64,000 bases of DNA from Robiginitalea myxolifaciens (GTDB taxonomy: Bacteria; Bacteroidota; Bacteroidia; Flavobacteriales; Flavobacteriaceae): the NCBI RefSeq assembly GCF_900115205.1, contig NZ_FOYQ01000001.1, forward strand, positions 62,001 through 126,000, written 5' to 3'. The position numbers and the translations under genes are program-made. Below, piece after piece: positions 1-64,000 of this stretch. The notes under the pieces were generated by a model. That model was given only the letters and a program-made list of their open reading frames with translations. It did not search any database and had not been told where the DNA came from. Positions within the stretch are counted from its first letter, which is position 1. Every line of letters starts with the position of its first letter.

Positions 1-306
1 AGATGCTGTATGGGCAAGGGCGCGAAATTCAGGGTACAAGCTATCCTGTTGTTGCCTACCGACACGTACCTGGCCATCCGCGAGTGAAATGGTTCCAAAA
101 GTTCCTGCACTTCCTGCAAAGGCTACAGCCCCCGGCATAATTTCTAATGCCCTCACCGAAACGGAGTCTTCCCATAAAACGGTTTCAGCCACCTGGGTAT
201 AGGCATGACTTTCCTGCTCCTGGCCACAGCTAAACAGGCTAATGGCCACCACCATTGTCAGGATTGGAAGGGTTACTATATCGCTGTTCTTACGTTTTTG
301 CATCAT
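1..306 (-). CDS. Partial secreted lipoprotein, possible BNR/YCF48-like propeller (N-terminal part)
   Basis: The reverse strand is open from an ATG pair at 306/303 to the window edge, giving about 100 residues. The start has basic residues, a hydrophobic stretch and a lipobox (LFSC) near residues 27-30, so the product should be an exported lipoprotein. The mature part (TVLWEDSVSVRALEIM, then VAFAGSAGTFG) resembles the opening blade of BNR/YCF48-like beta-propeller proteins often labelled 'oxidoreductase' in flavobacteria; that is inference from style. It is divergent from the methyltransferase at 370, with about 60 bases between. The C-terminal part lies outside the window. Confidence 0.75.
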   Translation of the reverse strand, partial: MMQKRKNSDIVTLPILTMVVAISLFSCGQEQESHAYTQVAETVLWEDSVSVRALEIMPGAVAFAGSAGTFGTISLADGQVRVGRQQQDSLYPEFRALAHTAS

Positions 307-369
307 ACATATATTTCCACTTGCTGGAAAGATAAGGGAATTAAAGGCAAAGCAATACCTTTGCCGACT

Positions 370-1584
370 ATGCGATTACATCGAAATTTAGTTGAAGCCG
401 TAGTCCAGGGATTGGAGCTGATCTTTTCAAAGGACACCTATGCCGATAAAGCCATAGAGCGTTTGTTGAAGAGCAATAAACGCTGGGGCAGTCGTGATCG
501 GGGATTTATAGCCGAAACCTGCTATGAAATCGTTCGCTACAAGCGGCTTTACACGGAAATTGCAGGTGTGGGACAACGAATGACTAACCGGCAGGACGGG
601 TTCAGAATCTTTGCAGTATGGGCCGTTCTCAGGGGAATTTCGCTCCCTGATTGGCCTGAGTTTAAAGGCACCCCGGAGCGCAGAATTAAAGGTCGTTTTG
701 ATGCCTTGCAAAAAGAACGCGTTTATCGCGAATCCATCCCGGACTGGCTCGACCAAATAGGATTGGAAGGCCTTGGCGAGACGCTTTGGGAGGCAGAGCT
801 CAGCGCCCTGAACCAAGTGGCACCGGTAGTAATCCGAACCAATACGCTTAAGACTAACCCGAAGCTACTCCAGGCCACTCTTACTGAAGAGGGCTTTGAA
901 ACCGATCCCATAAAAGGGCAACCAGAAGCCCTGGTTCTCCGCAAGCGTGGCAATCTGTTTAAGACAAAATCATTTTCTGAAGGCTGGTTCGAAGTACAGG
1001 ACGCTTCTTCTCAGCGGGTAGCTCCCCTATTGGATGTTGGCGCGGGAATGCGCGTATTGGACTGTTGTGCCGGCGCAGGAGGAAAGACCCTGCATCTGGC
1101 GGCGCTCATGGAAAATAAAGGACGTATCCTGGCCACCGACATCTACCCGGGAAAATTAAACGAACTAAAAAAACGTGCCCGCAGGGCCGGTGCCTTCTGT
1201 ATTGAAGCCCGGGCCGTCAAGGGACCATCGGACCTGAAACGCCAGAAGGGTAAATTTGATCGCATACTGATCGATGCCCCGTGCAGTGGACTCGGGGTTT
1301 TACGCCGCAACCCCGATACGAAATGGAAATTGAGGCCTGACCAAATCGAAACCCTTGTTCAAACGCAGCGGGAAATCTTGTCCGGATACAGTCGCTTACT
1401 TAGTCCTGGCGGGAAATTGGTATATGCCACCTGTTCCATCCTTCCCCAGGAAAATCGACAGCAAGTAGATTGGTTTCTCGATACCGAGGCTGGGGCAGCG
1501 TTTAAGCTGGTAAAGGATGAAAAAATATTTGCTTCAGCCTCCGGATTTGACGGATTCTATCTGGCGCTTCTTGAAAGAAAATGA
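370..1584 (+). CDS. RsmB/NOL1-NOP2-type RNA (cytosine-5) methyltransferase
   Basis: SAM-dependent methyltransferase of the NOL1/NOP2/Sun family, expected to make m5C in RNA. An N-terminal helical region resembling the NusB-like part of RsmB is followed by a Rossmann domain. The SAM-binding motif (LDCCAGAGGKT) is near residue 230. The two family cysteines are present: C305 in DAPCSG and C355 in ATCS, one acting as nucleophile and the other in product release. An in-frame ATG exists at 205, but it lies inside the divergent lipoprotein gene; ATG 370 begins a family-like N-terminus (405 residues). A TACCTTTG box at 356-363 sits just before ATG 370, so the message might be nearly leaderless. Confidence 0.9.
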   Translation: MRLHRNLVEAVVQGLELIFSKDTYADKAIERLLKSNKRWGSRDRGFIAETCYEIVRYKRLYTEIAGVGQRMTNRQDGFRIFAVWAVLRGISLPDWPEFKGTPERRIKGRFDALQKERVYRESIPDWLDQIGLEGLGETLWEAELSALNQVAPVVIRTNTLKTNPKLLQATLTEEGFETDPIKGQPEALVLRKRGNLFKTKSFSEGWFEVQDASSQRVAPLLDVGAGMRVLDCCAGAGGKTLHLAALMENKGRILATDIYPGKLNELKKRARRAGAFCIEARAVKGPSDLKRQKGKFDRILIDAPCSGLGVLRRNPDTKWKLRPDQIETLVQTQREILSGYSRLLSPGGKLVYATCSILPQENRQQVDWFLDTEAGAAFKLVKDEKIFASASGFDGFYLALLERK

Positions 1585-1648
1585 TACCTTTACGCCGCGA
1601 TTCAAACCCTGTTCGATCGCGCTTTGAAAACATAAAGGCCAACTGCCC

Positions 1649-4600
1649 ATGATCCTCTTTTTCGGAGACCCTCAGACCAAGATTTACGCCTTACAAACCA
1701 ACAACACCCCGAGCGCTGCCGACCTCGAAAAACTAAGCTGGCTTTTTGGGAATCTTCCACTTTTGGAATCGGCGTCTGTAGACGCCTTTTTTGTTGGTCC
1801 CCGGGCTGCAATGGTAACCCCCTGGAGTACGAACGCTACGGAAATCACCCAGAATATGGGGATTTCAGGAATATTGCGTATCGAAGTTTACGATCGGGTT
1901 TCAGAAGGTTTCCAGGACTTTGATCCCATGCTTCGCCAAAAATTCAATGGGCTGGATCAGGACATTTTCCGAATTGATCACGAGCCGGAAGCCATTCGGG
2001 ACATTACCAATATTGGCGCATATAACCAGGAGGAAGGGCTCGCCCTCAGCGAGGAAGAAGTCCACTACCTGGAATCATTGAGCGAACGTCTGGGCCGGCC
2101 GCTGACCGATTCCGAAGTCTTCGGGTTTAGCCAGGTAAACTCAGAGCATTGCCGCCATAAGATTTTCAACGGGACTTTCGTTATCGACCATCTGGAGATG
2201 CCGGAATCCTTATTCGGGTTGATAAAGAAAACATCCCGGCAAAATCCAAATGACATTGTTTCGGCCTACAAGGACAATGTGGCCTTTATCAAGGGCCCGC
2301 AAGCTATCCAGTTTGCACCAAAAACGGCCGATAAGCCGGACTTCTATGAGGAAAAACCATTCGAGTCGGTACTTTCCCTGAAAGCGGAAACCCACAATTT
2401 TCCAACCACTGTAGAACCGTTTAATGGTGCAGCGACGGGCTCCGGGGGAGAAATCCGGGATCGGCTTGCAGGAGGAAAAGGAGCATTGCCCCTGGCCGGT
2501 ACTGCTGTTTACATGACGGCCTATTCCCGATTGGAACAGGATCGCCCCTGGGAGAAATTCTCCCGGGAGCGCAATTGGCTTTACCAAACGCCCATGGATA
2601 TCCTGATCAAGGCTTCCAACGGAGCTTCCGATTTCGGAAATAAGTTCGGGCAACCCCTGATCAGTGGATCCGTGCTCACTTTTGAGCACCAGGAAGGAGA
2701 TCGATTCCTCGGCTTTGACAAAGTGATCATGCTCGCGGGAGGTATTGGGTATGGCAAAGCAGACCAAGCCTTAAAGGATACACCCTCAAAAGGGGACCGC
2801 ATCCTCGTTATGGGTGGCGACAACTACCGTATCGGTATGGGGGGCGCTGCTGTGTCCAGTGCAGACACCGGGGAATTCAGCTCAGCGATAGAACTAAACG
2901 CCGTTCAGCGCTCCAATCCGGAGATGCAGAAACGTGCAGCCAATGCAATCCGCGGCCTGGTGGAAGGAGCCGAAAACCCCATCGTGTCTATTCACGATCA
3001 CGGTGCGGGAGGCCACCTGAATTGCCTCTCAGAATTGGTGGAGGAAACGGGCGGGCGGATTGATCTCAATAAACTGCCGGTCGGGGATCCTACGCTTTCG
3101 GCTAAAGAGATTATCGGGAACGAATCCCAGGAACGCATGGGGCTTGTAATAGGCCCTGAAGACACCCACCTGCTACGGCGTATTGCCGATCGGGAGCGCG
3201 CTCCCCTCTACGATGTCGGGGAAGTGACCGGCGACCATCGCTTCACCTTTGCCCATGAGCAGCGATCTCCAATGGATCTTTCGCTGGCCGATATGTTTGG
3301 CAGCTCGCCCAAGACCATCATGTCCGACAAGCGAATCAATCGCCGTTATGAGGAAAAAGAATACCAGATTGAGCGCTTCCACGAGTATCTTGAACAGGTT
3401 CTCCAGTTGGAAGCCGTGGCCTGTAAGGACTGGCTTACCAATAAAGTAGACCGCTGCGTTGGTGGCAGGGTAGCTAAGCAACAATGTGCCGGACCCTTGC
3501 AACTACCCCTGAATAACTGTGGGGTAATGGCTCTGGACTTTAAAGGAAAAGAAGGCCTTGCTACTTCCATAGGCCACTCCCCGGTTTCCGCATTGATACA
3601 TCCGGGTGCAGGTAGCCGCAACAGTATTGCCGAAGCCCTGACCAACCTGGTCTGGGCCCCTTTATCCAAGGGACTAAAGTCTGTCTCCCTTTCTGCCAAC
3701 TGGATGTGGCCGTGTAATAACCCCGGCGAAGACGCCCGCCTGTACGATGCCGTTGAAGCCGCTTCAGAATTTGCAATTGCTCTGGGTATCAATATCCCAA
3801 CCGGTAAGGATTCCCTGTCTATGAAGCAAAAGTATCCGGATGGTGATGTCCTGGCTCCCGGAACGGTTATCATCTCCGCCGCCGGGCATTGTGATGCCAT
3901 CGGGGAAGTCGTTGAGCCTGTTTTTAAATCCGAGGGAGGCGAGCTCTTTTATGTTCCACTTTCGGCGAGTTCCTTTGAACTGGGGGGATCTTCATTTGCT
4001 CAGGTACTCGGCAGTATTGGGAGTAAAGCTCCGGACGTCAAGGACGCCGCTTACTTTGCCAAAGCTTTTGACACCCTGCAAGACCTTATCCGGGAAGGCC
4101 AAATTCTCGCAGGACATGATGTTGCCTCAGGAGGCCTGATTACGAGCTTACTCGAAGGCTGTTTTGCCACCCCGGGGATTGGGGCAAACCTCGACCTTAC
4201 GTCCCTGGAAGAAGCAGATACGATTCGCTTGCTTTTCGCTGAAAATGCAGGGGTAATTCTTCAAGCGCGGGATGCCAAAGCGGCCCGCGAAATATTGGCA
4301 TCCGAAATTGGGGCCGTGCGAATTGGCGATGTAGATGATTCGGGAACCATGCAAATCAAAAACTTCCGGCAGAGTATGCAATTGGATATCGCGGCTTTGC
4401 GCGATACCTGGTACCGCACTTCCTTCCTCCTGGATCAGAAGCAAACCGCAGGAGAGCTGGCCGCTGCCCGCTATGAAAACTATAAAAACCAGCCACTGCA
4501 CTATGAATTTCCGAAAAAGTTCAGAGGCAAAATTTCGGAGCAGAGCAAGTCGCGTCCCAAGGCAGCCATTCTGAGGGAAAAGGGCAGTAACTCGGAGCGG

Positions 4601-5302
4601 GAAATGGCACACGCCATGTATTTAGCAGGATTCGATGTCAAAGATGTGCATATGACCGACCTGATCAGCGGGCGGGAAACCCTGGAGGACATTCGGTTTA
4701 TCGGTGCTGTAGGTGGGTTTTCGAATTCAGATGTGCTGGGTAGTGCCAAAGGATGGGCCGGTGCTTTCAAATACAATGAAAAAGCCAATAAGGCCCTGAA
4801 GGATTTCTTTTCAAGACCCGATACCCTGTCCGTTGGAATCTGTAATGGCTGTCAGCTATTTATGGAACTGGAACTGATTCATCCCGACCACGAGGTGCAC
4901 GGCAAAATGACGTATAACCATTCCGGAAAACACGAGAGTGCCTTTACCTCCGTTGTGGTAGGTCCTAACCGTTCGGTAATGCTTGAAAACCTCGAAGGAG
5001 CCCGCCTTGGCGTCTGGATCTCCCACGGGGAAGGTAAATTTGACCTACCCCATGAGGAAGACCAGTATCACATCGTTGCCAAATACGGATATGAAGGATA
5101 TCCATCCAACCCCAATGGAAGTGATTACAACACCGCGATGTTATGCGATTCCAGCGGCCGGCATTTGGTGACCATGCCGCATATTGAACGCTCCATATTC
5201 CCCTGGAATTGGGCTTATTACCCCGAGGATCGCAAAGACGAAGTCAGTCCCTGGTTGCAGGCATTCATCAATGCCCGGGAGTGGGTAGAAAAAAATAGTT
5301 GA
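1649..5302 (+). CDS. purL: Phosphoribosylformylglycinamidine synthase
   Basis: Single-chain FGAM synthase of purine biosynthesis, converting FGAR, ATP and glutamine to FGAM. The 1217 residues match the large proteobacterial/eukaryotic type rather than the split PurL/PurQ/PurS type. An N-terminal PurS-like region is followed by the synthetase with its SEHCRHKIFN signature, a second pseudo-symmetric half, and a C-terminal glutaminase. Visible glutaminase residues are nucleophile C1065 in GICNGCQ and the His-Glu pair H1178/E1180 in MPHIER. It starts 64 bases after the methyltransferase and may be co-transcribed with it. Confidence 0.97.
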   Translation: MILFFGDPQTKIYALQTNNTPSAADLEKLSWLFGNLPLLESASVDAFFVGPRAAMVTPWSTNATEITQNMGISGILRIEVYDRVSEGFQDFDPMLRQKFNGLDQDIFRIDHEPEAIRDITNIGAYNQEEGLALSEEEVHYLESLSERLGRPLTDSEVFGFSQVNSEHCRHKIFNGTFVIDHLEMPESLFGLIKKTSRQNPNDIVSAYKDNVAFIKGPQAIQFAPKTADKPDFYEEKPFESVLSLKAETHNFPTTVEPFNGAATGSGGEIRDRLAGGKGALPLAGTAVYMTAYSRLEQDRPWEKFSRERNWLYQTPMDILIKASNGASDFGNKFGQPLISGSVLTFEHQEGDRFLGFDKVIMLAGGIGYGKADQALKDTPSKGDRILVMGGDNYRIGMGGAAVSSADTGEFSSAIELNAVQRSNPEMQKRAANAIRGLVEGAENPIVSIHDHGAGGHLNCLSELVEETGGRIDLNKLPVGDPTLSAKEIIGNESQERMGLVIGPEDTHLLRRIADRERAPLYDVGEVTGDHRFTFAHEQRSPMDLSLADMFGSSPKTIMSDKRINRRYEEKEYQIERFHEYLEQVLQLEAVACKDWLTNKVDRCVGGRVAKQQCAGPLQLPLNNCGVMALDFKGKEGLATSIGHSPVSALIHPGAGSRNSIAEALTNLVWAPLSKGLKSVSLSANWMWPCNNPGEDARLYDAVEAASEFAIALGINIPTGKDSLSMKQKYPDGDVLAPGTVIISAAGHCDAIGEVVEPVFKSEGGELFYVPLSASSFELGGSSFAQVLGSIGSKAPDVKDAAYFAKAFDTLQDLIREGQILAGHDVASGGLITSLLEGCFATPGIGANLDLTSLEEADTIRLLFAENAGVILQARDAKAAREILASEIGAVRIGDVDDSGTMQIKNFRQSMQLDIAALRDTWYRTSFLLDQKQTAGELAAARYENYKNQPLHYEFPKKFRGKISEQSKSRPKAAILREKGSNSEREMAHAMYLAGFDVKDVHMTDLISGRETLEDIRFIGAVGGFSNSDVLGSAKGWAGAFKYNEKANKALKDFFSRPDTLSVGICNGCQLFMELELIHPDHEVHGKMTYNHSGKHESAFTSVVVGPNRSVMLENLEGARLGVWISHGEGKFDLPHEEDQYHIVAKYGYEGYPSNPNGSDYNTAMLCDSSGRHLVTMPHIERSIFPWNWAYYPEDRKDEVSPWLQAFINAREWVEKNS

Positions 5303-5388
5303 TCGCGCCCAGTACCTGAGCGCCCGCTAAGCCATTTTAGAATACCGAAGCCTTTTCTTATTTTGCAGTATCCAGAACGAAACTAACT

Positions 5389-7164
5389 ATGGCTACTGTA
5401 ACCCGATTATTTGATATCGCTCGCTACCAAATCGAGAATAACCCCCTTGAGCGTGCGTGGGTGATGAAACAAAATGGGGTATGGGAAGGTATTTCCTCCC
5501 AGGAATTTCTAGATCGGGCTAATGCGGTAAGCCGCGCCTTATTGCGTATGGGGGTTCAACCCGGAGACAAGATTGGTGTGATCTCCATGACCAACCGGAC
5601 CGAGTGGAATATCATGGACACCGGTATCCTTCAAATCGGGGCACAGAACGTGCCTATTTATCCGACTATTTCAGAAGAAGACTACGCGTATATCCTGAAT
5701 CACTCCGGGAGTTCCTATTGTTTTGTTTCCTGTGAAGAAGTTCTCGGGAAGGTTCGTGCTATTGAAAAGGAAGTACCTGGCCTGAAAGCGGTGTATAGTT
5801 TTGATAAAATTGAAGGCTGCCTGCATTGGGCAGAGCTTTTGGAAAAAGGTGCCGATGATTCCAACCAGGCCGAAGTGCAGCAGCGCATGGATGCTGTAAA
5901 GCCCGAGGATCTGGCTACCTTAATTTACACCTCCGGGACAACCGGAAGACCCAAGGGAGTAATGCTATCCCACGACAATATTGTTTCCAATGTGTTGGCC
6001 AGCGATGAACGGGTCCCCTTTGAATATGGTGGGCTGGCTTTAAGTTTTCTGCCGGTTTGCCACATTTTTGAACGCATGATTCTCTACCTCTATCAGTATT
6101 GCGGAATCAGTGTGAATTTTGCCGAAGGTCTCGACATGATTAGCGATAACCTGAAGGAGGTTAAGCCGGATGTGATGACGGTGGTACCGAGGTTATTGGA
6201 AAAAGTCTACGACAAGATCGTGGCGCGGGGAGCAGATCTTACCGGGGTCAAGAAAAAACTGTTTTTCTGGGCAGTAGAACTGGGCTTGAAATTTGAACCC
6301 TACGGTGCCAATGGGTGGTGGTATGAAACCAAGCTCAAAATTGCCCGAAAACTGATCTTTTCGAAGTGGCAGGAAGCCCTGGGCGGAAACCTACAGACCA
6401 TGGTCAGCGGAAGTGCGGCCTTACAACCGCGTTTGGCACGGGTTTTTGCAGCAGCGGGCATCCCGGTTATGGAAGGATATGGCCTTACGGAAACATCTCC
6501 GGTTATTTCCGTTAACGACCAACGGAATCGCGGGTGGAAAATCGGTAGTGTCGGGCGAATCATTACCGGGGTGGAAGTCAAAATTGCTTCGGATGGTGAA
6601 ATCCTGTGCAAAGGCCCGAACGTGATGTTGGGATACTACAAGGATCCTGAAAAGACCAATGAGGTGCTCGAAAACGGGTATTTCCATACTGGGGATATTG
6701 GCGAGATCGATTCGGAAGGATTCCTGCGCATCACGGATCGCAAGAAGGAGATGTTTAAAACTTCGGGTGGAAAATACGTTGCCCCTCAGCTCTTAGAGAA
6801 TCGTCTGAAACAATCGCGCTTTATTGAGCAGGTAATGGTCGTAGGCGAAGGAGAAAAAATGCCAGCGGCATTGATCCAACCAAATTTTGAATTTTTGGAA
6901 TCCTGGGCAGAACGCCATGGAATCGCCAACAGTGGAAATGGTTCCCTACTCAGGGATCCCAAAGTCCTGGACCGCATTGAAGAGGAAGTGAGTAAGGCCA
7001 ATGAGGAGTTCGCCAAGTGGGAGAAAGTAAAAACCTTCCGCCTGACGGACGATGCCTGGTCTGTAGAAGGTGGCCACCTCACCCCTACTATGAAACTCAA
7101 GCGTAAGATTATCAAGGAAAAATACCGCTCCCTCTACAACGATATCTACGGTCACCAGGATTAA
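5389..7164 (+). CDS. Long-chain fatty acyl-CoA synthetase (AMP-forming)
   Basis: ANL-superfamily adenylating enzyme that activates fatty acids as acyl-AMP and then acyl-CoA. The phosphate-binding motif YTSGTTGRPKG lies near residues 180-192, the adenine-site motif YGLTETSP near 363-372, and the hinge motif TGDIGEID...ITDRKKE near 434-455. The C-terminal basic tail TPTMKLKRK holds the usual catalytic-lysine region. Length (591 residues) fits the FadD15/ACSL-type soluble enzymes. It lies immediately upstream of the beta-oxidation operon and would supply its substrate, although the operon has its own promoter. Confidence 0.93.
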   Translation: MATVTRLFDIARYQIENNPLERAWVMKQNGVWEGISSQEFLDRANAVSRALLRMGVQPGDKIGVISMTNRTEWNIMDTGILQIGAQNVPIYPTISEEDYAYILNHSGSSYCFVSCEEVLGKVRAIEKEVPGLKAVYSFDKIEGCLHWAELLEKGADDSNQAEVQQRMDAVKPEDLATLIYTSGTTGRPKGVMLSHDNIVSNVLASDERVPFEYGGLALSFLPVCHIFERMILYLYQYCGISVNFAEGLDMISDNLKEVKPDVMTVVPRLLEKVYDKIVARGADLTGVKKKLFFWAVELGLKFEPYGANGWWYETKLKIARKLIFSKWQEALGGNLQTMVSGSAALQPRLARVFAAAGIPVMEGYGLTETSPVISVNDQRNRGWKIGSVGRIITGVEVKIASDGEILCKGPNVMLGYYKDPEKTNEVLENGYFHTGDIGEIDSEGFLRITDRKKEMFKTSGGKYVAPQLLENRLKQSRFIEQVMVVGEGEKMPAALIQPNFEFLESWAERHGIANSGNGSLLRDPKVLDRIEEEVSKANEEFAKWEKVKTFRLTDDAWSVEGGHLTPTMKLKRKIIKEKYRSLYNDIYGHQD

Positions 7165-7224
7165 ATTCTCAACGTAAATAGGGTCAGACCCACCTGTCTA
7201 GTGTTTCCAGTTTATTTTAGTAAT

Positions 7225-7244
7225 TTATTATGCATGCATAATAA
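7225..7244. promoter_or_regulatory. 20-bp perfect palindrome, probable MarR operator
   Basis: The sequence TTATTATGCATGCATAATAA is identical to its reverse complement. It ends 8 bases before a TATATTTG box at 7252-7259, which matches the Bacteroidota -7 consensus TAnnTTTG, so it covers the expected -33 area. MarR dimers bind palindromes of this size and often repress their own operons; the gene directly downstream is a MarR. Binding by that protein is inferred. Confidence 0.6.
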
Positions 7245-7251
7245 TTTTTGC

Positions 7252-7259
7252 TATATTTG
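7252..7259 (+). promoter_or_regulatory. Promoter -7 element of the fatty-acid operon
   Basis: TATATTTG fits the Bacteroidota -7 consensus TAnnTTTG. It would start transcription close to 7265, leaving a short leader before the MarR ATG at 7281. No clear -33 TTTG is seen because that space is taken by the palindrome. Confidence 0.55.
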
Positions 7260-7280
7260 GAATCCAACAATTTTGGCAAC

Positions 7281-7748
7281 ATGAAAGATTTGACCATTGA
7301 TTATGCATTGCGGGCTACCTGGCAAGCAGTTGCCCGTATGTATAATGAGGAAGCCAAAAAATTTGACGGAACTATGGCCGTTGGTTTTTGCCTGTTGAGC
7401 ATTGATCCGCGCGAGGGCACACCCTCTACCGCCCTGGGTCCGAAAATGGGGATGGAAGCCACCAGTCTTTCGCGAATCTTGAAGAGTATGGAGGAAAAAG
7501 GCCTGATCGAACGTCGTCCTAATCCGGAGGATGGGCGCAGCGTGCTGATCCACCTTACCCCTTTCGGCCGGACCATGCGGGAGGATTCCAAAGCTGTAGT
7601 ACTTCGCTTCAACGAAGCCGTGCGTTCCGTAGTTAAACCGGCCGCACTCGAAGGGTTTTTCGAAGTCAGCACCAAAATTAACCAGCTGATCGCCGAAAAG
7701 AGAATCTACCCGGTAACCGAGGAAACCCCCGCATCCAAATCCAGTTAA
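7281..7748 (+). CDS. MarR family transcriptional regulator
   Basis: A 155-residue winged-helix regulator. The recognition helix region (ATSLSRILKSMEEKGLIERR) and the wing (EDGRSVLIHLT) are typical of MarR. An in-frame ATG at 7248 exists, but it precedes the promoter box at 7252-7259, so ATG 7281 (MKDLTIDY) is preferred. It is the first gene of a beta-oxidation operon and most likely senses acyl-CoA or fatty acid and represses the operon through the palindrome at 7225-7244; the ligand is inference. Confidence 0.9.
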   Translation: MKDLTIDYALRATWQAVARMYNEEAKKFDGTMAVGFCLLSIDPREGTPSTALGPKMGMEATSLSRILKSMEEKGLIERRPNPEDGRSVLIHLTPFGRTMREDSKAVVLRFNEAVRSVVKPAALEGFFEVSTKINQLIAEKRIYPVTEETPASKSS

Positions 7749-7796
7749 AGCAGAAAATTTTCCACACGAAATAGTATCCAGACAGAACTTTCTATT

Positions 7797-10202
7797 ATGA
7801 ACAGACACATTAATAAGGTAGCAGTAATCGGTTCCGGAATCATGGGGAGCGGGATTGCCTGCCATTTCGCCAATATAGGCGTACAGGTGCTCTTATTGGA
7901 CATCGTTCCCAGGGAACTGACCGAAGCGGAGAAAGCCAAAGGCCTTACGCTGGAGGACAAACGCGTTCGCAACCGGCTGGTAAATGACTCCCTGACCAAG
8001 GCGCTTAAATCCAAGCCCTCTCCTATCTACCATAAGGACATGGCCAGCAGGATCCAAACGGGTAATCTTGACGACGATATCGCCAGGGTAGCTGAAGTGG
8101 ATTGGATCATCGAGGTTGTAGTAGAGCGCCTTGATATCAAAAAGCAAGTGTTCGAAAAACTCGATGCACATAGAACACCAGGCACTTTGATCAGTTCCAA
8201 CACTTCGGGAATCCCCATCCGATTCATGAATGAAGGGCGAAGTGATGACTTCCAGAAACACTTTTGCGGGACACACTTTTTTAACCCGGCGCGTTACCTA
8301 AAGCTCTTTGAAATCATACCTGGGCCAAAAACAGACCCAGAAGTACTGGAGTTCCTGAATTCCTATGGCGAAAAATATCTGGGGAAAACCTCGGTAGTTG
8401 CTAAAGACACCCCAGCTTTTATCGGAAACCGAATCGGGATCTTCAGCATCATGAGTCTTTTCCATGCTGTAAAGGAAATGGGGCTTACCGTTGAGGAGGT
8501 AGATAAGCTCACCGGCCCGGTTATTGGCCGGCCTAAATCGGCAACCTTCCGTACCGTAGATGTGGTAGGGCTCGATACCCTGGTGCATGTGGCCAACGGA
8601 ATAGGTGAAAACTGTCCTGACGACGAACGCAAGGAACTTTTCCAGCTACCGGAATTTATCCAGACCATGTTCGACAATAAATGGTTGGGAAGTAAAAGCG
8701 GACAGGGCTTCTACAAGAAAGTAAGCGGTAAGGATGGAAAAAGCGAAATCCTGACCCTGGACCTGGATTCTATGGACTACCGGTCTCGCAAAAAGGCCTC
8801 ATTTGCTACCCTCGAGCTTACTAAAAGCGTCGACATGGTAATTGATCGTTTCCCTATCCTTATAGGAGGAAAAGACAAGGCAGGGGAATTTTACCGACAA
8901 ACCCTCGGAGCGCTCTTTGCCTACGTGAGCCATCGCATCCCGGAGATTACGGATGCGCTCTATAAAATAGACGATGCCATGAAGGCGGGGTTTGGCTGGG
9001 AGCACGGACCTTTCCAAATCTGGGACGCTGTGGGCCTCGACAAAGGTATTGCCCTGGCGCAGGAAGCCGGACAGGAAGTGGCAGCCTGGGTAAATACGAT
9101 GAAAGACAAAGGGGTAAACGCTTTCTATGAAGTTCGTGAGGGGGCTACCTACTTCTACGACATCGATGCGGGTAGCGTGGAGCGCAAGCCCGGTCAGGAT
9201 GCCTTTATTATCCTCGATAATATCCGGGAATCCAAAGCTGTCTTTAAGAACAGTGGTGTGGTTGTAGAAGACCTTGGAGATGGTATCCTCAATGTAGAAT
9301 TCCGTTCCAAAATGAATACGATTGGTGGAGATGTCCTGGCTGGTCTGAATACCGCTGTGGACATGGCCGAAAAGGATTTCCGCGGACTGGTCGTTGGGAA
9401 CCAGGCGGCCAATTTCTCTGTAGGGGCCAATATCGGAATGATCTTCATGATGGCTGTGGAGCAGGAATACGATGAGCTGAACCAGGCCATCAAGTACTTC
9501 CAGGACACCATGATGCGTATGCGCTATTCAGATATCCCGGTAATCGCGGCACCCCATGGTATGTGCCTGGGTGGCGGTTGCGAGTTAAGCCTACACGCCG
9601 ACAAAGTGGTTGCCGCAGCCGAAACCTATATCGGGCTGGTAGAATTCGGTGTAGGTGTCATTCCAGGCGGAGGCGGTTCCAAAGAAATGACCCTCCGCGC
9701 TTCGGACACCTTCCAAAAGAACGATGTGGAACTTAACGTGCTCCGGGAATATTTCCTGACCATTGGTACTGCCAAAGTGAGCACTTCCGCCTACGAAGCT
9801 TTCGATACGGGAATCCTTCAGAAAGGGAAAGACGTCGTAGTCGTCAATAAAGATCGGCAAATTGCTACAGCAAAGGCCTATGCCTCCCTGCTGGCCGACC
9901 AGGGATATACCCGTCCGGTAGAACGCACGGATGTCAAGGTCCTCGGAAAACAGGCACTTGGAATGTTCCTGGTAGGAACGGATTCCATGCAAGCCGGTAA
10001 ATACATATCAGATCACGACAAGAAAATTGCAAACAAGCTGGCCTGGGTTATGGCCGGGGGAGATCTCTCAGAGGCGAGTTATGTGAGCGAGCGCTACCTG
10101 CTCGACCTGGAACGGGAAGCTTTCCTTTCCTTATGCACCGAGCGTAAAACCCTGGAAAGAATCCAACATATGTTACAAAAGGGCAAGCCATTGCGCAATT
10201 AA
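7797..10202 (+). CDS. 3-hydroxyacyl-CoA dehydrogenase / enoyl-CoA hydratase fusion
   Basis: Bifunctional beta-oxidation enzyme catalysing hydration of enoyl-CoA and NAD-dependent oxidation of the hydroxyacyl-CoA. The dehydrogenase is N-terminal: Rossmann motif VIGSGIMGSGIA at residues 9-20 and the 3HCDH signature HFFNPARY near 160. The crotonase domain is C-terminal, with the oxyanion-hole segment HGMCLGGGCELSLHAD near 585-600 and a VEFGVGVIPGGGG segment carrying the active-site glutamate region. This domain order is the reverse of E. coli FadB. It sits 48 bases after marR and 17 before the thiolase, clearly one operon. Confidence 0.95.
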   Translation: MNRHINKVAVIGSGIMGSGIACHFANIGVQVLLLDIVPRELTEAEKAKGLTLEDKRVRNRLVNDSLTKALKSKPSPIYHKDMASRIQTGNLDDDIARVAEVDWIIEVVVERLDIKKQVFEKLDAHRTPGTLISSNTSGIPIRFMNEGRSDDFQKHFCGTHFFNPARYLKLFEIIPGPKTDPEVLEFLNSYGEKYLGKTSVVAKDTPAFIGNRIGIFSIMSLFHAVKEMGLTVEEVDKLTGPVIGRPKSATFRTVDVVGLDTLVHVANGIGENCPDDERKELFQLPEFIQTMFDNKWLGSKSGQGFYKKVSGKDGKSEILTLDLDSMDYRSRKKASFATLELTKSVDMVIDRFPILIGGKDKAGEFYRQTLGALFAYVSHRIPEITDALYKIDDAMKAGFGWEHGPFQIWDAVGLDKGIALAQEAGQEVAAWVNTMKDKGVNAFYEVREGATYFYDIDAGSVERKPGQDAFIILDNIRESKAVFKNSGVVVEDLGDGILNVEFRSKMNTIGGDVLAGLNTAVDMAEKDFRGLVVGNQAANFSVGANIGMIFMMAVEQEYDELNQAIKYFQDTMMRMRYSDIPVIAAPHGMCLGGGCELSLHADKVVAAAETYIGLVEFGVGVIPGGGGSKEMTLRASDTFQKNDVELNVLREYFLTIGTAKVSTSAYEAFDTGILQKGKDVVVVNKDRQIATAKAYASLLADQGYTRPVERTDVKVLGKQALGMFLVGTDSMQAGKYISDHDKKIANKLAWVMAGGDLSEASYVSERYLLDLEREAFLSLCTERKTLERIQHMLQKGKPLRN

Positions 10203-10219
10203 TATTAAAGGCAAACAAG

Positions 10220-11407
10220 ATGAAAACAGCATATATCGTAAAAGCTTATCGCACGGCCGTTGGAAAAGCACCCCGTGGTACCTTCAGGTTCAAAAGACCG
10301 GATGAGTTGGCCGGGGAAACCATCTCCTACATGATGGAACAGCTGCCCGAGTTGGACAAGAAACGAATCGATGACGTAATTGTGGGTAATGCCATGCCCG
10401 AGGCGGAACAAGGCCTCAATATGGCGCGACTCATTTCCCTGATGGGCTTGCATATTGAAGATGTTCCGGGTGTGACCGTGAACCGTTATTGTGCATCCGG
10501 ACTGGAAACGATTGCGATGGCCACGGCCAAAATCCAATCGGGAATGGCCGAGTGTATTATTGCGGGTGGCGCGGAATCCATGAGCTACATCCCCATGGGA
10601 GGATATAAACCCGTTCCGGACTACGGACTCGCCAAGGCCGGACACGAAGATTACTACTGGGGTATGGGACTCACCGCAGAGGCCGTTGCCAACGAGTATA
10701 AGATTTCAAGAGAAGACCAGGATGCCTTTGCCTTTGAATCACATCAACGCGCCCTGAAAGCACAGGCCGAAGGCAAATTTGACAGTCAGATTGTTCCGAT
10801 TTCCGTAGAGCATACCTATGTCAAAAACGACAAAAAAACCACGGATTCCTACGAGGTAAAACAAGACGAGGGACCACGTGCAGACACTAATATTGCTGCT
10901 TTGGGGCGCTTGCGTCCTGTATTTGCGGATGGTGGAAGTGTCACAGCCGGCAACAGCTCACAAATGAGCGATGGGGCCGCTTTTGTGATGGTCATGAGCG
11001 AAGCAATGGTTAAGGAGTTGAACCTGGAGCCTATTGCCCGCCTGGTGAATTACGCAGCTGTTGGCGTGGAACCCCGAATTATGGGTATAGGACCGGTTAA
11101 GGCTATTCCAAAAGCCCTCAAACTGGCTGGAAAAGAAATTAAGGACCTGGAATTGATCGAATTGAATGAGGCCTTTGCCTCCCAGTCCCTCGCGGTGATT
11201 CGCGAGCTGGGTCTGAACCCGGATATCGTCAATGTAAATGGAGGAGCCATTGCCCTGGGTCACCCCCTGGGATGTACCGGTGCAAAGCTTTCCGTTCAAC
11301 TTTTTGACGAAATGCGCCACCGCAACTTAAACGGGAAATACGGCATGGTTACCATGTGTGTGGGAACTGGTCAGGGAGCAGCGGGCGTTTACGAGTTTTT
11401 GTCGTAG
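10220..11407 (+). CDS. Acetyl-CoA acyltransferase (3-ketoacyl-CoA thiolase)
   Basis: Thiolase that cleaves 3-ketoacyl-CoA to acetyl-CoA and a shortened acyl-CoA. The catalytic set is complete: C91 in [10 protein letters not shown]348 in [11 protein letters not shown] and C380 in MCVGTGQG. The 395-residue length is normal for the family. It lies between the dehydrogenase/hydratase and the acyl-CoA dehydrogenase, so degradative rather than biosynthetic use is likely. Confidence 0.96.
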
Positions 11408-11472
11408 GCGAACCCGAGTGGCTAAGTCATAAATAGAACTGAAAAAGAAAATAACCTATTAATACCATTAAC

Positions 11473-13284
11473 ATGAGTACAGAAACCAAGGAAAAGGAAA
11501 TCCTGCGCGGCGGACAATTCCTGGTAAAGGAAACGGCCTGTGAAGACGTTTTTACCCTGGAAGACCTGAGTGAGGAACAGCGCATGATGCGCGACAGTAC
11601 GGTCGAATTTGTAGACCGCGAACTATGGGCCCACTGGGAGCGCTTTGAACAAAAAGACTACGAGTACACCAAAACGTGTATGCAAAAAGCCGGTGAAATG
11701 GGCTTTTTGAGTATTTCTGTTCCAGAAGCCTACGGTGGAATGGGCATGGGATTCGTAGACACCATGCTGGTTTGTGATTACATTTCCGGAGCCACAGGTT
11801 CCTTCTCCACAGCTTTTGGTGCCCATACCGGGATTGGAACCATGCCAATTACCCTGTACGGAACCGAGGAGCAGAAAACGAAATACGTTCCTAAACTCGC
11901 GAGCGGAGAATGGTTTGGCGCATACTGCCTAACCGAACCCGGAGCGGGATCGGATGCGAATTCCGGGAAAACCAAAGCTGTGCTGACCGATGACGGGAAA
12001 CATTACCTGATCTCCGGTCAGAAAATGTGGATTTCCAATGCCGGTTTCTGCAACTTGTTTATTGTCTTTGCACGGATCGGCGACGATAAGAATATCACTG
12101 GCTTTATTGTTGAAAATGATCCGGAGAATGGCATTTCCCTGGGAGACGAAGAGAAGAAACTCGGAATCCATTCCTCCTCTACCCGCCAGGTATTCTTTAA
12201 CGAAACCAAGGTGCCTGTCGAAAACATGCTTTCCGAAAGGGGAAATGGCTTTAAGATTGCCATGAACGCCCTGAATGTAGGAAGAATCAAGTTGGCTGCT
12301 GCCTGTCTGGAAGCCCAACGTCGGGTAACTGATGAGGCAGTAACCTATGCCAAGGAACGGGTACAGTTCAAAACACCGATCATCAATTTTGGAGCGATAA
12401 AGGCTAAGATCGCCACGATGGCAACCAATGCCTATGTGGGAGAAGCTGCCTGCTATCGCGCAGCTAAAAATATCCAGGACCGCATTGAGCTTCGCGTAGC
12501 TGCCGGGAACTCCCATCAGGAAGCGGAGTTGAAGGGTGTGGAAGAGTACGCCATTGAGTGTTCCATCCTGAAAGTTGCCGTATCCGAAGATGTTCAGGAA
12601 ACCACAGACGAAGGAATCCAGATTTTCGGAGGAATGGGCTTCAGCGCCGATACTCCTATGGAATCGGCCTGGAGGGACGCCCGAATTGCCCGGATTTATG
12701 AGGGAACCAATGAGATCAATCGCATGCTCAGCGTAGGGATGCTGGTCAAGAAAGCCATGAAAGGCCACGTAGATCTACTTGGGCCGGCCACAGCGGTTGG
12801 CGAAGAGCTTATGGGTATACCTTCTTTTGACACCCCGGACTTTTCCGAGTTATTTTCTGAAGAGAAAGACTTGATCAAGCGCCTGAAAAAGGTGTTCCTG
12901 ATGGTTGCCGGGAAAGCAGTGCAAACCTTTGGACCTGATCTCGAGGAGCACCAACAACTACTGATGGCTGCCTCCGATATCCTGATTCAAATCTATATGG
13001 CAGAATCCGCAGTGCTTCGCGCTGAAAAGAATGCCAAAAAGCTAGGGGAAGCTGCACAGCAGACCCAAATTGCGATGGCGCGTTTGAACCTTTACGAAGC
13101 TACCGACATCGTAATTCGAAAAGGAAAAGAAGCCATAGTGTCCTTCGCAGAAGGCGATGAACAACGCATGATGCTCATGGGGCTCAAACGCTTCACAAAA
13201 TATACCAATACCCCCAACGTAGTTGCGCTGCGCGAGATGATCGCCGACAGTGTTGCGGAAGCCGGTGGGTACACCTTTGACTAA
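11473..13284 (+). CDS. Acyl-CoA dehydrogenase
   Basis: FAD enzyme that introduces the alpha-beta double bond of acyl-CoA. The flavin/substrate motif CLTEPGAGSD and the signature around YEGTNEINR are present, with E410 as the probable catalytic base. At 603 residues it is longer than the classic ~380-residue enzymes; an extra helical C-terminal region of about 150 residues is typical of the long (VLCAD/ACAD9-like) group. It is the last gene of the operon and is followed at once by a strong terminator. Confidence 0.95.
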   Translation: MSTETKEKEILRGGQFLVKETACEDVFTLEDLSEEQRMMRDSTVEFVDRELWAHWERFEQKDYEYTKTCMQKAGEMGFLSISVPEAYGGMGMGFVDTMLVCDYISGATGSFSTAFGAHTGIGTMPITLYGTEEQKTKYVPKLASGEWFGAYCLTEPGAGSDANSGKTKAVLTDDGKHYLISGQKMWISNAGFCNLFIVFARIGDDKNITGFIVENDPENGISLGDEEKKLGIHSSSTRQVFFNETKVPVENMLSERGNGFKIAMNALNVGRIKLAAACLEAQRRVTDEAVTYAKERVQFKTPIINFGAIKAKIATMATNAYVGEAACYRAAKNIQDRIELRVAAGNSHQEAELKGVEEYAIECSILKVAVSEDVQETTDEGIQIFGGMGFSADTPMESAWRDARIARIYEGTNEINRMLSVGMLVKKAMKGHVDLLGPATAVGEELMGIPSFDTPDFSELFSEEKDLIKRLKKVFLMVAGKAVQTFGPDLEEHQQLLMAASDILIQIYMAESAVLRAEKNAKKLGEAAQQTQIAMARLNLYEATDIVIRKGKEAIVSFAEGDEQRMMLMGLKRFTKYTNTPNVVALREMIADSVAEAGGYTFD

Positions 13285-13314
13285 TTCAATGCTGCCTAAT
13301 TGAGGCTAAATTGG

Positions 13315-13345
13315 AACCGCCCCCGATTGGGGGCGGTTTTGTTTT
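13315..13345 (+). terminator. Rho-independent terminator of the beta-oxidation operon
   Basis: Perfect 10-bp stem (13315-13324 with 13329-13338, arm AACCGCCCCC), 4-base loop GATT, then a T-rich stretch TTGTTTT. It lies 30 bases after the acyl-CoA dehydrogenase stop. Confidence 0.92.
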
Positions 13346-13393
13346 AAAGGTGATGAAGGATTCCATTACATTTGGATGGTAGAACAAGTGAGC

Positions 13394-13891
13394 ATGCCAT
13401 CCCATTTGAAAATCCAGCTACAGAAGAAAAGAGACCTGGCCATCCTGAGGTGTGAGCGCCCGGATGGTTCCATCACCTTTTCCCGCATGCAGCACGCCAT
13501 GGCGTTTCACGATCTCGCCCATTACGCGGTAGAGATGGAACTCGGCTTTTCTCAAGCCTTCTACGGGTTGTTGGCGGAAGGCTATGCTATCGAGGATTTT
13601 GAATTGCCCAGGGATAAAAGACCCGAAGCCCTGATCCCGGCGAATTTGCCCGAAGAATCCCTACAAACCGAGCACCTGGTTAATTTACTGCAGGTTCACG
13701 CCATCCAGGACTCCACGACAGATATTCGGAAGCAGTTGGCCGAGATCCTCGCGGAAAACGAGCTGAGCTATCCGAAAAACCTAAGCCCGGAGCGTTTGGC
13801 GTCCATTCAAGAGAGGCTCCAGGAGCTGTTGGAGAACTGGAAGCGACTGCAAGTCGGACAATCCCTGGAATTGAGCTTCCCCCTGGATTAA
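13394..13891 (+). CDS. Conserved hypothetical cytoplasmic protein
   Basis: I do not recognise a named family. The protein is about 165 residues, soluble and acidic, with a central FHDLAHYAVEMELGFSQAFYG segment and a C-terminal helical region rich in Leu, Glu and Gln. An upstream in-frame ATG at 13376 would add six residues, but a TACATTTG promoter-like box lies at 13367-13374, which would place the transcript start after that codon; ATG 13394 (MPSHLKIQ) is therefore preferred. It sits between an operon terminator and a convergent GH15 gene, so it is probably monocistronic. Confidence 0.7.
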   Translation: MPSHLKIQLQKKRDLAILRCERPDGSITFSRMQHAMAFHDLAHYAVEMELGFSQAFYGLLAEGYAIEDFELPRDKRPEALIPANLPEESLQTEHLVNLLQVHAIQDSTTDIRKQLAEILAENELSYPKNLSPERLASIQERLQELLENWKRLQVGQSLELSFPLD

Positions 13892-13898
13892 GTCAGAC

Positions 13899-15701
13899 TT
13901 AATTTTTCATCGATTCCAAAACGCGTTCCACGCTATCCTTGTTGGAAAAGTTTATCGCACATTCGATTAAGGCCAGGTGGGAGTACGCCTGAGGGAAATT
14001 CCCCAACAGTCGCTTGGTTTTGAAATCGATATCCTCGCTGAAAAGACCGAGGTGGTTGCTGTACGAAAGCAATTGATCAAAGAGCTGCTGCGCCCGCTCC
14101 TCCTCTCCTATCTTAAAGAGGCTATTGATAAACCAAAAGGTACAGATGGTGAAGGAAGAAGAGGGTAATCCAAAATCGTCCTGGTTCTTGTAGCGGTAGA
14201 GCAGGCCGTCGTTACTCAACTCCTTCTCAACCGCTTTCACGGTGCTGATGAATTTTTCGTCCCGGGCATGGATAAAGCCATAGCTTTCCATGAGCAGTAC
14301 CGACGCGTCCATATCCGAGGAGCCGTAGCTCTGGGTAAAGGCCTTCACCTTGGGATTCCAGGCGTTTTCATGGATATCTTCCCGGATCTGTTGTTCCAGC
14401 ACCGACCATTTGTCGATTTTGCGCTGTTTGTTGAAAATTCGGGCAATCTTGATAGCCCGGTCAATGGCTACCCAGCACAGTACCTTGGAAAAGGTGAAAT
14501 GCCGGTCTTCGGATCGGAATTCCCAAATACCTTTATCTGGCTCTTGCCAGTGTTTATCTACAATCCAGACAATTCCTTTGGTAAGGCTCCACAGTTCTTC
14601 GCCATGGTCGATATTGTTTTTGAAGCGGACGAGTTGGGCGTGGATAACATCCATAAGAATCCCGTAAATATCGTTTTGCTGCTGCTTATACGCTGCGTTT
14701 CCAATGCGCACGGGTTTGGATCCCTTATAGCCTTCCAGGTGGTCCAGGGTAGCTTCTGTGAGCTTCTTTTCCTTGTTGATCCCGTACATGATCTGCAATT
14801 TCTCGTCTTTGTCCGGAATCAAATCCACGATAAAGTTCAGATAACGCCTGGCTACGTTTTTATGTCCGAGTTCGGAAACTACCTTCACGACCATGGAAGC
14901 ATCCCGGATCCAGCAAAAGCGGTAATCCCAATTCCGCACTTCTCCTATCGTTTCCGGCAGGGAGGTGGTTGCCGCTGCAAGGATGGCCCCGGAGCGATCA
15001 TAGCTCAGTAATTTCAGCGTTATGGCCGAGCGCTTGATCTGCTTGTCGTAGCGTCGGTAATCCGGTGTCTGGTTACTCCAATTGAGCCAGTATACCTTGG
15101 TCCGTTCCATTTCCAGATAGGTCTTTCGAACATTCGGGCGGAACAGTTTTTCGTTGTAGGACAGGAGGAAGTAGCCGTCCTTCTTCAATTGAATCTTACG
15201 CCCATCGGCCACAGCGTTTTTATTGAAGGAGGTATAGAGGAAAACCGTATCAAAACGCTTACCGCGATTGAGGCTTACCACAAAGGCGTGCTTGACATAG
15301 GTTTCTGTTTTCCCCTTGGCGTACTCCAGCTTGGGGTCAAATTTCACGCTGAATTCAGGATTGCCTTTAATCAGGCGTACATATCGGATAATTTCCGGGG
15401 GGGAATAATGATTACCGTTTTCGCGCAGGTAGCGGGGCATAAAATCCCGCACTTCAAAGATGTCTTCCCCGTTATCAAAGCGGGTAATCAGAAGGGCCGT
15501 ATTCTTTTTGTAGCGCTGGGTTATTCGATAGCTTTCATCGACCAGAAATTCAAAACTACCTCCCTTTTTCTCATCGAGGAGTTTTGCGAAGATGGAAGGG
15601 GAATCGAATTCGGGCAAACAACACCAGTCCAGAGAACCGGATTGAGAAATAAGGGCCGCCGAACGGCAATTGCCTATTATTCCATAATTGAGGTTATCCA
15701 T
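13899..15701 (-). CDS. Glycoside hydrolase family 15 protein (glucoamylase/trehalase type)
   Basis: About 600 residues: an N-terminal beta-sandwich starting with YGIIGNCRSAALIS and SLDWCCLPEFDSPSIF, then an alpha/alpha toroid. Typical GH15 features are RNWDYRFCWIRDA near residue 255, a segment with LEGYKGSKPVRIGN carrying the probable first acidic residue, and PDKGIWEFR carrying the second. No signal peptide, so cytoplasmic. It is divergent from a trehalose synthase gene; bacterial GH15 proteins in this context are often trehalases, which suggests trehalose turnover. The exact substrate (trehalose or alpha-1,4-glucan) cannot be read from sequence. Confidence 0.9.
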   Translation of the reverse strand: MDNLNYGIIGNCRSAALISQSGSLDWCCLPEFDSPSIFAKLLDEKKGGSFEFLVDESYRITQRYKKNTALLITRFDNGEDIFEVRDFMPRYLRENGNHYSPPEIIRYVRLIKGNPEFSVKFDPKLEYAKGKTETYVKHAFVVSLNRGKRFDTVFLYTSFNKNAVADGRKIQLKKDGYFLLSYNEKLFRPNVRKTYLEMERTKVYWLNWSNQTPDYRRYDKQIKRSAITLKLLSYDRSGAILAAATTSLPETIGEVRNWDYRFCWIRDASMVVKVVSELGHKNVARRYLNFIVDLIPDKDEKLQIMYGINKEKKLTEATLDHLEGYKGSKPVRIGNAAYKQQQNDIYGILMDVIHAQLVRFKNNIDHGEELWSLTKGIVWIVDKHWQEPDKGIWEFRSEDRHFTFSKVLCWVAIDRAIKIARIFNKQRKIDKWSVLEQQIREDIHENAWNPKVKAFTQSYGSSDMDASVLLMESYGFIHARDEKFISTVKAVEKELSNDGLLYRYKNQDDFGLPSSSFTICTFWFINSLFKIGEEERAQQLFDQLLSYSNHLGLFSEDIDFKTKRLLGNFPQAYSHLALIECAINFSNKDSVERVLESMKN

Positions 15702-15748
15702 AAATTGGATTTTAGGATTAGTGATTGCTAGAATTGGATAGGCCCACG

Positions 15749-15762
15749 AATTTCACGAAATT
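15749..15762. promoter_or_regulatory. Inverted repeat between GH15 and trehalose synthase genes
   Basis: AATTTC-AC-GAAATT is a perfect 6-2-6 inverted repeat in the 122-base divergent intergenic region. It could be a shared operator for synthesis and breakdown genes. No matching regulator is next door. Confidence 0.3.
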
Positions 15763-15823
15763 TAGACAAATAGCAAGCAAATCGCGGAAATATCACCGCT
15801 ATAATCGCCAAATCGCTCCATAA

Positions 15824-18034
15824 ATGAGTAAAACCATCATCGTTTCCAACAGACTCCCCGTTCAATTGCAAATTTCCGAAGGCAAGATCACTGCCATTCC
15901 CAGTGTCGGTGGGCTGGCCACAGGGATGAAATCCGTGCACAGTGGGGGCGAAAGCCTGTGGATCGGGTGGAGTGGCCTGACCCAGGAGGAAATTCCGGAA
16001 GATTTAGTCGGGGACATTGACGAGGCCCTTGCCGGGCAGGGTTGTAGCAAGGTAGCCCTCAGTCAGGAGGAAGTCGATGGGTTTTACTTTGGATTCAGCA
16101 ACCGGACAATCTGGCCCCTGTTCCATTATTTTATGGAATACACAGAGTTTGAGTGGGATTTCTGGGAGGCTTATGAAGCTGTCAATCGAAAATTTGCGGA
16201 TGCTATTCTGGAGCAGACTTCTGAAGATGATGTTGTGTGGGTTCACGATTACCAGCTAATGCTGGTCCCGGAAATGCTTCGGGCGGAGCGACCTGGCCTT
16301 TCCATTGGGTTTTTTCTGCATATCCCCTTCCCTTCTTATGAGATCTTCCGAACCATGCCCTGGCGTCGGGAAGTGCTGGCGGGATTATTGGGGTCGGACC
16401 TCATCGGTTTCCATACCTACGACTACGAACGTCACTTTCTGAGTTCGGTCCGGCGTATCCTGGGGCATGAAGTGAGCTTCAATGAAATTCACCTCGACGA
16501 CAGAGTGGCCAAGGTCGATTCTTTTCCTATGGGGATCGACTACAAAAAATTCCACGAGGCGGCGATCCGGCATCGCGAGATGAAGCCCGGGGAGGAATCG
16601 GACCTGCAACAGCGCCTGAATTCGCACAAAGCTTCCACCCCCAATGCCAAATTCTTCCTTTCCATTGATCGCCTGGATTACAGTAAAGGGATTGCAAAAC
16701 GGATCAAGGCCTTTGAATACTTCCTCCAGAAATATCCGGAATACAAGGAAAAAGTACGGCTGATTATTCTGGCCGTACCCTCCCGATCCCTGGTTCCCCA
16801 GTATCAGCTACTCAAGAAAGAAATAGATGAACTAGTGGGGCGGATTAATGGGGAAATCTCCACAGTGAGCTGGACTCCAATCTGGTACTTTTATCGATCC
16901 CTGCCATTTGACAACCTGATAGACCTGTATACCACCTGCGACATTGCCTGGCTTACCCCCATTCGGGATGGAATGAACCTGGTTGCCAAGGAATATATTG
17001 CCACACGCACCGACCAGACCGGGGTTTTGCTACTATCCGAAATGGCCGGATCCGCCAATGAAATGCATGAATCCCTCCTGATTAACCCGAACAACTTTGA
17101 GCAGATCGCCGATTCGCTGCACCAGGCGATAACCATGCCGGTTTCCGAGCAGATCGCCCGAAATGCACCAATGCAAAAGCGATTGGAACGATACAACGTC
17201 GAAAAGTGGGCGCGGGATTTTATGGATTCCCTGAAAGCCCAGCAAAACCGAGATTATTCCCAGGTGGCCAGCCGACTTTCGGTAGACCTGACCAATACCT
17301 TGATTAAGACCTACAGGGAAGCAAAGCGAAGGATCCTATTCCTGGATTATGACGGTACCCTGGCCGGATTCCGCACCGACCCGCAAAAGGCAGCCCCTGA
17401 TGAAGAACTCTACGAATTGCTCGACAATCTGTACCGTCAGGAAAACACGGATATCTTCCTGATTAGCGGGCGAGACAAAGACACGTTTGATCGTTGGTTC
17501 AATGGTCGCGACTATGCCATGATCGTGGAACACGGGGTGTGGATCTCTGAAAACAACGCCCCGTTTAAAATGCTCGAAAACGTGAAGAACGACTGGATGG
17601 ACAAGATTCGTCCGGTTCTGGAATCCTTTGTGGATCGAACTCCCGGCTCCTTTATCGAGGATAAGAATTACTCCGTGGCCTGGCATTACCGCAATACAGA
17701 CCCGGATTTCGGACAAAAGCGGGCAACGGAACTCAATACGGTATTGACCTCCCTGATCGCCAACGACGACCTCAGTGTCCTCAACGGCAACAAAGTTGTC
17801 GAAATCAAAAGCAGTAATGTCAACAAAGGCCGTGCGGCAATGCGCATGATTGCGCGAAAGGAATACGATTTTATTTTTGCGATTGGCGATGACTGGACCG
17901 ATGAATTCATGTTCCAGGAATTGCCCAAGGACGCCGTTACGGTAAAAGTGGGTCGTATGAAGACCCAGGCACGCTACTATGTGGATAATATCTCTTCGGT
18001 GCGCGGGCTGCTGCAGCGCTTCGTCGAGCCCTGA
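15824..18034 (+). CDS. Trehalose-6-phosphate synthase / trehalose-6-phosphate phosphatase fusion
   Basis: Bifunctional OtsA-OtsB enzyme making trehalose from UDP-glucose and glucose-6-phosphate through trehalose-6-phosphate. The GT20 synthase covers about residues 1-470 (VSNRLPV start, VGGLATGM, VWVHDYQLMLVP, HIPFPSYEIFR, RLDYSKGI). The HAD-type phosphatase covers about 500-736, with FLDYDGTL near 507 and the late motif GDDWTDEFMF. Trehalose is an osmo- and stress-protectant. Divergent from the GH15 gene. Confidence 0.96.
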   Translation: MSKTIIVSNRLPVQLQISEGKITAIPSVGGLATGMKSVHSGGESLWIGWSGLTQEEIPEDLVGDIDEALAGQGCSKVALSQEEVDGFYFGFSNRTIWPLFHYFMEYTEFEWDFWEAYEAVNRKFADAILEQTSEDDVVWVHDYQLMLVPEMLRAERPGLSIGFFLHIPFPSYEIFRTMPWRREVLAGLLGSDLIGFHTYDYERHFLSSVRRILGHEVSFNEIHLDDRVAKVDSFPMGIDYKKFHEAAIRHREMKPGEESDLQQRLNSHKASTPNAKFFLSIDRLDYSKGIAKRIKAFEYFLQKYPEYKEKVRLIILAVPSRSLVPQYQLLKKEIDELVGRINGEISTVSWTPIWYFYRSLPFDNLIDLYTTCDIAWLTPIRDGMNLVAKEYIATRTDQTGVLLLSEMAGSANEMHESLLINPNNFEQIADSLHQAITMPVSEQIARNAPMQKRLERYNVEKWARDFMDSLKAQQNRDYSQVASRLSVDLTNTLIKTYREAKRRILFLDYDGTLAGFRTDPQKAAPDEELYELLDNLYRQENTDIFLISGRDKDTFDRWFNGRDYAMIVEHGVWISENNAPFKMLENVKNDWMDKIRPVLESFVDRTPGSFIEDKNYSVAWHYRNTDPDFGQKRATELNTVLTSLIANDDLSVLNGNKVVEIKSSNVNKGRAAMRMIARKEYDFIFAIGDDWTDEFMFQELPKDAVTVKVGRMKTQARYYVDNISSVRGLLQRFVEP

Positions 18035-18145
18035 TCGCGTTAAGCCCAACAGACCGGCTAAGGCATTGAAATATTGTAAACCTGTGGGTATTTCGCTACT
18101 TTCACAGGAACTCTGGCCAAGGCCTTAGCTATAATCTACCAACCT

Positions 18146-19018
18146 ATGAAATCCCTGCTCACTTGCGGTTTACTGTTCGTTTCCTCTTTGGCTATCGGGC
18201 AACCGGATACCGACGTTTACATTGCTGAACTAACGCTTAGTTCCAAGGCCATTGTGGTGAAAAACCCTTTCAATGTCAGCAACAATCCGGGTTATGACAA
18301 CCAGCCTTCTTTCCGTTCGGATGGTGAAATCCTGATTTATGCTAAAACACGAAACGGACAAACGGACATCGCCGATTACGATCCGGAATCAGGGCATGGG
18401 AGCTGGCTTACCAATACCCCGGGAGGCAGTGAATATTCCCCTACGGAAATACCTGAAACAAATTCTGTTTCCGCCATCCGCCTGGACACTACCGGCCTGC
18501 AGCGGCTCTATCGCTATGAATTCAAGGACCGGGAAAAATCACAGGTGCTCTTCGACGACCTGAAAATCGGGTACCATCTCTGGTTTCGTCCAAATATCCT
18601 GGTGTGCACTGTGCTCACTGAAAACCGAATGGACCTGGTGGTAGCCTACCCGGAAGACCAAACTGCAAATACCTATCAGAAAAAAGTAGGGCGCAGCCTG
18701 CACCGTATACCCGGGCGGGACCTGATCAGCTATGTTTCCCTGGAAGATGGCAAACCCATCCTGAAATCCATGGACCCGATTTCGGGGAGCACAGCGATCA
18801 TTGCCCCCCTTCCGGAAGGGATACAGGATGTCTGCTGGCTTCCCAATGGCTTACTCCTATGCGGAGGCGACGGTATCCTGCAGCTTTGGGATCCCGAAAA
18901 ATCGGCATGGAACACTGCTGTTGAGTTGGGTAATGACTTCGGACAAATAAGTCGGATTGCCGTTAACAAGCAGGGAACGCTGATCGCCCTGGTCAATACC
19001 AAAACACAACGCAATTAA
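18146..19018 (+). CDS. Secreted TolB-like beta-propeller protein of unknown function
   Basis: 290 residues with a clean signal peptide (MKSLLTCGLLFVSSLAIGQ). The body has PD40/TolB-like repeats: NNPGYDNQPSFRSDGEILIYA followed by DIADYDPESG-type strands, and a later blade around WLPNGLLLCGGDGILQLWD. Such propellers bind partners in the periplasm; no enzyme motif is seen. It is five bases upstream of the TMEM175-like gene, suggesting one transcript. Confidence 0.75.
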   Translation: MKSLLTCGLLFVSSLAIGQPDTDVYIAELTLSSKAIVVKNPFNVSNNPGYDNQPSFRSDGEILIYAKTRNGQTDIADYDPESGHGSWLTNTPGGSEYSPTEIPETNSVSAIRLDTTGLQRLYRYEFKDREKSQVLFDDLKIGYHLWFRPNILVCTVLTENRMDLVVAYPEDQTANTYQKKVGRSLHRIPGRDLISYVSLEDGKPILKSMDPISGSTAIIAPLPEGIQDVCWLPNGLLLCGGDGILQLWDPEKSAWNTAVELGNDFGQISRIAVNKQGTLIALVNTKTQRN

Positions 19019-19023
19019 TCCCT

Positions 19024-19653
19024 ATGAAATTTCCTCACGACAGTAACCGAATTCAGGCATTCAGTGATGGGGTTTTCGCTTTTGCTGCGACCCTGATGGT
19101 CGTTAGCCTGGATTTCGAAGGGGGCTTCAAAACCCTGATGACCCAATGGACCGACTTGATCGCTTTTGGGGTTAGCTTCTTTGTCCTGGTGGCTTTTTGG
19201 GTGGTTCATTACAATTACTTCAGAAGATCGGGCTATGTAGATTACTGGATCATTACCTTCAATACCTTATTGCTCTTTGTAATCCTCTACTATGTCTTCC
19301 CCCTGAAATCTTTGGTGACTTCCTGGTTGGGCGCCGAACGAATTACAATGGCGGAACTGGCGAGCCTTTTTGAATTATACAGTATTGGCTTTGCACTTAT
19401 TTTCCTCTGTTACGCCCTGATGTACTTCCGTGCCTATCGGAAGGAAAAATCTATGGAATCGGCATTGGTGTTGTATTTTTATGCACGCCATTTTAGCATA
19501 TACATCGTGGTTGGTGTCCTTTCAGTAGCGCTTTCTGCCATGAATATCGGAGTTACTTTTGGGTTGCCAGGTTTTGTTTATGCATTACTGGGACCTTTGT
19601 GTTACTTCCATTCTGTCCTTTTCCGGCGACAGTTTGGGGAGTGGGAAACCTGA
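19024..19653 (+). CDS. TMEM175 family (DUF1211) potassium channel-like membrane protein
   Basis: The N-terminus carries the TMEM175 hallmark, RIQAFSDGVFAFAATLMVVSLD, with the FSD motif in the first membrane helix that lines the pore in this family. Six hydrophobic segments follow over 209 residues, the size of the bacterial one-repeat form, which works as a tetramer. Bacterial members conduct potassium with modest selectivity. Substrate here is inferred from family. Confidence 0.88.
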   Translation: MKFPHDSNRIQAFSDGVFAFAATLMVVSLDFEGGFKTLMTQWTDLIAFGVSFFVLVAFWVVHYNYFRRSGYVDYWIITFNTLLLFVILYYVFPLKSLVTSWLGAERITMAELASLFELYSIGFALIFLCYALMYFRAYRKEKSMESALVLYFYARHFSIYIVVGVLSVALSAMNIGVTFGLPGFVYALLGPLCYFHSVLFRRQFGEWET

Positions 19654-19703
19654 GCATGACCTGCCTCCCCTCATTATTGATAACTATAAAATAGCATGCA
19701 AAT

Positions 19704-21044
19704 ATGAAACTTAGATTGCTGTTCTTCCTCGCATTACTCGGATTATCGGGGACCGTATTTTCGCAAACCGATTCCCGTATTTACGACATAATCGATGCTG
19801 TCTCTGAAAGCCGTATCGGAGCCGATGTAGCTACCCTGGCCGGATTCGGGACGCGACATACCCTCAGTGATACCGTCTCACAGACCCGAGGAATCGGGGC
19901 TGCCCGTCGCTGGATCAAGGCCGAGTTCGATAAAATCTCCGCCGATTGCGGGGGTTGCCTCGAGGTCTTTTATCAGCGAAATCTGGTGAAAGAAGGGGAA
20001 GGATCCCGAATTATCCGCGATGTCTGGGTCGTTAATGTTGTGGCTATCCTAAGAGGAACGGAAACTCCGGATAACTACATCATGATGAGCGGAGATATCG
20101 ATTCAAGGGTAAGTGATCCTGTCGATTTCACCTCTGATTCTCCTGGAGCCAATGACAATGCCAGCGGAATGGCAGGCACTATTGAAGCCGCACGGGTGCT
20201 CTCCAAGTACCAGTTTAAGTCCAGTGTGGTCTTTGCAGGGCTCTCAGGCGAAGAGCAGGGCTTGTTTGGAGGAAGGGGCCTGGCTGCCTATGCCAAAGAA
20301 CAAGGCTGGAACCTGATTGGAATACTGAACAATGACATGATCGGAAATATCCGGGGCCTCGATGGTGTTATTAGCAACCGCGATTTCCGAATTTTCTCTG
20401 AACCCGTTCCTCCGACTGAGACGGATAGGCAAAGACGCGGGCGTCGATTTTATGGAGGGGAAGTGGATGGAATCTCTAGGCAACTTGCCCGATACATCCA
20501 CAAAACTACGCAGACGTATATGCCTGAGATGAACCCGATGATGATTTATCGTCTGGATCGCTTCGGACGCGGCGGCCACCACCGGCCGTTTAACGATCTG
20601 GGATTTGCCGGGGTCCGTATCATGGAAGCTCACGAAAATTATACCCAGCAACATCAGGACATTCGCGTCGAAGATGGAATCGCCTATGGCGATGTGTTGG
20701 AACATGTAAACTTTCCGTATGCAGCCAAACTCACCGCGGTAAATGCTATTGCCCTCGCCTCCCTGGCCTGGGCCCCTCCAGCACCGACTAATGTAGAAAT
20801 CGGTGGAATCGTGGAGCCTTCAGCCAAACTGCGTTGGGAAGCTTCGCCGGGTGCTGTGGGCTACAAAGTATATTGGCGGGATACCACCTCCCCGACCTGG
20901 GATCATTTCAGGATGGTTGGGAATGTCACCGAAACGACGCTAGAAGGGATCGTTATTGATAACTTTTTCTTTGGAGTAGCTGCGATTGGACCCGATGGTC
21001 ATGAAAGCCCTGTTGTCTTTCCCGGAGGTGTATTTCGGGATTAA
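19704..21044 (+). CDS. Secreted M28 family zinc peptidase with C-terminal Fn3-like domain
   Basis: Signal peptide (MKLRLLFFLALLGLSGTVFSQ) followed by an M28 aminopeptidase domain. Visible zinc-site pieces are SGDIDSR (position normally H-x-D, here D-I-D), GANDNASG, the catalytic GLSGEEQGL and LNNDMIGN, with a late histidine near AHENYTQQH. From about residue 350 a fibronectin type III-like module (APTNVEIGG...KLRWEASPGAVGYKVYWR) ends the protein. The first ligand position reads Asp rather than the usual His, which is worth checking before assuming activity. Confidence 0.88.
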   Translation: MKLRLLFFLALLGLSGTVFSQTDSRIYDIIDAVSESRIGADVATLAGFGTRHTLSDTVSQTRGIGAARRWIKAEFDKISADCGGCLEVFYQRNLVKEGEGSRIIRDVWVVNVVAILRGTETPDNYIMMSGDIDSRVSDPVDFTSDSPGANDNASGMAGTIEAARVLSKYQFKSSVVFAGLSGEEQGLFGGRGLAAYAKEQGWNLIGILNNDMIGNIRGLDGVISNRDFRIFSEPVPPTETDRQRRGRRFYGGEVDGISRQLARYIHKTTQTYMPEMNPMMIYRLDRFGRGGHHRPFNDLGFAGVRIMEAHENYTQQHQDIRVEDGIAYGDVLEHVNFPYAAKLTAVNAIALASLAWAPPAPTNVEIGGIVEPSAKLRWEASPGAVGYKVYWRDTTSPTWDHFRMVGNVTETTLEGIVIDNFFFGVAAIGPDGHESPVVFPGGVFRD

Positions 21045-21100
21045 AGGGGGGATAAGTCCACATTAAATCGCTCATGAATCTGAAACTACCCGTGCCTACT

Positions 21101-22465
21101 ATGAAAACTAAAACCCTATCCCTGTTCGCCCTTAGAAATACTGTTTTCATGGCATCGGGACTGGCATTGCTACTGATCACTTCCTGCGGGGAAAGCAAGG
21201 AAGCTGAAACCAGCATGTATGATCCTGCCACCATGCATTTTCCGGATGTGGAAGGATTGTTCAATTACTTCCACCAACTTAACGCCAGTCGTCAGTTTGA
21301 AGCGCTTGGGGATACGCTCTCCGCAGCAAACAAAGATTTGCGCTCATCCGTACTTTCCATTCAGGCTGCCTATGGGTATTGGGAAGCAGGTATGGATCAG
21401 CAGGCTGCAGAGCAGTTGCACCTGGCCATTGACCAGGGTATGTCTGACCCTAACGTTCTCGATAAATTTGTACGCCCTGGACGCGTTCCAGAGGGCGGGG
21501 TTTGGGAGAGTCTTCAAAGCCGCCTGGACTCTATTCAGGAATTATTGGGCAACATTGAGCACTTTGAGTTCCGCACGGAAGCCATGGATGCCTTCTGGCC
21601 CCATTTCAACAAAGCTGTAGCCGATACAACCCAGGCCCGGTTGGCCTTGAAATCCTTCATTGCTGAAGGGCCTCAGGAACTCCGGGATTACTATGTTATT
21701 CGCTACGGTAGTATTGATAATATGTTCGGACAAATGATCAACGGAGCCCCGGATTACTACCAATATCTGGAAGGCCAGTTCCAGGCCGACAGCCTCGCTC
21801 CCATTCGCGGTGAAATCCTGGAAGCTATGTCCCGATTAAAGGAGTATTATCCCAATGCCGTCTTTCCTAAAGTCTTTGTGGTTCCCGGTATCCTGAACTC
21901 AGGAGGAACGGCAACTGAAATGGGAATGTTCCTGGGTGGGGACATGTACGGGAAGTCCGCGGAGATGCCAGTGGAATCTCTGAACGACTGGCAGCGGGAG
22001 TCTATTATGGACTTTACCTCCCTGCCCCAGCTTACCATCCATGAACTCATGCATTTTCAACAGCACTACCGGGATCGGGACAACCAGGAGACCTTGCTCT
22101 CGGCGGCAATCCAGGAAGGTGTCTGTGATTTTCTGGCAGAGCTTTGCCTGGGATCGTCCCATGAAAATGAGAACCTGACTTTTATGGCCGATCCTGACAA
22201 CAGCGCCTGGATTTTTGGAGAATTCAAAGAAGAAATGATGGGCGATGACAATAGCAAGTGGCTCTACAACGGCGGTAGTATCGAAGATCGCCCTGCAGAT
22301 TTAGGGTATACCCTGGGATACCTCATTACGAAATCCTATTTCGAACAACAGGAGAATAAACAAGATGCCGTCAATGAACTGCTGACCACGGATGATTTCC
22401 GAAAAATTGTGGCAGGCAGTTCCTATGCCGAGGTATTGGGGATGGATGAAGACATACTCCCCTAG
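21101..22465 (+). CDS. Lipoprotein with HExxH zinc-protease motif, family unknown
   Basis: About 454 residues. An in-frame ATG at 21074 adds nine residues, but MKTKTLSLF at 21101 gives a better signal, ending in lipobox ITSC. The C-terminal half has LTIHELMHFQQHY, an HELMH zinc motif, and a downstream EGVCDFLAEL that could provide the glutamate ligand; this resembles predicted Zn proteases of the DUF2268 kind. The N-terminal half is helical and TPR-like. It lies between M28 and M1 peptidase genes, so a role in extracellular peptide use is plausible. Confidence 0.75.
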   Translation: MKTKTLSLFALRNTVFMASGLALLLITSCGESKEAETSMYDPATMHFPDVEGLFNYFHQLNASRQFEALGDTLSAANKDLRSSVLSIQAAYGYWEAGMDQQAAEQLHLAIDQGMSDPNVLDKFVRPGRVPEGGVWESLQSRLDSIQELLGNIEHFEFRTEAMDAFWPHFNKAVADTTQARLALKSFIAEGPQELRDYYVIRYGSIDNMFGQMINGAPDYYQYLEGQFQADSLAPIRGEILEAMSRLKEYYPNAVFPKVFVVPGILNSGGTATEMGMFLGGDMYGKSAEMPVESLNDWQRESIMDFTSLPQLTIHELMHFQQHYRDRDNQETLLSAAIQEGVCDFLAELCLGSSHENENLTFMADPDNSAWIFGEFKEEMMGDDNSKWLYNGGSIEDRPADLGYTLGYLITKSYFEQQENKQDAVNELLTTDDFRKIVAGSSYAEVLGMDEDILP

Positions 22466-22545
22466 TTACAGCATTCAATCGAGATGGCAGGATAATTGTT
22501 ATGCATTATTGCCATCATTAATAATCCGGTCTTAAGTTCCTTACT

Positions 22546-24177
22546 ATGAATATTAAAAGCTACTCCTTCCTCCTGGTATTTTGCCTGCCATTCAGCCTTT
22601 TAGGGCAAGAGGAAAATCAGTTTACCCGTCAGGACAGCCTGCGGGGAAGTATCACCCCGGAGCGCGCCTGGTGGGATCTAACCTATTACGATTTAGATGT
22701 TTCCATAAGTCCCGATGAGCGATTTATCGAAGGAACCAACACGGTACATTATACCGCTACTGCCCCGGGCGAGGTACTGCAAATTGATTTACAACCTCCC
22801 ATGCAATTGTCTGGGGCTACACAAGATGGGAAATCCCTGGACATTCGTAAGGAAGGCAATGCGCATTTTATAAGCCTGAAGAAGAAGCAAAAGGCGGGAG
22901 AAAAGGCAAAGATTACCCTGGAATTTTCGGGCAATCCAAAGGTAGCCGTCAATGCCCCCTGGGATGGCGGCTTTTCCTGGAAGCAGGACGGAGCAGGCAA
23001 TCCCTTTATCGCAACTTCCTGCCAAGGACTGGGAGCCAGTGTCTGGTGGCCCAATAAGGACCATATGTATGACGAACCCGATAGTATGGCTATTAGCCTT
23101 ACGGTACCCGAACCCCTGGTTGGGGTAGCCAATGGAAGGCTTATTTCGAAACAGGTCAACGGGGGCATGGAAACCTATAACTGGAAAGTGGTCAATCCGA
23201 TAAACAATTACGGCGTTAATGCCAATGTGGCGAATTATGTGAATTTCAAAGACACCTACCAGGGAGAAAATGGGCAGTTAGACCTGGATTACTATGTCTT
23301 GCCTGAAAACCTGGACAAGGCCCGGGAACAGTTCAAGCAAGTGCCATTAATGCTCGATGCTTTTGAACACTGGTTTGGCCCCTACCCTTTTTATGAGGAC
23401 AGTTTTAAACTGGTGGAGGTTCCCTACCTGGGTATGGAACACCAGAGCTCCGTTACCTATGGCAATGGCTACCAGAATGGTTATCGGGGATACGATCTCT
23501 CAGGCAGCGGCTGGGGATTAAAATTTGATTTTATCATTATCCACGAGGCAGGCCACGAATGGTTTGCCAACAATATTACCTACAAAGATGCGGCCGATAT
23601 GTGGATCCATGAAGGTTTTACCGCCTACAGTGAAAATCTCTACCTGGATTACCACTTCGGGTCAGAAGCCGCCGCGGCCTATGTAATCGGCACCCGGGCC
23701 AACATTCAAAACGACAAACCCATCATTGGCCAATACGATGTCAATCAGGAAGGTTCCGGCGACATGTACTACAAGGGTGCCAATATGTTGCACACCTTAA
23801 GGCAACTGATCGAAGACGACGATTTGTGGCGATCCATTCTCAGGGGTCTGAATGAGGAGTTTTACCACAAGACAGTAACCACCGCACAGATTGAGAATTA
23901 CATCAGTAAAGCTTCCGGGAAGGACCTCAGCGCTTTTTTTAATCAGTACTTGCGGACCACGTCAATTCCAGTTCTGGAGTATCAACAGGAAGGGGATGAA
24001 TTAAAATTCCGCTACACCGGGGTGGTCGAAGACTTTGACATGCCCGTTCGGATATTCGCGGATGGCACCGAAAAATGGATCTTTCCCGATTCACAGTGGA
24101 AGCGCGAAAAGCTGCCGGGAACGGCTGTGCAATTCGATCCGAACTTTTATGTGGACTACCGGGAAGCCGGGAAATAA
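22546..24177 (+). CDS. M1 family metallopeptidase, secreted
   Basis: Aminopeptidase N-like enzyme. A signal peptide (LVFCLPFSLLGQ) precedes a beta-sandwich domain and the catalytic domain. The zinc set is exact: H333-E-x-x-H337 in HEAGHEWF, and E356 in WIHEGFTAYSENLY, with the family spacing of 18 residues. The substrate-binding GxMEN equivalent reads GMEHQ. The 543-residue length lacks the helical C-terminal domain of the full-size aminopeptidases, as in other short M1 enzymes. Confidence 0.93.
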   Translation: MNIKSYSFLLVFCLPFSLLGQEENQFTRQDSLRGSITPERAWWDLTYYDLDVSISPDERFIEGTNTVHYTATAPGEVLQIDLQPPMQLSGATQDGKSLDIRKEGNAHFISLKKKQKAGEKAKITLEFSGNPKVAVNAPWDGGFSWKQDGAGNPFIATSCQGLGASVWWPNKDHMYDEPDSMAISLTVPEPLVGVANGRLISKQVNGGMETYNWKVVNPINNYGVNANVANYVNFKDTYQGENGQLDLDYYVLPENLDKAREQFKQVPLMLDAFEHWFGPYPFYEDSFKLVEVPYLGMEHQSSVTYGNGYQNGYRGYDLSGSGWGLKFDFIIIHEAGHEWFANNITYKDAADMWIHEGFTAYSENLYLDYHFGSEAAAAYVIGTRANIQNDKPIIGQYDVNQEGSGDMYYKGANMLHTLRQLIEDDDLWRSILRGLNEEFYHKTVTTAQIENYISKASGKDLSAFFNQYLRTTSIPVLEYQQEGDELKFRYTGVVEDFDMPVRIFADGTEKWIFPDSQWKREKLPGTAVQFDPNFYVDYREAGK

Positions 24178-24187
24178 AACACTTCTT

Positions 24188-27100
24188 CTACATAAACTGT
24201 AAGCCGACCAGCGCCATGATATCGGAATCTCCGGCACCACTGCGTGAATAGGTCAGGAATATGGGTTGTTTTCCGCTTTGTGGCGCATCGAGGCGCAGCA
24301 TCATTCCGCCACCTTGCCCAACAGTTGGGGGGATAAAGGTACCCTGTCCGATAACTTCTCCTTCAGCGCTTCCTTTTCGCAATTGAAAATCCGCTCCTAC
24401 AGCAGGAGGGGATTGCCAACCTATTTGAAGCATGAGGTTCTGGACTCCTGACATATCCCAGTTACCCAGGTTCAGGTAACCGTTATCTGCATTGATCAAT
24501 GCCAGATCCATACCTCCGAAACGCATGTGCTGGAAACCTTCCATCTCCATTTCGGCATTGATCCCTACCCTGCTCGGAGATAATACGATTCGCTCTCCTC
24601 CAGTCAAAGGTCGAATCCCATTCTGTCCGGCATCCGTGTAGGTAGCCGTGAGAATCAGGGTTTTACCCGCCTCAGACGGGCCGGGAACTACTTTGCCTAA
24701 GGCTGGCAGGGAGGAAGGACGAGGACTTTCATCGGTAAGGCTCACAATCCAGCTCGCAATCTGCCGGGAATCGTCCGGGCTGAGATCCGGGTGGGCAGGC
24801 ATTGCAACAGCACCCCACACTCCGGAGCCTCCGGAAATAATCTTTTCCTGCAGGTATTTGATCCTTGAATTCATAGAACCCTCCTGGTATTTCGCTGCAA
24901 TATCATAATAGGTTGGGCCGATAGATGCCTCAGCCTCTTTATGACAGGTCTTACAATCCAGCGCCTGGGCAATCGCCTTCCCACTAATCTCAGCACTGGC
25001 TTCCTGATGTCCGAAATCCTGGGAACTTTCATCCATCCCCTCACGATAATCCACAGAGATAAAAAGTGCTTCGTCGTCTAAAGGCATCGCCTTCCCTTCG
25101 TCCATAACGGAAACCTCATAAGATATGGGTTGCCCTGGCAAGTAGAAGGAGGTATTCCCCCCGCCGAGGGTAATTTTAACTTCAGGTCGCGAATTCCCTA
25201 CATAGATGGTTTCACTGCGAGCCTCAGAAATCAGGCCTTCACTATCCATAGCACGGGCAATGAGTTCGTACTCCCCTACCTCAGCAATCTCGTGCACGAG
25301 CTCGGGAGAATCGGTAACCAGACTATCTCCGTTACTTAACGTCCAGATATAGCGCATAGCATCTGCTTCCGGATCGGAGGCATTCAAGGTCGCGTTGAGC
25401 GATAGGGGTGCAAGACCAGAATTGATTTCGACTTCCAGCCCCTCTGGCATGGGCGGACGGTTTCCACCTACATAATCGATGTATCCCAGGCCACTGTCCT
25501 CGTTCTGACTAAACCAACCCGAACCGTATTCCAGGAGGTAAACTCGGCCCGTTGGGCCTACTTCTATATCAATGAGATTTCTCAGCTCGATATCGGCTGC
25601 AAAAGGTTCCAACTTATTAAACGTACCATCCTCGAAAAGGTGTACCGCCTTCATCCAGCCCCGCATCCAGTCGTAGACAATAACTTTCCCATCGTAATAT
25701 TCCGGTAAGGCACCTTCTCCATTGTAGAGGTCGGTATAATACGCCGGTCCGGCCATAGCGTTACGACTGCCCGACCCCACCTGCGGGAATTCGGCACTTT
25801 CACCATAGTGATAATATACCATTGCAGGTTGCGCAGGCGGAAGTTCCTGCAGCCCGGTATTATTTCGGGAATTATTGATCGGTTTTTCAGGGTCAAAGGA
25901 TTCCCCACTCTCCCCGGTTTCGTAGTTATAGGCCCTATAAGGTTTATTGTTGGCAATGAATAGCGGCCAGCCATAATTCCCTGCCTCCCGGGCCTGGTTC
26001 ATTTCATCGTAACCCCTGGGGCCTCGCGTTTGAAGGCTATCTCCAGAAGCATCCGGACCTACATCCCCCCAATAGACATAACCATTTTTGGGATCTACGG
26101 AAATCCGATAGGGATTGCGGTGACCCATGGTATAAATTTCCGGACGGGTATTTGCCGTTCCTTCGGGAAATAGATTGCCCTTAGGGATGTCGTAACTGCC
26201 ATCCTCATTGACGCGGATCCTGAGGATTTTTCCGCGTAAATCATTGGTGTTTCCGGAAGACCGACGGGCATCGAATTGCTCGCTTCCCGGGATATCGTTC
26301 AAAGGTGCAAAACCGTTATTTACATATTTTACGTCGGCCTGATTAAAGGGGGTGGAATTGTCACCCGTGGAAAGATAGAGCAGGCCGTCTCCACCAAAGG
26401 CGATTGAGCCCCCGGTATGGCAACAAATCTCACGATCACTTCCGACCTCCAGGATAATTTGTTCACTGTCGAGGTCAAAATTCCCATCTTGATACTTGAA
26501 TCTGGAAAGACGATTTACTTCTGCCTCCCCTGTGGGAGCATAGTAGGCGTAAATCCAATGATTTCGGGCGTAGTCGGGATCTTTTTGCAAGCCCATTAAA
26601 CCCTCTTCAGCATTGACCCCAGGAGTGTTTAGTGTTTTGTGATAAACATCCAGGAGTGCAACTTCCTTTAATTCGCCGGTGGCCTGCTCGTAAAGCATAA
26701 TCTCCCCGCGACGCTGAGCGATCAGAATATCTTCATTGGGCAAAATGGCCATTTCTGTGGGTTCAAAAAACTCCCCTCTGGAGAGGGTTACTTTCGAGAA
26801 ACGATTCGCATCTGGAGGAATTTCAGAATGGGCAGCATCGTAATCCAGAACTAAATTCTCTCCGATGGCGTATTGAATTCCTCCCAGTAGGTGCTTGAGG
26901 AAATCGTCTTCGGAAAAACTCTCCTCGGTATGACCCAGCGCGGTGTAAAAGACGCGCCCTCCATCGAACTCGTGGTACCAGGCCATTGGGTGGAAATCCC
27001 CGTTTTCACCTCCTTCATAGGTCGATTCGTCAACAGTGATCAAAACATTGAGATCCGGGTTGATATTATAGAAATTATACATCTCATCGGATCGGTTCCA

Positions 27101-27589
27101 TGTGGCATTCTCAAAATGGGCGGTCGACGGATGGTCGAAATCTTCTATGGTAAAGTCGGCGGTCTTGATTCCCGGAGGGTGGCTTTGGAAATAAGCGCCC
27201 ACCAACCGGCCATACCAGCCCCAATCGTATTCGGTATCTGTAGCGGCATGAACCCCGACAAAACCTCCTCCAGATTGAATGTAGCGTTCAAAGGCCGCTT
27301 CTTCCACTGCGTTGAGGATATCGCCAGTAGTGCTCAAAAAGACAATGGCACTGTATTGCTCCAGGTTCTCATCGGTAAACACACCGGCGTCCTCAGAGGC
27401 ATCCACACTGAACCCATTGGCAGATCCCAGCTCGCGTATCGCCTCGATCCCTGTTGGAATGGACGCATGCCTGAAGCCCATGGTCTTGCTGAATATCAAA
27501 ATTTTAGGGTCGCCTTCGCGTTTCTTGTCACAGGAAGTTAATGGAAGGATAAGGAGGAATAAGGCCATAAGGCCCAGGATCTTCTTCAT
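24188..27589 (-). CDS. Lipoprotein fusion: ThuA, sugar dehydrogenase propeller, PKD, cytochrome c, CBM6-like
   Basis: An 1133-residue exported protein with lipobox PLTSC. Order of parts: ThuA-like glutamine-amidotransferase fold at about 25-245 (LIFSKTMGFRHASIPTGIEA); six-bladed glucose/sorbosone (PQQ-type) dehydrogenase propeller at about 260-690 (GLMGLQKDPDY, YLSTGDNS, MGHRNPYRI); PKD domain at about 720-800; c-type haem site CKTCH near 870-960; a C-terminal region resembling a CBM6 module. The haem next to a dehydrogenase suggests electrons are passed to the respiratory chain. Common in Bacteroidota that use sugars; the substrate is unknown. Confidence 0.9.
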   Translation of the reverse strand: MKKILGLMALFLLILPLTSCDKKREGDPKILIFSKTMGFRHASIPTGIEAIRELGSANGFSVDASEDAGVFTDENLEQYSAIVFLSTTGDILNAVEEAAFERYIQSGGGFVGVHAATDTEYDWGWYGRLVGAYFQSHPPGIKTADFTIEDFDHPSTAHFENATWNRSDEMYNFYNINPDLNVLITVDESTYEGGENGDFHPMAWYHEFDGGRVFYTALGHTEESFSEDDFLKHLLGGIQYAIGENLVLDYDAAHSEIPPDANRFSKVTLSRGEFFEPTEMAILPNEDILIAQRRGEIMLYEQATGELKEVALLDVYHKTLNTPGVNAEEGLMGLQKDPDYARNHWIYAYYAPTGEAEVNRLSRFKYQDGNFDLDSEQIILEVGSDREICCHTGGSIAFGGDGLLYLSTGDNSTPFNQADVKYVNNGFAPLNDIPGSEQFDARRSSGNTNDLRGKILRIRVNEDGSYDIPKGNLFPEGTANTRPEIYTMGHRNPYRISVDPKNGYVYWGDVGPDASGDSLQTRGPRGYDEMNQAREAGNYGWPLFIANNKPYRAYNYETGESGESFDPEKPINNSRNNTGLQELPPAQPAMVYYHYGESAEFPQVGSGSRNAMAGPAYYTDLYNGEGALPEYYDGKVIVYDWMRGWMKAVHLFEDGTFNKLEPFAADIELRNLIDIEVGPTGRVYLLEYGSGWFSQNEDSGLGYIDYVGGNRPPMPEGLEVEINSGLAPLSLNATLNASDPEADAMRYIWTLSNGDSLVTDSPELVHEIAEVGEYELIARAMDSEGLISEARSETIYVGNSRPEVKITLGGGNTSFYLPGQPISYEVSVMDEGKAMPLDDEALFISVDYREGMDESSQDFGHQEASAEISGKAIAQALDCKTCHKEAEASIGPTYYDIAAKYQEGSMNSRIKYLQEKIISGGSGVWGAVAMPAHPDLSPDDSRQIASWIVSLTDESPRPSSLPALGKVVPGPSEAGKTLILTATYTDAGQNGIRPLTGGERIVLSPSRVGINAEMEMEGFQHMRFGGMDLALINADNGYLNLGNWDMSGVQNLMLQIGWQSPPAVGADFQLRKGSAEGEVIGQGTFIPPTVGQGGGMMLRLDAPQSGKQPIFLTYSRSGAGDSDIMALVGLQFM

Positions 27590-27673
27590 TGTAGAAAGTT
27601 TGGATTATTTCGATTGAAGTTTCTAAGGTACGCATTTCAAACCGCTTAGCTTAAAGAATGCTTATCTTTAAAC

Positions 27674-29068
27674 ATGAGCTATTCCACCCTGTTCCAGCGC
27701 GCACTGGTTTTGATAATCACTGTTTCAACGACCTTGTTATCCTGCCAGGATAAAACAACTACTACCCCGGATTCTGGTCAACTCATTGAGAATGTCCATA
27801 TCGTGGATGTTCGCGAGGGCACGGTTTCTGACCTGCAACATATAGTAATAGATTCCGGACGAATTACCGCAATACTTCCACAAGAAGTCGAGACGAAAAC
27901 ATTTGTAAATAGGATCGATGGGGAAGGCGCCTATGTAGTGCCGGGGCTTACAGAGATGCATGCCCATATCCCTTCACCCCCGACCTCTGAGGAGCGCATT
28001 GAAGCTACGCTCTTCCTGTATCTGGCCGGCGGGGTCACCACCATTCGCGGTATGCTTGGCCACCCGAGACATTTATCGCTGCGGCAAGAAGCACTGGATG
28101 GTGCTGTACTCAGCCCTCGAATTTACACCTCCAGCCCTTCTCTGAATGGCAACAGTATCCCGGACGCTGAGACCGCGATAGCACGGGTAAGGCAATACGC
28201 TGAAGAAGGTTATGATTTTCTAAAGATCCATCCTGGTATTAAGCGGCCCGTATTCGATTCCCTGGTGCGTACCGCCAAAGAAGCTGGCATTCCTTTTGCC
28301 GGGCATGTCCCGGTCGATGTTGGGATCAGGCATGCCCTGGAAAGCGGCTATGCAACGATAGACCATGTAGATGGATATCTCGAAGGTCTTGTCCCGGAAT
28401 CGGCCGGAGTATCCCCGGATGCCAATGGCTTTTTTGGGTTTAATTTCACAGATCTGGCCGACACCGCCAAAATCGCAGAATTAGTGGCCTTAAGCAAGGA
28501 ACGAAATGTTCGAATTGTCCCTACGCAAAGTCTGTTTGAGCGATGGTTTGCCCCTACCACTGCCGATAGCCTGTTGGCCCAGGAGGAAATGAAATACATG
28601 CCAGCAGCCACGCTCGAAAACTGGAGAACGGTTAAAAATCAATACATGGAAGACCCCGCGTGGGATCCGGAAAAATGGAAACGATTCGATGCAATCCGGC
28701 TTCATTTGATCGCGGCGCTCTCCGCTGAAGGTCCGGGGCTTCTTCTCGGGTCGGACGCCCCCCAATTGTTCAATGTACCGGGTTTCTCTATTCATCATGA
28801 AATCGACGGAATGCAGCGCGCCGGAATTTCCAATGCAGAAATTCTCAGAACGGCAACCCTCTACCCCGCCCAATTCTTTGAAATGGAGTCGGAGTTTGGT
28901 AGCATAGCGGTTGGTAAATCCGCCGAATTTATTCTGGTTAAGGGCAACCCCTTAGAAGACCTGGACGCCCTTCAGGAGCTACAGGGAGTAATGCTGCGGG
29001 GTAACTGGATTTCACATGATGTCATTCAATCAGAGCTAGCCCGTATTGCCAAACTCGATAAGGAGTAA
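27674..29068 (+). CDS. Amidohydrolase family lipoprotein
   Basis: 464 residues with lipobox LLSC near residue 24. Metal-dependent hydrolase of the imidazolonepropionase-like group: PGLTEMHAHIPSP carries the HxH metal ligands, later histidines lie in FAGHVPVD and TIDHVDGYL, and LLLGSDAPQ holds the conserved aspartate. Expected to hydrolyse an amide or related bond in the periplasm; substrate unknown. A TATCTTTA box lies only four bases before the ATG. It leads a pair with the TIM-barrel gene at 29100. Confidence 0.88.
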   Translation: MSYSTLFQRALVLIITVSTTLLSCQDKTTTTPDSGQLIENVHIVDVREGTVSDLQHIVIDSGRITAILPQEVETKTFVNRIDGEGAYVVPGLTEMHAHIPSPPTSEERIEATLFLYLAGGVTTIRGMLGHPRHLSLRQEALDGAVLSPRIYTSSPSLNGNSIPDAETAIARVRQYAEEGYDFLKIHPGIKRPVFDSLVRTAKEAGIPFAGHVPVDVGIRHALESGYATIDHVDGYLEGLVPESAGVSPDANGFFGFNFTDLADTAKIAELVALSKERNVRIVPTQSLFERWFAPTTADSLLAQEEMKYMPAATLENWRTVKNQYMEDPAWDPEKWKRFDAIRLHLIAALSAEGPGLLLGSDAPQLFNVPGFSIHHEIDGMQRAGISNAEILRTATLYPAQFFEMESEFGSIAVGKSAEFILVKGNPLEDLDALQELQGVMLRGNWISHDVIQSELARIAKLDKE

Positions 29069-29099
29069 ACGTTCAGCCAGCACCTAACACCATATTTTG

Positions 29100-30095
29100 A
29101 TGAAACGCAAAGATTTTCTAAAAACCTCAGGTCTCGCCGCGACAAGTTTGGGGTTCCTGCCCGGAATTACCCGGGCGGCAATATCGCATCAGGGTCCTTA
29201 CAGTCCATTACGTGCACTGCTCTACCAAAAGCTAAATCGGATTGGTATCCAGCTTTTCTCCTGTCCCAAGCTAATGGAAGCCGATCCGGCAGAAGGGCTA
29301 AAGATTTTGGCGGAAATGGGCTATTCGGAAATCGAATTATACGGCCCTTATCCCATCAGTGCCCAAAGCAACAAGGAGCGTTGGGCTTCGCTGGTTCCCA
29401 TGCTCGGGTTCAGCGGGAGTGGGTATTTTGAAAAATCGCGGAACGATTTTAAGATCCTCGCTAATGAACTGGGTTTGCGAATTCCTTCCCTGCACACCGA
29501 TCTCGACAGCCTGGAAAATAAGCTGCCGGCCCTTGCACAGGAAGCCCGGTCTATGGGGGCGACCTACGTAGTGCTACCCGCCATCCCAGACGACAAGCGT
29601 CAAACCCTTGACGACTATAAGCGTATGGCAGAAACCTTCAACAGCATCGGATCAGAAGCACGGGATCTGGGAATTCGGTTTGCTTATCACAATCACGGTT
29701 ATGGCTTGCAGGAGCAGGACGGGGTAATTCCCTTTGACACGCTGATCGAGGCAACAGATCCAGAACTGGTTTTTCTGGAGATGGACATATTCTGGACCGT
29801 TGCCGGACGTGCCAATCCGGTCGAGTATCTCCGTAAGTACGCCAACCGCTATAAGCTCATGCACTTAAAGGACATGGTGGAATTAAAATACTTTTCCGGC
29901 GACGGAGGAGACGCCACCCAGTGGATGGAATTATGGCCACTTATGGCTAGTACAGGGACCGGTGTCCTGGACCTGGAAGCCATCATTGACACCGCACTGG
30001 CCGGCGGAGTAGAACACTTTTTCGTGGAACAGGATTTGGTCGCAAATCCCGAGACAGCCCTGAAAACGAGCCACGACTACCTCAACGCCCTATAA
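29100..30095 (+). CDS. Sugar phosphate isomerase/epimerase-like TIM barrel, exported
   Basis: A 331-residue xylose-isomerase-like TIM barrel (AP endonuclease 2 superfamily). The N-terminus MKRKDFLKTSGLAATSLGFLPGI is an export signal of the Tat-like style but with only KRK rather than a clear twin-arginine. Metal ligands are expected in segments such as YSEIELYGPYP, FAYHNHGYG, FLEMDIFW and LMHLKDM. A TTG immediately before the ATG could also start translation. It follows the amidohydrolase by 31 bases. Sugar substrate unknown. Confidence 0.85.
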   Translation: MKRKDFLKTSGLAATSLGFLPGITRAAISHQGPYSPLRALLYQKLNRIGIQLFSCPKLMEADPAEGLKILAEMGYSEIELYGPYPISAQSNKERWASLVPMLGFSGSGYFEKSRNDFKILANELGLRIPSLHTDLDSLENKLPALAQEARSMGATYVVLPAIPDDKRQTLDDYKRMAETFNSIGSEARDLGIRFAYHNHGYGLQEQDGVIPFDTLIEATDPELVFLEMDIFWTVAGRANPVEYLRKYANRYKLMHLKDMVELKYFSGDGGDATQWMELWPLMASTGTGVLDLEAIIDTALAGGVEHFFVEQDLVANPETALKTSHDYLNAL

Positions 30096-30101
30096 TCCGA
30101 C

Positions 30102-33100
30102 TTAATCCAATCCCTCGTAACTCGACTTGAGACTCGTAAGGGTGGCATTTAATTCTGAATAACGTTGCCGGGCATCTGCTCCGGGGGCCTGATCGGCCTG
30201 AAGCAGCATATAATACAGGTAACGCCACTGATCAGCCAGCATGGGCTGCATATAAATTCCCTCGGCGGTTTTAAGCTGATCCCTTAAGTTCTCCAGGGCT
30301 TCCAGCTCCTTCGTTTCTGCATCGGATTTTCTTTTTTGTCCATCGATTTCCTCAATGCGGGATTCTACCTCGTCCTGCAATCTCAGGGTTTCCCCAATAG
30401 CCTCCCGAACCTGTACGGCCAGGCGCAATTGGTCGGCAACTTCATCGGAAGTAACTCCGGCTTCGAGTACCCTCGGATCCATTTTGAGCTCAAAGCTCAC
30501 CTGGGCTTCCTGATCGCCCGAAGTTATTCGTGCAGTATAGGTGCCCGGACCCGCCAGGGGACCATTGCGGAAACGTCGCCGAGCATTGGGATGCCAGGGA
30601 CCCGCCATTCGCATGTCCCAGGTAAAACGGTTCAGCCCTTGTGAGGCACTCAGGCGATTGTCAACGATGTACTCGGTAAAACCAGTTGCCATATCCCACG
30701 TGGCCCCGGTAGCGGGCTGGGGAATACTATCATTGCTAAAGGAATTTATCACCTTGCCCGAAGCATCAAGGATGTCGAGACGTACCAGGGAATCCGATCC
30801 CTTAGGTAGGATATAATCCAGGATAACACCTGGATTGGGGTAGCGGGGGGAATCACTGCCATAACCTCCTGAAGGACTGCGATACCTGAAATGATCTGCA
30901 GCACTAAAGATCATGGGGCCATCCGTTCCGGCTTTAGCTTCCAGGGCCTCTGCAAGTAGGTCTACCCGATCCATCATCCAGAATCCTCGTCCCATAGTGG
31001 AAAGGACGAGATCTCCGCGGTGCAATTTCATATCGGTCACTGGGGTGAGTGGCAGGTTCTGCTGGAATTTCTCCCAGCTTTTACCATCGTCCACAGACAT
31101 AAAAACACCCGTTTCTGTACCTGCAAAAAGTAAGCCTTCCCGTTGCGGATGCTCCCGAATTACCCGAGTAGGCACCCCTGAAGGGAGTCCGTTGTTCCCC
31201 GGAGTTAATAAGTCCCAGGACCTGCCGTAATCTTCGGTTTTATAGATATAGGGTTTCCGGTCTCCAAGCTGGTACCGCAATACCGCGATATAAGCCTTGG
31301 CCGGATCATGAGGAGAGGGTTCCACTGCATCTACCCTACCCCCGGGTGGCAAATTCCGTGGCGTTACTTTGCTCCAGGACGCTCCACCATCTCGGGTTAC
31401 ATGTACCGGACCATCGTTGGCACCTACCCAAATTACACCGGCCTGCACCGGGGATTCCCGGATGGCATAAATGGTACTGTAGAATTCCTCACCCGTAATG
31501 TCCCGGGTGATCGGGCTCCCGGAAATTACCTGTTTATCGGCCTCAAAGGCAGTCAGGTCGGGAGAAATGATTTCCCAGGTTTTGCCCTCATCTGTAGTCT
31601 TGTGCACAAATTGGGAAGTGTGATAAATCGTTGCGGGATCATGAGGACTTATGTGAATGGGGCTAACCCGCTGAAATCGATATTTTAAATCCTTGGGATT
31701 ATGGCCATACATATTCGCCGCACCGACATAATACGATTGCTCGGTGCCCGTGCGCTTATTGTAGACGGTAAATCGTCCCTTGCAGTTGGAATAGACGATA
31801 TCCGATTTAGTCGGATGGGGTACCGCCGGGCCGGTCTCACATCCCCCTGTATTGAGGATATAACCGGGTCCTGCCGTCTGGATTCCATAAGGTGGAAGGG
31901 TGGGTACGGCTACCGTTGAATAATTATCCTGCTGCCCTCCATAAACCCAATAGGGAAACTGGTTGTCGGCTTCGATCTGGTAAATTTCTGCCGTAGGCTG
32001 GTTAAACTGAGTAGACCAGGTTTTACCTCCATTGTGGGTAACGTTGGCACCCCCGTCATTACTCTGAATAAATAAATCAGGATTGTTCGGATTAATCCAT
32101 TGATCGTGGTTGTCGCCATGCGGTGGACGCAGTCGGCTCCAGGTCTCCCCCCCGTCTTCGGATTCATAATAACCCGTGGCCAGCGCATACAGATGCTCTG
32201 AATCCGTCGGATCTACCCGCAAGTTGGTATAGTAAAACGGGCGGGTGCGAATCCCATTATGGGAACTAACCTGGGTGAAGCTTTCCCCCTGGTCAGTAGA
32301 TTTATACAAGCCACCCTGTTTCCCGGGTGCCTCTACCAGGGCATATACGATACGGGAATCTGAAGGACACACGGCAATGTCTATCTTTCCAATTAGTTCT
32401 GAAGGCAGGCCCTTGGTTATCGAAGACCAGGTGCTTCCACCATCTACACTTTTATAAATACCGCCCTCTGCTGGAGTGCCCCCGCTGATAATTGTCCAGG
32501 GGGTCCGTCGCGCTTTCCACGCTGTTGCAAAAACAATTCGCGGGTTCCCCGGGAGTAATTCTACATCACTGACTCCACTTTGCTGTGAAATGTAAAGGAT
32601 GCGCTCCCAGTTTTTGCCTCCATCGGTGGTCTTGTAAAGGCCGCGATCCGGAGTATCCTTAAACGCATTACCGATAGCTGCAACATAGACGGTGTTATGG
32701 TCGGTGGGGTCGATTCTTAAGCCCCCGATCTGGCCGGTATTTTCAAGGCCAATTTCCATCCAGTTCTTCCCGGCATCGATGGACTTATAGACCCCCATTC
32801 CTTCTATAACATTCGATCTCAGGCCATCGGTTCCTGTCCCGACATAAAGTATGTTTGGATCGTTTTGGGCAACCTCCAGGGCTCCGATCGAAGGGGTTTT
32901 AAAGAAGCCGTCCGAGATATTCTCCCAGCTTTGACCGTAATCTTCCGATTTCCAAACGCCTCCTCCTGTAGCTCCAAAATAAAATGTCCCGGGAAGGGAA
33001 GCGATCCCGGCAACGGCGGTAACCCGTCCCCCCCGGTAAGGTCCCAGTTCCCGATATTCGAGAGCATCCAAATTTGGGAGTTGTCCGTCGGCTGTATTTT

Positions 33101-33188
33101 GTGCTGTAAGTGAGGTTGGCGAGATACTGGCAAGGAAAGCCAGAAGCAGGGTAAGCGCTGTACCCCAGCGAGTAATTTTCATTTTCAT
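30102..33188 (-). CDS. Large exported BNR/sortilin-like beta-propeller protein, copy 1
   Basis: About 1028 residues from ATG 33188 (MKMKITRWG), which starts a signal peptide; the open frame extends 15 codons further up without need. Many BNR-type repeats (for example GVWKSEDYGQSWENIS, GLYKTTDGGKNWERI, GIYKSVDGGSTWSSI) form the VPS10/sortilin-like propellers seen in proteins labelled glycosyl hydrolase or xyloglucanase-like in Bacteroidota. A C-terminal region begins near GPGTYTARI and ends in helices. No catalytic residues of a known glycosidase can be pointed to. It has a paralogue at 41039. Confidence 0.88.
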   Translation of the reverse strand: MKMKITRWGTALTLLLAFLASISPTSLTAQNTADGQLPNLDALEYRELGPYRGGRVTAVAGIASLPGTFYFGATGGGVWKSEDYGQSWENISDGFFKTPSIGALEVAQNDPNILYVGTGTDGLRSNVIEGMGVYKSIDAGKNWMEIGLENTGQIGGLRIDPTDHNTVYVAAIGNAFKDTPDRGLYKTTDGGKNWERILYISQQSGVSDVELLPGNPRIVFATAWKARRTPWTIISGGTPAEGGIYKSVDGGSTWSSITKGLPSELIGKIDIAVCPSDSRIVYALVEAPGKQGGLYKSTDQGESFTQVSSHNGIRTRPFYYTNLRVDPTDSEHLYALATGYYESEDGGETWSRLRPPHGDNHDQWINPNNPDLFIQSNDGGANVTHNGGKTWSTQFNQPTAEIYQIEADNQFPYWVYGGQQDNYSTVAVPTLPPYGIQTAGPGYILNTGGCETGPAVPHPTKSDIVYSNCKGRFTVYNKRTGTEQSYYVGAANMYGHNPKDLKYRFQRVSPIHISPHDPATIYHTSQFVHKTTDEGKTWEIISPDLTAFEADKQVISGSPITRDITGEEFYSTIYAIRESPVQAGVIWVGANDGPVHVTRDGGASWSKVTPRNLPPGGRVDAVEPSPHDPAKAYIAVLRYQLGDRKPYIYKTEDYGRSWDLLTPGNNGLPSGVPTRVIREHPQREGLLFAGTETGVFMSVDDGKSWEKFQQNLPLTPVTDMKLHRGDLVLSTMGRGFWMMDRVDLLAEALEAKAGTDGPMIFSAADHFRYRSPSGGYGSDSPRYPNPGVILDYILPKGSDSLVRLDILDASGKVINSFSNDSIPQPATGATWDMATGFTEYIVDNRLSASQGLNRFTWDMRMAGPWHPNARRRFRNGPLAGPGTYTARITSGDQEAQVSFELKMDPRVLEAGVTSDEVADQLRLAVQVREAIGETLRLQDEVESRIEEIDGQKRKSDAETKELEALENLRDQLKTAEGIYMQPMLADQWRYLYYMLLQADQAPGADARQRYSELNATLTSLKSSYEGLD

Positions 33189-33236
33189 GTTGGTGGTTTG
33201 CGATTCTCGGTTTAAAAGATACGCAATCCACAAAAA

Positions 33237-33761
33237 TCACCTGTTGATTAAACGCAATATTCCCCCGCGGATTCCCTTATAAATAATCCAGCAACACAGA
33301 ACAAGCAGCAAACCAATGGCAATGGGAAGGATCCCCCCAAAGGTCCAGGCCATCCCCAGGACCATACCCAGAAAGCATTCCCAGCGATAAACAGGAAGGA
33401 AAAAAGCCAGGAGCAAGGGTAGCAACAAGAGCGGAGGCATATAGGCATCCAGGTCAAATTCCCATAACCCGGACATCAATAATCCATAGGCCAATCCTCC
33501 TACAAATCCAGCAGCTATCCCTGTACGGGCATCATCACCATTTCGTGTAACCCGGCTTCGGAGTGATCTCACCACCAGGTAGGCAAGTAATGGGATACTT
33601 ATTAATCCTAACCAGTTGCTGATCGCCGGCATATCCTCCCGCGCCAACAGGTGGTGGCTTACAACTCCACCATGGGTATATTCATAAAACAGTTGCAGAC
33701 TAACCAGGCCGAATGCAATTAAGGCCGCAAGAAATGGTCGGGAAAGAAACTTATGTAACAT
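33237..33761 (-). CDS. Hypothetical multi-pass membrane protein
   Basis: 174 residues with about five hydrophobic segments (including LAALIAFGLVSLQLFY, LISIPLLAYLVV, GFVGGLAYGLLMSGL and a long C-terminal pair). No family recognised. It lies 48 bases upstream of the large BNR-repeat gene in the same direction and could be co-transcribed with it. Confidence 0.7.
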   Translation of the reverse strand: MLHKFLSRPFLAALIAFGLVSLQLFYEYTHGGVVSHHLLAREDMPAISNWLGLISIPLLAYLVVRSLRSRVTRNGDDARTGIAAGFVGGLAYGLLMSGLWEFDLDAYMPPLLLLPLLLAFFLPVYRWECFLGMVLGMAWTFGGILPIAIGLLLVLCCWIIYKGIRGGILRLINR

Positions 33762-33819
33762 TATCAGAAAGGTTGGTTGCCCTATCTGACGCTACGGTTA
33801 CCAAATCGTTACAATGGAT

Positions 33820-35232
33820 TTAGTTGCGACCTGACCTTGACGAATTGGTTTTCTTTTTGCCCCAATTAGATCTTTTGGGCTTCCCGGCTCTGGATTTCGA
33901 GTTTTTGCCCCGATGTGATTTGTTTTTGCCTGAAGGTTTGTTCTTACGACTTCTTTCTTCATTTCCGGCAGCTGCTGCCTTGGGCTTTTTGCCAGTTTTG
34001 TTTTTCTTTTCTTTTTTACGGGCAAAGTGCTCCTGACGACGCCTGGCTTTAGCCTTTTCGAACTCTTTGCGTTCCCGGGCATTCATCGGTTTGTCGGTTT
34101 GGGGGAAAGGATGGTCCTTTACTTCCTCCAGAGATTGTCCGATGAGCTTTTCGATGTCCTTTAGGTAAGCGAGTTCTTCGGGTTCGCACAACGATATGGC
34201 TATCCCTGATTCCCCTGCCCGCCCGGAACGTCCTATGCGGTGGACATAGGTTTCGGATTCATTGGGAAGATCAAAATTGATCACATAACCCAATTGTTCA
34301 ATATCGATTCCCCGGGAGGCAATATCTGTAGCTACGAGAAGGCGAATCTTACCGGCCTTGAACTCCTTAAGTGCGTGCTGACGCTTATTTTGGGATTTAT
34401 CACCATGAATGGCAACCGCACGTATTCCCGCCTTGCCCAGATTCCGTACAATTTTATCCGCTCCGTGTTTGGTACGTGAAAAAAGCAGGACCTGCTCCAT
34501 TTTAGGATCCTCCAGAATATGCAACAAGAGGGCGTTTTTATCGGGACGGTTTGTTTTATACACATATTGGGTAACCGAATCTGCAGTAGACGAAACAGGA
34601 TCCACGGATACCCGCACCGGCTCCTGGAGAATCTCTTTGGACAGGGTTACGATATCCCGAGGTAATGTAGCCGAGAAAAACAGACTCTGGCGACGTTCCG
34701 GTAACTCGCGGATAATCCGGCGAATATCATTGATAAAGCCCATATCCAGCATACGATCCGCCTCATCCAGCACAAAATGTTGGATTCCCGAAAGATCGAT
34801 TAAGCCTTGTCCTACTAAATCCAACAACCTCCCCGGGGTGGCCACAATAATATCTGCACCCCGACGCACCGCGTCGACCTGTCGGTTTTGTTTTACCCCA
34901 CCGTAAATCGCCGTATAGCGGACGTTGGTGTAACGACCATAAGCCCGAATACTCTGCTCTATCTGGAGGGCTAGCTCCCGGGTAGGCGTCAGGATAAGTC
35001 CGCGAACTGGTCTGTACCCCTTCTTGGCCGGACGGGTTGTGGAAATCTTCTCCAGGATCGGAATTACAAAGGCAGCTGTCTTTCCAGTACCGGTTTGTGC
35101 ACTGGCCAGGATATCCTTGCCTTGAAGTAATTCGGGGATGGCTTGGGATTGAATTGGGGTTGGGTTTGTGTAACCCTCGTGTTTGAGTGCTCGCAGAATC
35201 GGTTCACTCAACGCTAACTGATCGAATGTCAT
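33820..35232 (-). CDS. DEAD-box ATP-dependent RNA helicase with basic tail
   Basis: RNA helicase of the RhlE-like group, about 470 residues. The Q-motif region ([26 protein letters not shown]), Walker [13 protein letters not shown] box [12 protein letters not shown] motif and [10 protein letters not shown] are all present. After residue ~370 comes a long Lys/Arg/Ser-rich tail ending in RSGRN, likely an unstructured RNA-binding arm. The frame is open 93 bases further upstream, but that stretch contains the terminator of the preceding gene, so ATG 35232 (MTFDQLAL) is chosen. Likely role in ribosome assembly or mRNA turnover, perhaps in cold. Confidence 0.94.
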
Positions 35233-35276
35233 AGGTGGAATTAGGGCGCGAAGGTAGTCAATAATACCGATGGGTA

Positions 35277-35308
35277 ACAAAAAAAGAACGCGGGATCTCT
35301 CCCGCGTT
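35277..35308 (-). terminator. Rho-independent terminator after the coiled-coil protein gene
   Basis: Perfect 9-bp stem (35287-35295 with 35300-35308, AACGCGGGA/TCCCGCGTT) with a 4-base loop. On the reverse strand it is followed by CTTTTTTTG, so it ends transcripts of the gene at 35359-35712 and insulates the helicase gene. Confidence 0.9.
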
Positions 35309-35358
35309 CCTACAACCATCATCAAAGCTGGCCCTCGTTACTGAGCCGTATCACTATC

Positions 35359-35712
35359 TTAATTGTCCGTTCCGGACTTTTTGAGGGCTTTTTCTGCTTT
35401 TTTAATTTGCTTAAGCTTCTTTTGCTCCTCTTTGTATTGTTTTTTCTGTTCTTTAAGCGCCTTCTTCTGTTTCTTTACACGCTTCTCCTCGGCCTTCATC
35501 TCGGCTTTCCGGGCCTTCAGCTCTTTCTCGCGTTTACGCATTTCTGCCTTACGCAGGGCCGTAGCCTCTTCTTTGACCGCTTGCTGGCGTTCGGCTTCTG
35601 ACTTCGCTGTCTCAGCTACTGCAGGAATTTCTTTTTCATTAGTATTGTTTTCTTCCTGTCCGTAAGCCAATCCGCCAAGTGCGAGCAGTAAGATGGTAAA
35701 CCATATTTTCAT
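35359..35712 (-). CDS. Small exported Lys/Glu-rich coiled-coil protein
   Basis: 117 residues from ATG 35712 (MKIWFTILLLALGGLAYGQ, a signal peptide); the frame runs 15 codons further but ATG 35712 follows a TATATTTG promoter box. The mature part is almost entirely Lys, Glu, Ala and Gln (repeats of EKELKARKAEMKAEEKR type), predicted to be a continuous charged helix or coiled coil. Similar short proteins are common in flavobacteria with no known function. Confidence 0.75.
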   Translation of the reverse strand: MKIWFTILLLALGGLAYGQEENNTNEKEIPAVAETAKSEAERQQAVKEEATALRKAEMRKREKELKARKAEMKAEEKRVKKQKKALKEQKKQYKEEQKKLKQIKKAEKALKKSGTDN

Positions 35713-35746
35713 GATTTTCAGGGTGTTCGTTTTGAATTTTGCGGCG

Positions 35747-35754
35747 CAAATATA
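35747..35754 (-). promoter_or_regulatory. -7 element upstream of the coiled-coil protein gene
   Basis: On the reverse strand TATATTTG matches TAnnTTTG exactly and lies 34 bases before ATG 35712. No convincing -33 element was found. Confidence 0.5.
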
Positions 35755-35795
35755 CACTTTGGCCGAAATCCTACACTATTAAGACACCGAAATAT

Positions 35796-35830
35796 AAAAG
35801 GGGTCACAAAATATTTTTGTGACCCCTTTT
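35796..35830. terminator. Strong palindromic terminator after the DUF4328 gene
   Basis: Perfect 15-bp stem (35796-35810 with 35816-35830, arms AAAAGGGGTCACAAA and TTTGTGACCCCTTTT), 5-base loop. A/T ends on both sides allow use in either direction; the gene that needs it is the DUF4328 gene ending at 35854 on the reverse strand. Confidence 0.88.
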
Positions 35831-35853
35831 TCAGGTGCTGATTTCAGTGGGTT

Positions 35854-36585
35854 TTAATCCTTGGCTACACGACCGCCGTTTCTTCTAACTCCTTCTACCA
35901 GAGATAATTCCATTTTTCCAATTGCCCACACCAGGTACATTAAGCTGGCGGCTTCCAGTACGCCCACGGCATCGGATATCATCATGAGTTCCGTGCTTTG
36001 GATCATTTGCGGTAAGGTTTCCTCCTTGAAAGCAGAGCGCAGCAGGATGCGACCCAGGAAATTATCGATCAGGAAAAGGGCCCACCAGATGCCGATGACC
36101 CATTTCCCCTCAGGAATTTGAAAGTCTGGGCTGAGTTTTTTGGCCTGTTCCCCGGTTTCGTTCCAGATTTCGTTCATGATACGAACCGGATACCAGAAGG
36201 ATATAATTGGAATGATCCACGACCAGATGGCCCAGTCGTCTTTATGGCGCAAATAGGTTAACCCAAGCCGGTGAAGATTGGCATATGCCCTGCGGAACCA
36301 CATCAAAAACAGCACGGCTGTTGCGATGTATATGATGCTCTGCAGGATACCGATGCCCCCGTGAATAAAATCGCTCAGGGTCGCCTCATCGGGGTCGATC
36401 ATACCCGTAGCCTGGAATTCCTCCAGCAGGCTTATTTGCCAGTATCCAGAAGCTACTCCAGCTAAAGTCAGGGTGGCCCATGCGCCAAAAAGTACATAGA
36501 CAAAATTGCGGCGCATGCGATTTCTCTTGATTTCGATGCCGGCCGCCGGAGCTTCCTCCGATACAAGGGTCAATACGGATTCCAT
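35854..36585 (-). CDS. DUF4328 domain membrane protein
   Basis: 243 residues with about four to five membrane helices. The core segment WFRRAYANLHRLGLTYLRHKD followed by WSWIIPIISFWYPVRIMNEIW is characteristic of DUF4328. Function unknown. It stands alone between a metallo-beta-lactamase gene and a strong terminator. Confidence 0.82.
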   Translation of the reverse strand: MESVLTLVSEEAPAAGIEIKRNRMRRNFVYVLFGAWATLTLAGVASGYWQISLLEEFQATGMIDPDEATLSDFIHGGIGILQSIIYIATAVLFLMWFRRAYANLHRLGLTYLRHKDDWAIWSWIIPIISFWYPVRIMNEIWNETGEQAKKLSPDFQIPEGKWVIGIWWALFLIDNFLGRILLRSAFKEETLPQMIQSTELMMISDAVGVLEAASLMYLVWAIGKMELSLVEGVRRNGGRVAKD

Positions 36586-36665
36586 AGGTTGGTTTTAAGA
36601 GGAAACGTCCTGGTGCCCCACTTATTGAAATAATTCGACAAGGTGCCCGGAAATAAGATGAGCAG

Positions 36666-37418
36666 CTAGCGTTTTTTACTGAATAAGTTTGCCGTATAAT
36701 CCAATAGTTCTGTGCCTCCGGGTAGACCATGCCCAGGAATTACCACCTTGAGGTTGGGAAATACCTCCCTGGTACTGGCCATTGTTTTGGACCATTCCCG
36801 TACAACGGCATCTTCCAGATTCCCTTCTCCTGCCCCAATGGATTTAACCAGACATCCACCAAAGAGCACTTCTTCTTCGGCTACATAAACCAGTAAATTA
36901 TCCCGGGTATGCCCGTTGCCCACAAACTGAATCTGTACGCTGCGCTGCCCGATTTTGAACTCTTTATAGGATTCAATGACCTGCTGTGGAGGAGTTCCCC
37001 CTGATTTTTGAGCCAATCTGGGTGTTTTACGATATCCGTAGGAGGGTACACCCTTCTGGTGAAAGAGTGGCAGTCCGATCAGGCAATCCGCGTGAAAATG
37101 CGTGGCGATTACGGCTTTTATTTGCGCCTGCTGGTCGGCCGTAAGCCAATTGATTAATTCCTCGGTACCTTCCAGGCTCGCCGGGGTATCTGCAACAAGG
37201 GCTTCGCCTTCGCTTAGTACCAGCATACCGTTACAGGCAATCTTGCCCCAGTCCTCGGTATGGAGATAGGAAATATGCCGGTAAACCTGCTCACTGATTT
37301 TTTCAAGAATGAGCTCCTCCGATTCATAAACTATTTCCGGGGCATTGTCCTGGGCGTAGGTCCAGGATATACCCAGGAGAAAGATAAATGCGACATAATG
37401 TGCTCGTAGCTGCTTCAT
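36666..37418 (-). CDS. Subclass B1 metallo-beta-lactamase
   Basis: Exported zinc beta-lactamase, 250 residues with a signal peptide ending TYAQ. The subclass B1 metal set is complete: H107-x-H109-x-D111 in THFHADC (standard H116/H118/D120), H170 in GNGHTRDN (H196), C189 in GGCLVKS (C221) and H230 in PGHG (H263). The cysteine ligand separates B1 from B3 and from general MBL-fold hydrolases. Expected to open the beta-lactam ring in the periplasm. Base composition matches the neighbours and no mobile element is near, so it looks like a resident chromosomal gene. It follows a PqqB-like MBL-fold gene by five bases. Confidence 0.9.
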   Translation of the reverse strand: MKQLRAHYVAFIFLLGISWTYAQDNAPEIVYESEELILEKISEQVYRHISYLHTEDWGKIACNGMLVLSEGEALVADTPASLEGTEELINWLTADQQAQIKAVIATHFHADCLIGLPLFHQKGVPSYGYRKTPRLAQKSGGTPPQQVIESYKEFKIGQRSVQIQFVGNGHTRDNLLVYVAEEEVLFGGCLVKSIGAGEGNLEDAVVREWSKTMASTREVFPNLKVVIPGHGLPGGTELLDYTANLFSKKR

Positions 37419-37423
37419 AGTAA

Positions 37424-38425
37424 CTATAACGGAAAACGATCCCCGTAACGACCAATACGATAACCCAGCTCCAAAATCGAGAGGCTTTCCGGGCTATTTG
37501 GGTCCAGTACGGGGTTGGTATGATTAAAGTGGATGAAAATAATCTTCTGCTTTTGTTCGGGTGGAAGACCCTTGAACTGTTCCAGGCTCTCCAAAATGAA
37601 TGGATGGGGAATCTCATTCATATCCCGATTGCCCAATTCGGTACCGCTGTAAAACGTGGCATCCAGGAAAGCATAATCTACCTGCTGTATTTCTGCAATG
37701 ATGTCGCGTTCCCACAGTGCCCATTTGTCGATGTCCGGTATGAACAAAGCGCTCTTCTCGGGCCCCTGGATGCTGTAGCCCACGGTTTCTGAGTACTCGT
37801 CCCGATGCGGAACTTTTAATGGGGTTACCTGTAATTGATCCGATAAGCTCACGGGTACACCATCGCTCAAGTCCTGAAGGGCTATGTTTTCCCGGCGCAC
37901 CAGCTGGTCCCAGGGTCCATTTTGACCGAGGAAGTCACGCATCCTGGGCATAACATAAACCGGCACTTTCCGGGCATCCATTACCTCTTTCCCCAAATAC
38001 ATCAGCCCGGTGTAATGGCCAATATGCGCATGGGTGAGGAATATTCCGTTGGGGACAATACTATTTGCCTGGGATAGCTTTCCGAGATATTCCAGTTGGG
38101 CGCTGATGTCAGGGGTTGCTTCAAATAGGTAGGATTTACCGTCATCGATATCGACCAATCCCAAGGAAACCACCTGCCGGGTACGATCCGGATTTTCGAA
38201 TAGATCAGCGCAGCATTCCTTTTGACAGCCCGCCTGGGGTGAGCCGGCATCCTGAACATTCCCCAAAATAACCAGCGAAGTATGTTGTAATGGCGGGATC
38301 TTCAGGGTCTCGATCCGGGCTTCAGTGACCGGCGTTTCAGATTCGGATGACCCTCCCCTGGAATCTGCCTTCTCCCCGCAGGAGATAATACTGAGCGATA
38401 ATAGCGCGAATAGGAACTTCTTCAT
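37424..38425 (-). CDS. MBL-fold lipoprotein, PqqB-like
   Basis: 333 residues with lipobox IISC at residues 13-16. MBL-fold hydrolase resembling PqqB: VILGNVQDAGSPQAGCQKECC near residue 53 and the metal motif THAHIGHYTGL near 135, with later VPHRDEYSETVGYSI and FLDATFYSG. No other PQQ synthesis genes are present in the window and the protein is a lipoprotein, so a role in PQQ biosynthesis is doubtful; an independent hydrolase is more likely. It is the first gene of a pair with the B1 beta-lactamase. Confidence 0.85.
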   Translation of the reverse strand: MKKFLFALLSLSIISCGEKADSRGGSSESETPVTEARIETLKIPPLQHTSLVILGNVQDAGSPQAGCQKECCADLFENPDRTRQVVSLGLVDIDDGKSYLFEATPDISAQLEYLGKLSQANSIVPNGIFLTHAHIGHYTGLMYLGKEVMDARKVPVYVMPRMRDFLGQNGPWDQLVRRENIALQDLSDGVPVSLSDQLQVTPLKVPHRDEYSETVGYSIQGPEKSALFIPDIDKWALWERDIIAEIQQVDYAFLDATFYSGTELGNRDMNEIPHPFILESLEQFKGLPPEQKQKIIFIHFNHTNPVLDPNSPESLSILELGYRIGRYGDRFPL

Positions 38426-38495
38426 ACTAACTTTTGCCGGCCTTACGCAAATTAGGGTATTCCCCCGAGCTACAAAAAAAGAAGAACCCGGTGGT

Positions 38496-39293
38496 CTAGT
38501 AATAGGAAAAGGAGTAAAAGGAGACTACGAGAATCAGCAGCATCAGGGTCACCGCCCAGATATAGCTCTTACTGGTGACCTTATAAGCCGCCTTCAGCCT
38601 GGAATTATCCAAAGTCCAGGCAATGCCCAAAAAGGCAGCGAATAGCACAAATACCATCCCGGCACTGGGAACATCTACGAGCCGATCGTAAAAACTGCTT
38701 GTCGAAAGCAAGCCGGATTCTACCGGTCGCATCCGGAGAATTACGATAAAACCGATCAGGGCGCTCAAAATATAATACAAGGTATAGCCCATGAGCAGGA
38801 TCCATCCCGCCCGTTTCCCTATCCAAAACAGGAAAACACCCAAAGGGATTAGCAGCATCAGGAGCAGGGTTTCCAGGAAGAAAATAACGGAAGAGCCCAG
38901 TGGACTGTCGAATACATATTGCAGGTACTGTACTCCGGTATACCAGATAAAGAGGCTGTGCAACCCAAAAAATATACAGAGGATGACAATGCGCTTTCGC
39001 AGCGATGAACTCCCTTCTGAGATGGGATTGATGGCCCCTGAAAGCCTGGTTCCGATGCCGGACCAACGGGCCTGGCGGGCTAATTCGGATGCCGCTCTGC
39101 GTTCCTTATCGGCCTGTTCTTTCTGGAGTTGCTGTTGTATCTGCGACTTTTCATCTTCACTGAGGGTACGATCCGCAATTTCTTCCTGCGCTGCCGCGAT
39201 TGCTTCAGGCTGGTATTCGTGCTTGAAGGCCAGAATGCGCATCAAGTCCAGATTCGAATAGGATTGGTATGTCTTTCTGAAATCGTAAATCAA
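38496..39293 (-). CDS. Hypothetical membrane protein with soluble N-terminal helix region
   Basis: 265 residues if translation starts at a TTG (39293); the first in-frame ATG is at 39242, giving 248 residues. The N-terminus (YSNLDLMRILAFKHEYQPEAIAAAQEEI) resembles a short repeat found ahead of membrane helices in many flavobacterial proteins, and at least five hydrophobic segments follow. Function unknown. Its 5' end abuts the AT-rich segment carrying the NTPase-TIR gene, so the original start may have been altered; see the finding there. Confidence 0.7.
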   Translation of the reverse strand: MIYDFRKTYQSYSNLDLMRILAFKHEYQPEAIAAAQEEIADRTLSEDEKSQIQQQLQKEQADKERRAASELARQARWSGIGTRLSGAINPISEGSSSLRKRIVILCIFFGLHSLFIWYTGVQYLQYVFDSPLGSSVIFFLETLLLMLLIPLGVFLFWIGKRAGWILLMGYTLYYILSALIGFIVILRMRPVESGLLSTSSFYDRLVDVPSAGMVFVLFAAFLGIAWTLDNSRLKAAYKVTSKSYIWAVTLMLLILVVSFYSFSYY

Positions 39294-39340
39294 AATTTAC
39301 GGGTACAATTAATACTTAGCCACCAATATTTTTATAAGAA

Positions 39341-40858
39341 TTATTCATCTTGGGGTGAGTTCACCTCCTTTTTTTTAGCTCTATCTCTTCTTTTCTCCTC
39401 AAGCTTTTTAGAAAGCATTTCAACAATCTTGGAGACCTCTGTATCAAATTCAGCATTTACATCGAATGTCATACCACCATATTTTCTAGATTCATCAAAA
39501 AGACTCGAATCTGTGTCCGAAAACCATATAGGAATAATAGCATTCTCGCCAAATCTCTTTTTAAAATGTTCGGATTCAAATTTGGTCCATATTTTTTTTG
39601 GATAGTCAGAGCTAATCAAGACTACAACGAAATCCGCCTCTGAATTATAAATCGGGGCCAAATAATCTTCCACATTTAACGCCAGAATTCTATGTTGCTC
39701 ATTTTTATCATAAAAAACCGCTATTTCCCTATCCGTTAGATTCTCGAAAAGTGATTCAGCCAAATCCCTATTCTCACCTGCAAACGAAAGTGCAAAGTCG
39801 TAGGGTTTAGAGAATTCTACTCCTATGAAACCTATTTGTTCGGCAAATTTGTTCCAGAGAATATTTCGAATGAAAAATAAAAATTTTGGATCCTCTACGG
39901 TTAATATGTTAGAGTGATCGTCATAATGAATAACATCCTGTAACATAGGGTTCTCTCCGATAAGTTTGGTTAGATAGCCTTTTTCAACAACCTGATTAAT
40001 ACTAAGTTTCATTTCAGGATGTTGGGAAAGTAGTTCATCAATATTAATTGACCACTCCGGACTAATTGCTAACCAATGGAGTAAATGCAAATATGGGGCC
40101 CTGCCCTCTTTTCGAAGTTTTGATCCTATTGCAAAAGCTCTCGCTTTAGGATAAAATAGTCTTGCTAATTCCTGAATCACTTTGGATCGAACCGTTTCTA
40201 AACTAGTATCCGTAATACTAATACCAGAGGTGTTATCTATAATATCACAACTAATACAGGTTTCCTTGGCAAGCATTTGAGCAATATGAAAGCTACCCTT
40301 TGATTCAGAGATAAGTTCACTCTTAATGTTTAATTCAATATTAAGTGCATTTTCACCCAAAGTGAGCATTTCCTCTATTTTCTCCTCAGGGTTAGCTTCA
40401 AACTTAATAGTATCGATTCGATTGTTTAAATCTGGAGAAAAGGAAACTAACGAGTCTCCAGCTTTGTTAATACCAATTAGTATTAATTTCGATGATTCCG
40501 AATCTTCGTCGGCTAAGGTTTTCATGAAATCTGATAAATCCTTTTTAATATCATTGGGCAAAACATGAAAGTCATCAACAATTACAATACCCATATCCGA
40601 AAACTCCGGTAAAAGTTTTATCATTTCGACATCTTCCTTTTTCCGGGCAGAAAGAGAGGTAACCGATGCTAATAGTCCTATTTCCTCAATTGCCTTATTT
40701 ATACTTGTTGTTTTACCTATTCCTGATGGCCCTTCCACAACTAAGCCACGACCTTTAGTTCTCAAGGCAACTACAAGCTTGGTATATTCTACAGGCTTAA
40801 CAAAAGTATGCGTTGGGGTTCCAGAGGTCTTAAAAACATCTTCTAAGTAAATTTTCAT
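39341..40858 (-). CDS. P-loop NTPase with C-terminal TIR domain, candidate defence protein
   Basis: 505 residues. The N-terminal AAA+/STAND-type ATPase has Walker A GPSGIGKT at 43-50, Walker B IVIVDDF at 91-97, a sensor-like LILIGINKAG at 125-134 and a candidate arginine finger at R147. A helical/winged-helix region follows, including VEDPKFLFFIRN. From about 353 a TIR domain begins (DFALSFAGENRDLAE); SSDYPKKIWTKFE ends in E428, which lies nine residues after Y419 exactly as the catalytic glutamate of NAD-cleaving TIRs. The last 25 residues are highly charged. The gene is AT-rich (two 60-base lines counted at 33% and 35% GC, against 47% and 53% in neighbours), a sign of transfer. Likely an immune sensor that depletes NAD on phage attack; the trigger is unknown. 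Confidence 0.88.
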   Translation of the reverse strand: MKIYLEDVFKTSGTPTHTFVKPVEYTKLVVALRTKGRGLVVEGPSGIGKTTSINKAIEEIGLLASVTSLSARKKEDVEMIKLLPEFSDMGIVIVDDFHVLPNDIKKDLSDFMKTLADEDSESSKLILIGINKAGDSLVSFSPDLNNRIDTIKFEANPEEKIEEMLTLGENALNIELNIKSELISESKGSFHIAQMLAKETCISCDIIDNTSGISITDTSLETVRSKVIQELARLFYPKARAFAIGSKLRKEGRAPYLHLLHWLAISPEWSINIDELLSQHPEMKLSINQVVEKGYLTKLIGENPMLQDVIHYDDHSNILTVEDPKFLFFIRNILWNKFAEQIGFIGVEFSKPYDFALSFAGENRDLAESLFENLTDREIAVFYDKNEQHRILALNVEDYLAPIYNSEADFVVVLISSDYPKKIWTKFESEHFKKRFGENAIIPIWFSDTDSSLFDESRKYGGMTFDVNAEFDTEVSKIVEMLSKKLEEKRRDRAKKKEVNSPQDE

Positions 40859-40900
40859 ACAAAAGATCTAAAATGGTTAGATATTTAGAGTGTTGTCCGA

Positions 40901-40945
40901 AGTAAGCAAAATCTTACTAATATTCCTGCATTTTACGGGAATATT
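40901..40945. promoter_or_regulatory. Two inverted repeats upstream of the NTPase-TIR gene
   Basis: AGTAAG-CAAAAT-CTTACT (40901-40918) is directly followed by AATATTCC-N11-GGAATATT (40919-40945). Both are perfect in their arms. They lie in the 180-base region between the reverse-strand TIR gene and the forward BNR-repeat gene, and could be operators or a small hairpin. Function is inferred only from position. Confidence 0.35.
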
Positions 40946-41038
40946 TTCTTGGGTCTTATCCTTTCCCTTAACAAACCTTTAACGTGCCTTCCCCCTGCCG
41001 TTTTCATACCTTTAGGCGACTAATCGACTATACTTCAA

Positions 41039-44000
41039 ATGAAAAGAGCTTTACTCCTCGGGTTGCTATTGGCAGCCTTCCCCCTGTTTGCACAAGATTT
41101 TAACATGAAACTCGCGGGCGACCTCAAGCCCCGCAACATTGGCCCCGGCGGCATGAGTGGCCGGGTAACGGCCATTGACGTGGTAACCGACAATCCCGAC
41201 GTCATGTATGCAGGGACTGCTTCCGGTGGCCTTTGGAAGTCTACCTCAGGCGGTATCAAATGGGAGCCCATTTTTGACGATCAACCTACGGCAAGTATCG
41301 GCGCAGTGGCGATTCAGCAAAGTAACCCCTCAGTCATTTGGGTGGGTACCGGCGAAGGGAACCCTCGTAACTCCCTCAATGGCGGCTACGGAGTGTACCG
41401 CAGTCTGGACGGCGGAAAATCCTGGCAATCTATGGGCCTGGAGGAAACCCGGCATATCCACAGAATTATCGTAGATCCTACCGATCCCAATACCGTCTAC
41501 GTCGGTGCCATCGGAACGCCCTGGGGCGAGCACCCGCAACGTGGGGTATTTAAAACTACGGATGGCGGGAAAACCTGGAATAAAATTCTCTTCGTTAATA
41601 ATAAGACAGGGGTTGGAGACATGGTCATGGACCCTACGAATCCCAACAAACTCCTGGTAGGTATGTGGGAGCACCGTCGCTGGCCCTGGTTCTTTGAATC
41701 GGGAGGACCTGGAAGCGGGCTGTACATGACCCATGACGGGGGTGCTACCTGGAAACAACTCGGGGAAAACGATGGTTTGCCTAAAGGGGATTTGGGACGA
41801 ATTGGCCTGGCTATTGCGCCCGGCAAGCCCAACATTATATACGCATTAATCGAATCCAAGAAAAATGCGCTTTATAAATCTGAGGACGGCGGGTTCAAGT
41901 GGAAAAAGATCAACGACAAAAACGATATCGGAAACCGACCTTTCTATTATTCGGATATCCATGTAGATCCGCAGAACGAAAATCGCATCTATTCGGTTTT
42001 TACCTATGTGAATGTGAGCGAGGACGGAGGAAAGAATTTCTCCCAGTTAATGCCCGCTTATGGAGTAGATAATGGCGTACACCCCGATCACCATGCCTGG
42101 TGGATCCATCCGGAAAACGGGCAATTTATGATGGACGGTAATGACGGCGGGCTCAACCTTACCAAGGATGGCGGGAAAACCTGGCGATTTGTAGGTAACC
42201 TGCCCGTAGCCCAGTTCTATCATATTTCGGTAGACAATGAGTTTCCCTACAATGTTTACGGCGGTATGCAGGACAACGGTTCCTGGCGCGGACCGGCCTA
42301 TGTGTGGCGAGCCCAGGGTATCCGCAACGATTACTGGCAGGAAATCGCATTCGGCGACGGTTTTGATGTAGTCCCCGACCCGGACGACAGTCGCTACGGT
42401 TATGCCATGAGCCAGGAAGGTTTTGTGGTACGCTACGATTGGATCACAGGGGATGGATACATCGTTAGGCCTACCTCGCCGGACGACTCTACGCGTCTGC
42501 GCTTTAACTGGAATTCGGCCATTGGGCAGGATCCCTTCGATAACAATACCGTTTATTTTGGCAGCCAGTTTGTGCACAAAAGCCGGGATAAGGGACTTAC
42601 CTGGGAGGTTATTTCCCCGGACCTGACCACGAACAATCCGGAGAAGCAAAAACAAACCGAAAGTGGGGGGCTCACCATGGATGCCACTGGTGCAGAAAAT
42701 CACACGACCCTGCTGGTCATTGAACCTTCACCAGTAGAGCGCAATATGCTCTGGGTCGGTTCCGATGATGGCCGGGTTCATTACACCGCCAACGGCGGGG
42801 AGAGCTGGACGGAAGTTACCGGGAACATCAAAGGACTGCCAGCAGGAAGCTGGATCCCGCAGATTAAGGCTTCGGCCACCCGTCCCGGAGAGGCCCTGTT
42901 GGTCGCGAATGATTATCGGCGCTATAACTATACCCCCTATGCCTGGCGTACCCGGGATTATGGAAGGTCTTGGCAGCGCATAGTAGACAGCGAGGATGTG
43001 GGTTCCTATGTACTGTCAATCGTTGAGGACAAGGAGAATCCCAACCTGATGTTCCTGGGTACCGACGACGGTTTATATTATTCCCTCAATGCAGGAGGAA
43101 GCTGGGATAAGTGGGATCACGGTTTCCCTACCGTAAGTACCAAAGACTTGGTGATCCACCCGCGCGAACAGGACCTGATCATTGGAACCTTTGGTCGCGC
43201 AGCCTGGGTACTGGACGATATCCGTCCCCTTCGCGCTATGGCTGGAAACAGCGGCATATTGGCGAAAGATGTTGCCCTTTTTCCGGCACCAACAGCCTAC
43301 GATGCCGCATACCAGCAACCTACTGGAAGCCGATTCGGAGGAGATGCTTTGTTTAATGGCGAGAACCGGCGTGGCGGCGCTATGATTACGTACTACCTCA
43401 AAGAAGGCAAGAAAGATCGCAAACCGGATCCCAAGAAAGAAGTAAAGAATGAGGCTGATAAAAACGCTGAAGATGGGGATACTGAAGCCATGGTCGCTGA
43501 TAAGAAGCCCACAAAGGATTCCGTAATCTTTAAGTTTTACGATGGGGAGCGCCTGATTCGAACCTTGAAGTATAAGACCCCGGATTCAGCAGGATTGCAT
43601 CGCATCTATTGGGGGCTGGATGAGGCCGGGGCCGACCGGCCCTCTCGCAGTCTGCGCAAGCGCAACCGGGAACCAGGAGGTCCAACCGTAAAACCGGGAA
43701 CATATAAAGTAGTTGCTCATTTTGGGGAAGCTAAGGATTCAACCACGGTCACCGTGGCAACCGATCCCCGACTCGATGTGCCTGCTAAGGCAATAGATGA
43801 TGCCTACGCGGCAGCTACCAAACTGGAAGGATGGCAACAAACGGCGGCCGATGCCATGAAACAGTTGGCGGAGAGCAAGAAAACAGCCGAGGACCTGATG
43901 AAGACCCTGAAGGACAAAGACAAAGAGGGCTTTAAGGACGAACAGAAGGCTTCCAAGGCCATTGTAAAAGATATCGATTCGGTAATGGCACTCTACCTGG

Positions 44001-44272
44001 GCAAAGAGGACAAACGCCAGGGGATAACCGCTACCAAAGAAGTCCCCGTTAGTGAGCGTATGCAATGGGCATATTACTACTCGGTAACACGGCCCAATGG
44101 GCTAACCGCAACAGAACAGCGTTTGATGGAATTTGCGGAGCAGGATCTCAATGCGTTTTTAGATGCTACCAATGCCTTTTTTACCGAGAAATGGCCGGAA
44201 TACAAAGCCACCATCGAGGCCCTGGAACTTTCTCCTTTCAAAGAGACCGAGTCGTTTAAAATAGATGAGTGA
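41039..44272 (+). CDS. Large exported BNR/sortilin-like beta-propeller protein, copy 2
   Basis: 1077 residues with signal peptide MKRALLLGLLLAAFPLFAQ. It shares the repeat layout and many segments with the gene at 30102 (GGLWKSTSGGIKWEPI, GVFKTTDGGKTWNKIL, VHKSRDKGLTWEVISPDL), so the two are paralogues. It carries an insertion rich in Lys, Asp and Glu near residues 790-840 absent from copy 1. Probably a periplasmic or surface protein tied to glycan or peptide use; no catalytic residues identified. A TACCTTTA promoter-like box lies at 41007-41014. Confidence 0.88.
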   Translation: MKRALLLGLLLAAFPLFAQDFNMKLAGDLKPRNIGPGGMSGRVTAIDVVTDNPDVMYAGTASGGLWKSTSGGIKWEPIFDDQPTASIGAVAIQQSNPSVIWVGTGEGNPRNSLNGGYGVYRSLDGGKSWQSMGLEETRHIHRIIVDPTDPNTVYVGAIGTPWGEHPQRGVFKTTDGGKTWNKILFVNNKTGVGDMVMDPTNPNKLLVGMWEHRRWPWFFESGGPGSGLYMTHDGGATWKQLGENDGLPKGDLGRIGLAIAPGKPNIIYALIESKKNALYKSEDGGFKWKKINDKNDIGNRPFYYSDIHVDPQNENRIYSVFTYVNVSEDGGKNFSQLMPAYGVDNGVHPDHHAWWIHPENGQFMMDGNDGGLNLTKDGGKTWRFVGNLPVAQFYHISVDNEFPYNVYGGMQDNGSWRGPAYVWRAQGIRNDYWQEIAFGDGFDVVPDPDDSRYGYAMSQEGFVVRYDWITGDGYIVRPTSPDDSTRLRFNWNSAIGQDPFDNNTVYFGSQFVHKSRDKGLTWEVISPDLTTNNPEKQKQTESGGLTMDATGAENHTTLLVIEPSPVERNMLWVGSDDGRVHYTANGGESWTEVTGNIKGLPAGSWIPQIKASATRPGEALLVANDYRRYNYTPYAWRTRDYGRSWQRIVDSEDVGSYVLSIVEDKENPNLMFLGTDDGLYYSLNAGGSWDKWDHGFPTVSTKDLVIHPREQDLIIGTFGRAAWVLDDIRPLRAMAGNSGILAKDVALFPAPTAYDAAYQQPTGSRFGGDALFNGENRRGGAMITYYLKEGKKDRKPDPKKEVKNEADKNAEDGDTEAMVADKKPTKDSVIFKFYDGERLIRTLKYKTPDSAGLHRIYWGLDEAGADRPSRSLRKRNREPGGPTVKPGTYKVVAHFGEAKDSTTVTVATDPRLDVPAKAIDDAYAAATKLEGWQQTAADAMKQLAESKKTAEDLMKTLKDKDKEGFKDEQKASKAIVKDIDSVMALYLGKEDKRQGITATKEVPVSERMQWAYYYSVTRPNGLTATEQRLMEFAEQDLNAFLDATNAFFTEKWPEYKATIEALELSPFKETESFKIDE

Positions 44273-44344
44273 TCCGCGGCCTTTGAGAAGCGTGTAACCC
44301 GAGGGCGCCGAAATGCGTCCAACCGATTAATAAAAACAACAACA

Positions 44345-46306
44345 ATGAAACGCACTATTTATGGCCTTGGGCTTGCCCTGATATTTGGGACGGCCTGCAA
44401 GGAGGAACCCAAAGAACCCTCGATTGCCGAGAGTCTGAAATCCTATACCATCGAACAGATGATGGATAATGAGAATGTCGGAGGTGGAAGCTTCTCTTAC
44501 GACAATTCCAAACTCCTGGTATCGAGCAACCGATCCGGCATCTACAACATGTACTCGGTTTCGACAGCGGATGGTACCTGGACGCCGGTAACAGAATCAG
44601 ATAGCTCATCTGTTTTTGCAGTCGCTTACTTTCCGGAGGACGATCGCAAGCTGTTCCGAATGGATAACAATGGGGATGAAATCTATCACATATTCCTGAT
44701 GGAGGAAGATGGTTCCTCAAGGGATTTAACCCCTGATGAAGGTGCGCGAGCCTTCTTTAACGGGTGGTCTGAGGATAAAAAGTCCTTCTTTTATTCCTCC
44801 AATGCCCGGGACAATCGGTTTTCCGATTATTTCCGAATGGATTTAGAGACATTCACGCCGGAATTGGTTTATCAGAACGACCAGGGGTACGACCTGAATA
44901 TGATTTCCGATAATGGTCGGTACGTGCTGTATGCCAAAAATTTAAATACCAATGACAGTGACCTCTTCCTCCTGGATCTGGAAAGTGGAGAAACGGTACA
45001 GATCAATGAGAATCAATCAGCCAATGCCGCAGAAGACTTCGGTCCTGACGGCAAGTTCTTTTACTATACTACAGACGACGGAGCTGAATTCTCCTACCTG
45101 AAGCGCTACAACCTGGAAACCGGGGAGCGGGAAAAGGTAATGGAGAAAGACTGGGATATTATGGGCAGTTACTTCACTGACGGAGGAAGCTATCAGGTTA
45201 CCTATGTAAACGAAGATGCTAAGAATGCCATAGAGGTTCTCGACGTAGAGACGGGGCAAGCTATTGAATTACCGGCTTTAGAAGGCATGGATATTACCAG
45301 TGTGGGATTCTCCAGAGATGAAACGATGATGCGTTTTTATGCCGGAGGCTCCCATACTCCTTCTAACCTCTATGTCTATAACCTGGAGAGCAAGGAAATG
45401 AAGCAGCTCTCCGACGTGTTGAATCCCGAAATCGAGGGAGAACATTTGGTCCAGGCTCAAGTAGTTCGTTTTCCATCCTTCGACGGGCTGGAGATTCCTG
45501 CCATCTATTACAAGCCCCATCAGGCCAGTGAAGCTAATCCGGCACCTGCTCTGGTCTGGGTACACGGTGGTCCCGGAGGGCAATCCCGCCAGAATTTTAA
45601 TTCGGCCTTGCAGTATTTCGTAAACCACGGATATGCAATACTGGCCGTGAATAATCGCGGGAGTTCAGGATATGGGAAAACCTTCTATCAAATGGACGAT
45701 CTCAACCACGGAGACAAAGATCTCAAGGACTGTATCGCCGGAAAAGATTGGTTGGCCCAGCAAGCGGAGATAGATGGCGAAAAGATCGGAATCCTGGGAG
45801 GATCTTATGGCGGTTTTATGACTATGGCGGCCCTTACTTTTGCCCCCGAAGAATTTGAAGTAGGCGTAAATCTTTTTGGGGTAACCAACTGGATCCGCAC
45901 CATCCGTTCCATCCCGCCCTGGTGGGCTTCTTTTAAAGATGCTTTATACAAGGAAATGGGAGATCCCTATTCGGCCGACTCGGTGCGTTTGCGGGAAATC
46001 TCACCCCTGTTCCATACGGATCAGGTGACCAAACCATTGATTGTTTTGCAGGGTTCTCAGGATCCCCGGGTATTGCAGGTGGAATCCGATGAAATCGTAG
46101 AAGGTGTACGAGCCAATGGCGTACCTGTTGAATACGTGCTCTTTGAGGATGAGGGACACGGATTCGTCAAAAAAGAAAATCAAATCGAGGCGTACAGCAG
46201 TATTCTGGAATTTCTGGATGTTTATTTGAAAGGAAGCAAAGAGGCCGAGGTGGAAACCGAGGCAGTGGAACAGCCCGGAATGGCTGAGGAAAGCAGCGAA
46301 GATTAA
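44345..46306 (+). CDS. S9 family serine peptidase (prolyl oligopeptidase/DPP-like), lipoprotein
   Basis: 653 residues with lipobox GTAC. An N-terminal beta-propeller is followed by an alpha/beta-hydrolase domain. The catalytic triad can be placed: S487 in GGSYGGF, D573 in GSQDPRV and H605 in EGHGF. Expected to be an exopeptidase or oligopeptidase in the periplasm. A Glu-rich tail ends the protein. It is 72 bases downstream of the BNR-repeat gene and may share its transcript. Confidence 0.93.
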   Translation: MKRTIYGLGLALIFGTACKEEPKEPSIAESLKSYTIEQMMDNENVGGGSFSYDNSKLLVSSNRSGIYNMYSVSTADGTWTPVTESDSSSVFAVAYFPEDDRKLFRMDNNGDEIYHIFLMEEDGSSRDLTPDEGARAFFNGWSEDKKSFFYSSNARDNRFSDYFRMDLETFTPELVYQNDQGYDLNMISDNGRYVLYAKNLNTNDSDLFLLDLESGETVQINENQSANAAEDFGPDGKFFYYTTDDGAEFSYLKRYNLETGEREKVMEKDWDIMGSYFTDGGSYQVTYVNEDAKNAIEVLDVETGQAIELPALEGMDITSVGFSRDETMMRFYAGGSHTPSNLYVYNLESKEMKQLSDVLNPEIEGEHLVQAQVVRFPSFDGLEIPAIYYKPHQASEANPAPALVWVHGGPGGQSRQNFNSALQYFVNHGYAILAVNNRGSSGYGKTFYQMDDLNHGDKDLKDCIAGKDWLAQQAEIDGEKIGILGGSYGGFMTMAALTFAPEEFEVGVNLFGVTNWIRTIRSIPPWWASFKDALYKEMGDPYSADSVRLREISPLFHTDQVTKPLIVLQGSQDPRVLQVESDEIVEGVRANGVPVEYVLFEDEGHGFVKKENQIEAYSSILEFLDVYLKGSKEAEVETEAVEQPGMAEESSED

Positions 46307-46338
46307 AGGCGGTTTATGGCTGTTTACTACGGGGATCC

Positions 46339-46354
46339 CGGGGTCCTAACCCCG
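46339..46354 (+). other. Small GC-rich hairpin after the S9 peptidase gene
   Basis: CGGGGT-CCTA-ACCCCG forms a perfect 6-bp stem with a 4-base loop 33 bases after the peptidase stop. No T-run follows, so it is not a convincing terminator alone; it may be an mRNA 3' stabilising structure. Confidence 0.3.
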
Positions 46355-46413
46355 CCCCGCTTTCAAATTAGCCTGTAAAGCTGTAATTTACATTCATGAT
46401 CAACAATCAAAAT

Positions 46414-47151
46414 ATGTCAAAAACAGGCCGAATTTCCGGCCTGTTTTTTTTCCTGCTTATAGGCCTGGCAACATTCCAAGCCAATGCCCAGGACACGGGT
46501 GAGGACGAACTTGGGGCCTGGTATATGTACTTTGGGATGAACCGGATATCAGACGATTGGAGCATCCATTCGGAGGCCCAGTTTCGATTTTACGAAACCA
46601 CCAGTAATTTCAATCAACTCCTGCTTAGAACCGGGGCCAACTACCATATTTCAGAGCGGGCGATAGCCACTCTTGGATATGCTTATATCTGGACAGACCC
46701 AACCTTTGAGGATGAACCTTTACAGGATGCTGCCTTCGCTGGGAATAGTATTGACGAGCACCGTATCTTCCAGCAATTCCTCTTGTATAACCAGGTGGGG
46801 AAATTCAAGTTTGAGCACCGGTACCGCCTGGAGCAACGTTTTCTCAGTCAGGAGTTCTCGGCCAACACCACGGTTACCGACACCCAACACCGGGCCCGGT
46901 ACCGACTGCAAATTACCTACCCCTTGGGGGACACCTTTTTCATTAATTGGTACGATGAAGTATTCATTAACCTGCAATCCCCGATTTTTGGCCAGAACAG
47001 GCTATATCTGGCCTTGGGAGCCAAATTGAATGCCAGTACAAGTATCCAGGCCGGATTCCTGAAGAACAGCTTTACGGGTGCCGATTTCAATCGCCTGCAG
47101 TTAGGAGTTTTCTTTAATCCCGACTTAAGAAAGAAAGATGTACAATCATGA
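46414..47151 (+). CDS. DUF2490 domain protein, probable outer-membrane barrel
   Basis: 245 residues from ATG 46414 (MSKTGRISGLFFFLLIGLATFQANAQ, a signal peptide); ATG 46396 would add six residues. The mature part alternates aromatic beta-strands (WSIHSEAQFRFYE, FKFEHRYRLEQRF, FINWYDEVFINL) typical of DUF2490, likely an outer-membrane beta-barrel of unknown role. Its first codons form a terminator-like hairpin (46419-46451). The stop overlaps the next start in an ATGA, so it is translationally coupled to the hydrolase/OsmC gene. Confidence 0.85.
   Translation: MSKTGRISGLFFFLLIGLATFQANAQDTGEDELGAWYMYFGMNRISDDWSIHSEAQFRFYETTSNFNQLLLRTGANYHISERAIATLGYAYIWTDPTFEDEPLQDAAFAGNSIDEHRIFQQFLLYNQVGKFKFEHRYRLEQRFLSQEFSANTTVTDTQHRARYRLQITYPLGDTFFINWYDEVFINLQSPIFGQNRLYLALGAKLNASTSIQAGFLKNSFTGADFNRLQLGVFFNPDLRKKDVQS
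46419..46451 (+). terminator. Terminator-like hairpin inside the first codons of the DUF2490 gene
   Basis: Perfect 12-bp stem (46419-46430, AAAAACAGGCCG, with 46437-46448, CGGCCTGTTTTT), 6-base loop, T-run to 46451. It lies in codons 2-13 of the signal peptide. It could terminate read-through from the S9 peptidase gene unless a ribosome is loading on the DUF2490 start. Confidence 0.7.
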
Positions 47152-48365
47152 AAACTGAAAAGGTCACGTTTACCAATGCATCGGGGGAAGAACTGGCAGG
47201 GCGCCTGGAACTTCCGGCCAACCGGATTCCTCATCAATACGCCATTTTCGCCCATTGTTTCACCTGTTCGAAGGATTTAAAGGCTGCGCGCGAAATTACC
47301 CGTGCCCTTAGCGGATCGGGGTTTGGCGTGCTCCGTTTTGATTTCACGGGGTTGGGAAGCAGTGACGGGGATTTTGCAGCTACTAATTTCAGTGGAAATG
47401 TAGAGGACTTGCTGTCGGCCGCTGAATTCCTGCGGCAATCCTACAAGGCTCCTGCCCTGCTTATCGGTCATTCCCTGGGCGGAACGGCCTGCCTGACGGC
47501 AGCTTTTGAACTACCGGAGGTGAAAGCTGTAGCAACCATCGGCTCGCCTTCGAACCCGGTCCATGTCAAGCACCTTTTCAGTCAGAAGTTAGACACAATT
47601 AAGGAGGAAGGAAGTGCTGAGGTACAGATCGGTGGACGTCCCTTTAAAATCCAGCGACAATTCGTGGAAGACCTCAATCAGCACCCCCTGGAAAAGCGAC
47701 TCGGGAATATTGACAAGGCCCTGCTATTCCTGCATTCTCCCCAAGATACCACCGTGGAAATCCAAAATGCCGAATTGCTTTACAAAGCCGCCTGGCACCC
47801 AAAAAGTTTTGTCTCCCTGGATGGCGCGGATCACTTGCTGAGCAGGGCTGCTGACGCCGCCTACGCCGGGAAGGTAATAGCCGGATGGGCCACGCGCTAT
47901 CTTCCGGAACCGGAGGATAAATCCCTGAAAAGCGCTAAACAAGTGGTCGCCAGTCTGGACAAAGAAGCCGCGTTTACAACCGAAATGAAAGTAGGGCGCC
48001 ATCGGCTTACTGCAGATGAACCCGAAGATTTTGGCGGGAATGATTTTGGACCTTCCCCCTATGAGCTGGTGAGTGCAGGACTGGCCGCATGCACTGCTAT
48101 GACGCTTCAGCTCTATGCCAAACGAAAAGATTGGGATCTGCAAAACGTTGAGGTACATATTTCACACGAGAAGGATCACGCCGTCGACAGCCAGGAATGC
48201 GAAGAGCGCGGGGCCAAAATCGATGTCTTCCAGCGCGAGATAAAACTGCGTGGCGACCTCGACGACGCACAGCGGGATAAATTTCTGGAAATTGCCGATA
48301 AGTGCCCGGTTCACCGCACCTTACATGGGGAGATTGAAGTACGCACCAAACTTTCCGACGACTGA
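47148..48365 (+). CDS. Alpha/beta hydrolase fused to OsmC/Ohr-like peroxidase domain
   Basis: 405 residues in two parts. An N-terminal alpha/beta-hydrolase (about 1-255) has nucleophile S109 in GHSLGG and a late histidine in GADHLL. A C-terminal OsmC domain (about 265-405) has a first cysteine in LAACTAMTLQLYA and a second in ADKCPVHRTL, the pair used for thiol-dependent reduction of organic hydroperoxides. No signal peptide. Such fusions are known as bifunctional hydrolase/OsmC proteins; a link between ester hydrolysis and peroxide detoxification is inferred. The start overlaps the DUF2490 stop. Confidence 0.92.
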   Translation: MKTEKVTFTNASGEELAGRLELPANRIPHQYAIFAHCFTCSKDLKAAREITRALSGSGFGVLRFDFTGLGSSDGDFAATNFSGNVEDLLSAAEFLRQSYKAPALLIGHSLGGTACLTAAFELPEVKAVATIGSPSNPVHVKHLFSQKLDTIKEEGSAEVQIGGRPFKIQRQFVEDLNQHPLEKRLGNIDKALLFLHSPQDTTVEIQNAELLYKAAWHPKSFVSLDGADHLLSRAADAAYAGKVIAGWATRYLPEPEDKSLKSAKQVVASLDKEAAFTTEMKVGRHRLTADEPEDFGGNDFGPSPYELVSAGLAACTAMTLQLYAKRKDWDLQNVEVHISHEKDHAVDSQECEERGAKIDVFQREIKLRGDLDDAQRDKFLEIADKCPVHRTLHGEIEVRTKLSDD

Positions 48366-48369
48366 TTAT

Positions 48370-48861
48370 ATGGACTCTGAAAAAATTGAGATTCGCGTTG
48401 GAGAATCGCACAACCTGATCCTTCCCGATGCCCTGGTTACCCCATTTTTAGAAACGGGAAAAAACCGGGCCGAAGTAGTGGTTGAGTTTGAGGGAAAAAC
48501 GTTGAGCTTCCATGCTGCCCTGCGCAAATACAAGGGACGCTTCCAGATTATGTTCAGCAAAAACAAACAAAAGGAGTTGGGGGTATTTCCCAATGATTAT
48601 ATCCGACTATACCTGAGAAAAGATACCACCCGTTATGGCGTGGAAATGCCCGAGGAATTGACCGAAGTGTTTTATCAGGACCCCGAGGCACATGAATTAT
48701 TCAAGACGCTGAGCGATGGGGCCTGCCGATCCGTAATCTATGCTGTACTCCGCTATAAGACACCACAGCGGCGTGTAGAATTAGCCCTTGAGGTATGTAA
48801 CCGGCTGAAAGATGGCATTCGATCCGGCCGCGAGCTGGTGCTGGGACCGAAATCCAACTAG
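48370..48861 (+). CDS. YdeI/OmpD-associated family protein (DUF1905-like)
   Basis: 163 residues from ATG 48370 (MDSEKIEIRVG). The frame is open to 48250 but that part is inside the preceding gene. It combines a small beta-barrel DUF1905-like part (AALRKYKGRFQIMFSKNKQKELGVFPNDYIRLYL) and a C-terminal YdeI helical segment (DGACRSVIYAVLRYKTPQRRVELA) often called bacteriocin-protection-like. Cytoplasmic, function unclear. It starts four bases after the OsmC fusion, so same operon. Confidence 0.82.
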   Translation: MDSEKIEIRVGESHNLILPDALVTPFLETGKNRAEVVVEFEGKTLSFHAALRKYKGRFQIMFSKNKQKELGVFPNDYIRLYLRKDTTRYGVEMPEELTEVFYQDPEAHELFKTLSDGACRSVIYAVLRYKTPQRRVELALEVCNRLKDGIRSGRELVLGPKSN

Positions 48862-48870
48862 CCTGCAAAC

Positions 48871-48901
48871 TTGAACTACCTCACTAATTTGACTATCTTT
48901 A
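48871..48901 (+). promoter_or_regulatory. Promoter of the superoxide dismutase gene
   Basis: TTG at 48871-48873 and TATCTTTA at 48894-48901 are separated by 20 bases, close to the Bacteroidota TTTG/TAnnTTTG arrangement. The ATG of the dismutase follows 24 bases later. Confidence 0.4.
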
Positions 48902-48924
48902 AGGGGAAACCTAAAAACAATACC

Positions 48925-49524
48925 ATGAAAAAATTACCGCTTTTACTCTTATCCCTTTCACTGCTTACCGGTGTAGGCTGTAAAGAAGCTAAAAAAGAGG
49001 CTGAAGCTGCTGCGGAGGATATGGAAACTACCGCTGAGGATGCCTTGGAGGAGATGAAGGCAGAGATGACGGAAGAGAAAATTGCCTTTAAAATGGAGCC
49101 CAAAAGCGATAGTGGGGTGCAGGGGGAAGTCTCATTTACCGAAAAGGATGGTTCGGTAATGATGCATGCTTCCTTTACCGGTTTGAGTGCCGGGGAACAC
49201 GCCATTCACATCCATGAGAAAGCCGATTGTTCCGCTGCTGATGGGACTTCGACTGGCGGACACTGGAATCCGACCAGCGAACCGCATGGCAAGTGGGGCG
49301 ACGAAGGGGGATATCACAAAGGAGATATCGGAAACTTCACTGCAGATGAAGCCGGGAATGGCATGGTTGAATTTGAGACCGACCAATGGTGTATTGGTTG
49401 TGATGACCCTGCAAAAAATATTGTTGGCAAGGCCGTTATTGTGCATCAGGGAACCGATGATTTTACGTCACAACCCAGCGGAGCAGCAGGAGCGCGCATT
49501 TCCTGTACAGGAATTATCGAATAG
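48925..49524 (+). CDS. Cu/Zn superoxide dismutase family lipoprotein
   Basis: 199 residues from ATG 48925 (MKKLPLLLLSLSLL); lipobox GVGC. An acidic linker precedes the SOD_Cu domain. Metal ligands are visible in HAIHIHEKADC, GGHWNP, GYHKGDIGN and VIVHQGTDDF, and the catalytic arginine region reads GAAGARISC. It should dismutate superoxide in the periplasm. It has its own promoter-like element and a strong terminator. Confidence 0.93.
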   Translation: MKKLPLLLLSLSLLTGVGCKEAKKEAEAAAEDMETTAEDALEEMKAEMTEEKIAFKMEPKSDSGVQGEVSFTEKDGSVMMHASFTGLSAGEHAIHIHEKADCSAADGTSTGGHWNPTSEPHGKWGDEGGYHKGDIGNFTADEAGNGMVEFETDQWCIGCDDPAKNIVGKAVIVHQGTDDFTSQPSGAAGARISCTGIIE

Positions 49525-49561
49525 CCCGGATAGTTAAAATATTGCTGATTGCACAGCATAA

Positions 49562-49590
49562 AAAAGCCCCGAATGTATCGGGGCTTTTCT
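49562..49590. terminator. Terminator between superoxide dismutase and small membrane peptide
   Basis: Perfect 11-bp stem (49562-49572 with 49578-49588, AAAAGCCCCGA/TCGGGGCTTTT), 5-base loop. The A- and T-runs let it act in both directions, serving the dismutase gene (+) and the 36-codon gene on the other strand, which ends 19 bases away. Confidence 0.9.
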
Positions 49591-49606
49591 TATATGGTTT
49601 TAATTT

Positions 49607-49717
49607 CTAAGCTTTGTCGGAGTGGAGTGTTTTCTGAAGCGACTGATGCGCCGAATAGACCCATAGGCCCAGTATAATCATCAAAAACAACCACAAGGAA
49701 AAGAGAAAGATTTCCAT
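49607..49717 (-). CDS. Putative 36-residue single-span membrane protein
   Basis: The reverse strand reads ATG at 49717 to TAG at 49607, 36 codons: an N-terminal hydrophobic span (MEIFLFSLWLFLMIILGLWV) then a short polar tail ending HSDKA. The hydrophobic/polar division and the facing terminator at 49562-49588 support a real gene. No RBS is seen, as is usual here. Its size recalls small respiratory or regulatory membrane subunits, but no family can be assigned. Confidence 0.55.
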   Translation of the reverse strand: MEIFLFSLWLFLMIILGLWVYSAHQSLQKTLHSDKA

Positions 49718-50021
49718 AACATATAGTTTAAGGTTACTAAAGGCCCTTCCGTTTGGGGCGAGAAGGGAGATTTGGTTCTGGGTCGAAAGTATAAATATTT
49801 TGTTAATAAACCTAAGAATTATTCATAGAAATGCCTGATAACATGGCATTTAGCAAAATTTTCTCCTGTTTATAACCACTTGTTACCGGGCCATTTTAAA
49901 GGCCTTATCGACCAACTGCACCATTTTGAATACATCAACGGCTTAATGAAAGAATAATCTGGGAGGTTTTTCTTACCCTGAAATATATTCTACTTTAGCC
50001 GTTTAATCCTACTTGCATTAA
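49718..50021. other. Intergenic region of about 300 bases with one inverted repeat
   Basis: No further reading frame is convincing. AAATGCC-N9-GGCATTT (49829-49835 with 49845-49851) is a perfect 7-bp inverted repeat, and GGCC-ATTTTAAA-GGCC is another short one near 49900. The region must contain divergent promoters for the small peptide and the LETM1-related gene; a weak TACTTTAG box lies near 49991. Confidence 0.4.
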
Positions 50022-51200
50022 GTGAACCCTTCTGCATCAGGCTGGATAGACAAATTCGGACACCTGGTAAACCAATGGTCTAATTCCCCCGGGGATTTCT
50101 ACAGTGTTTACCGGGATTTGAGAACCATGGGTTTTACCTATGGTATGAATGTCTCTATACCTGATTTCGTGGAGCCTGCGCATAAACTGACGCAGGATGA
50201 AATGGCCAAAATCAATTTGCTGTATGGCCTGTATGCAACCTATGTTATTCATAGGGGAAACGGGAATTTCAACGCCTTCCTGAAGGAAGTGTTTGAATTT
50301 TATCAGGACCTCGATATTGGTCGGATTTCTTTCCTGGAGAAAATACTGAGTGGCAGCAAGACTTCTGCACAACTTGAAAGGCTACTCGATTCACGAATCC
50401 ACCTGGACACCAATGTGCTGACCCGCAGTTTTAATAGTCTGCTGACCAATACCATGCTTTTTGTCGATGTCCTCACCCTGGAGGCCTACTTAGTAGGAAG
50501 AGGGGACTTACAACGTTATGCGCGTAATTTGGAATACCTAAGTATCAATATCGCCTATCAGGCCCTTTCCAGTAGGGAGGAACAGCCGGAAGAGGATCGG
50601 CTCAGAGAGCTATTCAAAGCTTCCATGACATTTATGGAAGATCCCCTGGAAGAAGTTGACCTCGGGTATCGCAACATGCTTACAGAATATAAAAGAAGTT
50701 CGGCCGCCCCTTACTTCCTCGATTTGGCATGCCTGGCGGTGTGGGAGGATGCCCGGTTGCAGGGAACTGAATCCGATTTTGTTGCCGAACTGGGAAAAGA
50801 ACTCGGATTTGCCGAAGAGGAAACCCAGCAGGCACTGGTCGAGGTAACTGCCTTTTTAGGGAACCACAGCGGGGAACTCCAAATCTTTCGCCGGGAGAAA
50901 TTCTATGATGGGGTCAGCTCCCTGGTAGGTAAACTAATCCGGCGAAACAGTAAGCGTTTGCAGAAGGAATTATCACAGTCCCGGGACCTGGTCTTTTTGC
51001 TTTCCAAGTCTACGGTAAAAGACCTCAGTGCGAAGGAGCGTGAGCAGGTGCAAAATCAATTGCTCGACATCTTTAAGAGTATCCCGTCCCTGGCCATATT
51101 TATGCTGCCGGGAGGAGCGATATTACTACCGATTTTCATCAAACTAATTCCCAAGCTACTCCCCTCTTCCTTCGACGAAAACCGGGTCGATAAGAAGTGA
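50022..51200 (+). CDS. LETM1-related biofilm-associated protein
   Basis: 392 residues starting with GTG (MNPSASGWIDKFGHLVNQW). Mostly helical and soluble, with a C-terminal hydrophobic segment (PSLAIFMLPGGAILLPIFIKLIPKLLPSSF) that matches the LETM1-like ending of proteins annotated this way in flavobacteria. Role in biofilm formation is taken from the family name, not visible here. Monocistronic, followed by an AT-rich hairpin. Confidence 0.85.
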   Translation: MNPSASGWIDKFGHLVNQWSNSPGDFYSVYRDLRTMGFTYGMNVSIPDFVEPAHKLTQDEMAKINLLYGLYATYVIHRGNGNFNAFLKEVFEFYQDLDIGRISFLEKILSGSKTSAQLERLLDSRIHLDTNVLTRSFNSLLTNTMLFVDVLTLEAYLVGRGDLQRYARNLEYLSINIAYQALSSREEQPEEDRLRELFKASMTFMEDPLEEVDLGYRNMLTEYKRSSAAPYFLDLACLAVWEDARLQGTESDFVAELGKELGFAEEETQQALVEVTAFLGNHSGELQIFRREKFYDGVSSLVGKLIRRNSKRLQKELSQSRDLVFLLSKSTVKDLSAKEREQVQNQLLDIFKSIPSLAIFMLPGGAILLPIFIKLIPKLLPSSFDENRVDKK

Positions 51201-51201
51201 A

Positions 51202-51236
51202 AAAACCTACCATAGATAATTTCTATAGATAGGTTT
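51202..51236 (+). terminator. Probable terminator after the LETM1-related gene
   Basis: An imperfect hairpin (AAACCTACCATAG pairing with CTATAGATAGGTTT, one bulge) starts just after the stop and is followed by AATTATTTCTTT. Confidence 0.55.
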
Positions 51237-51261
51237 AATTATTTCTTTACTAGTATTTTAA

Positions 51262-51281
51262 AACTATTTGATTAAATAGTT
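51262..51281 (-). terminator. AT-rich hairpin at the end of the LytTR operon
   Basis: AACTATTT-GATT-AAATAGTT is a perfect 8-bp stem overlapping the stop codon of the response regulator gene. AT-only stem with modest U-run, so a weak terminator for the reverse-strand operon. Confidence 0.4.
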
Positions 51282-52035
51282 ACTCTAACCATAATTTAAA
51301 ATCCTTTACCCGCTCCCTACTCACGATAATCTCCTGTTCATCATAGCGATTGAGCTTCACTTTAAGACGCGAATTGGTATAGGCTACGATGTCTTTTATG
51401 TGGTCGATATTGACGTAGAATTTTCGACTTACCCGGAAGAATTTTTGCGGGGATAATTCGGGTTCGAGTTGTTCCAAAGTAGTCTCGAGCAAGTAGGATC
51501 TGCCAGCATCTGTTGCCGCATAAGTGCCTTTGTCCTGACTGTAAAAACACTCGATTTCTTGGGCTGGAATAATCTTGAGGTGCTGCCCTACCCGAGCGGT
51601 AAATCGTTTTTTGTATTCCCGGTCGGCCGGGTTCACGAGCAGCTTTTTAATGTCCTCGAAATCGACCATGAGCCGTTCCGATTTCGGGCGCTGTTCTTTG
51701 AATTGTTTGAGGGCGGAAGTCAGGTCCTCCTCATCGATAGGCTTGAGGAGGTAATCGATGCTGTTGAGTTTAAAAGCCTGCAAAGCGTATTCGTCGTAGG
51801 CCGTTGTGAAGATGATAGGAGCTTTAACCGGGACTGCGTCAAAAATCTCGAAAGACAATCCGTCGGAGAGCTGAATGTCAAGAAAGATCAGGTCCGGATC
51901 GGAGTTGTTTCCGAACCAGGCAATTGCCTCTTCTACGGAATGCAGCATTTGGCTTACTTCCACCCCTTCGGCCTCGAGCATTCGGGACAAGCGCCTTGCG
52001 GCGGGTTTTTCATCTTCTATAATCAGTACTTGCAT
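51280..52035 (-). CDS. LytTR family response regulator
   Basis: 251 residues. Receiver domain with acidic pocket E7/D8 and phosphorylation site D53 (DLIFLDIQLSDG), and conserved lysine in LKPIDEED near 103. The C-terminal LytTR DNA-binding domain spans about 140-250 (FRVSRKFYVNIDHI). It is the last gene of an operon led by a LytS-type kinase, with three 2TM genes between; it begins eight bases after the last 2TM gene. Confidence 0.95.
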   Translation of the reverse strand: MQVLIIEDEKPAARRLSRMLEAEGVEVSQMLHSVEEAIAWFGNNSDPDLIFLDIQLSDGLSFEIFDAVPVKAPIIFTTAYDEYALQAFKLNSIDYLLKPIDEEDLTSALKQFKEQRPKSERLMVDFEDIKKLLVNPADREYKKRFTARVGQHLKIIPAQEIECFYSQDKGTYAATDAGRSYLLETTLEQLEPELSPQKFFRVSRKFYVNIDHIKDIVAYTNSRLKVKLNRYDEQEIIVSRERVKDFKLWLE

Positions 52036-52043
52036 GTTGCGAC

Positions 52044-52382
52044 TTATTTAAATTTCCGGGCCTCTTCTTCGTCCTGATCCATGAATTCCTGAAGCTTGCG
52101 CCGTTCCCAATCCTTTCCGAAGAATGGATTGACATTAAAAGTATTGATAAAATGAAAGCCGAGGCCTATTCCCCAAAAGAAAGGCGTAAGTAACATGGGC
52201 CATCTGAAGATAGGCTCTCCTTGGGATACGTTTTGGTATATCGACCATCCTATAATCAATAGGTTAATTACCAGGTATATGGTCAGATGCACGTAAAACC
52301 CCTTGATTTCTTCTACACGCTTTTTGGCGCGGGCGCGTTTGTCGAATTCCGCTTCCAATTGTGATGGTTCTAGTTCTTTCAT
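52044..52382 (-). CDS. 2TM domain protein (third free-standing copy)
   Basis: 112 residues. Coiled N-terminus (RARAKKRVEEIKGFYVHL), two membrane helices with the short turn typical of the 2TM domain, and the family ending NVNPFFGKDWERRKLQEFM. Both ends should lie in the cytoplasm. It lies nearest the response regulator. Function unknown; probably binds the kinase or similar 2TM partners. Confidence 0.9.
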   Translation of the reverse strand: MKELEPSQLEAEFDKRARAKKRVEEIKGFYVHLTIYLVINLLIIGWSIYQNVSQGEPIFRWPMLLTPFFWGIGLGFHFINTFNVNPFFGKDWERRKLQEFMDQDEEEARKFK

Positions 52383-52414
52383 GATTATTATTTGATCAAT
52401 GCTGTTATTTTCGA

Positions 52415-52717
52415 TTATTCCCAGCGGCCCCCGCGTTTTTCATCCTCTTCCATGAACTCGCGAATTTTGCGCTCTTCCCATTGCCGGTTAAAAAATGGAT
52501 TCATCCGGAAAGTCCTTACGGCGTGAAAAAACAGGCCTATTCCCCAGCCCAGGGCAGCCCACAAGAACCATTTATACTCCCAATAGGTTATGTAATTGAT
52601 TACAGCCAAAAGTCCTATAACAAATACATAGGAGGTAAGGTTACCGTAAAACTTTTTTAATTCTTCCACGCGCTGTTTGGCCCGGAAATACTTGCTCTCT
52701 TTATTTAATTCTTCCAT
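52415..52717 (-). CDS. 2TM domain protein (second free-standing copy)
   Basis: 100 residues with the same layout: RAKQRVEELKKFYGNLTSYVFV, second helix GWGIGLFFHAVRTF, then RMNPFFNRQWEERKIREFMEEDE. It is closest in sequence to the 2TM end of the kinase and the copy at 52782. Same operon, 32 bases before the next copy. Confidence 0.9.
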   Translation of the reverse strand: MEELNKESKYFRAKQRVEELKKFYGNLTSYVFVIGLLAVINYITYWEYKWFLWAALGWGIGLFFHAVRTFRMNPFFNRQWEERKIREFMEEDEKRGGRWE

Positions 52718-52781
52718 GATTGTTTTCTTTTGTAAGGCTTTGCCTTGATAGGGAAAACCTCGGGTTGGATTTTCTTTTGCG

Positions 52782-53063
52782 TTAATCGTTGTCTTCTGCC
52801 ATTAGCTCCTGGATCTTACGCTGTTCCCAGTTTTTGCCTAAAAAGATATCGTATCCGTAGACGCTAAGGGCGTGAAAGGCAAGGCCTATCCCCCAACCCA
52901 GGGCTGGAAATACGAACCAAAGGAAACTTGTGGTTTGGTAGTTGATCCAGGCCAGAATTGGAATAACCAGGCAGTAGGCCAGCAGGTTTCCATAAAATGA
53001 CTTGATCTCCTCAACTTTCTTCTGGGCGCGGAGGTAACGCTCGGTTTGTTGTTGCACTTTCAT
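52782..53063 (-). CDS. 2TM domain protein (first free-standing copy)
   Basis: 93 residues: RAQKKVEEIKSFYGNLLAYCLV, GWGIGLAFHALSVYGYD and FLGKNWEQRKIQELMAED. It shares the motif AYCLVIPxLAWxN with the C-terminal domain of the kinase, so the two arose by local duplication. It lies 98 bases after the kinase stop. Confidence 0.9.
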   Translation of the reverse strand: MKVQQQTERYLRAQKKVEEIKSFYGNLLAYCLVIPILAWINYQTTSFLWFVFPALGWGIGLAFHALSVYGYDIFLGKNWEQRKIQELMAEDND

Positions 53064-53161
53064 CTTTGTTGTTTTTTAATGTTATAGGTCAAAGATGCGA
53101 GCTATTCCATGGTTTAGAAAAAGAACCGGACCGAACTGTTGAAATATCGTACCGAGTTGTT

Positions 53162-54502
53162 CTAGAAATCCTCCCGGTCCATTAATTCACGTATTTTTCG
53201 TTCCTCCCAGCGCTTTCCGAACAGTGGGTTATACCCATAAGCTTCCAGGCCGTGCATTACTAATCCAAAGCCCCAGCCTACCGCCGGAAATATCGCCCAG
53301 GGAAAATCCGAGCTACGCCAGTTAAGCCATGCCAGAAAAGGAATTACCAGGCAATAAGCCGTGAGGTTACCATAGAAATTTTTGATCGCCTCAAGCTTCT
53401 CCTTGGCTTTTTCGTATCGCTTGTCCTTAATAAAAGCTGCTGACGTCTGAGCCACAGCTACCTGATGCGTAAGCATGGGGAGTGCCACCTCAAAGGTATC
53501 CCGGGTCTTTCGTATCTCCACCTGGCGTTCTGATAGCAAAGCATAGCGCTGGCGAATATTTTCAAGACCTACCCCGCTGGATTTTTTCACCACTTCTTTT
53601 TCCTGCAAATTATTGCTGACAAGCACCTTCCCGTCGCGTTCTTCTACCTTGATGGTCAGGGGCCTGCCGGAGGTTACCACATTGTGTTTTACGGCATTCT
53701 CCAGGAGTAATTGGAGGGAGAGCGGGACAATTTTAGCATCAGGGGTAGCACTTTCCTCAGGGATCTCAAAAATAATGCTGTCTTCGAATCGCATTTTCAG
53801 CAAGCGCACATAGGTTCGCGCAAAGGCATATTCTTCCTCTATCGGTACGAGTTCCTTGTTCTTTTGCTCCAACACATAGCGATACACTTTGGATAATGAG
53901 GTCGTAAAGCGGGTGGCCTGTGACGGATCCTCATCGATCAGACTGGTCAGCACGTTGAGGCTGTTAAAGAGAAAGTGTGGGTCTAATTGGTTTTTAAGCG
54001 CGTCAAAGCGTGCCGTAGCACTACGAGCTATTATTTTCTGTTGCTTAACCCGGGTCTCCTGGCGATTCTTATAATAGTAAATCGCATAGAAGACAACGGA
54101 TATTACAATGGCAATTATCAGGGAGTTCGAATAGTAATTGGCGCGTTCACCTGAGAGGAAAACATCGAATTCCACCCCCAGAATCACTGAGAATATAAGC
54201 GCGCGGGAAACGAAGATGGCCACCAGGGATACCAGCGCATTCCCCAGGATGCACAAGGCTAAATTCCTCCATTTGAAAATGGCCGGACCAAAGCGACGTA
54301 AGACATAAGCGATAAAGACCGCATTGGACATATAAATGATCCAGGAGAAGATCATGTGAAACAAGAAATCACGCCAGAAACCAGAATCCAACGAAATCTC
54401 GACACCCGTGAAATAATAAACCGCCTGGAACATCAGGAATAAGAGTATTCCGATTAACGTAGCACGTCCAAATTGGCTGAGAAAGGATTTAAGACTCATC
54501 AT
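53162..54502 (-). CDS. LytS-type sensor histidine kinase with C-terminal 2TM domain
   Basis: 446 residues from ATG 54502 (MMSLKSFLSQFG). Four or so N-terminal membrane helices, a His_kinase domain (DALKNQLDPHFLFNSLNVLTSLI, histidine in DPHFLFN), an ATP-binding region (QLLLENAVKHN, GVGLENIRQRY), then a full 2TM domain (KEKLEAIKNFYGNLTAYCLVIPFLAW ... NPLFGKRWEERKIRELM; about 355-446). No extracellular sensor domain, so the membrane part is the likely sensor. Upstream frame to 54547 is not needed. First gene of a five-gene operon ending in a LytTR regulator. Confidence 0.93.
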   Translation of the reverse strand: MMSLKSFLSQFGRATLIGILLFLMFQAVYYFTGVEISLDSGFWRDFLFHMIFSWIIYMSNAVFIAYVLRRFGPAIFKWRNLALCILGNALVSLVAIFVSRALIFSVILGVEFDVFLSGERANYYSNSLIIAIVISVVFYAIYYYKNRQETRVKQQKIIARSATARFDALKNQLDPHFLFNSLNVLTSLIDEDPSQATRFTTSLSKVYRYVLEQKNKELVPIEEEYAFARTYVRLLKMRFEDSIIFEIPEESATPDAKIVPLSLQLLLENAVKHNVVTSGRPLTIKVEERDGKVLVSNNLQEKEVVKKSSGVGLENIRQRYALLSERQVEIRKTRDTFEVALPMLTHQVAVAQTSAAFIKDKRYEKAKEKLEAIKNFYGNLTAYCLVIPFLAWLNWRSSDFPWAIFPAVGWGFGLVMHGLEAYGYNPLFGKRWEERKIRELMDREDF

Positions 54503-54651
54503 ATAATACATAGCAGCCAGACTCCTGACCTGGTTTAAATGTAGCAAAATTGATCTTCAGTAAGGCCCTGGCAAGAAATAAGCACTGAATTGTCAGAATT
54601 AGTTACTGAACTGTAGTGGTAGCCCGATGGAAGTTTTACCTTTAACCCCAG

Positions 54652-55275
54652 ATGTACATCCCGGATAAATATCGCGAGGCGGACCGAGAAGAAATTTTTG
54701 AATTTGTACGCGCCCATGCATTCGGCTTACTCATAAGTGCTCCAGGTACCGATTCAGGCCAAACTCCACTGGCTACACACCTGCCGCTAGATATTTTAAA
54801 GCGACCCGACGGCTCCTGGGTACTTGAAGGCCACCTGGCTCGAGCCAATCCACAAAGCAAGGCTATTGCGGACGGAACATCTGTCCTTTGTGTCTTCTCC
54901 GGACCACATGCCTACGTCTCTTCCTCCTGGTACCAGGAAGAAGAAGTGCCAACATGGAATTATATGGCTGTACACCTCAGCGGCCGGTATTATCGTCAAA
55001 GCGAAGATGAGCTCCGGGAATCACTGCGGCGGCTGGTTGACCATTATGAGAAAGATTCCGATCAGCCGGTTTCCCTGGATGGCTTTTCCAAGCCGGTTAT
55101 GCGCCAGATACGCGGGATATTGGGTTTTACCATTGAAATAGATACGGTAGATGCGGCTTATAAGCTTTCACAGGGACGGGAAGCAGATCATGACCGAATT
55201 CACAAAGAATTGGATAAACGCAACGGATTATCTGCCGAAGTGAGCAAACAAATGCGGCGCAATAACTCCCGCTAA
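54652..55275 (+). CDS. PaiB-like FMN-binding negative transcriptional regulator family protein
   Basis: 207 residues with the PaiB opening MYIPDKYREADREEIFEFV, central SGPHAYVSSSWY and PTWNYMAVHLSGRYY, a split-barrel FMN-binding fold. The name comes from Bacillus PaiB, which affects protease genes; DNA binding is not proven in most members. Divergent from the 2TM kinase operon, 150 bases apart. A TACCTTTA box lies at 54637-54644. Confidence 0.92.
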   Translation: MYIPDKYREADREEIFEFVRAHAFGLLISAPGTDSGQTPLATHLPLDILKRPDGSWVLEGHLARANPQSKAIADGTSVLCVFSGPHAYVSSSWYQEEEVPTWNYMAVHLSGRYYRQSEDELRESLRRLVDHYEKDSDQPVSLDGFSKPVMRQIRGILGFTIEIDTVDAAYKLSQGREADHDRIHKELDKRNGLSAEVSKQMRRNNSR

Positions 55276-55320
55276 GCTTCAACAGAAATAACCTATCTTT
55301 AAGTTGTAAACCCTAAGATC

Positions 55321-55689
55321 ATGCTCAACAGTAAATTCTGGCAGGGATTCTTTGCCCTGGGCCCAATCGTCGGCTTTATCCTGTTCTTTATTGGATACTT
55401 CCTTGCAATCCTAACCTTTGTGGGTAACATTCAGGAAATAGAAAATAGCGGAGAGCCGCCCATGGCCATCTTTGGGGGGATCGGTATTATCCTGATTGCG
55501 GCGCTTCTTCTGGCTTTAGTTTCCCTAGGAAGTCTGGTGTTCTATATCGTACATGCAACGCAAAACCCCAACTTGAAGCAGAACAACCTCCTGTTGGTCT
55601 GGATTCTGCTCTTCATTTTTGCCAGTGGGATTGGCCAACTCATTTATTGGATCGTGGAAATCCTGGGAAAAAAGAATTCGTCTGAATAG
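55321..55689 (+). CDS. Hypothetical small membrane protein
   Basis: 122 residues with three clear membrane helices (FFALGPIVGFILFFIGYFLAI, GGIGIILIAALLLALVSLG, NLLLVWILLFIFASGIGQLI). No family recognised; similar small proteins occur in many flavobacteria. A TATCTTTA box at 55294-55301 probably serves as its promoter. Confidence 0.72.
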   Translation: MLNSKFWQGFFALGPIVGFILFFIGYFLAILTFVGNIQEIENSGEPPMAIFGGIGIILIAALLLALVSLGSLVFYIVHATQNPNLKQNNLLLVWILLFIFASGIGQLIYWIVEILGKKNSSE

Positions 55690-55720
55690 TTATTTCCATT
55701 TTTCAGCTTAAAATCACCGA

Positions 55721-56656
55721 ATGGCCACCCGCAGATCTTTTATCGCCAAAAGCACGCAGGGCCTTTTTGCGCTTTGCCTGCCAAAAACAGTTCTGGACTT
55801 CTCCATGAATATCGAAAACCCGAAACTTTCGCTGGCACAATGGTCCTTGCACCGGGCATTGCAAAAGGGTGAATTAAAAGCCCATGATTTTCCCAAAGTC
55901 TCGCTGGAGGATTTCGGCATTCCCGCCGTGGAATATGTGAATCAGTTTTACATGAATAAAGCCAGGGATACCGCCTATTGGAAATCCCTTGCCGCCGGAA
56001 CTCGCGATATGGGGGTTACCAACGTGCTGATCATGGTCGATTCGGAAGGGGATCTGGGAGATCCCAAAAATAATAAACGTATGGCTGCGGTGGACAATCA
56101 TATGAAGTGGGTGGAAGCCGCCCGGATTCTTGGATGTCATTCAATACGGGTCAATGCATTTGGCAAGGGCAAGCCTGAACAACTCAAAGCAGCCTTAGTA
56201 GACGGATTAGGCGAGCTCGCGGCGCGGGCCTGGGAGCAAGGCATCTATGTGCTGATCGAAAACCACGGCCTGCATACCTCTGATGCCCGGTTCATGGTCG
56301 ATATTATTACCGAAGTAGACCATCCCGGATTGGGGACCCTTCCCGATTTTGGGAACTGGTGTCTGAATAAGGAATGGGGAAGTACCATGGGCGCAGCCTG
56401 TACGGAAAACTATGGGCCCGTAAGCGGCCTTAAAGATTTCCTGCCTTTTGCTCAGGGGGTTAGCGCTAAGACCTATGCGTTTGATGCTGAAGGCAACGAA
56501 ACCATATTACCCTACAAGGAATTGCTTTCACTCGTTAAAGCCAGTGGCTTCGATGGGCACATCGGTATTGAATATGAGGGCTCTGAATTGTCTGAAGCAG
56601 CAGGAATCCGCGCTACCCGGGACCTGGTAACCCGTGTCTGGGCCGATTTAGACTAA
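55721..56656 (+). CDS. Sugar phosphate isomerase/epimerase-like TIM barrel, exported
   Basis: 311 residues. The N-terminus MATRRSFIAKSTQGLFALCLP carries a twin-arginine (RRSFIAK), so export by Tat in folded form is likely. The TIM barrel shows AVEYVNQFY, VLIMVDSEGDLG, VLIENHGLHTS, LGTLPDFGNWC and IGIEYEGSE, with metal-ligand positions at Glu, Asp and Glu as in AP-endonuclease-2-fold isomerases. Related in fold, not closely in sequence, to the gene at 29100. Substrate unknown. Confidence 0.87.
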   Translation: MATRRSFIAKSTQGLFALCLPKTVLDFSMNIENPKLSLAQWSLHRALQKGELKAHDFPKVSLEDFGIPAVEYVNQFYMNKARDTAYWKSLAAGTRDMGVTNVLIMVDSEGDLGDPKNNKRMAAVDNHMKWVEAARILGCHSIRVNAFGKGKPEQLKAALVDGLGELAARAWEQGIYVLIENHGLHTSDARFMVDIITEVDHPGLGTLPDFGNWCLNKEWGSTMGAACTENYGPVSGLKDFLPFAQGVSAKTYAFDAEGNETILPYKELLSLVKASGFDGHIGIEYEGSELSEAAGIRATRDLVTRVWADLD

Positions 56657-56681
56657 ATCAAACTCCTTAGGATCCTTCGCA

Positions 56682-57140
56682 ATGGAAATTGTAACCTATT
56701 CCCCTCAATATGCCCAGGCCTTCTACGACATCAATAAGGAGTGGATAGACCAGTACTTTACCATGGAACCGATCGACGAGGCCGTTTTGGGTGATCCGCA
56801 AACCCACATAATAAATCCCGGTGGTGAAATATGGGTGGCGCTTTTGGATCAAAAACCTGTTGGCGTTTGTGCGCTGATGCCGGATCATGACCAGGCCGGG
56901 GTTTACGAACTCACGAAAATGGGAATCCTGCCCGAAGCACAGGGTCATGGAATCGGCTACGCCCTGGGATTGGCAGTGCTGGATGGCGCCCGAAGACTCA
57001 AAGCCAGGAAGGTTTACCTGGAGAGCAACACCGTACTCACCCCGGCCATCCGGCTGTATCGCAAGTTGGGTTTTAAAGAGTTCAAAGGCCGGCATTCCCC
57101 CTATTCCCGCTGTAATATCCAGATGGAAATTTACCTGTAG
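56682..57140 (+). CDS. GNAT family N-acetyltransferase
   Basis: 152 residues with the acetyl-CoA binding segment GILPEAQGHGIGYALGLAVLDGAR (Q/RxxGxG/A type) and a C-terminal strand YLESNTVLTPAIRLYRKLGFKEF. Substrate unknown. It starts 25 bases after the isomerase gene. Confidence 0.9.
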   Translation: MEIVTYSPQYAQAFYDINKEWIDQYFTMEPIDEAVLGDPQTHIINPGGEIWVALLDQKPVGVCALMPDHDQAGVYELTKMGILPEAQGHGIGYALGLAVLDGARRLKARKVYLESNTVLTPAIRLYRKLGFKEFKGRHSPYSRCNIQMEIYL

Positions 57141-57259
57141 TCCGCTTCCACCTTCAATTCAATCCCGGAATTTGACAATTCAGTAGCTTCAAATTTTATG
57201 AGGACGATAAGCGGTTGATATTCGCCTTGAGAATAAATCAACAAACAAAAACTTACGTC

Positions 57260-57700
57260 ATGATTCACTTTGTCAAATTCGCCATTGTCTTTTTAATTTT
57301 CCTAAGCGCTAATGCCCAGGAACCAACCAACACAAATCCAGCGGATAGCGGGATTACCCTAACCATAGTTCTGGAAAACGTATTGAACGACCAGGGAGAC
57401 ATCCTTGCCGGTCTCCATACCCGCCAAACCTTTATGAAAGGAGCAGGAATCGATAATTACAAGGGGAAAGCAGCAACCGGAGAACATGTATTTGTTTTCG
57501 AGAACGTACAACCCGGCGATTATGCCGTCTCGGTATTGCATGATTTAAATTCCAATGAGCAAATGGATTTTGAAGTCAATGGAATGCCCAAGGAGCCTTA
57601 CGCAATGAGCGGGAACGAAATGGCCATGGGCCCGCCTGCTTTTGGGACCTGCCATTTTGAGGTAGGATCGGAAGATCTGGAACTGAGACTGCGATTCTGA
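57260..57700 (+). CDS. DUF2141 domain secreted protein
   Basis: 146 residues from ATG 57260 (MIHFVKFAIVFLIFLSANAQ, a signal peptide). The body (LTIVLENVLNDQGDILAGLH, FENVQPGDYAVSVLHDLNSNEQMDFEVNGMPKEPYAMS) matches DUF2141, a beta-sandwich with a conserved HDxNxNxxxD-type loop. Function unknown. Confidence 0.88.
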   Translation: MIHFVKFAIVFLIFLSANAQEPTNTNPADSGITLTIVLENVLNDQGDILAGLHTRQTFMKGAGIDNYKGKAATGEHVFVFENVQPGDYAVSVLHDLNSNEQMDFEVNGMPKEPYAMSGNEMAMGPPAFGTCHFEVGSEDLELRLRF

Positions 57701-57743
57701 GAGGTTTTCGGTACCACGAGACATCGAAAATTAAAAATAAGAA

Positions 57744-57785
57744 AGGGGTTTGCTCGTTACCAGAGTAAGCCCCTAATTTTTATTT
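57744..57785 (+). terminator. Terminator after the DUF2141 gene
   Basis: A 12-pair stem (57744-57755 with 57763-57774) with two G-T wobbles, 7-base loop, then AATTTTTATTTTA. Confidence 0.75.
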
Positions 57786-57792
57786 TATTGTT

Positions 57793-58278
57793 ATGAATTT
57801 TACTAGTATTTCATTGAAAAACCAGATTTTTCGAATGGCAATGATTCTACCGGCACTCGTTTTATTTGTTGCTTGTAGTAATGACGACGATTCGTTTGCG
57901 CGATTAACGGTAAACGGAACCCTGTGGACTCCCGGTAGTTCCGACTTCAACGTCGGGGATCGTTCGGATTTCGACGGAGACGTAGACGCCAGCTTTACCG
58001 GAAACGGTGGAACGGCCACCCGTATGTTCTCCTGGAACAACAATCTGAGTACTGCGGACTACAATGCCGATATCACGGCTACTACGGCTGGATCCTTCCG
58101 CATGATCGTCGAGGATTCCCAAGGTGAGATTGTTCTGGATCGCACCATTCAAGGTGGGTCGGAGCCTGATTCAATAGACGGAGTAACTTCTGCTGGTGCT
58201 TCCGGAATCTGGGTAGTAACTATTGAAGTCAACGATTTCAGCGGAGACGGAAGTTTTTCGTTAAGCGAAGGCAACTAA
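57793..58278 (+). CDS. Hypothetical lipoprotein
   Basis: 161 residues with lipobox FVAC followed by SNDDD, the Asp-rich sequence after the cysteine common in flavobacterial lipoproteins. The mature part is predicted all-beta with acidic loops (DFNVGDRSDFDGDVDASF, VNDFSGDGSFSLSEGN) that may bind calcium. No family recognised. Confidence 0.75.
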   Translation: MNFTSISLKNQIFRMAMILPALVLFVACSNDDDSFARLTVNGTLWTPGSSDFNVGDRSDFDGDVDASFTGNGGTATRMFSWNNNLSTADYNADITATTAGSFRMIVEDSQGEIVLDRTIQGGSEPDSIDGVTSAGASGIWVVTIEVNDFSGDGSFSLSEGN

Positions 58279-58329
58279 GCTCATCGGAATTTCCCGCATC
58301 TGATTGACAATCCAATACAGATAGATTAC

Positions 58330-58359
58330 AGCCCCGGCCCGAAAAGCCGGGGCTTTTTG
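58330..58359 (+). terminator. Terminator after the hypothetical lipoprotein gene
   Basis: Perfect 9-bp stem (58330-58338, AGCCCCGGC, with 58346-58354), 7-base loop, then TTTTTG. Confidence 0.9.
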
Positions 58360-58386
58360 TACCTTGACGGGCCTTATGTATTTTTG
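58356..58386 (+). promoter_or_regulatory. Bacteroidota-type promoter of oxyR
   Basis: TTTG at 58356-58359 and TATTTTTG at 58379-58386, spaced by 19 bases, a close match to the TTTG/TAnnTTTG consensus. The -33 element uses the T-tract of the preceding terminator. A GGGTCC-T-GGACCC palindrome at 58393-58405 lies at the expected transcript start and might be an operator. Confidence 0.7.
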
Positions 58387-58432
58387 AAACAGGGGTCCTG
58401 GACCCTGGCCATTTTGCCAAACTGACCAATAG

Positions 58433-59383
58433 ATGACCATTACCCAACTACAATACGTCCTTGCCGTAGCCGAGTTCAGGAATTTTACCGTTGCCGCAGA
58501 AAAGAGCTTTGTGACCCAGCCAACCTTGAGCATGCAGGTCCAAAAACTGGAGGACGAACTGGATGTACAAATTTTTGATCGCAGTAAAAAGCCGATAGGA
58601 ATTACTGACGCCGGCCAGAAAATAGTAGACCAGGCGCGAAACATCGTAAATGAAGCTTCGCGGATTCGGGATATTGTGGATCAGGAGAAGGGCTTTATCG
58701 GGGGCACCTTTACCCTGGGGATTATTCCCACCGTAATGCCTACGCTCTTACCGATGTTTCTAAAGAATTTCGTCTCACGTTATCCGAAAGTCCGGCTGGT
58801 CATCCGGGAACAAAATACAGAAGCCCTGATAGAAAATCTCAAAGAAGGTCATCTGGATGCGGCCATTGCCGCCACTCCCCTCGGCGTGGAAAGCCTTACG
58901 GAACGCCCGCTTTACTACGAGCCTTTTGTAGCCTATGTGCCTGAAGGACACCGGTTATCGGCCAAAGAGAAATTAGCTCCGGAAGACCTGGCGCTGCAGG
59001 ACATCCTCCTCCTACAGGATGGGCACTGCTTCCGGGATGGGGTAATTAACCTCTGTAAATCCGGAGATTCCGATTCGAATGAACCTTTTGAACTGGAAAG
59101 TGGAAGTTTTGAAACGCTAATCAGGCTTTCGGACGAAGGCCTGGGCATGACCCTGCTCCCTTATCTGCATACACTGGATCTCGATCCTAAACGCAAAAAA
59201 AGACTGCGGTTTTTTACAGAACCCCCTCCAGCCCGGGAGGTGAGCCTGATCTATCACCGCAAGGAGCTTAAATTCCAGATTAGCGAGGCGCTGAAGGAAG
59301 TGATCTCCGGAGTAGTGCGCGGCGCGATTCGTTTTCAGGATGTGCAAATTATCAGTCCTACCCTGAATGGCGCTAAAAAGTAA
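58433..59383 (+). CDS. oxyR: Hydrogen peroxide-sensing LysR-type regulator OxyR
   Basis: 316 residues. An N-terminal winged helix (FTVAAEKSFVTQPTLSMQVQ) is followed by a LysR substrate-type domain. The two redox cysteines lie at C199 (LLQDGHCFRDG) and C208 (INLCKSG), the same positions and spacing as in E. coli OxyR, where they form a disulphide on peroxide stress. It would activate catalase/peroxidase genes elsewhere. Has its own promoter; ends at a two-way terminator. Confidence 0.95.
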   Translation: MTITQLQYVLAVAEFRNFTVAAEKSFVTQPTLSMQVQKLEDELDVQIFDRSKKPIGITDAGQKIVDQARNIVNEASRIRDIVDQEKGFIGGTFTLGIIPTVMPTLLPMFLKNFVSRYPKVRLVIREQNTEALIENLKEGHLDAAIAATPLGVESLTERPLYYEPFVAYVPEGHRLSAKEKLAPEDLALQDILLLQDGHCFRDGVINLCKSGDSDSNEPFELESGSFETLIRLSDEGLGMTLLPYLHTLDLDPKRKKRLRFFTEPPPAREVSLIYHRKELKFQISEALKEVISGVVRGAIRFQDVQIISPTLNGAKK

Positions 59384-59407
59384 AAACCCCGCCGAAGCGA
59401 GGTTTTT
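59382..59407. terminator. Two-way terminator between oxyR and the small reverse-strand gene
   Basis: AAAAACCCCGC-CGAA-GCGAGGTTTTT, an 11-bp stem with one mismatch and A/T flanks, positioned at the ends of the two convergent genes. Confidence 0.85.
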
Positions 59408-59408
59408 G

Positions 59409-59606
59409 TTATGCTGGTAATAGTAGAATACTTTGCTGTAATTCGGGCTTATCCGTTGTAAATTGCAGTAGCCATTGGCGTAGTTCCTCGATCTCATTGG
59501 GCAGCAGCCGCTTGATCGCTTTTTTCAGCTCATGAGTAAAGAGCCGGGCATCAAAACTTACTTTTTGGAGGACTGTTTTCGAGTACTCCAACATGGATTT
59601 GGCCAT
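59409..59606 (-). CDS. Small conserved hypothetical protein
   Basis: 65 residues (MAKSMLEYSKTVLQKVSF then ELKKAIKRLLPNEIEELRQW). Helical, soluble, with a pattern I associate with short conserved flavobacterial proteins near redox regulators; no function known. Shares the terminator with oxyR. Confidence 0.75.
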   Translation of the reverse strand: MAKSMLEYSKTVLQKVSFDARLFTHELKKAIKRLLPNEIEELRQWLLQFTTDKPELQQSILLLPA

Positions 59607-59721
59607 AATTCAGAGTGTTTAGTTAGACGTTGTTCATCAAAATTAACCAAAACAGCTTCGATTTTATTGCTGTATTTTCGTTAAAAAGCGTAAAAATTAT
59701 CCCAAAGTTTCTAACAATACA

Positions 59722-61041
59722 ATGAGACAAGGCTTTGCGAGACTATTGTTTGCAGCGCTCGGTGCGATCTTACTGGGCTGCTCTCCAACTAAGAAACTGG
59801 TCCGACACCTGGAAGGGCAACTAAATGCCCCTGCTTTTGAACGCCAATTCACCGGGGTACTACTCCTGGATGCAGAAACCCGGGATACGCTGGTCGCTTA
59901 CAATGCTTCCAAACCCTTTATCCCCGCGAGCAACGTGAAGTTATTAACCCTGTATACAGGGCTGAACATGCTGCCGGATAAACTTCCTGCTTTGAAGTAC
60001 CATCAGGCAGGCGATACACTCTATATCCTGGGCACCGGATACCCGGCAACCTTGGAACCCTTTTTTAAAGATAGTACTGTCCTGAAATTTCTGGGCACCG
60101 CCAAAAAAGTAATTATTGAAAACGGAAATTTGGAAAGCGCCGCCTATGGCCCGGGTTGGGCCTGGGACGATTACCGCAGCGCTTACATGCTCCAACGCAG
60201 CGCCATGCCCATTTATGGCAACGTCAGGACCCTGTTTTGGGAAAATAATGCTGTTCAGGTTGTTCCTCCTGAGCTTCCACGGAAAGCAGGCCCTGCGGAT
60301 TACGCCATTGAACAGATCACCCCTGCCAATCTTCCCCGGAGAATTCCGGAACTGGGAGATACCCTCTATTTTCCCATATCATCAAGACCGGAGGTAGAAC
60401 GAACCCGCTGGCAGTACGCCACATCAAAATACCTGGGTAGACCTGTTTTCTGGGTGTCCAGGGACCAGGATGGCGAAGCGGATCCCGGCGGTTTAGCTAC
60501 CACAGCATATTCAATCCTTCCGGGAATTACTGCAGATACACTTTACGGACGCATGATGCAAACCAGTGACAACTTTCTGGCCGAGCAAATCATGCTGATG
60601 GCCTCCAGTACCCTGGGGGATAGCCTCAGTTTTGAAAAGGCAAAAACGTATGCCCTGGAACAATTGCTTCCCGGACTACCCCAGGAGCCTCGCTGGGTAG
60701 ACGGATCGGGATTGAGCCGGTACAACCTGATTAGTCCTGCTGCACTGGTATATCTGCTGGATCGCATGTACCAGGAGATTCCACGGGAGCGTTTATTTGG
60801 TTTACTGGCCTCCGGAAAGGCACAAGGCACTTTAGATGGAATGTACCTTGAAGACGACGCACCCTTTGTTTACGCCAAGACCGGCACCCTCAGCAACAAC
60901 CACAACCTCAGTGGTTACCTGCTAACACGCTCGGGGAAGACCGTTATCTTTTCCTTCATGAACAACCACTATCAGGAACCTACTTCTGTAGTTAAGGCCC
61001 GTATGGCGGGCTGGCTTCGCGAAGTCTATGAACGGTACTAG
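59722..61041 (+). CDS. dacB: D-alanyl-D-alanine carboxypeptidase/endopeptidase (PBP4/DacB, family S13)
   Basis: 439 residues with an export signal and cysteine (LLGCSP) suggesting a lipoprotein. The penicillin-binding motifs are complete: S70-x-x-K73 in PASNVKLL, S282-D-N284 in QTSDNFLAEQ and K386-T-G in YAKTGTLS. Trims D-Ala from peptidoglycan stems or cuts cross-links in the periplasm. A TATTTTCG box lies upstream. Confidence 0.92.
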   Translation: MRQGFARLLFAALGAILLGCSPTKKLVRHLEGQLNAPAFERQFTGVLLLDAETRDTLVAYNASKPFIPASNVKLLTLYTGLNMLPDKLPALKYHQAGDTLYILGTGYPATLEPFFKDSTVLKFLGTAKKVIIENGNLESAAYGPGWAWDDYRSAYMLQRSAMPIYGNVRTLFWENNAVQVVPPELPRKAGPADYAIEQITPANLPRRIPELGDTLYFPISSRPEVERTRWQYATSKYLGRPVFWVSRDQDGEADPGGLATTAYSILPGITADTLYGRMMQTSDNFLAEQIMLMASSTLGDSLSFEKAKTYALEQLLPGLPQEPRWVDGSGLSRYNLISPAALVYLLDRMYQEIPRERLFGLLASGKAQGTLDGMYLEDDAPFVYAKTGTLSNNHNLSGYLLTRSGKTVIFSFMNNHYQEPTSVVKARMAGWLREVYERY

Positions 61042-61059
61042 TATGCTGAAGCAGCTCCT

Positions 61060-61719
61060 TTAGATCTCAACGCTCAAAGCCCGGTTTAAATAGCGGCGGA
61101 ATGGAAGCATTTCAAAATAGGTGTCCAAAATCAGGTTCTGGAAATCGGGACTTAGGATATCTTCGCGGCTAATGGTCCGTTCAACAGCCAGGGTTTTATG
61201 CTTCAGCAAGGCCGCGTGCGGATGGTCCGGATTAAAACCCTTGGGCATCCGCTGTAAAACCTGATCCTCGTATAAGCCCCCGAACATGGCCTTAAAACTG
61301 GGGGTATCCAGGATCTCCTGCATCACTTCGCCATCGTAATCTATGGCTTCCCGCACTTTGCGCAATTTCTTGGGGCCCGGCCGCCATAACCCGCCGGCAA
61401 GCAGGCAATCCCCTACTCCAATTTGAATATAAAAATCCGCGGTTCCCGGAGCTTTATCCAGACCAGCTCCAAAATGATCCTTATATACCGGACGATCCGG
61501 GTGAAACATAAGATTGTTGTTAATGCGGTTAATCCCTTGTTTCCCCGGGGTGGGATAGTAATCGGGATCGCGCTGATCGAGGATAGCATCGAGCTCGTCC
61601 AGCCATTGGATAAAATCATTTCTGATTTTGTGGTATTCTGCGCGATGCTCGTCCATCCAGGCTTTGTGGTTATTTCGCCAAAGCCGTTCTAAAAAATCAA
61701 AAAGGGCATGAAAATTCAT
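61060..61719 (-). CDS. DUF2461 domain protein
   Basis: 219 residues starting MNFHALFDFLERLWRNNHKAW, the DUF2461 N-terminus, with GKQGINRINNNLMFHPDRPVYKDHFGAG and FYIQIGVGDCLLAGGLW in the middle. Cytoplasmic, function unknown. Its start codon lies within a terminator-like inverted repeat at 61704-61723. Convergent with dacB with only 18 bases between. Confidence 0.88.
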   Translation of the reverse strand: MNFHALFDFLERLWRNNHKAWMDEHRAEYHKIRNDFIQWLDELDAILDQRDPDYYPTPGKQGINRINNNLMFHPDRPVYKDHFGAGLDKAPGTADFYIQIGVGDCLLAGGLWRPGPKKLRKVREAIDYDGEVMQEILDTPSFKAMFGGLYEDQVLQRMPKGFNPDHPHAALLKHKTLAVERTISREDILSPDFQNLILDTYFEMLPFRRYLNRALSVEI

Positions 61720-61723
61720 GCCC
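61704..61723 (-). terminator. Start-codon-spanning inverted repeat with T-tract (terminator-like)
   Basis: GGGCATGAA-TT-TTCATGCCC on the reverse strand is a perfect 9-bp inverted repeat (8-bp stem and 4-base loop if the tight turn is relaxed) with the ATG of DUF2461 inside it, followed by TTTTTGATTTTTT. It could terminate read-through from the AIM24 gene or hide the start codon. Confidence 0.6.
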
Positions 61724-61782
61724 TGAAGATACTTAAGCTTCTGCTGATTGTAAAGTGCCGGAAACTGGCTTTTTTGCGCGGG

Positions 61783-62583
61783 TTAAAATCTGTTATCTCC
61801 GTCGATAAGATCACCCAATCCACCCAGGATACTTCCTTCTCCCTTATCCTTCCCGCCACCTTTAGGGGCTGCCGCAAGGACCCGCCCTGCCAGTCGGCTG
61901 AAGGGTAAGGATTGAATATACACGGTTCCCGGGCCTCTTAGCGTGGCGAAGAATAGACCTTCCCCACCGAATATGGTATTCTTAATTCCTCCTACAAATT
62001 CAATATCGTAATCCACGGTTTGGGAAAAGCCTACGATACATCCTGTATCTACACGCAGGACTTCTCCTGGTTGTAATGTCTTTTTGGCAAGGGTACCGCC
62101 TGCATGGACAAAGGCCATCCCATCACCTTCCAACTTCTGCATGATAAATCCTTCGCCGCCGAACAGCCCGCGTCCCAGTTTACGCGAAAACTCGATCCCG
62201 ACACGCACCCCCTTCGCAGCGCATAAAAAGGCGTCTTTCTGACAGATAAATTTCCCGTTTTTCTCACTGAGATCGATAGCCACAATCTTACCAGGATATG
62301 GCGAGGCAAAACTAACCTGTCGCTTCCCCTGGCCGACATTGTAAAAAGCGGTCATGAAAAGGCTTTCTCCTGTAAGAATTCGTTTTCCTGCTGAAAATAT
62401 CTTACCGAAGACGCCGGTATCCTGCCCGGATCCATCTCCGAAGATGGTATCCATTTTTATGTCCGGATCCATCATCATAAAACTTCCTGCCTCAGCGATC
62501 ACCCCTTCATTGGGATCCAGTTCAACAGAAACATATTGCATTTCTTCTCCGAAGATTTCATAGTCAATTTCGTGTGCGTTCAT
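61783..62583 (-). CDS. AIM24/TIGR00266 family protein
   Basis: 266 residues from ATG 62583 ([18 protein letters not shown]); the frame is open ten codons further. Glycine-rich repeats of the family: [51 protein letters not shown]. The fold resembles tryptophan RNA-binding proteins. Function unknown in bacteria. A Gly/Lys-rich tail ends the protein. 63 bases upstream of DUF2461. Confidence 0.92.
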
Positions 62584-62690
62584 GTATTGAAGGTTATAAG
62601 AGAGGTTAAACAAAATCTACCTATTAGTAGTCCAAACAGGGCCGATTGTTACGAAAATAAAGCGAAAAAATTGGGAAAGAGGTTTAGCCA

Positions 62691-63071
62691 CTAATCTTCA
62701 GCTAACCACTTGATTGCCTTTTTCTTAGCCTTGAAGATTTTCATCTGATAGCCCAGTCGATTCAAGGCGGTCTGTGTAAATAATAGCTCGAGGTAGGACT
62801 GTTCATCAGGAATACTAACTGCAAGGCGGCATTTTTTGCTCATTCCCAGGGATTCTGCTGAAGTCGTAAGTCGAAATTTACTGGTAAGGTCAATGGTTCC
62901 TGCAAATGTCATCAAGACGTGGACGCGTTTCACGGCGTGCTGGGTAGCTAATTCAAAAACCTCTTTCCAGCGTTCAAGTGCCTCTTGCAGAGCTAGTTCC
63001 GGAATAACTTTAACATCGATAGTTATGTCCAGATAGTCTTGTTTGAAGTCGTGTGAAATTGTGTAAGGCAT
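62691..63071 (-). CDS. Hypothetical protein, possibly SpoIIAA/STAS-like fold
   Basis: 126 residues. Alternating strands and helices (RVHVLMTFAG, KCRLAVSIPD) and an ending FKAKKKAIKWLAED recall the SpoIIAA-like family, where the last helix has AxxWL. Weak assignment. Monocistronic. Confidence 0.65.
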   Translation of the reverse strand: MPYTISHDFKQDYLDITIDVKVIPELALQEALERWKEVFELATQHAVKRVHVLMTFAGTIDLTSKFRLTTSAESLGMSKKCRLAVSIPDEQSYLELLFTQTALNRLGYQMKIFKAKKKAIKWLAED

Positions 63072-63154
63072 CCCCTATTACCTTAAGATTCACATTAATT
63101 TAGTTAATTTTTTGAATATATGCTAATCCTTATAAGGAAACGGGTGAGAATATC

Positions 63155-63613
63155 TTAATTTTGTTTAACCTTTAAGGTCCATTCAAAATCGAAGGTACTC
63201 ACTACATCTCCGGCCTGATCCTTCCCTATCGCTTGCATCCAGACTGTTTGTCCTTCCCCGGTTTCAATAGTCCTGGAAATGGCCTGTTGTAGTTTATCCC
63301 CGTCCGGGCAAATGAAGTTTATCCGTCCGGTAGCCTTTTTAGAGAAGTTCGCTTTGTTGTTGAGGACCAGCATCGAGATCCGTTTCCCGCTCTTGCGAAT
63401 GTGGTAGATGACCAGAGCGCCTGTGGCGAATTCCGCAGCCATCCCCTGTACGGCCCAAAACATGGATTTAAAGGGATTTTGGTTCATCCAGCGATGCTTT
63501 ACTGAAGTAACAGACGTCGTTCCATCCATAGATTTCAGGCGCACCCCGCAAATCCAGGCGGAGGGTAATTTCAGCATCATAAAGGTATTGTAAGAGCGCT
63601 CAAGCTTTGCCAT
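63155..63613 (-). CDS. DUF4442 domain protein (hotdog fold)
   Basis: 152 residues: MLKLPSAWICGVRLKSMDGTT and NQNPFKSMFWAVQGMAAEFATGALV are features of DUF4442, a hotdog-fold group related to acyl-CoA thioesterases. Catalytic ability is not clear. Divergent from the DUF4870 gene. Confidence 0.85.
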   Translation of the reverse strand: MAKLERSYNTFMMLKLPSAWICGVRLKSMDGTTSVTSVKHRWMNQNPFKSMFWAVQGMAAEFATGALVIYHIRKSGKRISMLVLNNKANFSKKATGRINFICPDGDKLQQAISRTIETGEGQTVWMQAIGKDQAGDVVSTFDFEWTLKVKQN

Positions 63614-63703
63614 CTGTTGTATTCAGGGGGTTTAACGCCTCTAAGGTATCACTTTCTCAGGACATATTAATTGTTAATTATATGTTAATTTTAAGTACTA
63701 TGT

Positions 63704-63736
63704 TTTGCATAATACCTTCTTTTGGATATATATTTG
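63704..63736 (+). promoter_or_regulatory. Promoter of the DUF4870 gene
   Basis: TTTG at 63704-63707 and TATATTTG at 63729-63736 with a 21-base spacer, an almost ideal Bacteroidota promoter. The ATG follows 19 bases after the -7 box. Confidence 0.7.
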
Positions 63737-63755
63737 CATAAGAAATAACTATGCC

Positions 63756-64000
63756 ATGACAGAGACACTGAGCAAACACGAACGAAATCTGGGAGCTATC
63801 ATCCACGGTTCTACCTTAAGCAGGTTCTTTATTCCCTTTGGTCAATTCCTGATTCCACTGGTACTCTGGTTATCGAACCGGAATCAATATGAATTTGTGG
63901 ATTACCATGGGAAGCAAGCCCTGAATTTTCAGATCAGTATGACCTTGTACAGTTTTATAGCCGGGCTTATTTCGATACCCTTCTTTATTACCTGGCTACC
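63756..64000 (+). CDS. DUF4870 domain membrane protein, truncated by window end
   Basis: About 81 codons from ATG 63756 (MTETLSKHERNLGAIIHGSTL) to the edge. Hydrophobic span FFIPFGQFLIPLVLWL, then FVDYHGKQALNFQIS, the DUF4870 signature, and a second helix. An ATG at 63751 is followed at once by a stop in its own frame and is not used. Function unknown. The rest lies outside the window. Confidence 0.85.
   Translation, partial: MTETLSKHERNLGAIIHGSTLSRFFIPFGQFLIPLVLWLSNRNQYEFVDYHGKQALNFQISMTLYSFIAGLISIPFFITWL

Follow-up and report, generated by a model that had tools for sequence, protein, structure and literature searches.

What does a lone GC-poor gene that joins an ATPase to a TIR domain do for a flavobacterium? 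The gene lies in the window analyzed here, a 64,000-nt stretch of the Robiginitalea myxolifaciens genome (contig NZ_FOYQ01000001.1, positions 62,001–126,000). An earlier note on this DNA had read it as an isolated insertion encoding a STAND/NLR-like immune sensor, in which the NTPase oligomerizes and the TIR domain kills the cell. We judge that kind of function likely, and set aside both the isolation of the gene and the STAND/NLR frame for its ATPase. The reading we favor, and hold to be fairly probable, is that of a stand-alone, horizontally spreading anti-phage protein whose AAA+ half oligomerizes and so brings TIR domains together to break down NAD.

Genomic Context in Robiginitalea

The ORF at 39341–40858 (minus strand) begins with ATG and encodes a protein of 505 amino acids, here called AAA-TIR. 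As the earlier note had remarked, the gene is much poorer in GC than its neighbors: its GC content of 0.357 (0.301 at third codon positions, GC3) is the lowest of the 45 window ORFs of at least 150 amino acids, the other 44 of which average 0.496 (sd 0.019), with a mean GC3 of 0.545 (sd 0.043). The flanking genes face apart, also as described, the left one (38496–39293, minus strand, TTG start as called) encoding 265 amino acids at ordinary GC and the right one (41039–44272, plus strand) a sortilin/VPS10-like protein. A dip in GC to 0.376 at 49500–49999 falls mostly between the ORFs at 48871–49524 and 50022–51200 and is apparently intergenic.

A search of the nine congeneric genomes, one of which is just 74% complete, gave no match to the AAA-TIR protein, so that the gene is not a fixture shared at one place, with one base composition, by all relatives. 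Any match was found in eight of 99 relatives, R. myxolifaciens included, and a full-length one in its own genome alone. The left neighbor is likewise without a match in all nine congeners and is probably not part of the AAA-TIR system. The sortilin/VPS10-like gene has a counterpart in all nine (74–82% identity), with some of the following genes in the same order, so that the insertion meets core sequence on this side; the protein has many paralogs, with 11 matches in its own genome, some of which are split pieces of one gene.

At a threshold of 45% identity, none of the window genes of 35.3–41.0 kb turned up next to the conserved right flank in the congener stretches, the upstream sequence compared being at least about 1.9 kb in seven of the nine and only 0.4 and 1.5 kb in G007 and G001. 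Since these genes, the left neighbor among them, were not seen at the congener site, the TIR gene sits in a variable stretch (35326–40965) next to a conserved block, and the earlier statement that no other accessory gene lies nearby does not hold. The gene at 33820–35325 has a counterpart within about 0.4–2.3 kb upstream of the sortilin/VPS10-like counterpart in three congeners (G002, G005, and G008), and the metallo-beta-lactamase-fold gene at 37424–38425 occurs in eight of the nine, at other places.

Upstream BLASTN matches of more than 90 bases came from two congeners (L154 and L160), and in both of these resemblance to the window begins at about 40965, which places the end of the insertion between 40858 and about 40965, within the AT-rich stretch upstream of the TIR gene (40859–40965). 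A scan for mobile-element borders gave chance-size 8-mers only. The 8-bp direct repeat TTTACGGG at 39296–39303 and 40932–40939, whose copies form the outer ends of the interval 39296–40939 given in the earlier note, was one of these; about 0.3 such matches are expected by chance in the stretches compared (a hand estimate with equal base frequencies), and the scan gave a second 8-mer besides, so the repeat offers no evidence for a mobile-element border.

An AAA+ ATPase Fused to a TIR Domain

The motifs and their order are as first noticed: Walker A (GPSGIGKT, residues 43–50), Walker B (IVIVDDF, residues 91–97), a helical middle, and a C-terminal TIR domain with E428, all in one gene. A TIR_2 search, which the earlier note had proposed, gave a Pfam match at residues 355–460 (E = 4.4e-8, 34.1 bits against a cutoff of 28), and we place the TIR domain at residues 353–465 (39464–39802, minus strand). 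The closest solved structures by sequence are also TIR domains, 7uxr (2.7e-6) and AbTIR (5.2e-5); E428, which sits in WTKFESE, aligns to a glutamate in both 7uxr and the NAD hydrolase AbTIR, in keeping with the catalytic position originally proposed for it. Among PADLOC profiles, PDC-S66 matches the TIR part (1.1e-10) and ThsB does so weakly (2.5e-4). This part of the AlphaFold model is less confident (block means of 54–76 over residues 381–440, and 58 around E428), and one long helix after it closes the chain. These matches point to a TIR fold with a catalytic-type glutamate, for which NADase activity would be the expected function.

Residues 1–345 (39824–40858, minus strand) comprise the AAA+ ATPase, its lid, and a winged-helix-like region. 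Pfam gave AAA-type matches at the N-terminus below threshold only. The AlphaFold2 model of the full-length protein, built with 66 family members, has a mean pLDDT of 84.8, and that of residues 1–347 alone (46 sequences) 90.9. When the two models were compared with the PDB by Foldseek (E up to 0.001), the best 50 of 574 and of 500 matches were all ORC/Cdc6, RFC-type, clamp-loader, or RuvB chains. Among the matches listed, query TM-scores for the AAA+ part of the 1–347 model are 0.41–0.51, sequence identities are 10–18%, and rmsd values are large, as expected if hinged domains are placed differently. Walker A, Walker B, sensor 1, and arginine-finger positions of an ORC/Cdc6–RFC–RuvB-type AAA+ protein are all present. 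R147 directly precedes strand 148–152 of the 1–347 model, just before the fifth strand, which we take to be the clamp-loader arginine-finger place; the role of N131 as sensor 1 is likewise assumed from AAA+ anatomy. Beyond the lid, the same model shows helices and two short strands (310–313 and 318–321).

On its predicted structure, then, the NTPase is an AAA+ protein of the ORC/Cdc6–RFC–RuvB type, and its fold and arginine placement favor an oligomeric AAA+ ATPase over a STAND switch. The suggestion that this half is of a build made to oligomerize thus gains from the models, and of the families against which it was to be compared, the Orc1-like alternative is favored by fold, with Pfam AAA matches below threshold, and STAND is not. 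AAA-TIR shares with ORC/Cdc6, RFC, and RuvB the fold and the arginine just before the fifth strand, but it is fused to a TIR domain and is a patchy accessory gene rather than a core replication protein.

A STAND/NLR-like immune receptor, such as TIR-NLR of P4 satellites, would also join a TIR domain to an NTPase, and Pfam gave a weak nSTAND_NTPase5 match (E = 0.043, 14.1 bits against a cutoff of 34). TIR-NLR, as outlined by Rousset et al. (2022; PMC9122126), is a single gene carried on mobile elements that protects Escherichia coli, and in these respects, apart from the protection, it resembles AAA-TIR. Its central STAND NTPase and C-terminal TPRs (PMC9122126) differ from the arrangement seen here, in which an ORC/RFC-type AAA+ half precedes a C-terminal TIR domain within 505 amino acids. 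With ORC/RFC-type chains making up the 50 listed fold matches, the nSTAND match below its cutoff, and a C-terminal repeat sensor absent, we reject STAND/NLR membership, and with it the kinship first proposed, as very unlikely. The lack of a long repeat sensor had been noted before and is borne out: the chain ends with the TIR domain and its helix, and Pfam gave no repeat family.

A Widespread Family

In a phylum-level sample of 395 genomes, R. myxolifaciens included, AAA-TIR had any match in 30 and a full-length one in six, the five other full-length proteins being 78, 59, 52, 51, and 30% identical to it. A pattern scan of a genome collection gave at least 114 confirmed relatives among 582 candidate stretches, from which 79 loci were kept, and 16 loci came from 138 candidates among IMG/VR viral contigs. 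Plasmid matches were found in 10 of 72,556 records (five with at least 80% coverage), and a single match, to the TIR part only, in 50,697 phage records. Searched at the DNA level against 5,426 E. coli genomes (20,395 records), the gene on a Pantoea plasmid has no match. A copy covering residues 5–390 occurs in an archaeon, by record name Methanococcoides seepicolus.

A full-length member is present in 88 of the 95 loci (79 genomic and 16 viral), with frames mostly of 486–600 amino acids by longest start. Including the window protein, K49, R147, W424, and E428 are identical in all 89, D95 is kept in 88, and N131 in 79. Selection of the genomic loci relied on two short patterns, one for the TIR start and one for Walker A, and that of the viral loci on patterns for the two Walker motifs, A and B, so that conservation of these motifs is partly built in; R147 and E428 lay outside the patterns. 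The members fall into two groups divided at 36% identity to the window protein, with 76 on the higher side and 12 on the lower. A few appear to be near-copies (L097/L143 and L147/L153), and some of the genomes numbered G are apparently the same records as L loci. One acidobacterial copy is broken over two frames (L121:7986-8832). An apparent extra N-terminal domain in the 1,150-amino-acid frame of L071 was dismissed, as by eye it is antisense read-through in a GC-rich genome.

The gene is therefore no one-off; the same architecture occurs across bacteria, and AAA-TIR appears, judging by sequence, to be a widespread single-gene family without a description in the literature searched. In that literature, which covers subscription papers thinly and leaves an earlier report possible, we recognized no account of a fusion of an ORC-like AAA+ ATPase with a TIR domain.

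Spread over Phyla and Base Composition

A quick maximum-likelihood tree was made from 73 rows, the window protein and the full-length genomic loci. Its 13 phylum labels need 22 changes (minimum possible, 12), and the Pseudomonadota alone need 13, nine of them forced by well-supported branches. Mixed labels of this kind are no proof of transfer, bins may hold foreign contigs, and 20 of the 70 inner branches are weak, with long branches flagged; the pattern nonetheless suggests that the gene has passed between phyla. The labels also cluster by phylum: shuffled labels need 41.1 changes on average, and none of 200 shuffles came down to 22, so that much of the family's history may lie within phyla. 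The window protein groups with those of Muriicola marianensis and a Flavobacterium, and the genes around these two copies (L059 and L060) have no counterpart among the window ORFs at E = 1e-5.

A regulator outside immunity, or a gene that now has no function, would agree with our having found no functional data on the family. Intact reading frames and catalytic residues fully conserved over 13 phylum labels make such a gene highly improbable.

The gene is poorer in GC than its surroundings in all 67 loci with enough flank, by 0.117 on average and by more than 0.05 in 59, whereas only 17 of 278 other ORFs of at least 350 amino acids lie lower by more than 0.05. Even in the GC-rich host of L068 the gene has 0.627 against 0.706 in its flanks. 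A low GC content thus characterizes the family as a whole and does not point to one AT-rich donor, and the idea of a recent acquisition in Robiginitalea from such a donor is correspondingly weakened.

Gene Neighborhoods

Neighboring ORFs were called mechanically (longest, non-overlapping) and clustered over the 95 loci, among which no conserved partner or operon gene recurs; the largest cluster besides AAA-TIR itself comes from 11 loci, at scattered distances. The gene accordingly stands alone, as the earlier note had it. We scanned 133 of 135 selected adjacent ORFs (all but L106:9566-10331 and L121:8320-8829) and found type I specificity subunits in five, TIR_2 in four, and phage integrases in three. 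Among the first 25 of 132 Pfam families (the corresponding PADLOC set being the first 25 of 180), the others mostly occurred once each and many were housekeeping families. A TIR profile specific to the family found one TIR neighbor (L082), compared with the four of 133 found by Pfam TIR_2.

HsdM-like genes lie near AAA-TIR in seven of the 95 loci, and the cluster that holds the hsdR of L103 touches four. In L103 the gene stands between hsdM and hsdR, both passing NCBIfam cutoffs; in L088 (hsdM and hsdR) and L059 (hsdM and a specificity subunit) the NCBIfam matches are clear yet below cutoff. The gene preceding AAA-TIR in L103 and L088 has no NCBIfam match at E = 1e-10, and its size and place fit hsdS. 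In both of these type I restriction loci (L103:7992-9461 and L088:7980-9467), AAA-TIR is embedded in the locus, and the hsdR-like gene follows it after a few bases.

On the viral contig of L142, AAA-TIR is flanked by a tail-completion gene on one side and by baseplate and tail-fiber genes on the other, and L146, L147, and L153 have much of the same gene order. Integrases lie near it on Gloeothece and Acetobacter plasmids. Occurrence on viral contigs and plasmids, together with the GC content below that of the flanks in all 67 loci, would suit a gene that serves the stability of mobile elements, or competition between them, with NAD loss as a toxin rather than a defense. We regard this as quite improbable: an antitoxin-like partner gene does not recur, and, as in the window, the gene can also stand alone on a large chromosomal contig.

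On a Curtobacterium plasmid, a caspase gene and a small TIR gene lie within a few kilobases of AAA-TIR (L165:5995-9439), as do TIR and phospholipase genes on the Pantoea plasmid (L166:5995-13422). Among bacterial TIR enzymes, some produce cyclic ADP-ribose as a signal, so that the TIR domain of this family might signal rather than kill. AAA-TIR would then sense infection, make a messenger of the cyclic ADP-ribose type, and switch on a separate killer, as in Thoeris. The alignment to AbTIR and 7uxr, which we take to be TIR enzymes of a kind that makes cADPR isomers, fits such a scheme, as do the weak ThsB match, the TIR_2 domains in four of 133 adjacent genes, and the genes on these two plasmids. 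In Thoeris, however, a TIR gene is paired with an effector gene, and beside AAA-TIR neither a ThsA-type nor any other effector gene recurs in the 95 loci; the ThsB match covers the TIR part only, the ATPase is in the same chain, and the two plasmid loci have other TIR genes nearby. The five window genes scanned around AAA-TIR also hold no effector-type family. We therefore think a signaling role rather unlikely.

Proposed Function and Sensing

From the domain makeup, the conservation of key residues, the stand-alone gene, and its patchy distribution and scatter over phyla, with occurrence in prophage-type contigs, plasmids, and restriction loci, we infer that AAA-TIR oligomerizes, cleaves NAD, and protects against phage in response to a trigger. 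In the anti-phage reading that we prefer, the AAA+ half would bind ATP and recognize a sign of infection. ATP at the subunit interfaces, completed by R147 of the neighboring subunit, would build an oligomer, which would bring the C-terminal TIR domains together; the clustered domains would use E428 to split NAD, so that the infected cell is stopped or killed. TIR killers would here be tied to an ATPase of the type that loads replication machines and not to the usual STAND/NLR switch.

A precedent for clustering is SpbK, a TIR-domain defense protein in which TIR clustering gives NADase activity (Mishra et al. 2025; PMC12847820). For AAA-TIR clustering is proposed; in SpbK a phage portal protein brings it about, and the abstract of that report names no ATPase (PMC12847820).

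What the protein might sense is suggested by its pattern of conservation. Mean pairwise identities in the larger group are 0.51 (AAA core), 0.42 (lid), 0.40 (residues 216–310), 0.45 (residues 311–345), and 0.53 (TIR domain), whereas those of the linker and the C-terminal tail are 0.25 and 0.28; by domain identity this group has no large hypervariable domain. Two stretches, 211–240 and 301–315, reach entropies of 2.4–2.7 bits, about equal to that of the tail, and being variable they could touch a variable ligand such as a phage protein. Of the 89 proteins, 85 to 89 share each of the basic residues R37, R72, K247, and R249.

We suspect, with little confidence, that the trigger is invariant, and our guess favors a nucleic-acid or replication structure over any single phage protein. 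The ORC/RFC-type fold makes a DNA or replication structure the simplest candidate; a protein common to many phages may fit equally well. AAA-TIR could tentatively be seen as a replication-initiator- or clamp-loader-like AAA+ ATPase turned immune receptor, which detects an unvarying structural feature of phage DNA or of its replication (ends, junctions, or forks), assembles on it, and fires its TIR domain, a proposal we put forward as possible and no stronger. Recognition would fall to the basic residues conserved in the AAA+ half and its winged-helix-like region, and sensing of this kind would explain identities of about 40–60% in each folded domain among members of the larger group without a large sensor domain. 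If this is right, a DNA-structure sensor is wired straight to NAD loss in one chain. Being compact, partnerless, widespread, and without a large sensor domain, the family is a convenient case for learning how small immune proteins recognize infection.

Relationship to PDC-S59

The ATPase half also resembles PDC-S59, one of the PADLOC candidates (PDCs) that are described as unvalidated (PMC12988326); our literature search found no papers on PDC-S59. Residues 85–331 align with positions 149–401 of the 428-position profile (E = 5e-19). Both are single-gene NTPases, and when four proteins that match PDC-S59 are aligned with the family, N-terminal V-F-G-P-T positions are shared by 90% or more of the sequences. 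These four relatives (L003:1036-2334, L045:1105-2394, L042:1309-2667, and L002:1105-2379) have 424–452 amino acids, match most of the profile's length at 7.8e-27 to 2.4e-70, and have no TIR profile match in PADLOC, whereas the window protein carries a TIR domain behind its winged-helix-like region and matches part of the profile only. On these comparisons we class it as a distant PDC-S59-like ATPase bearing a fused TIR domain, and not as a plain PDC-S59 member. By eye, no obvious effector is encoded within the short stretches surrounding the four ATPases, and AAA-TIR suggests an effector logic for these uncharacterized proteins.
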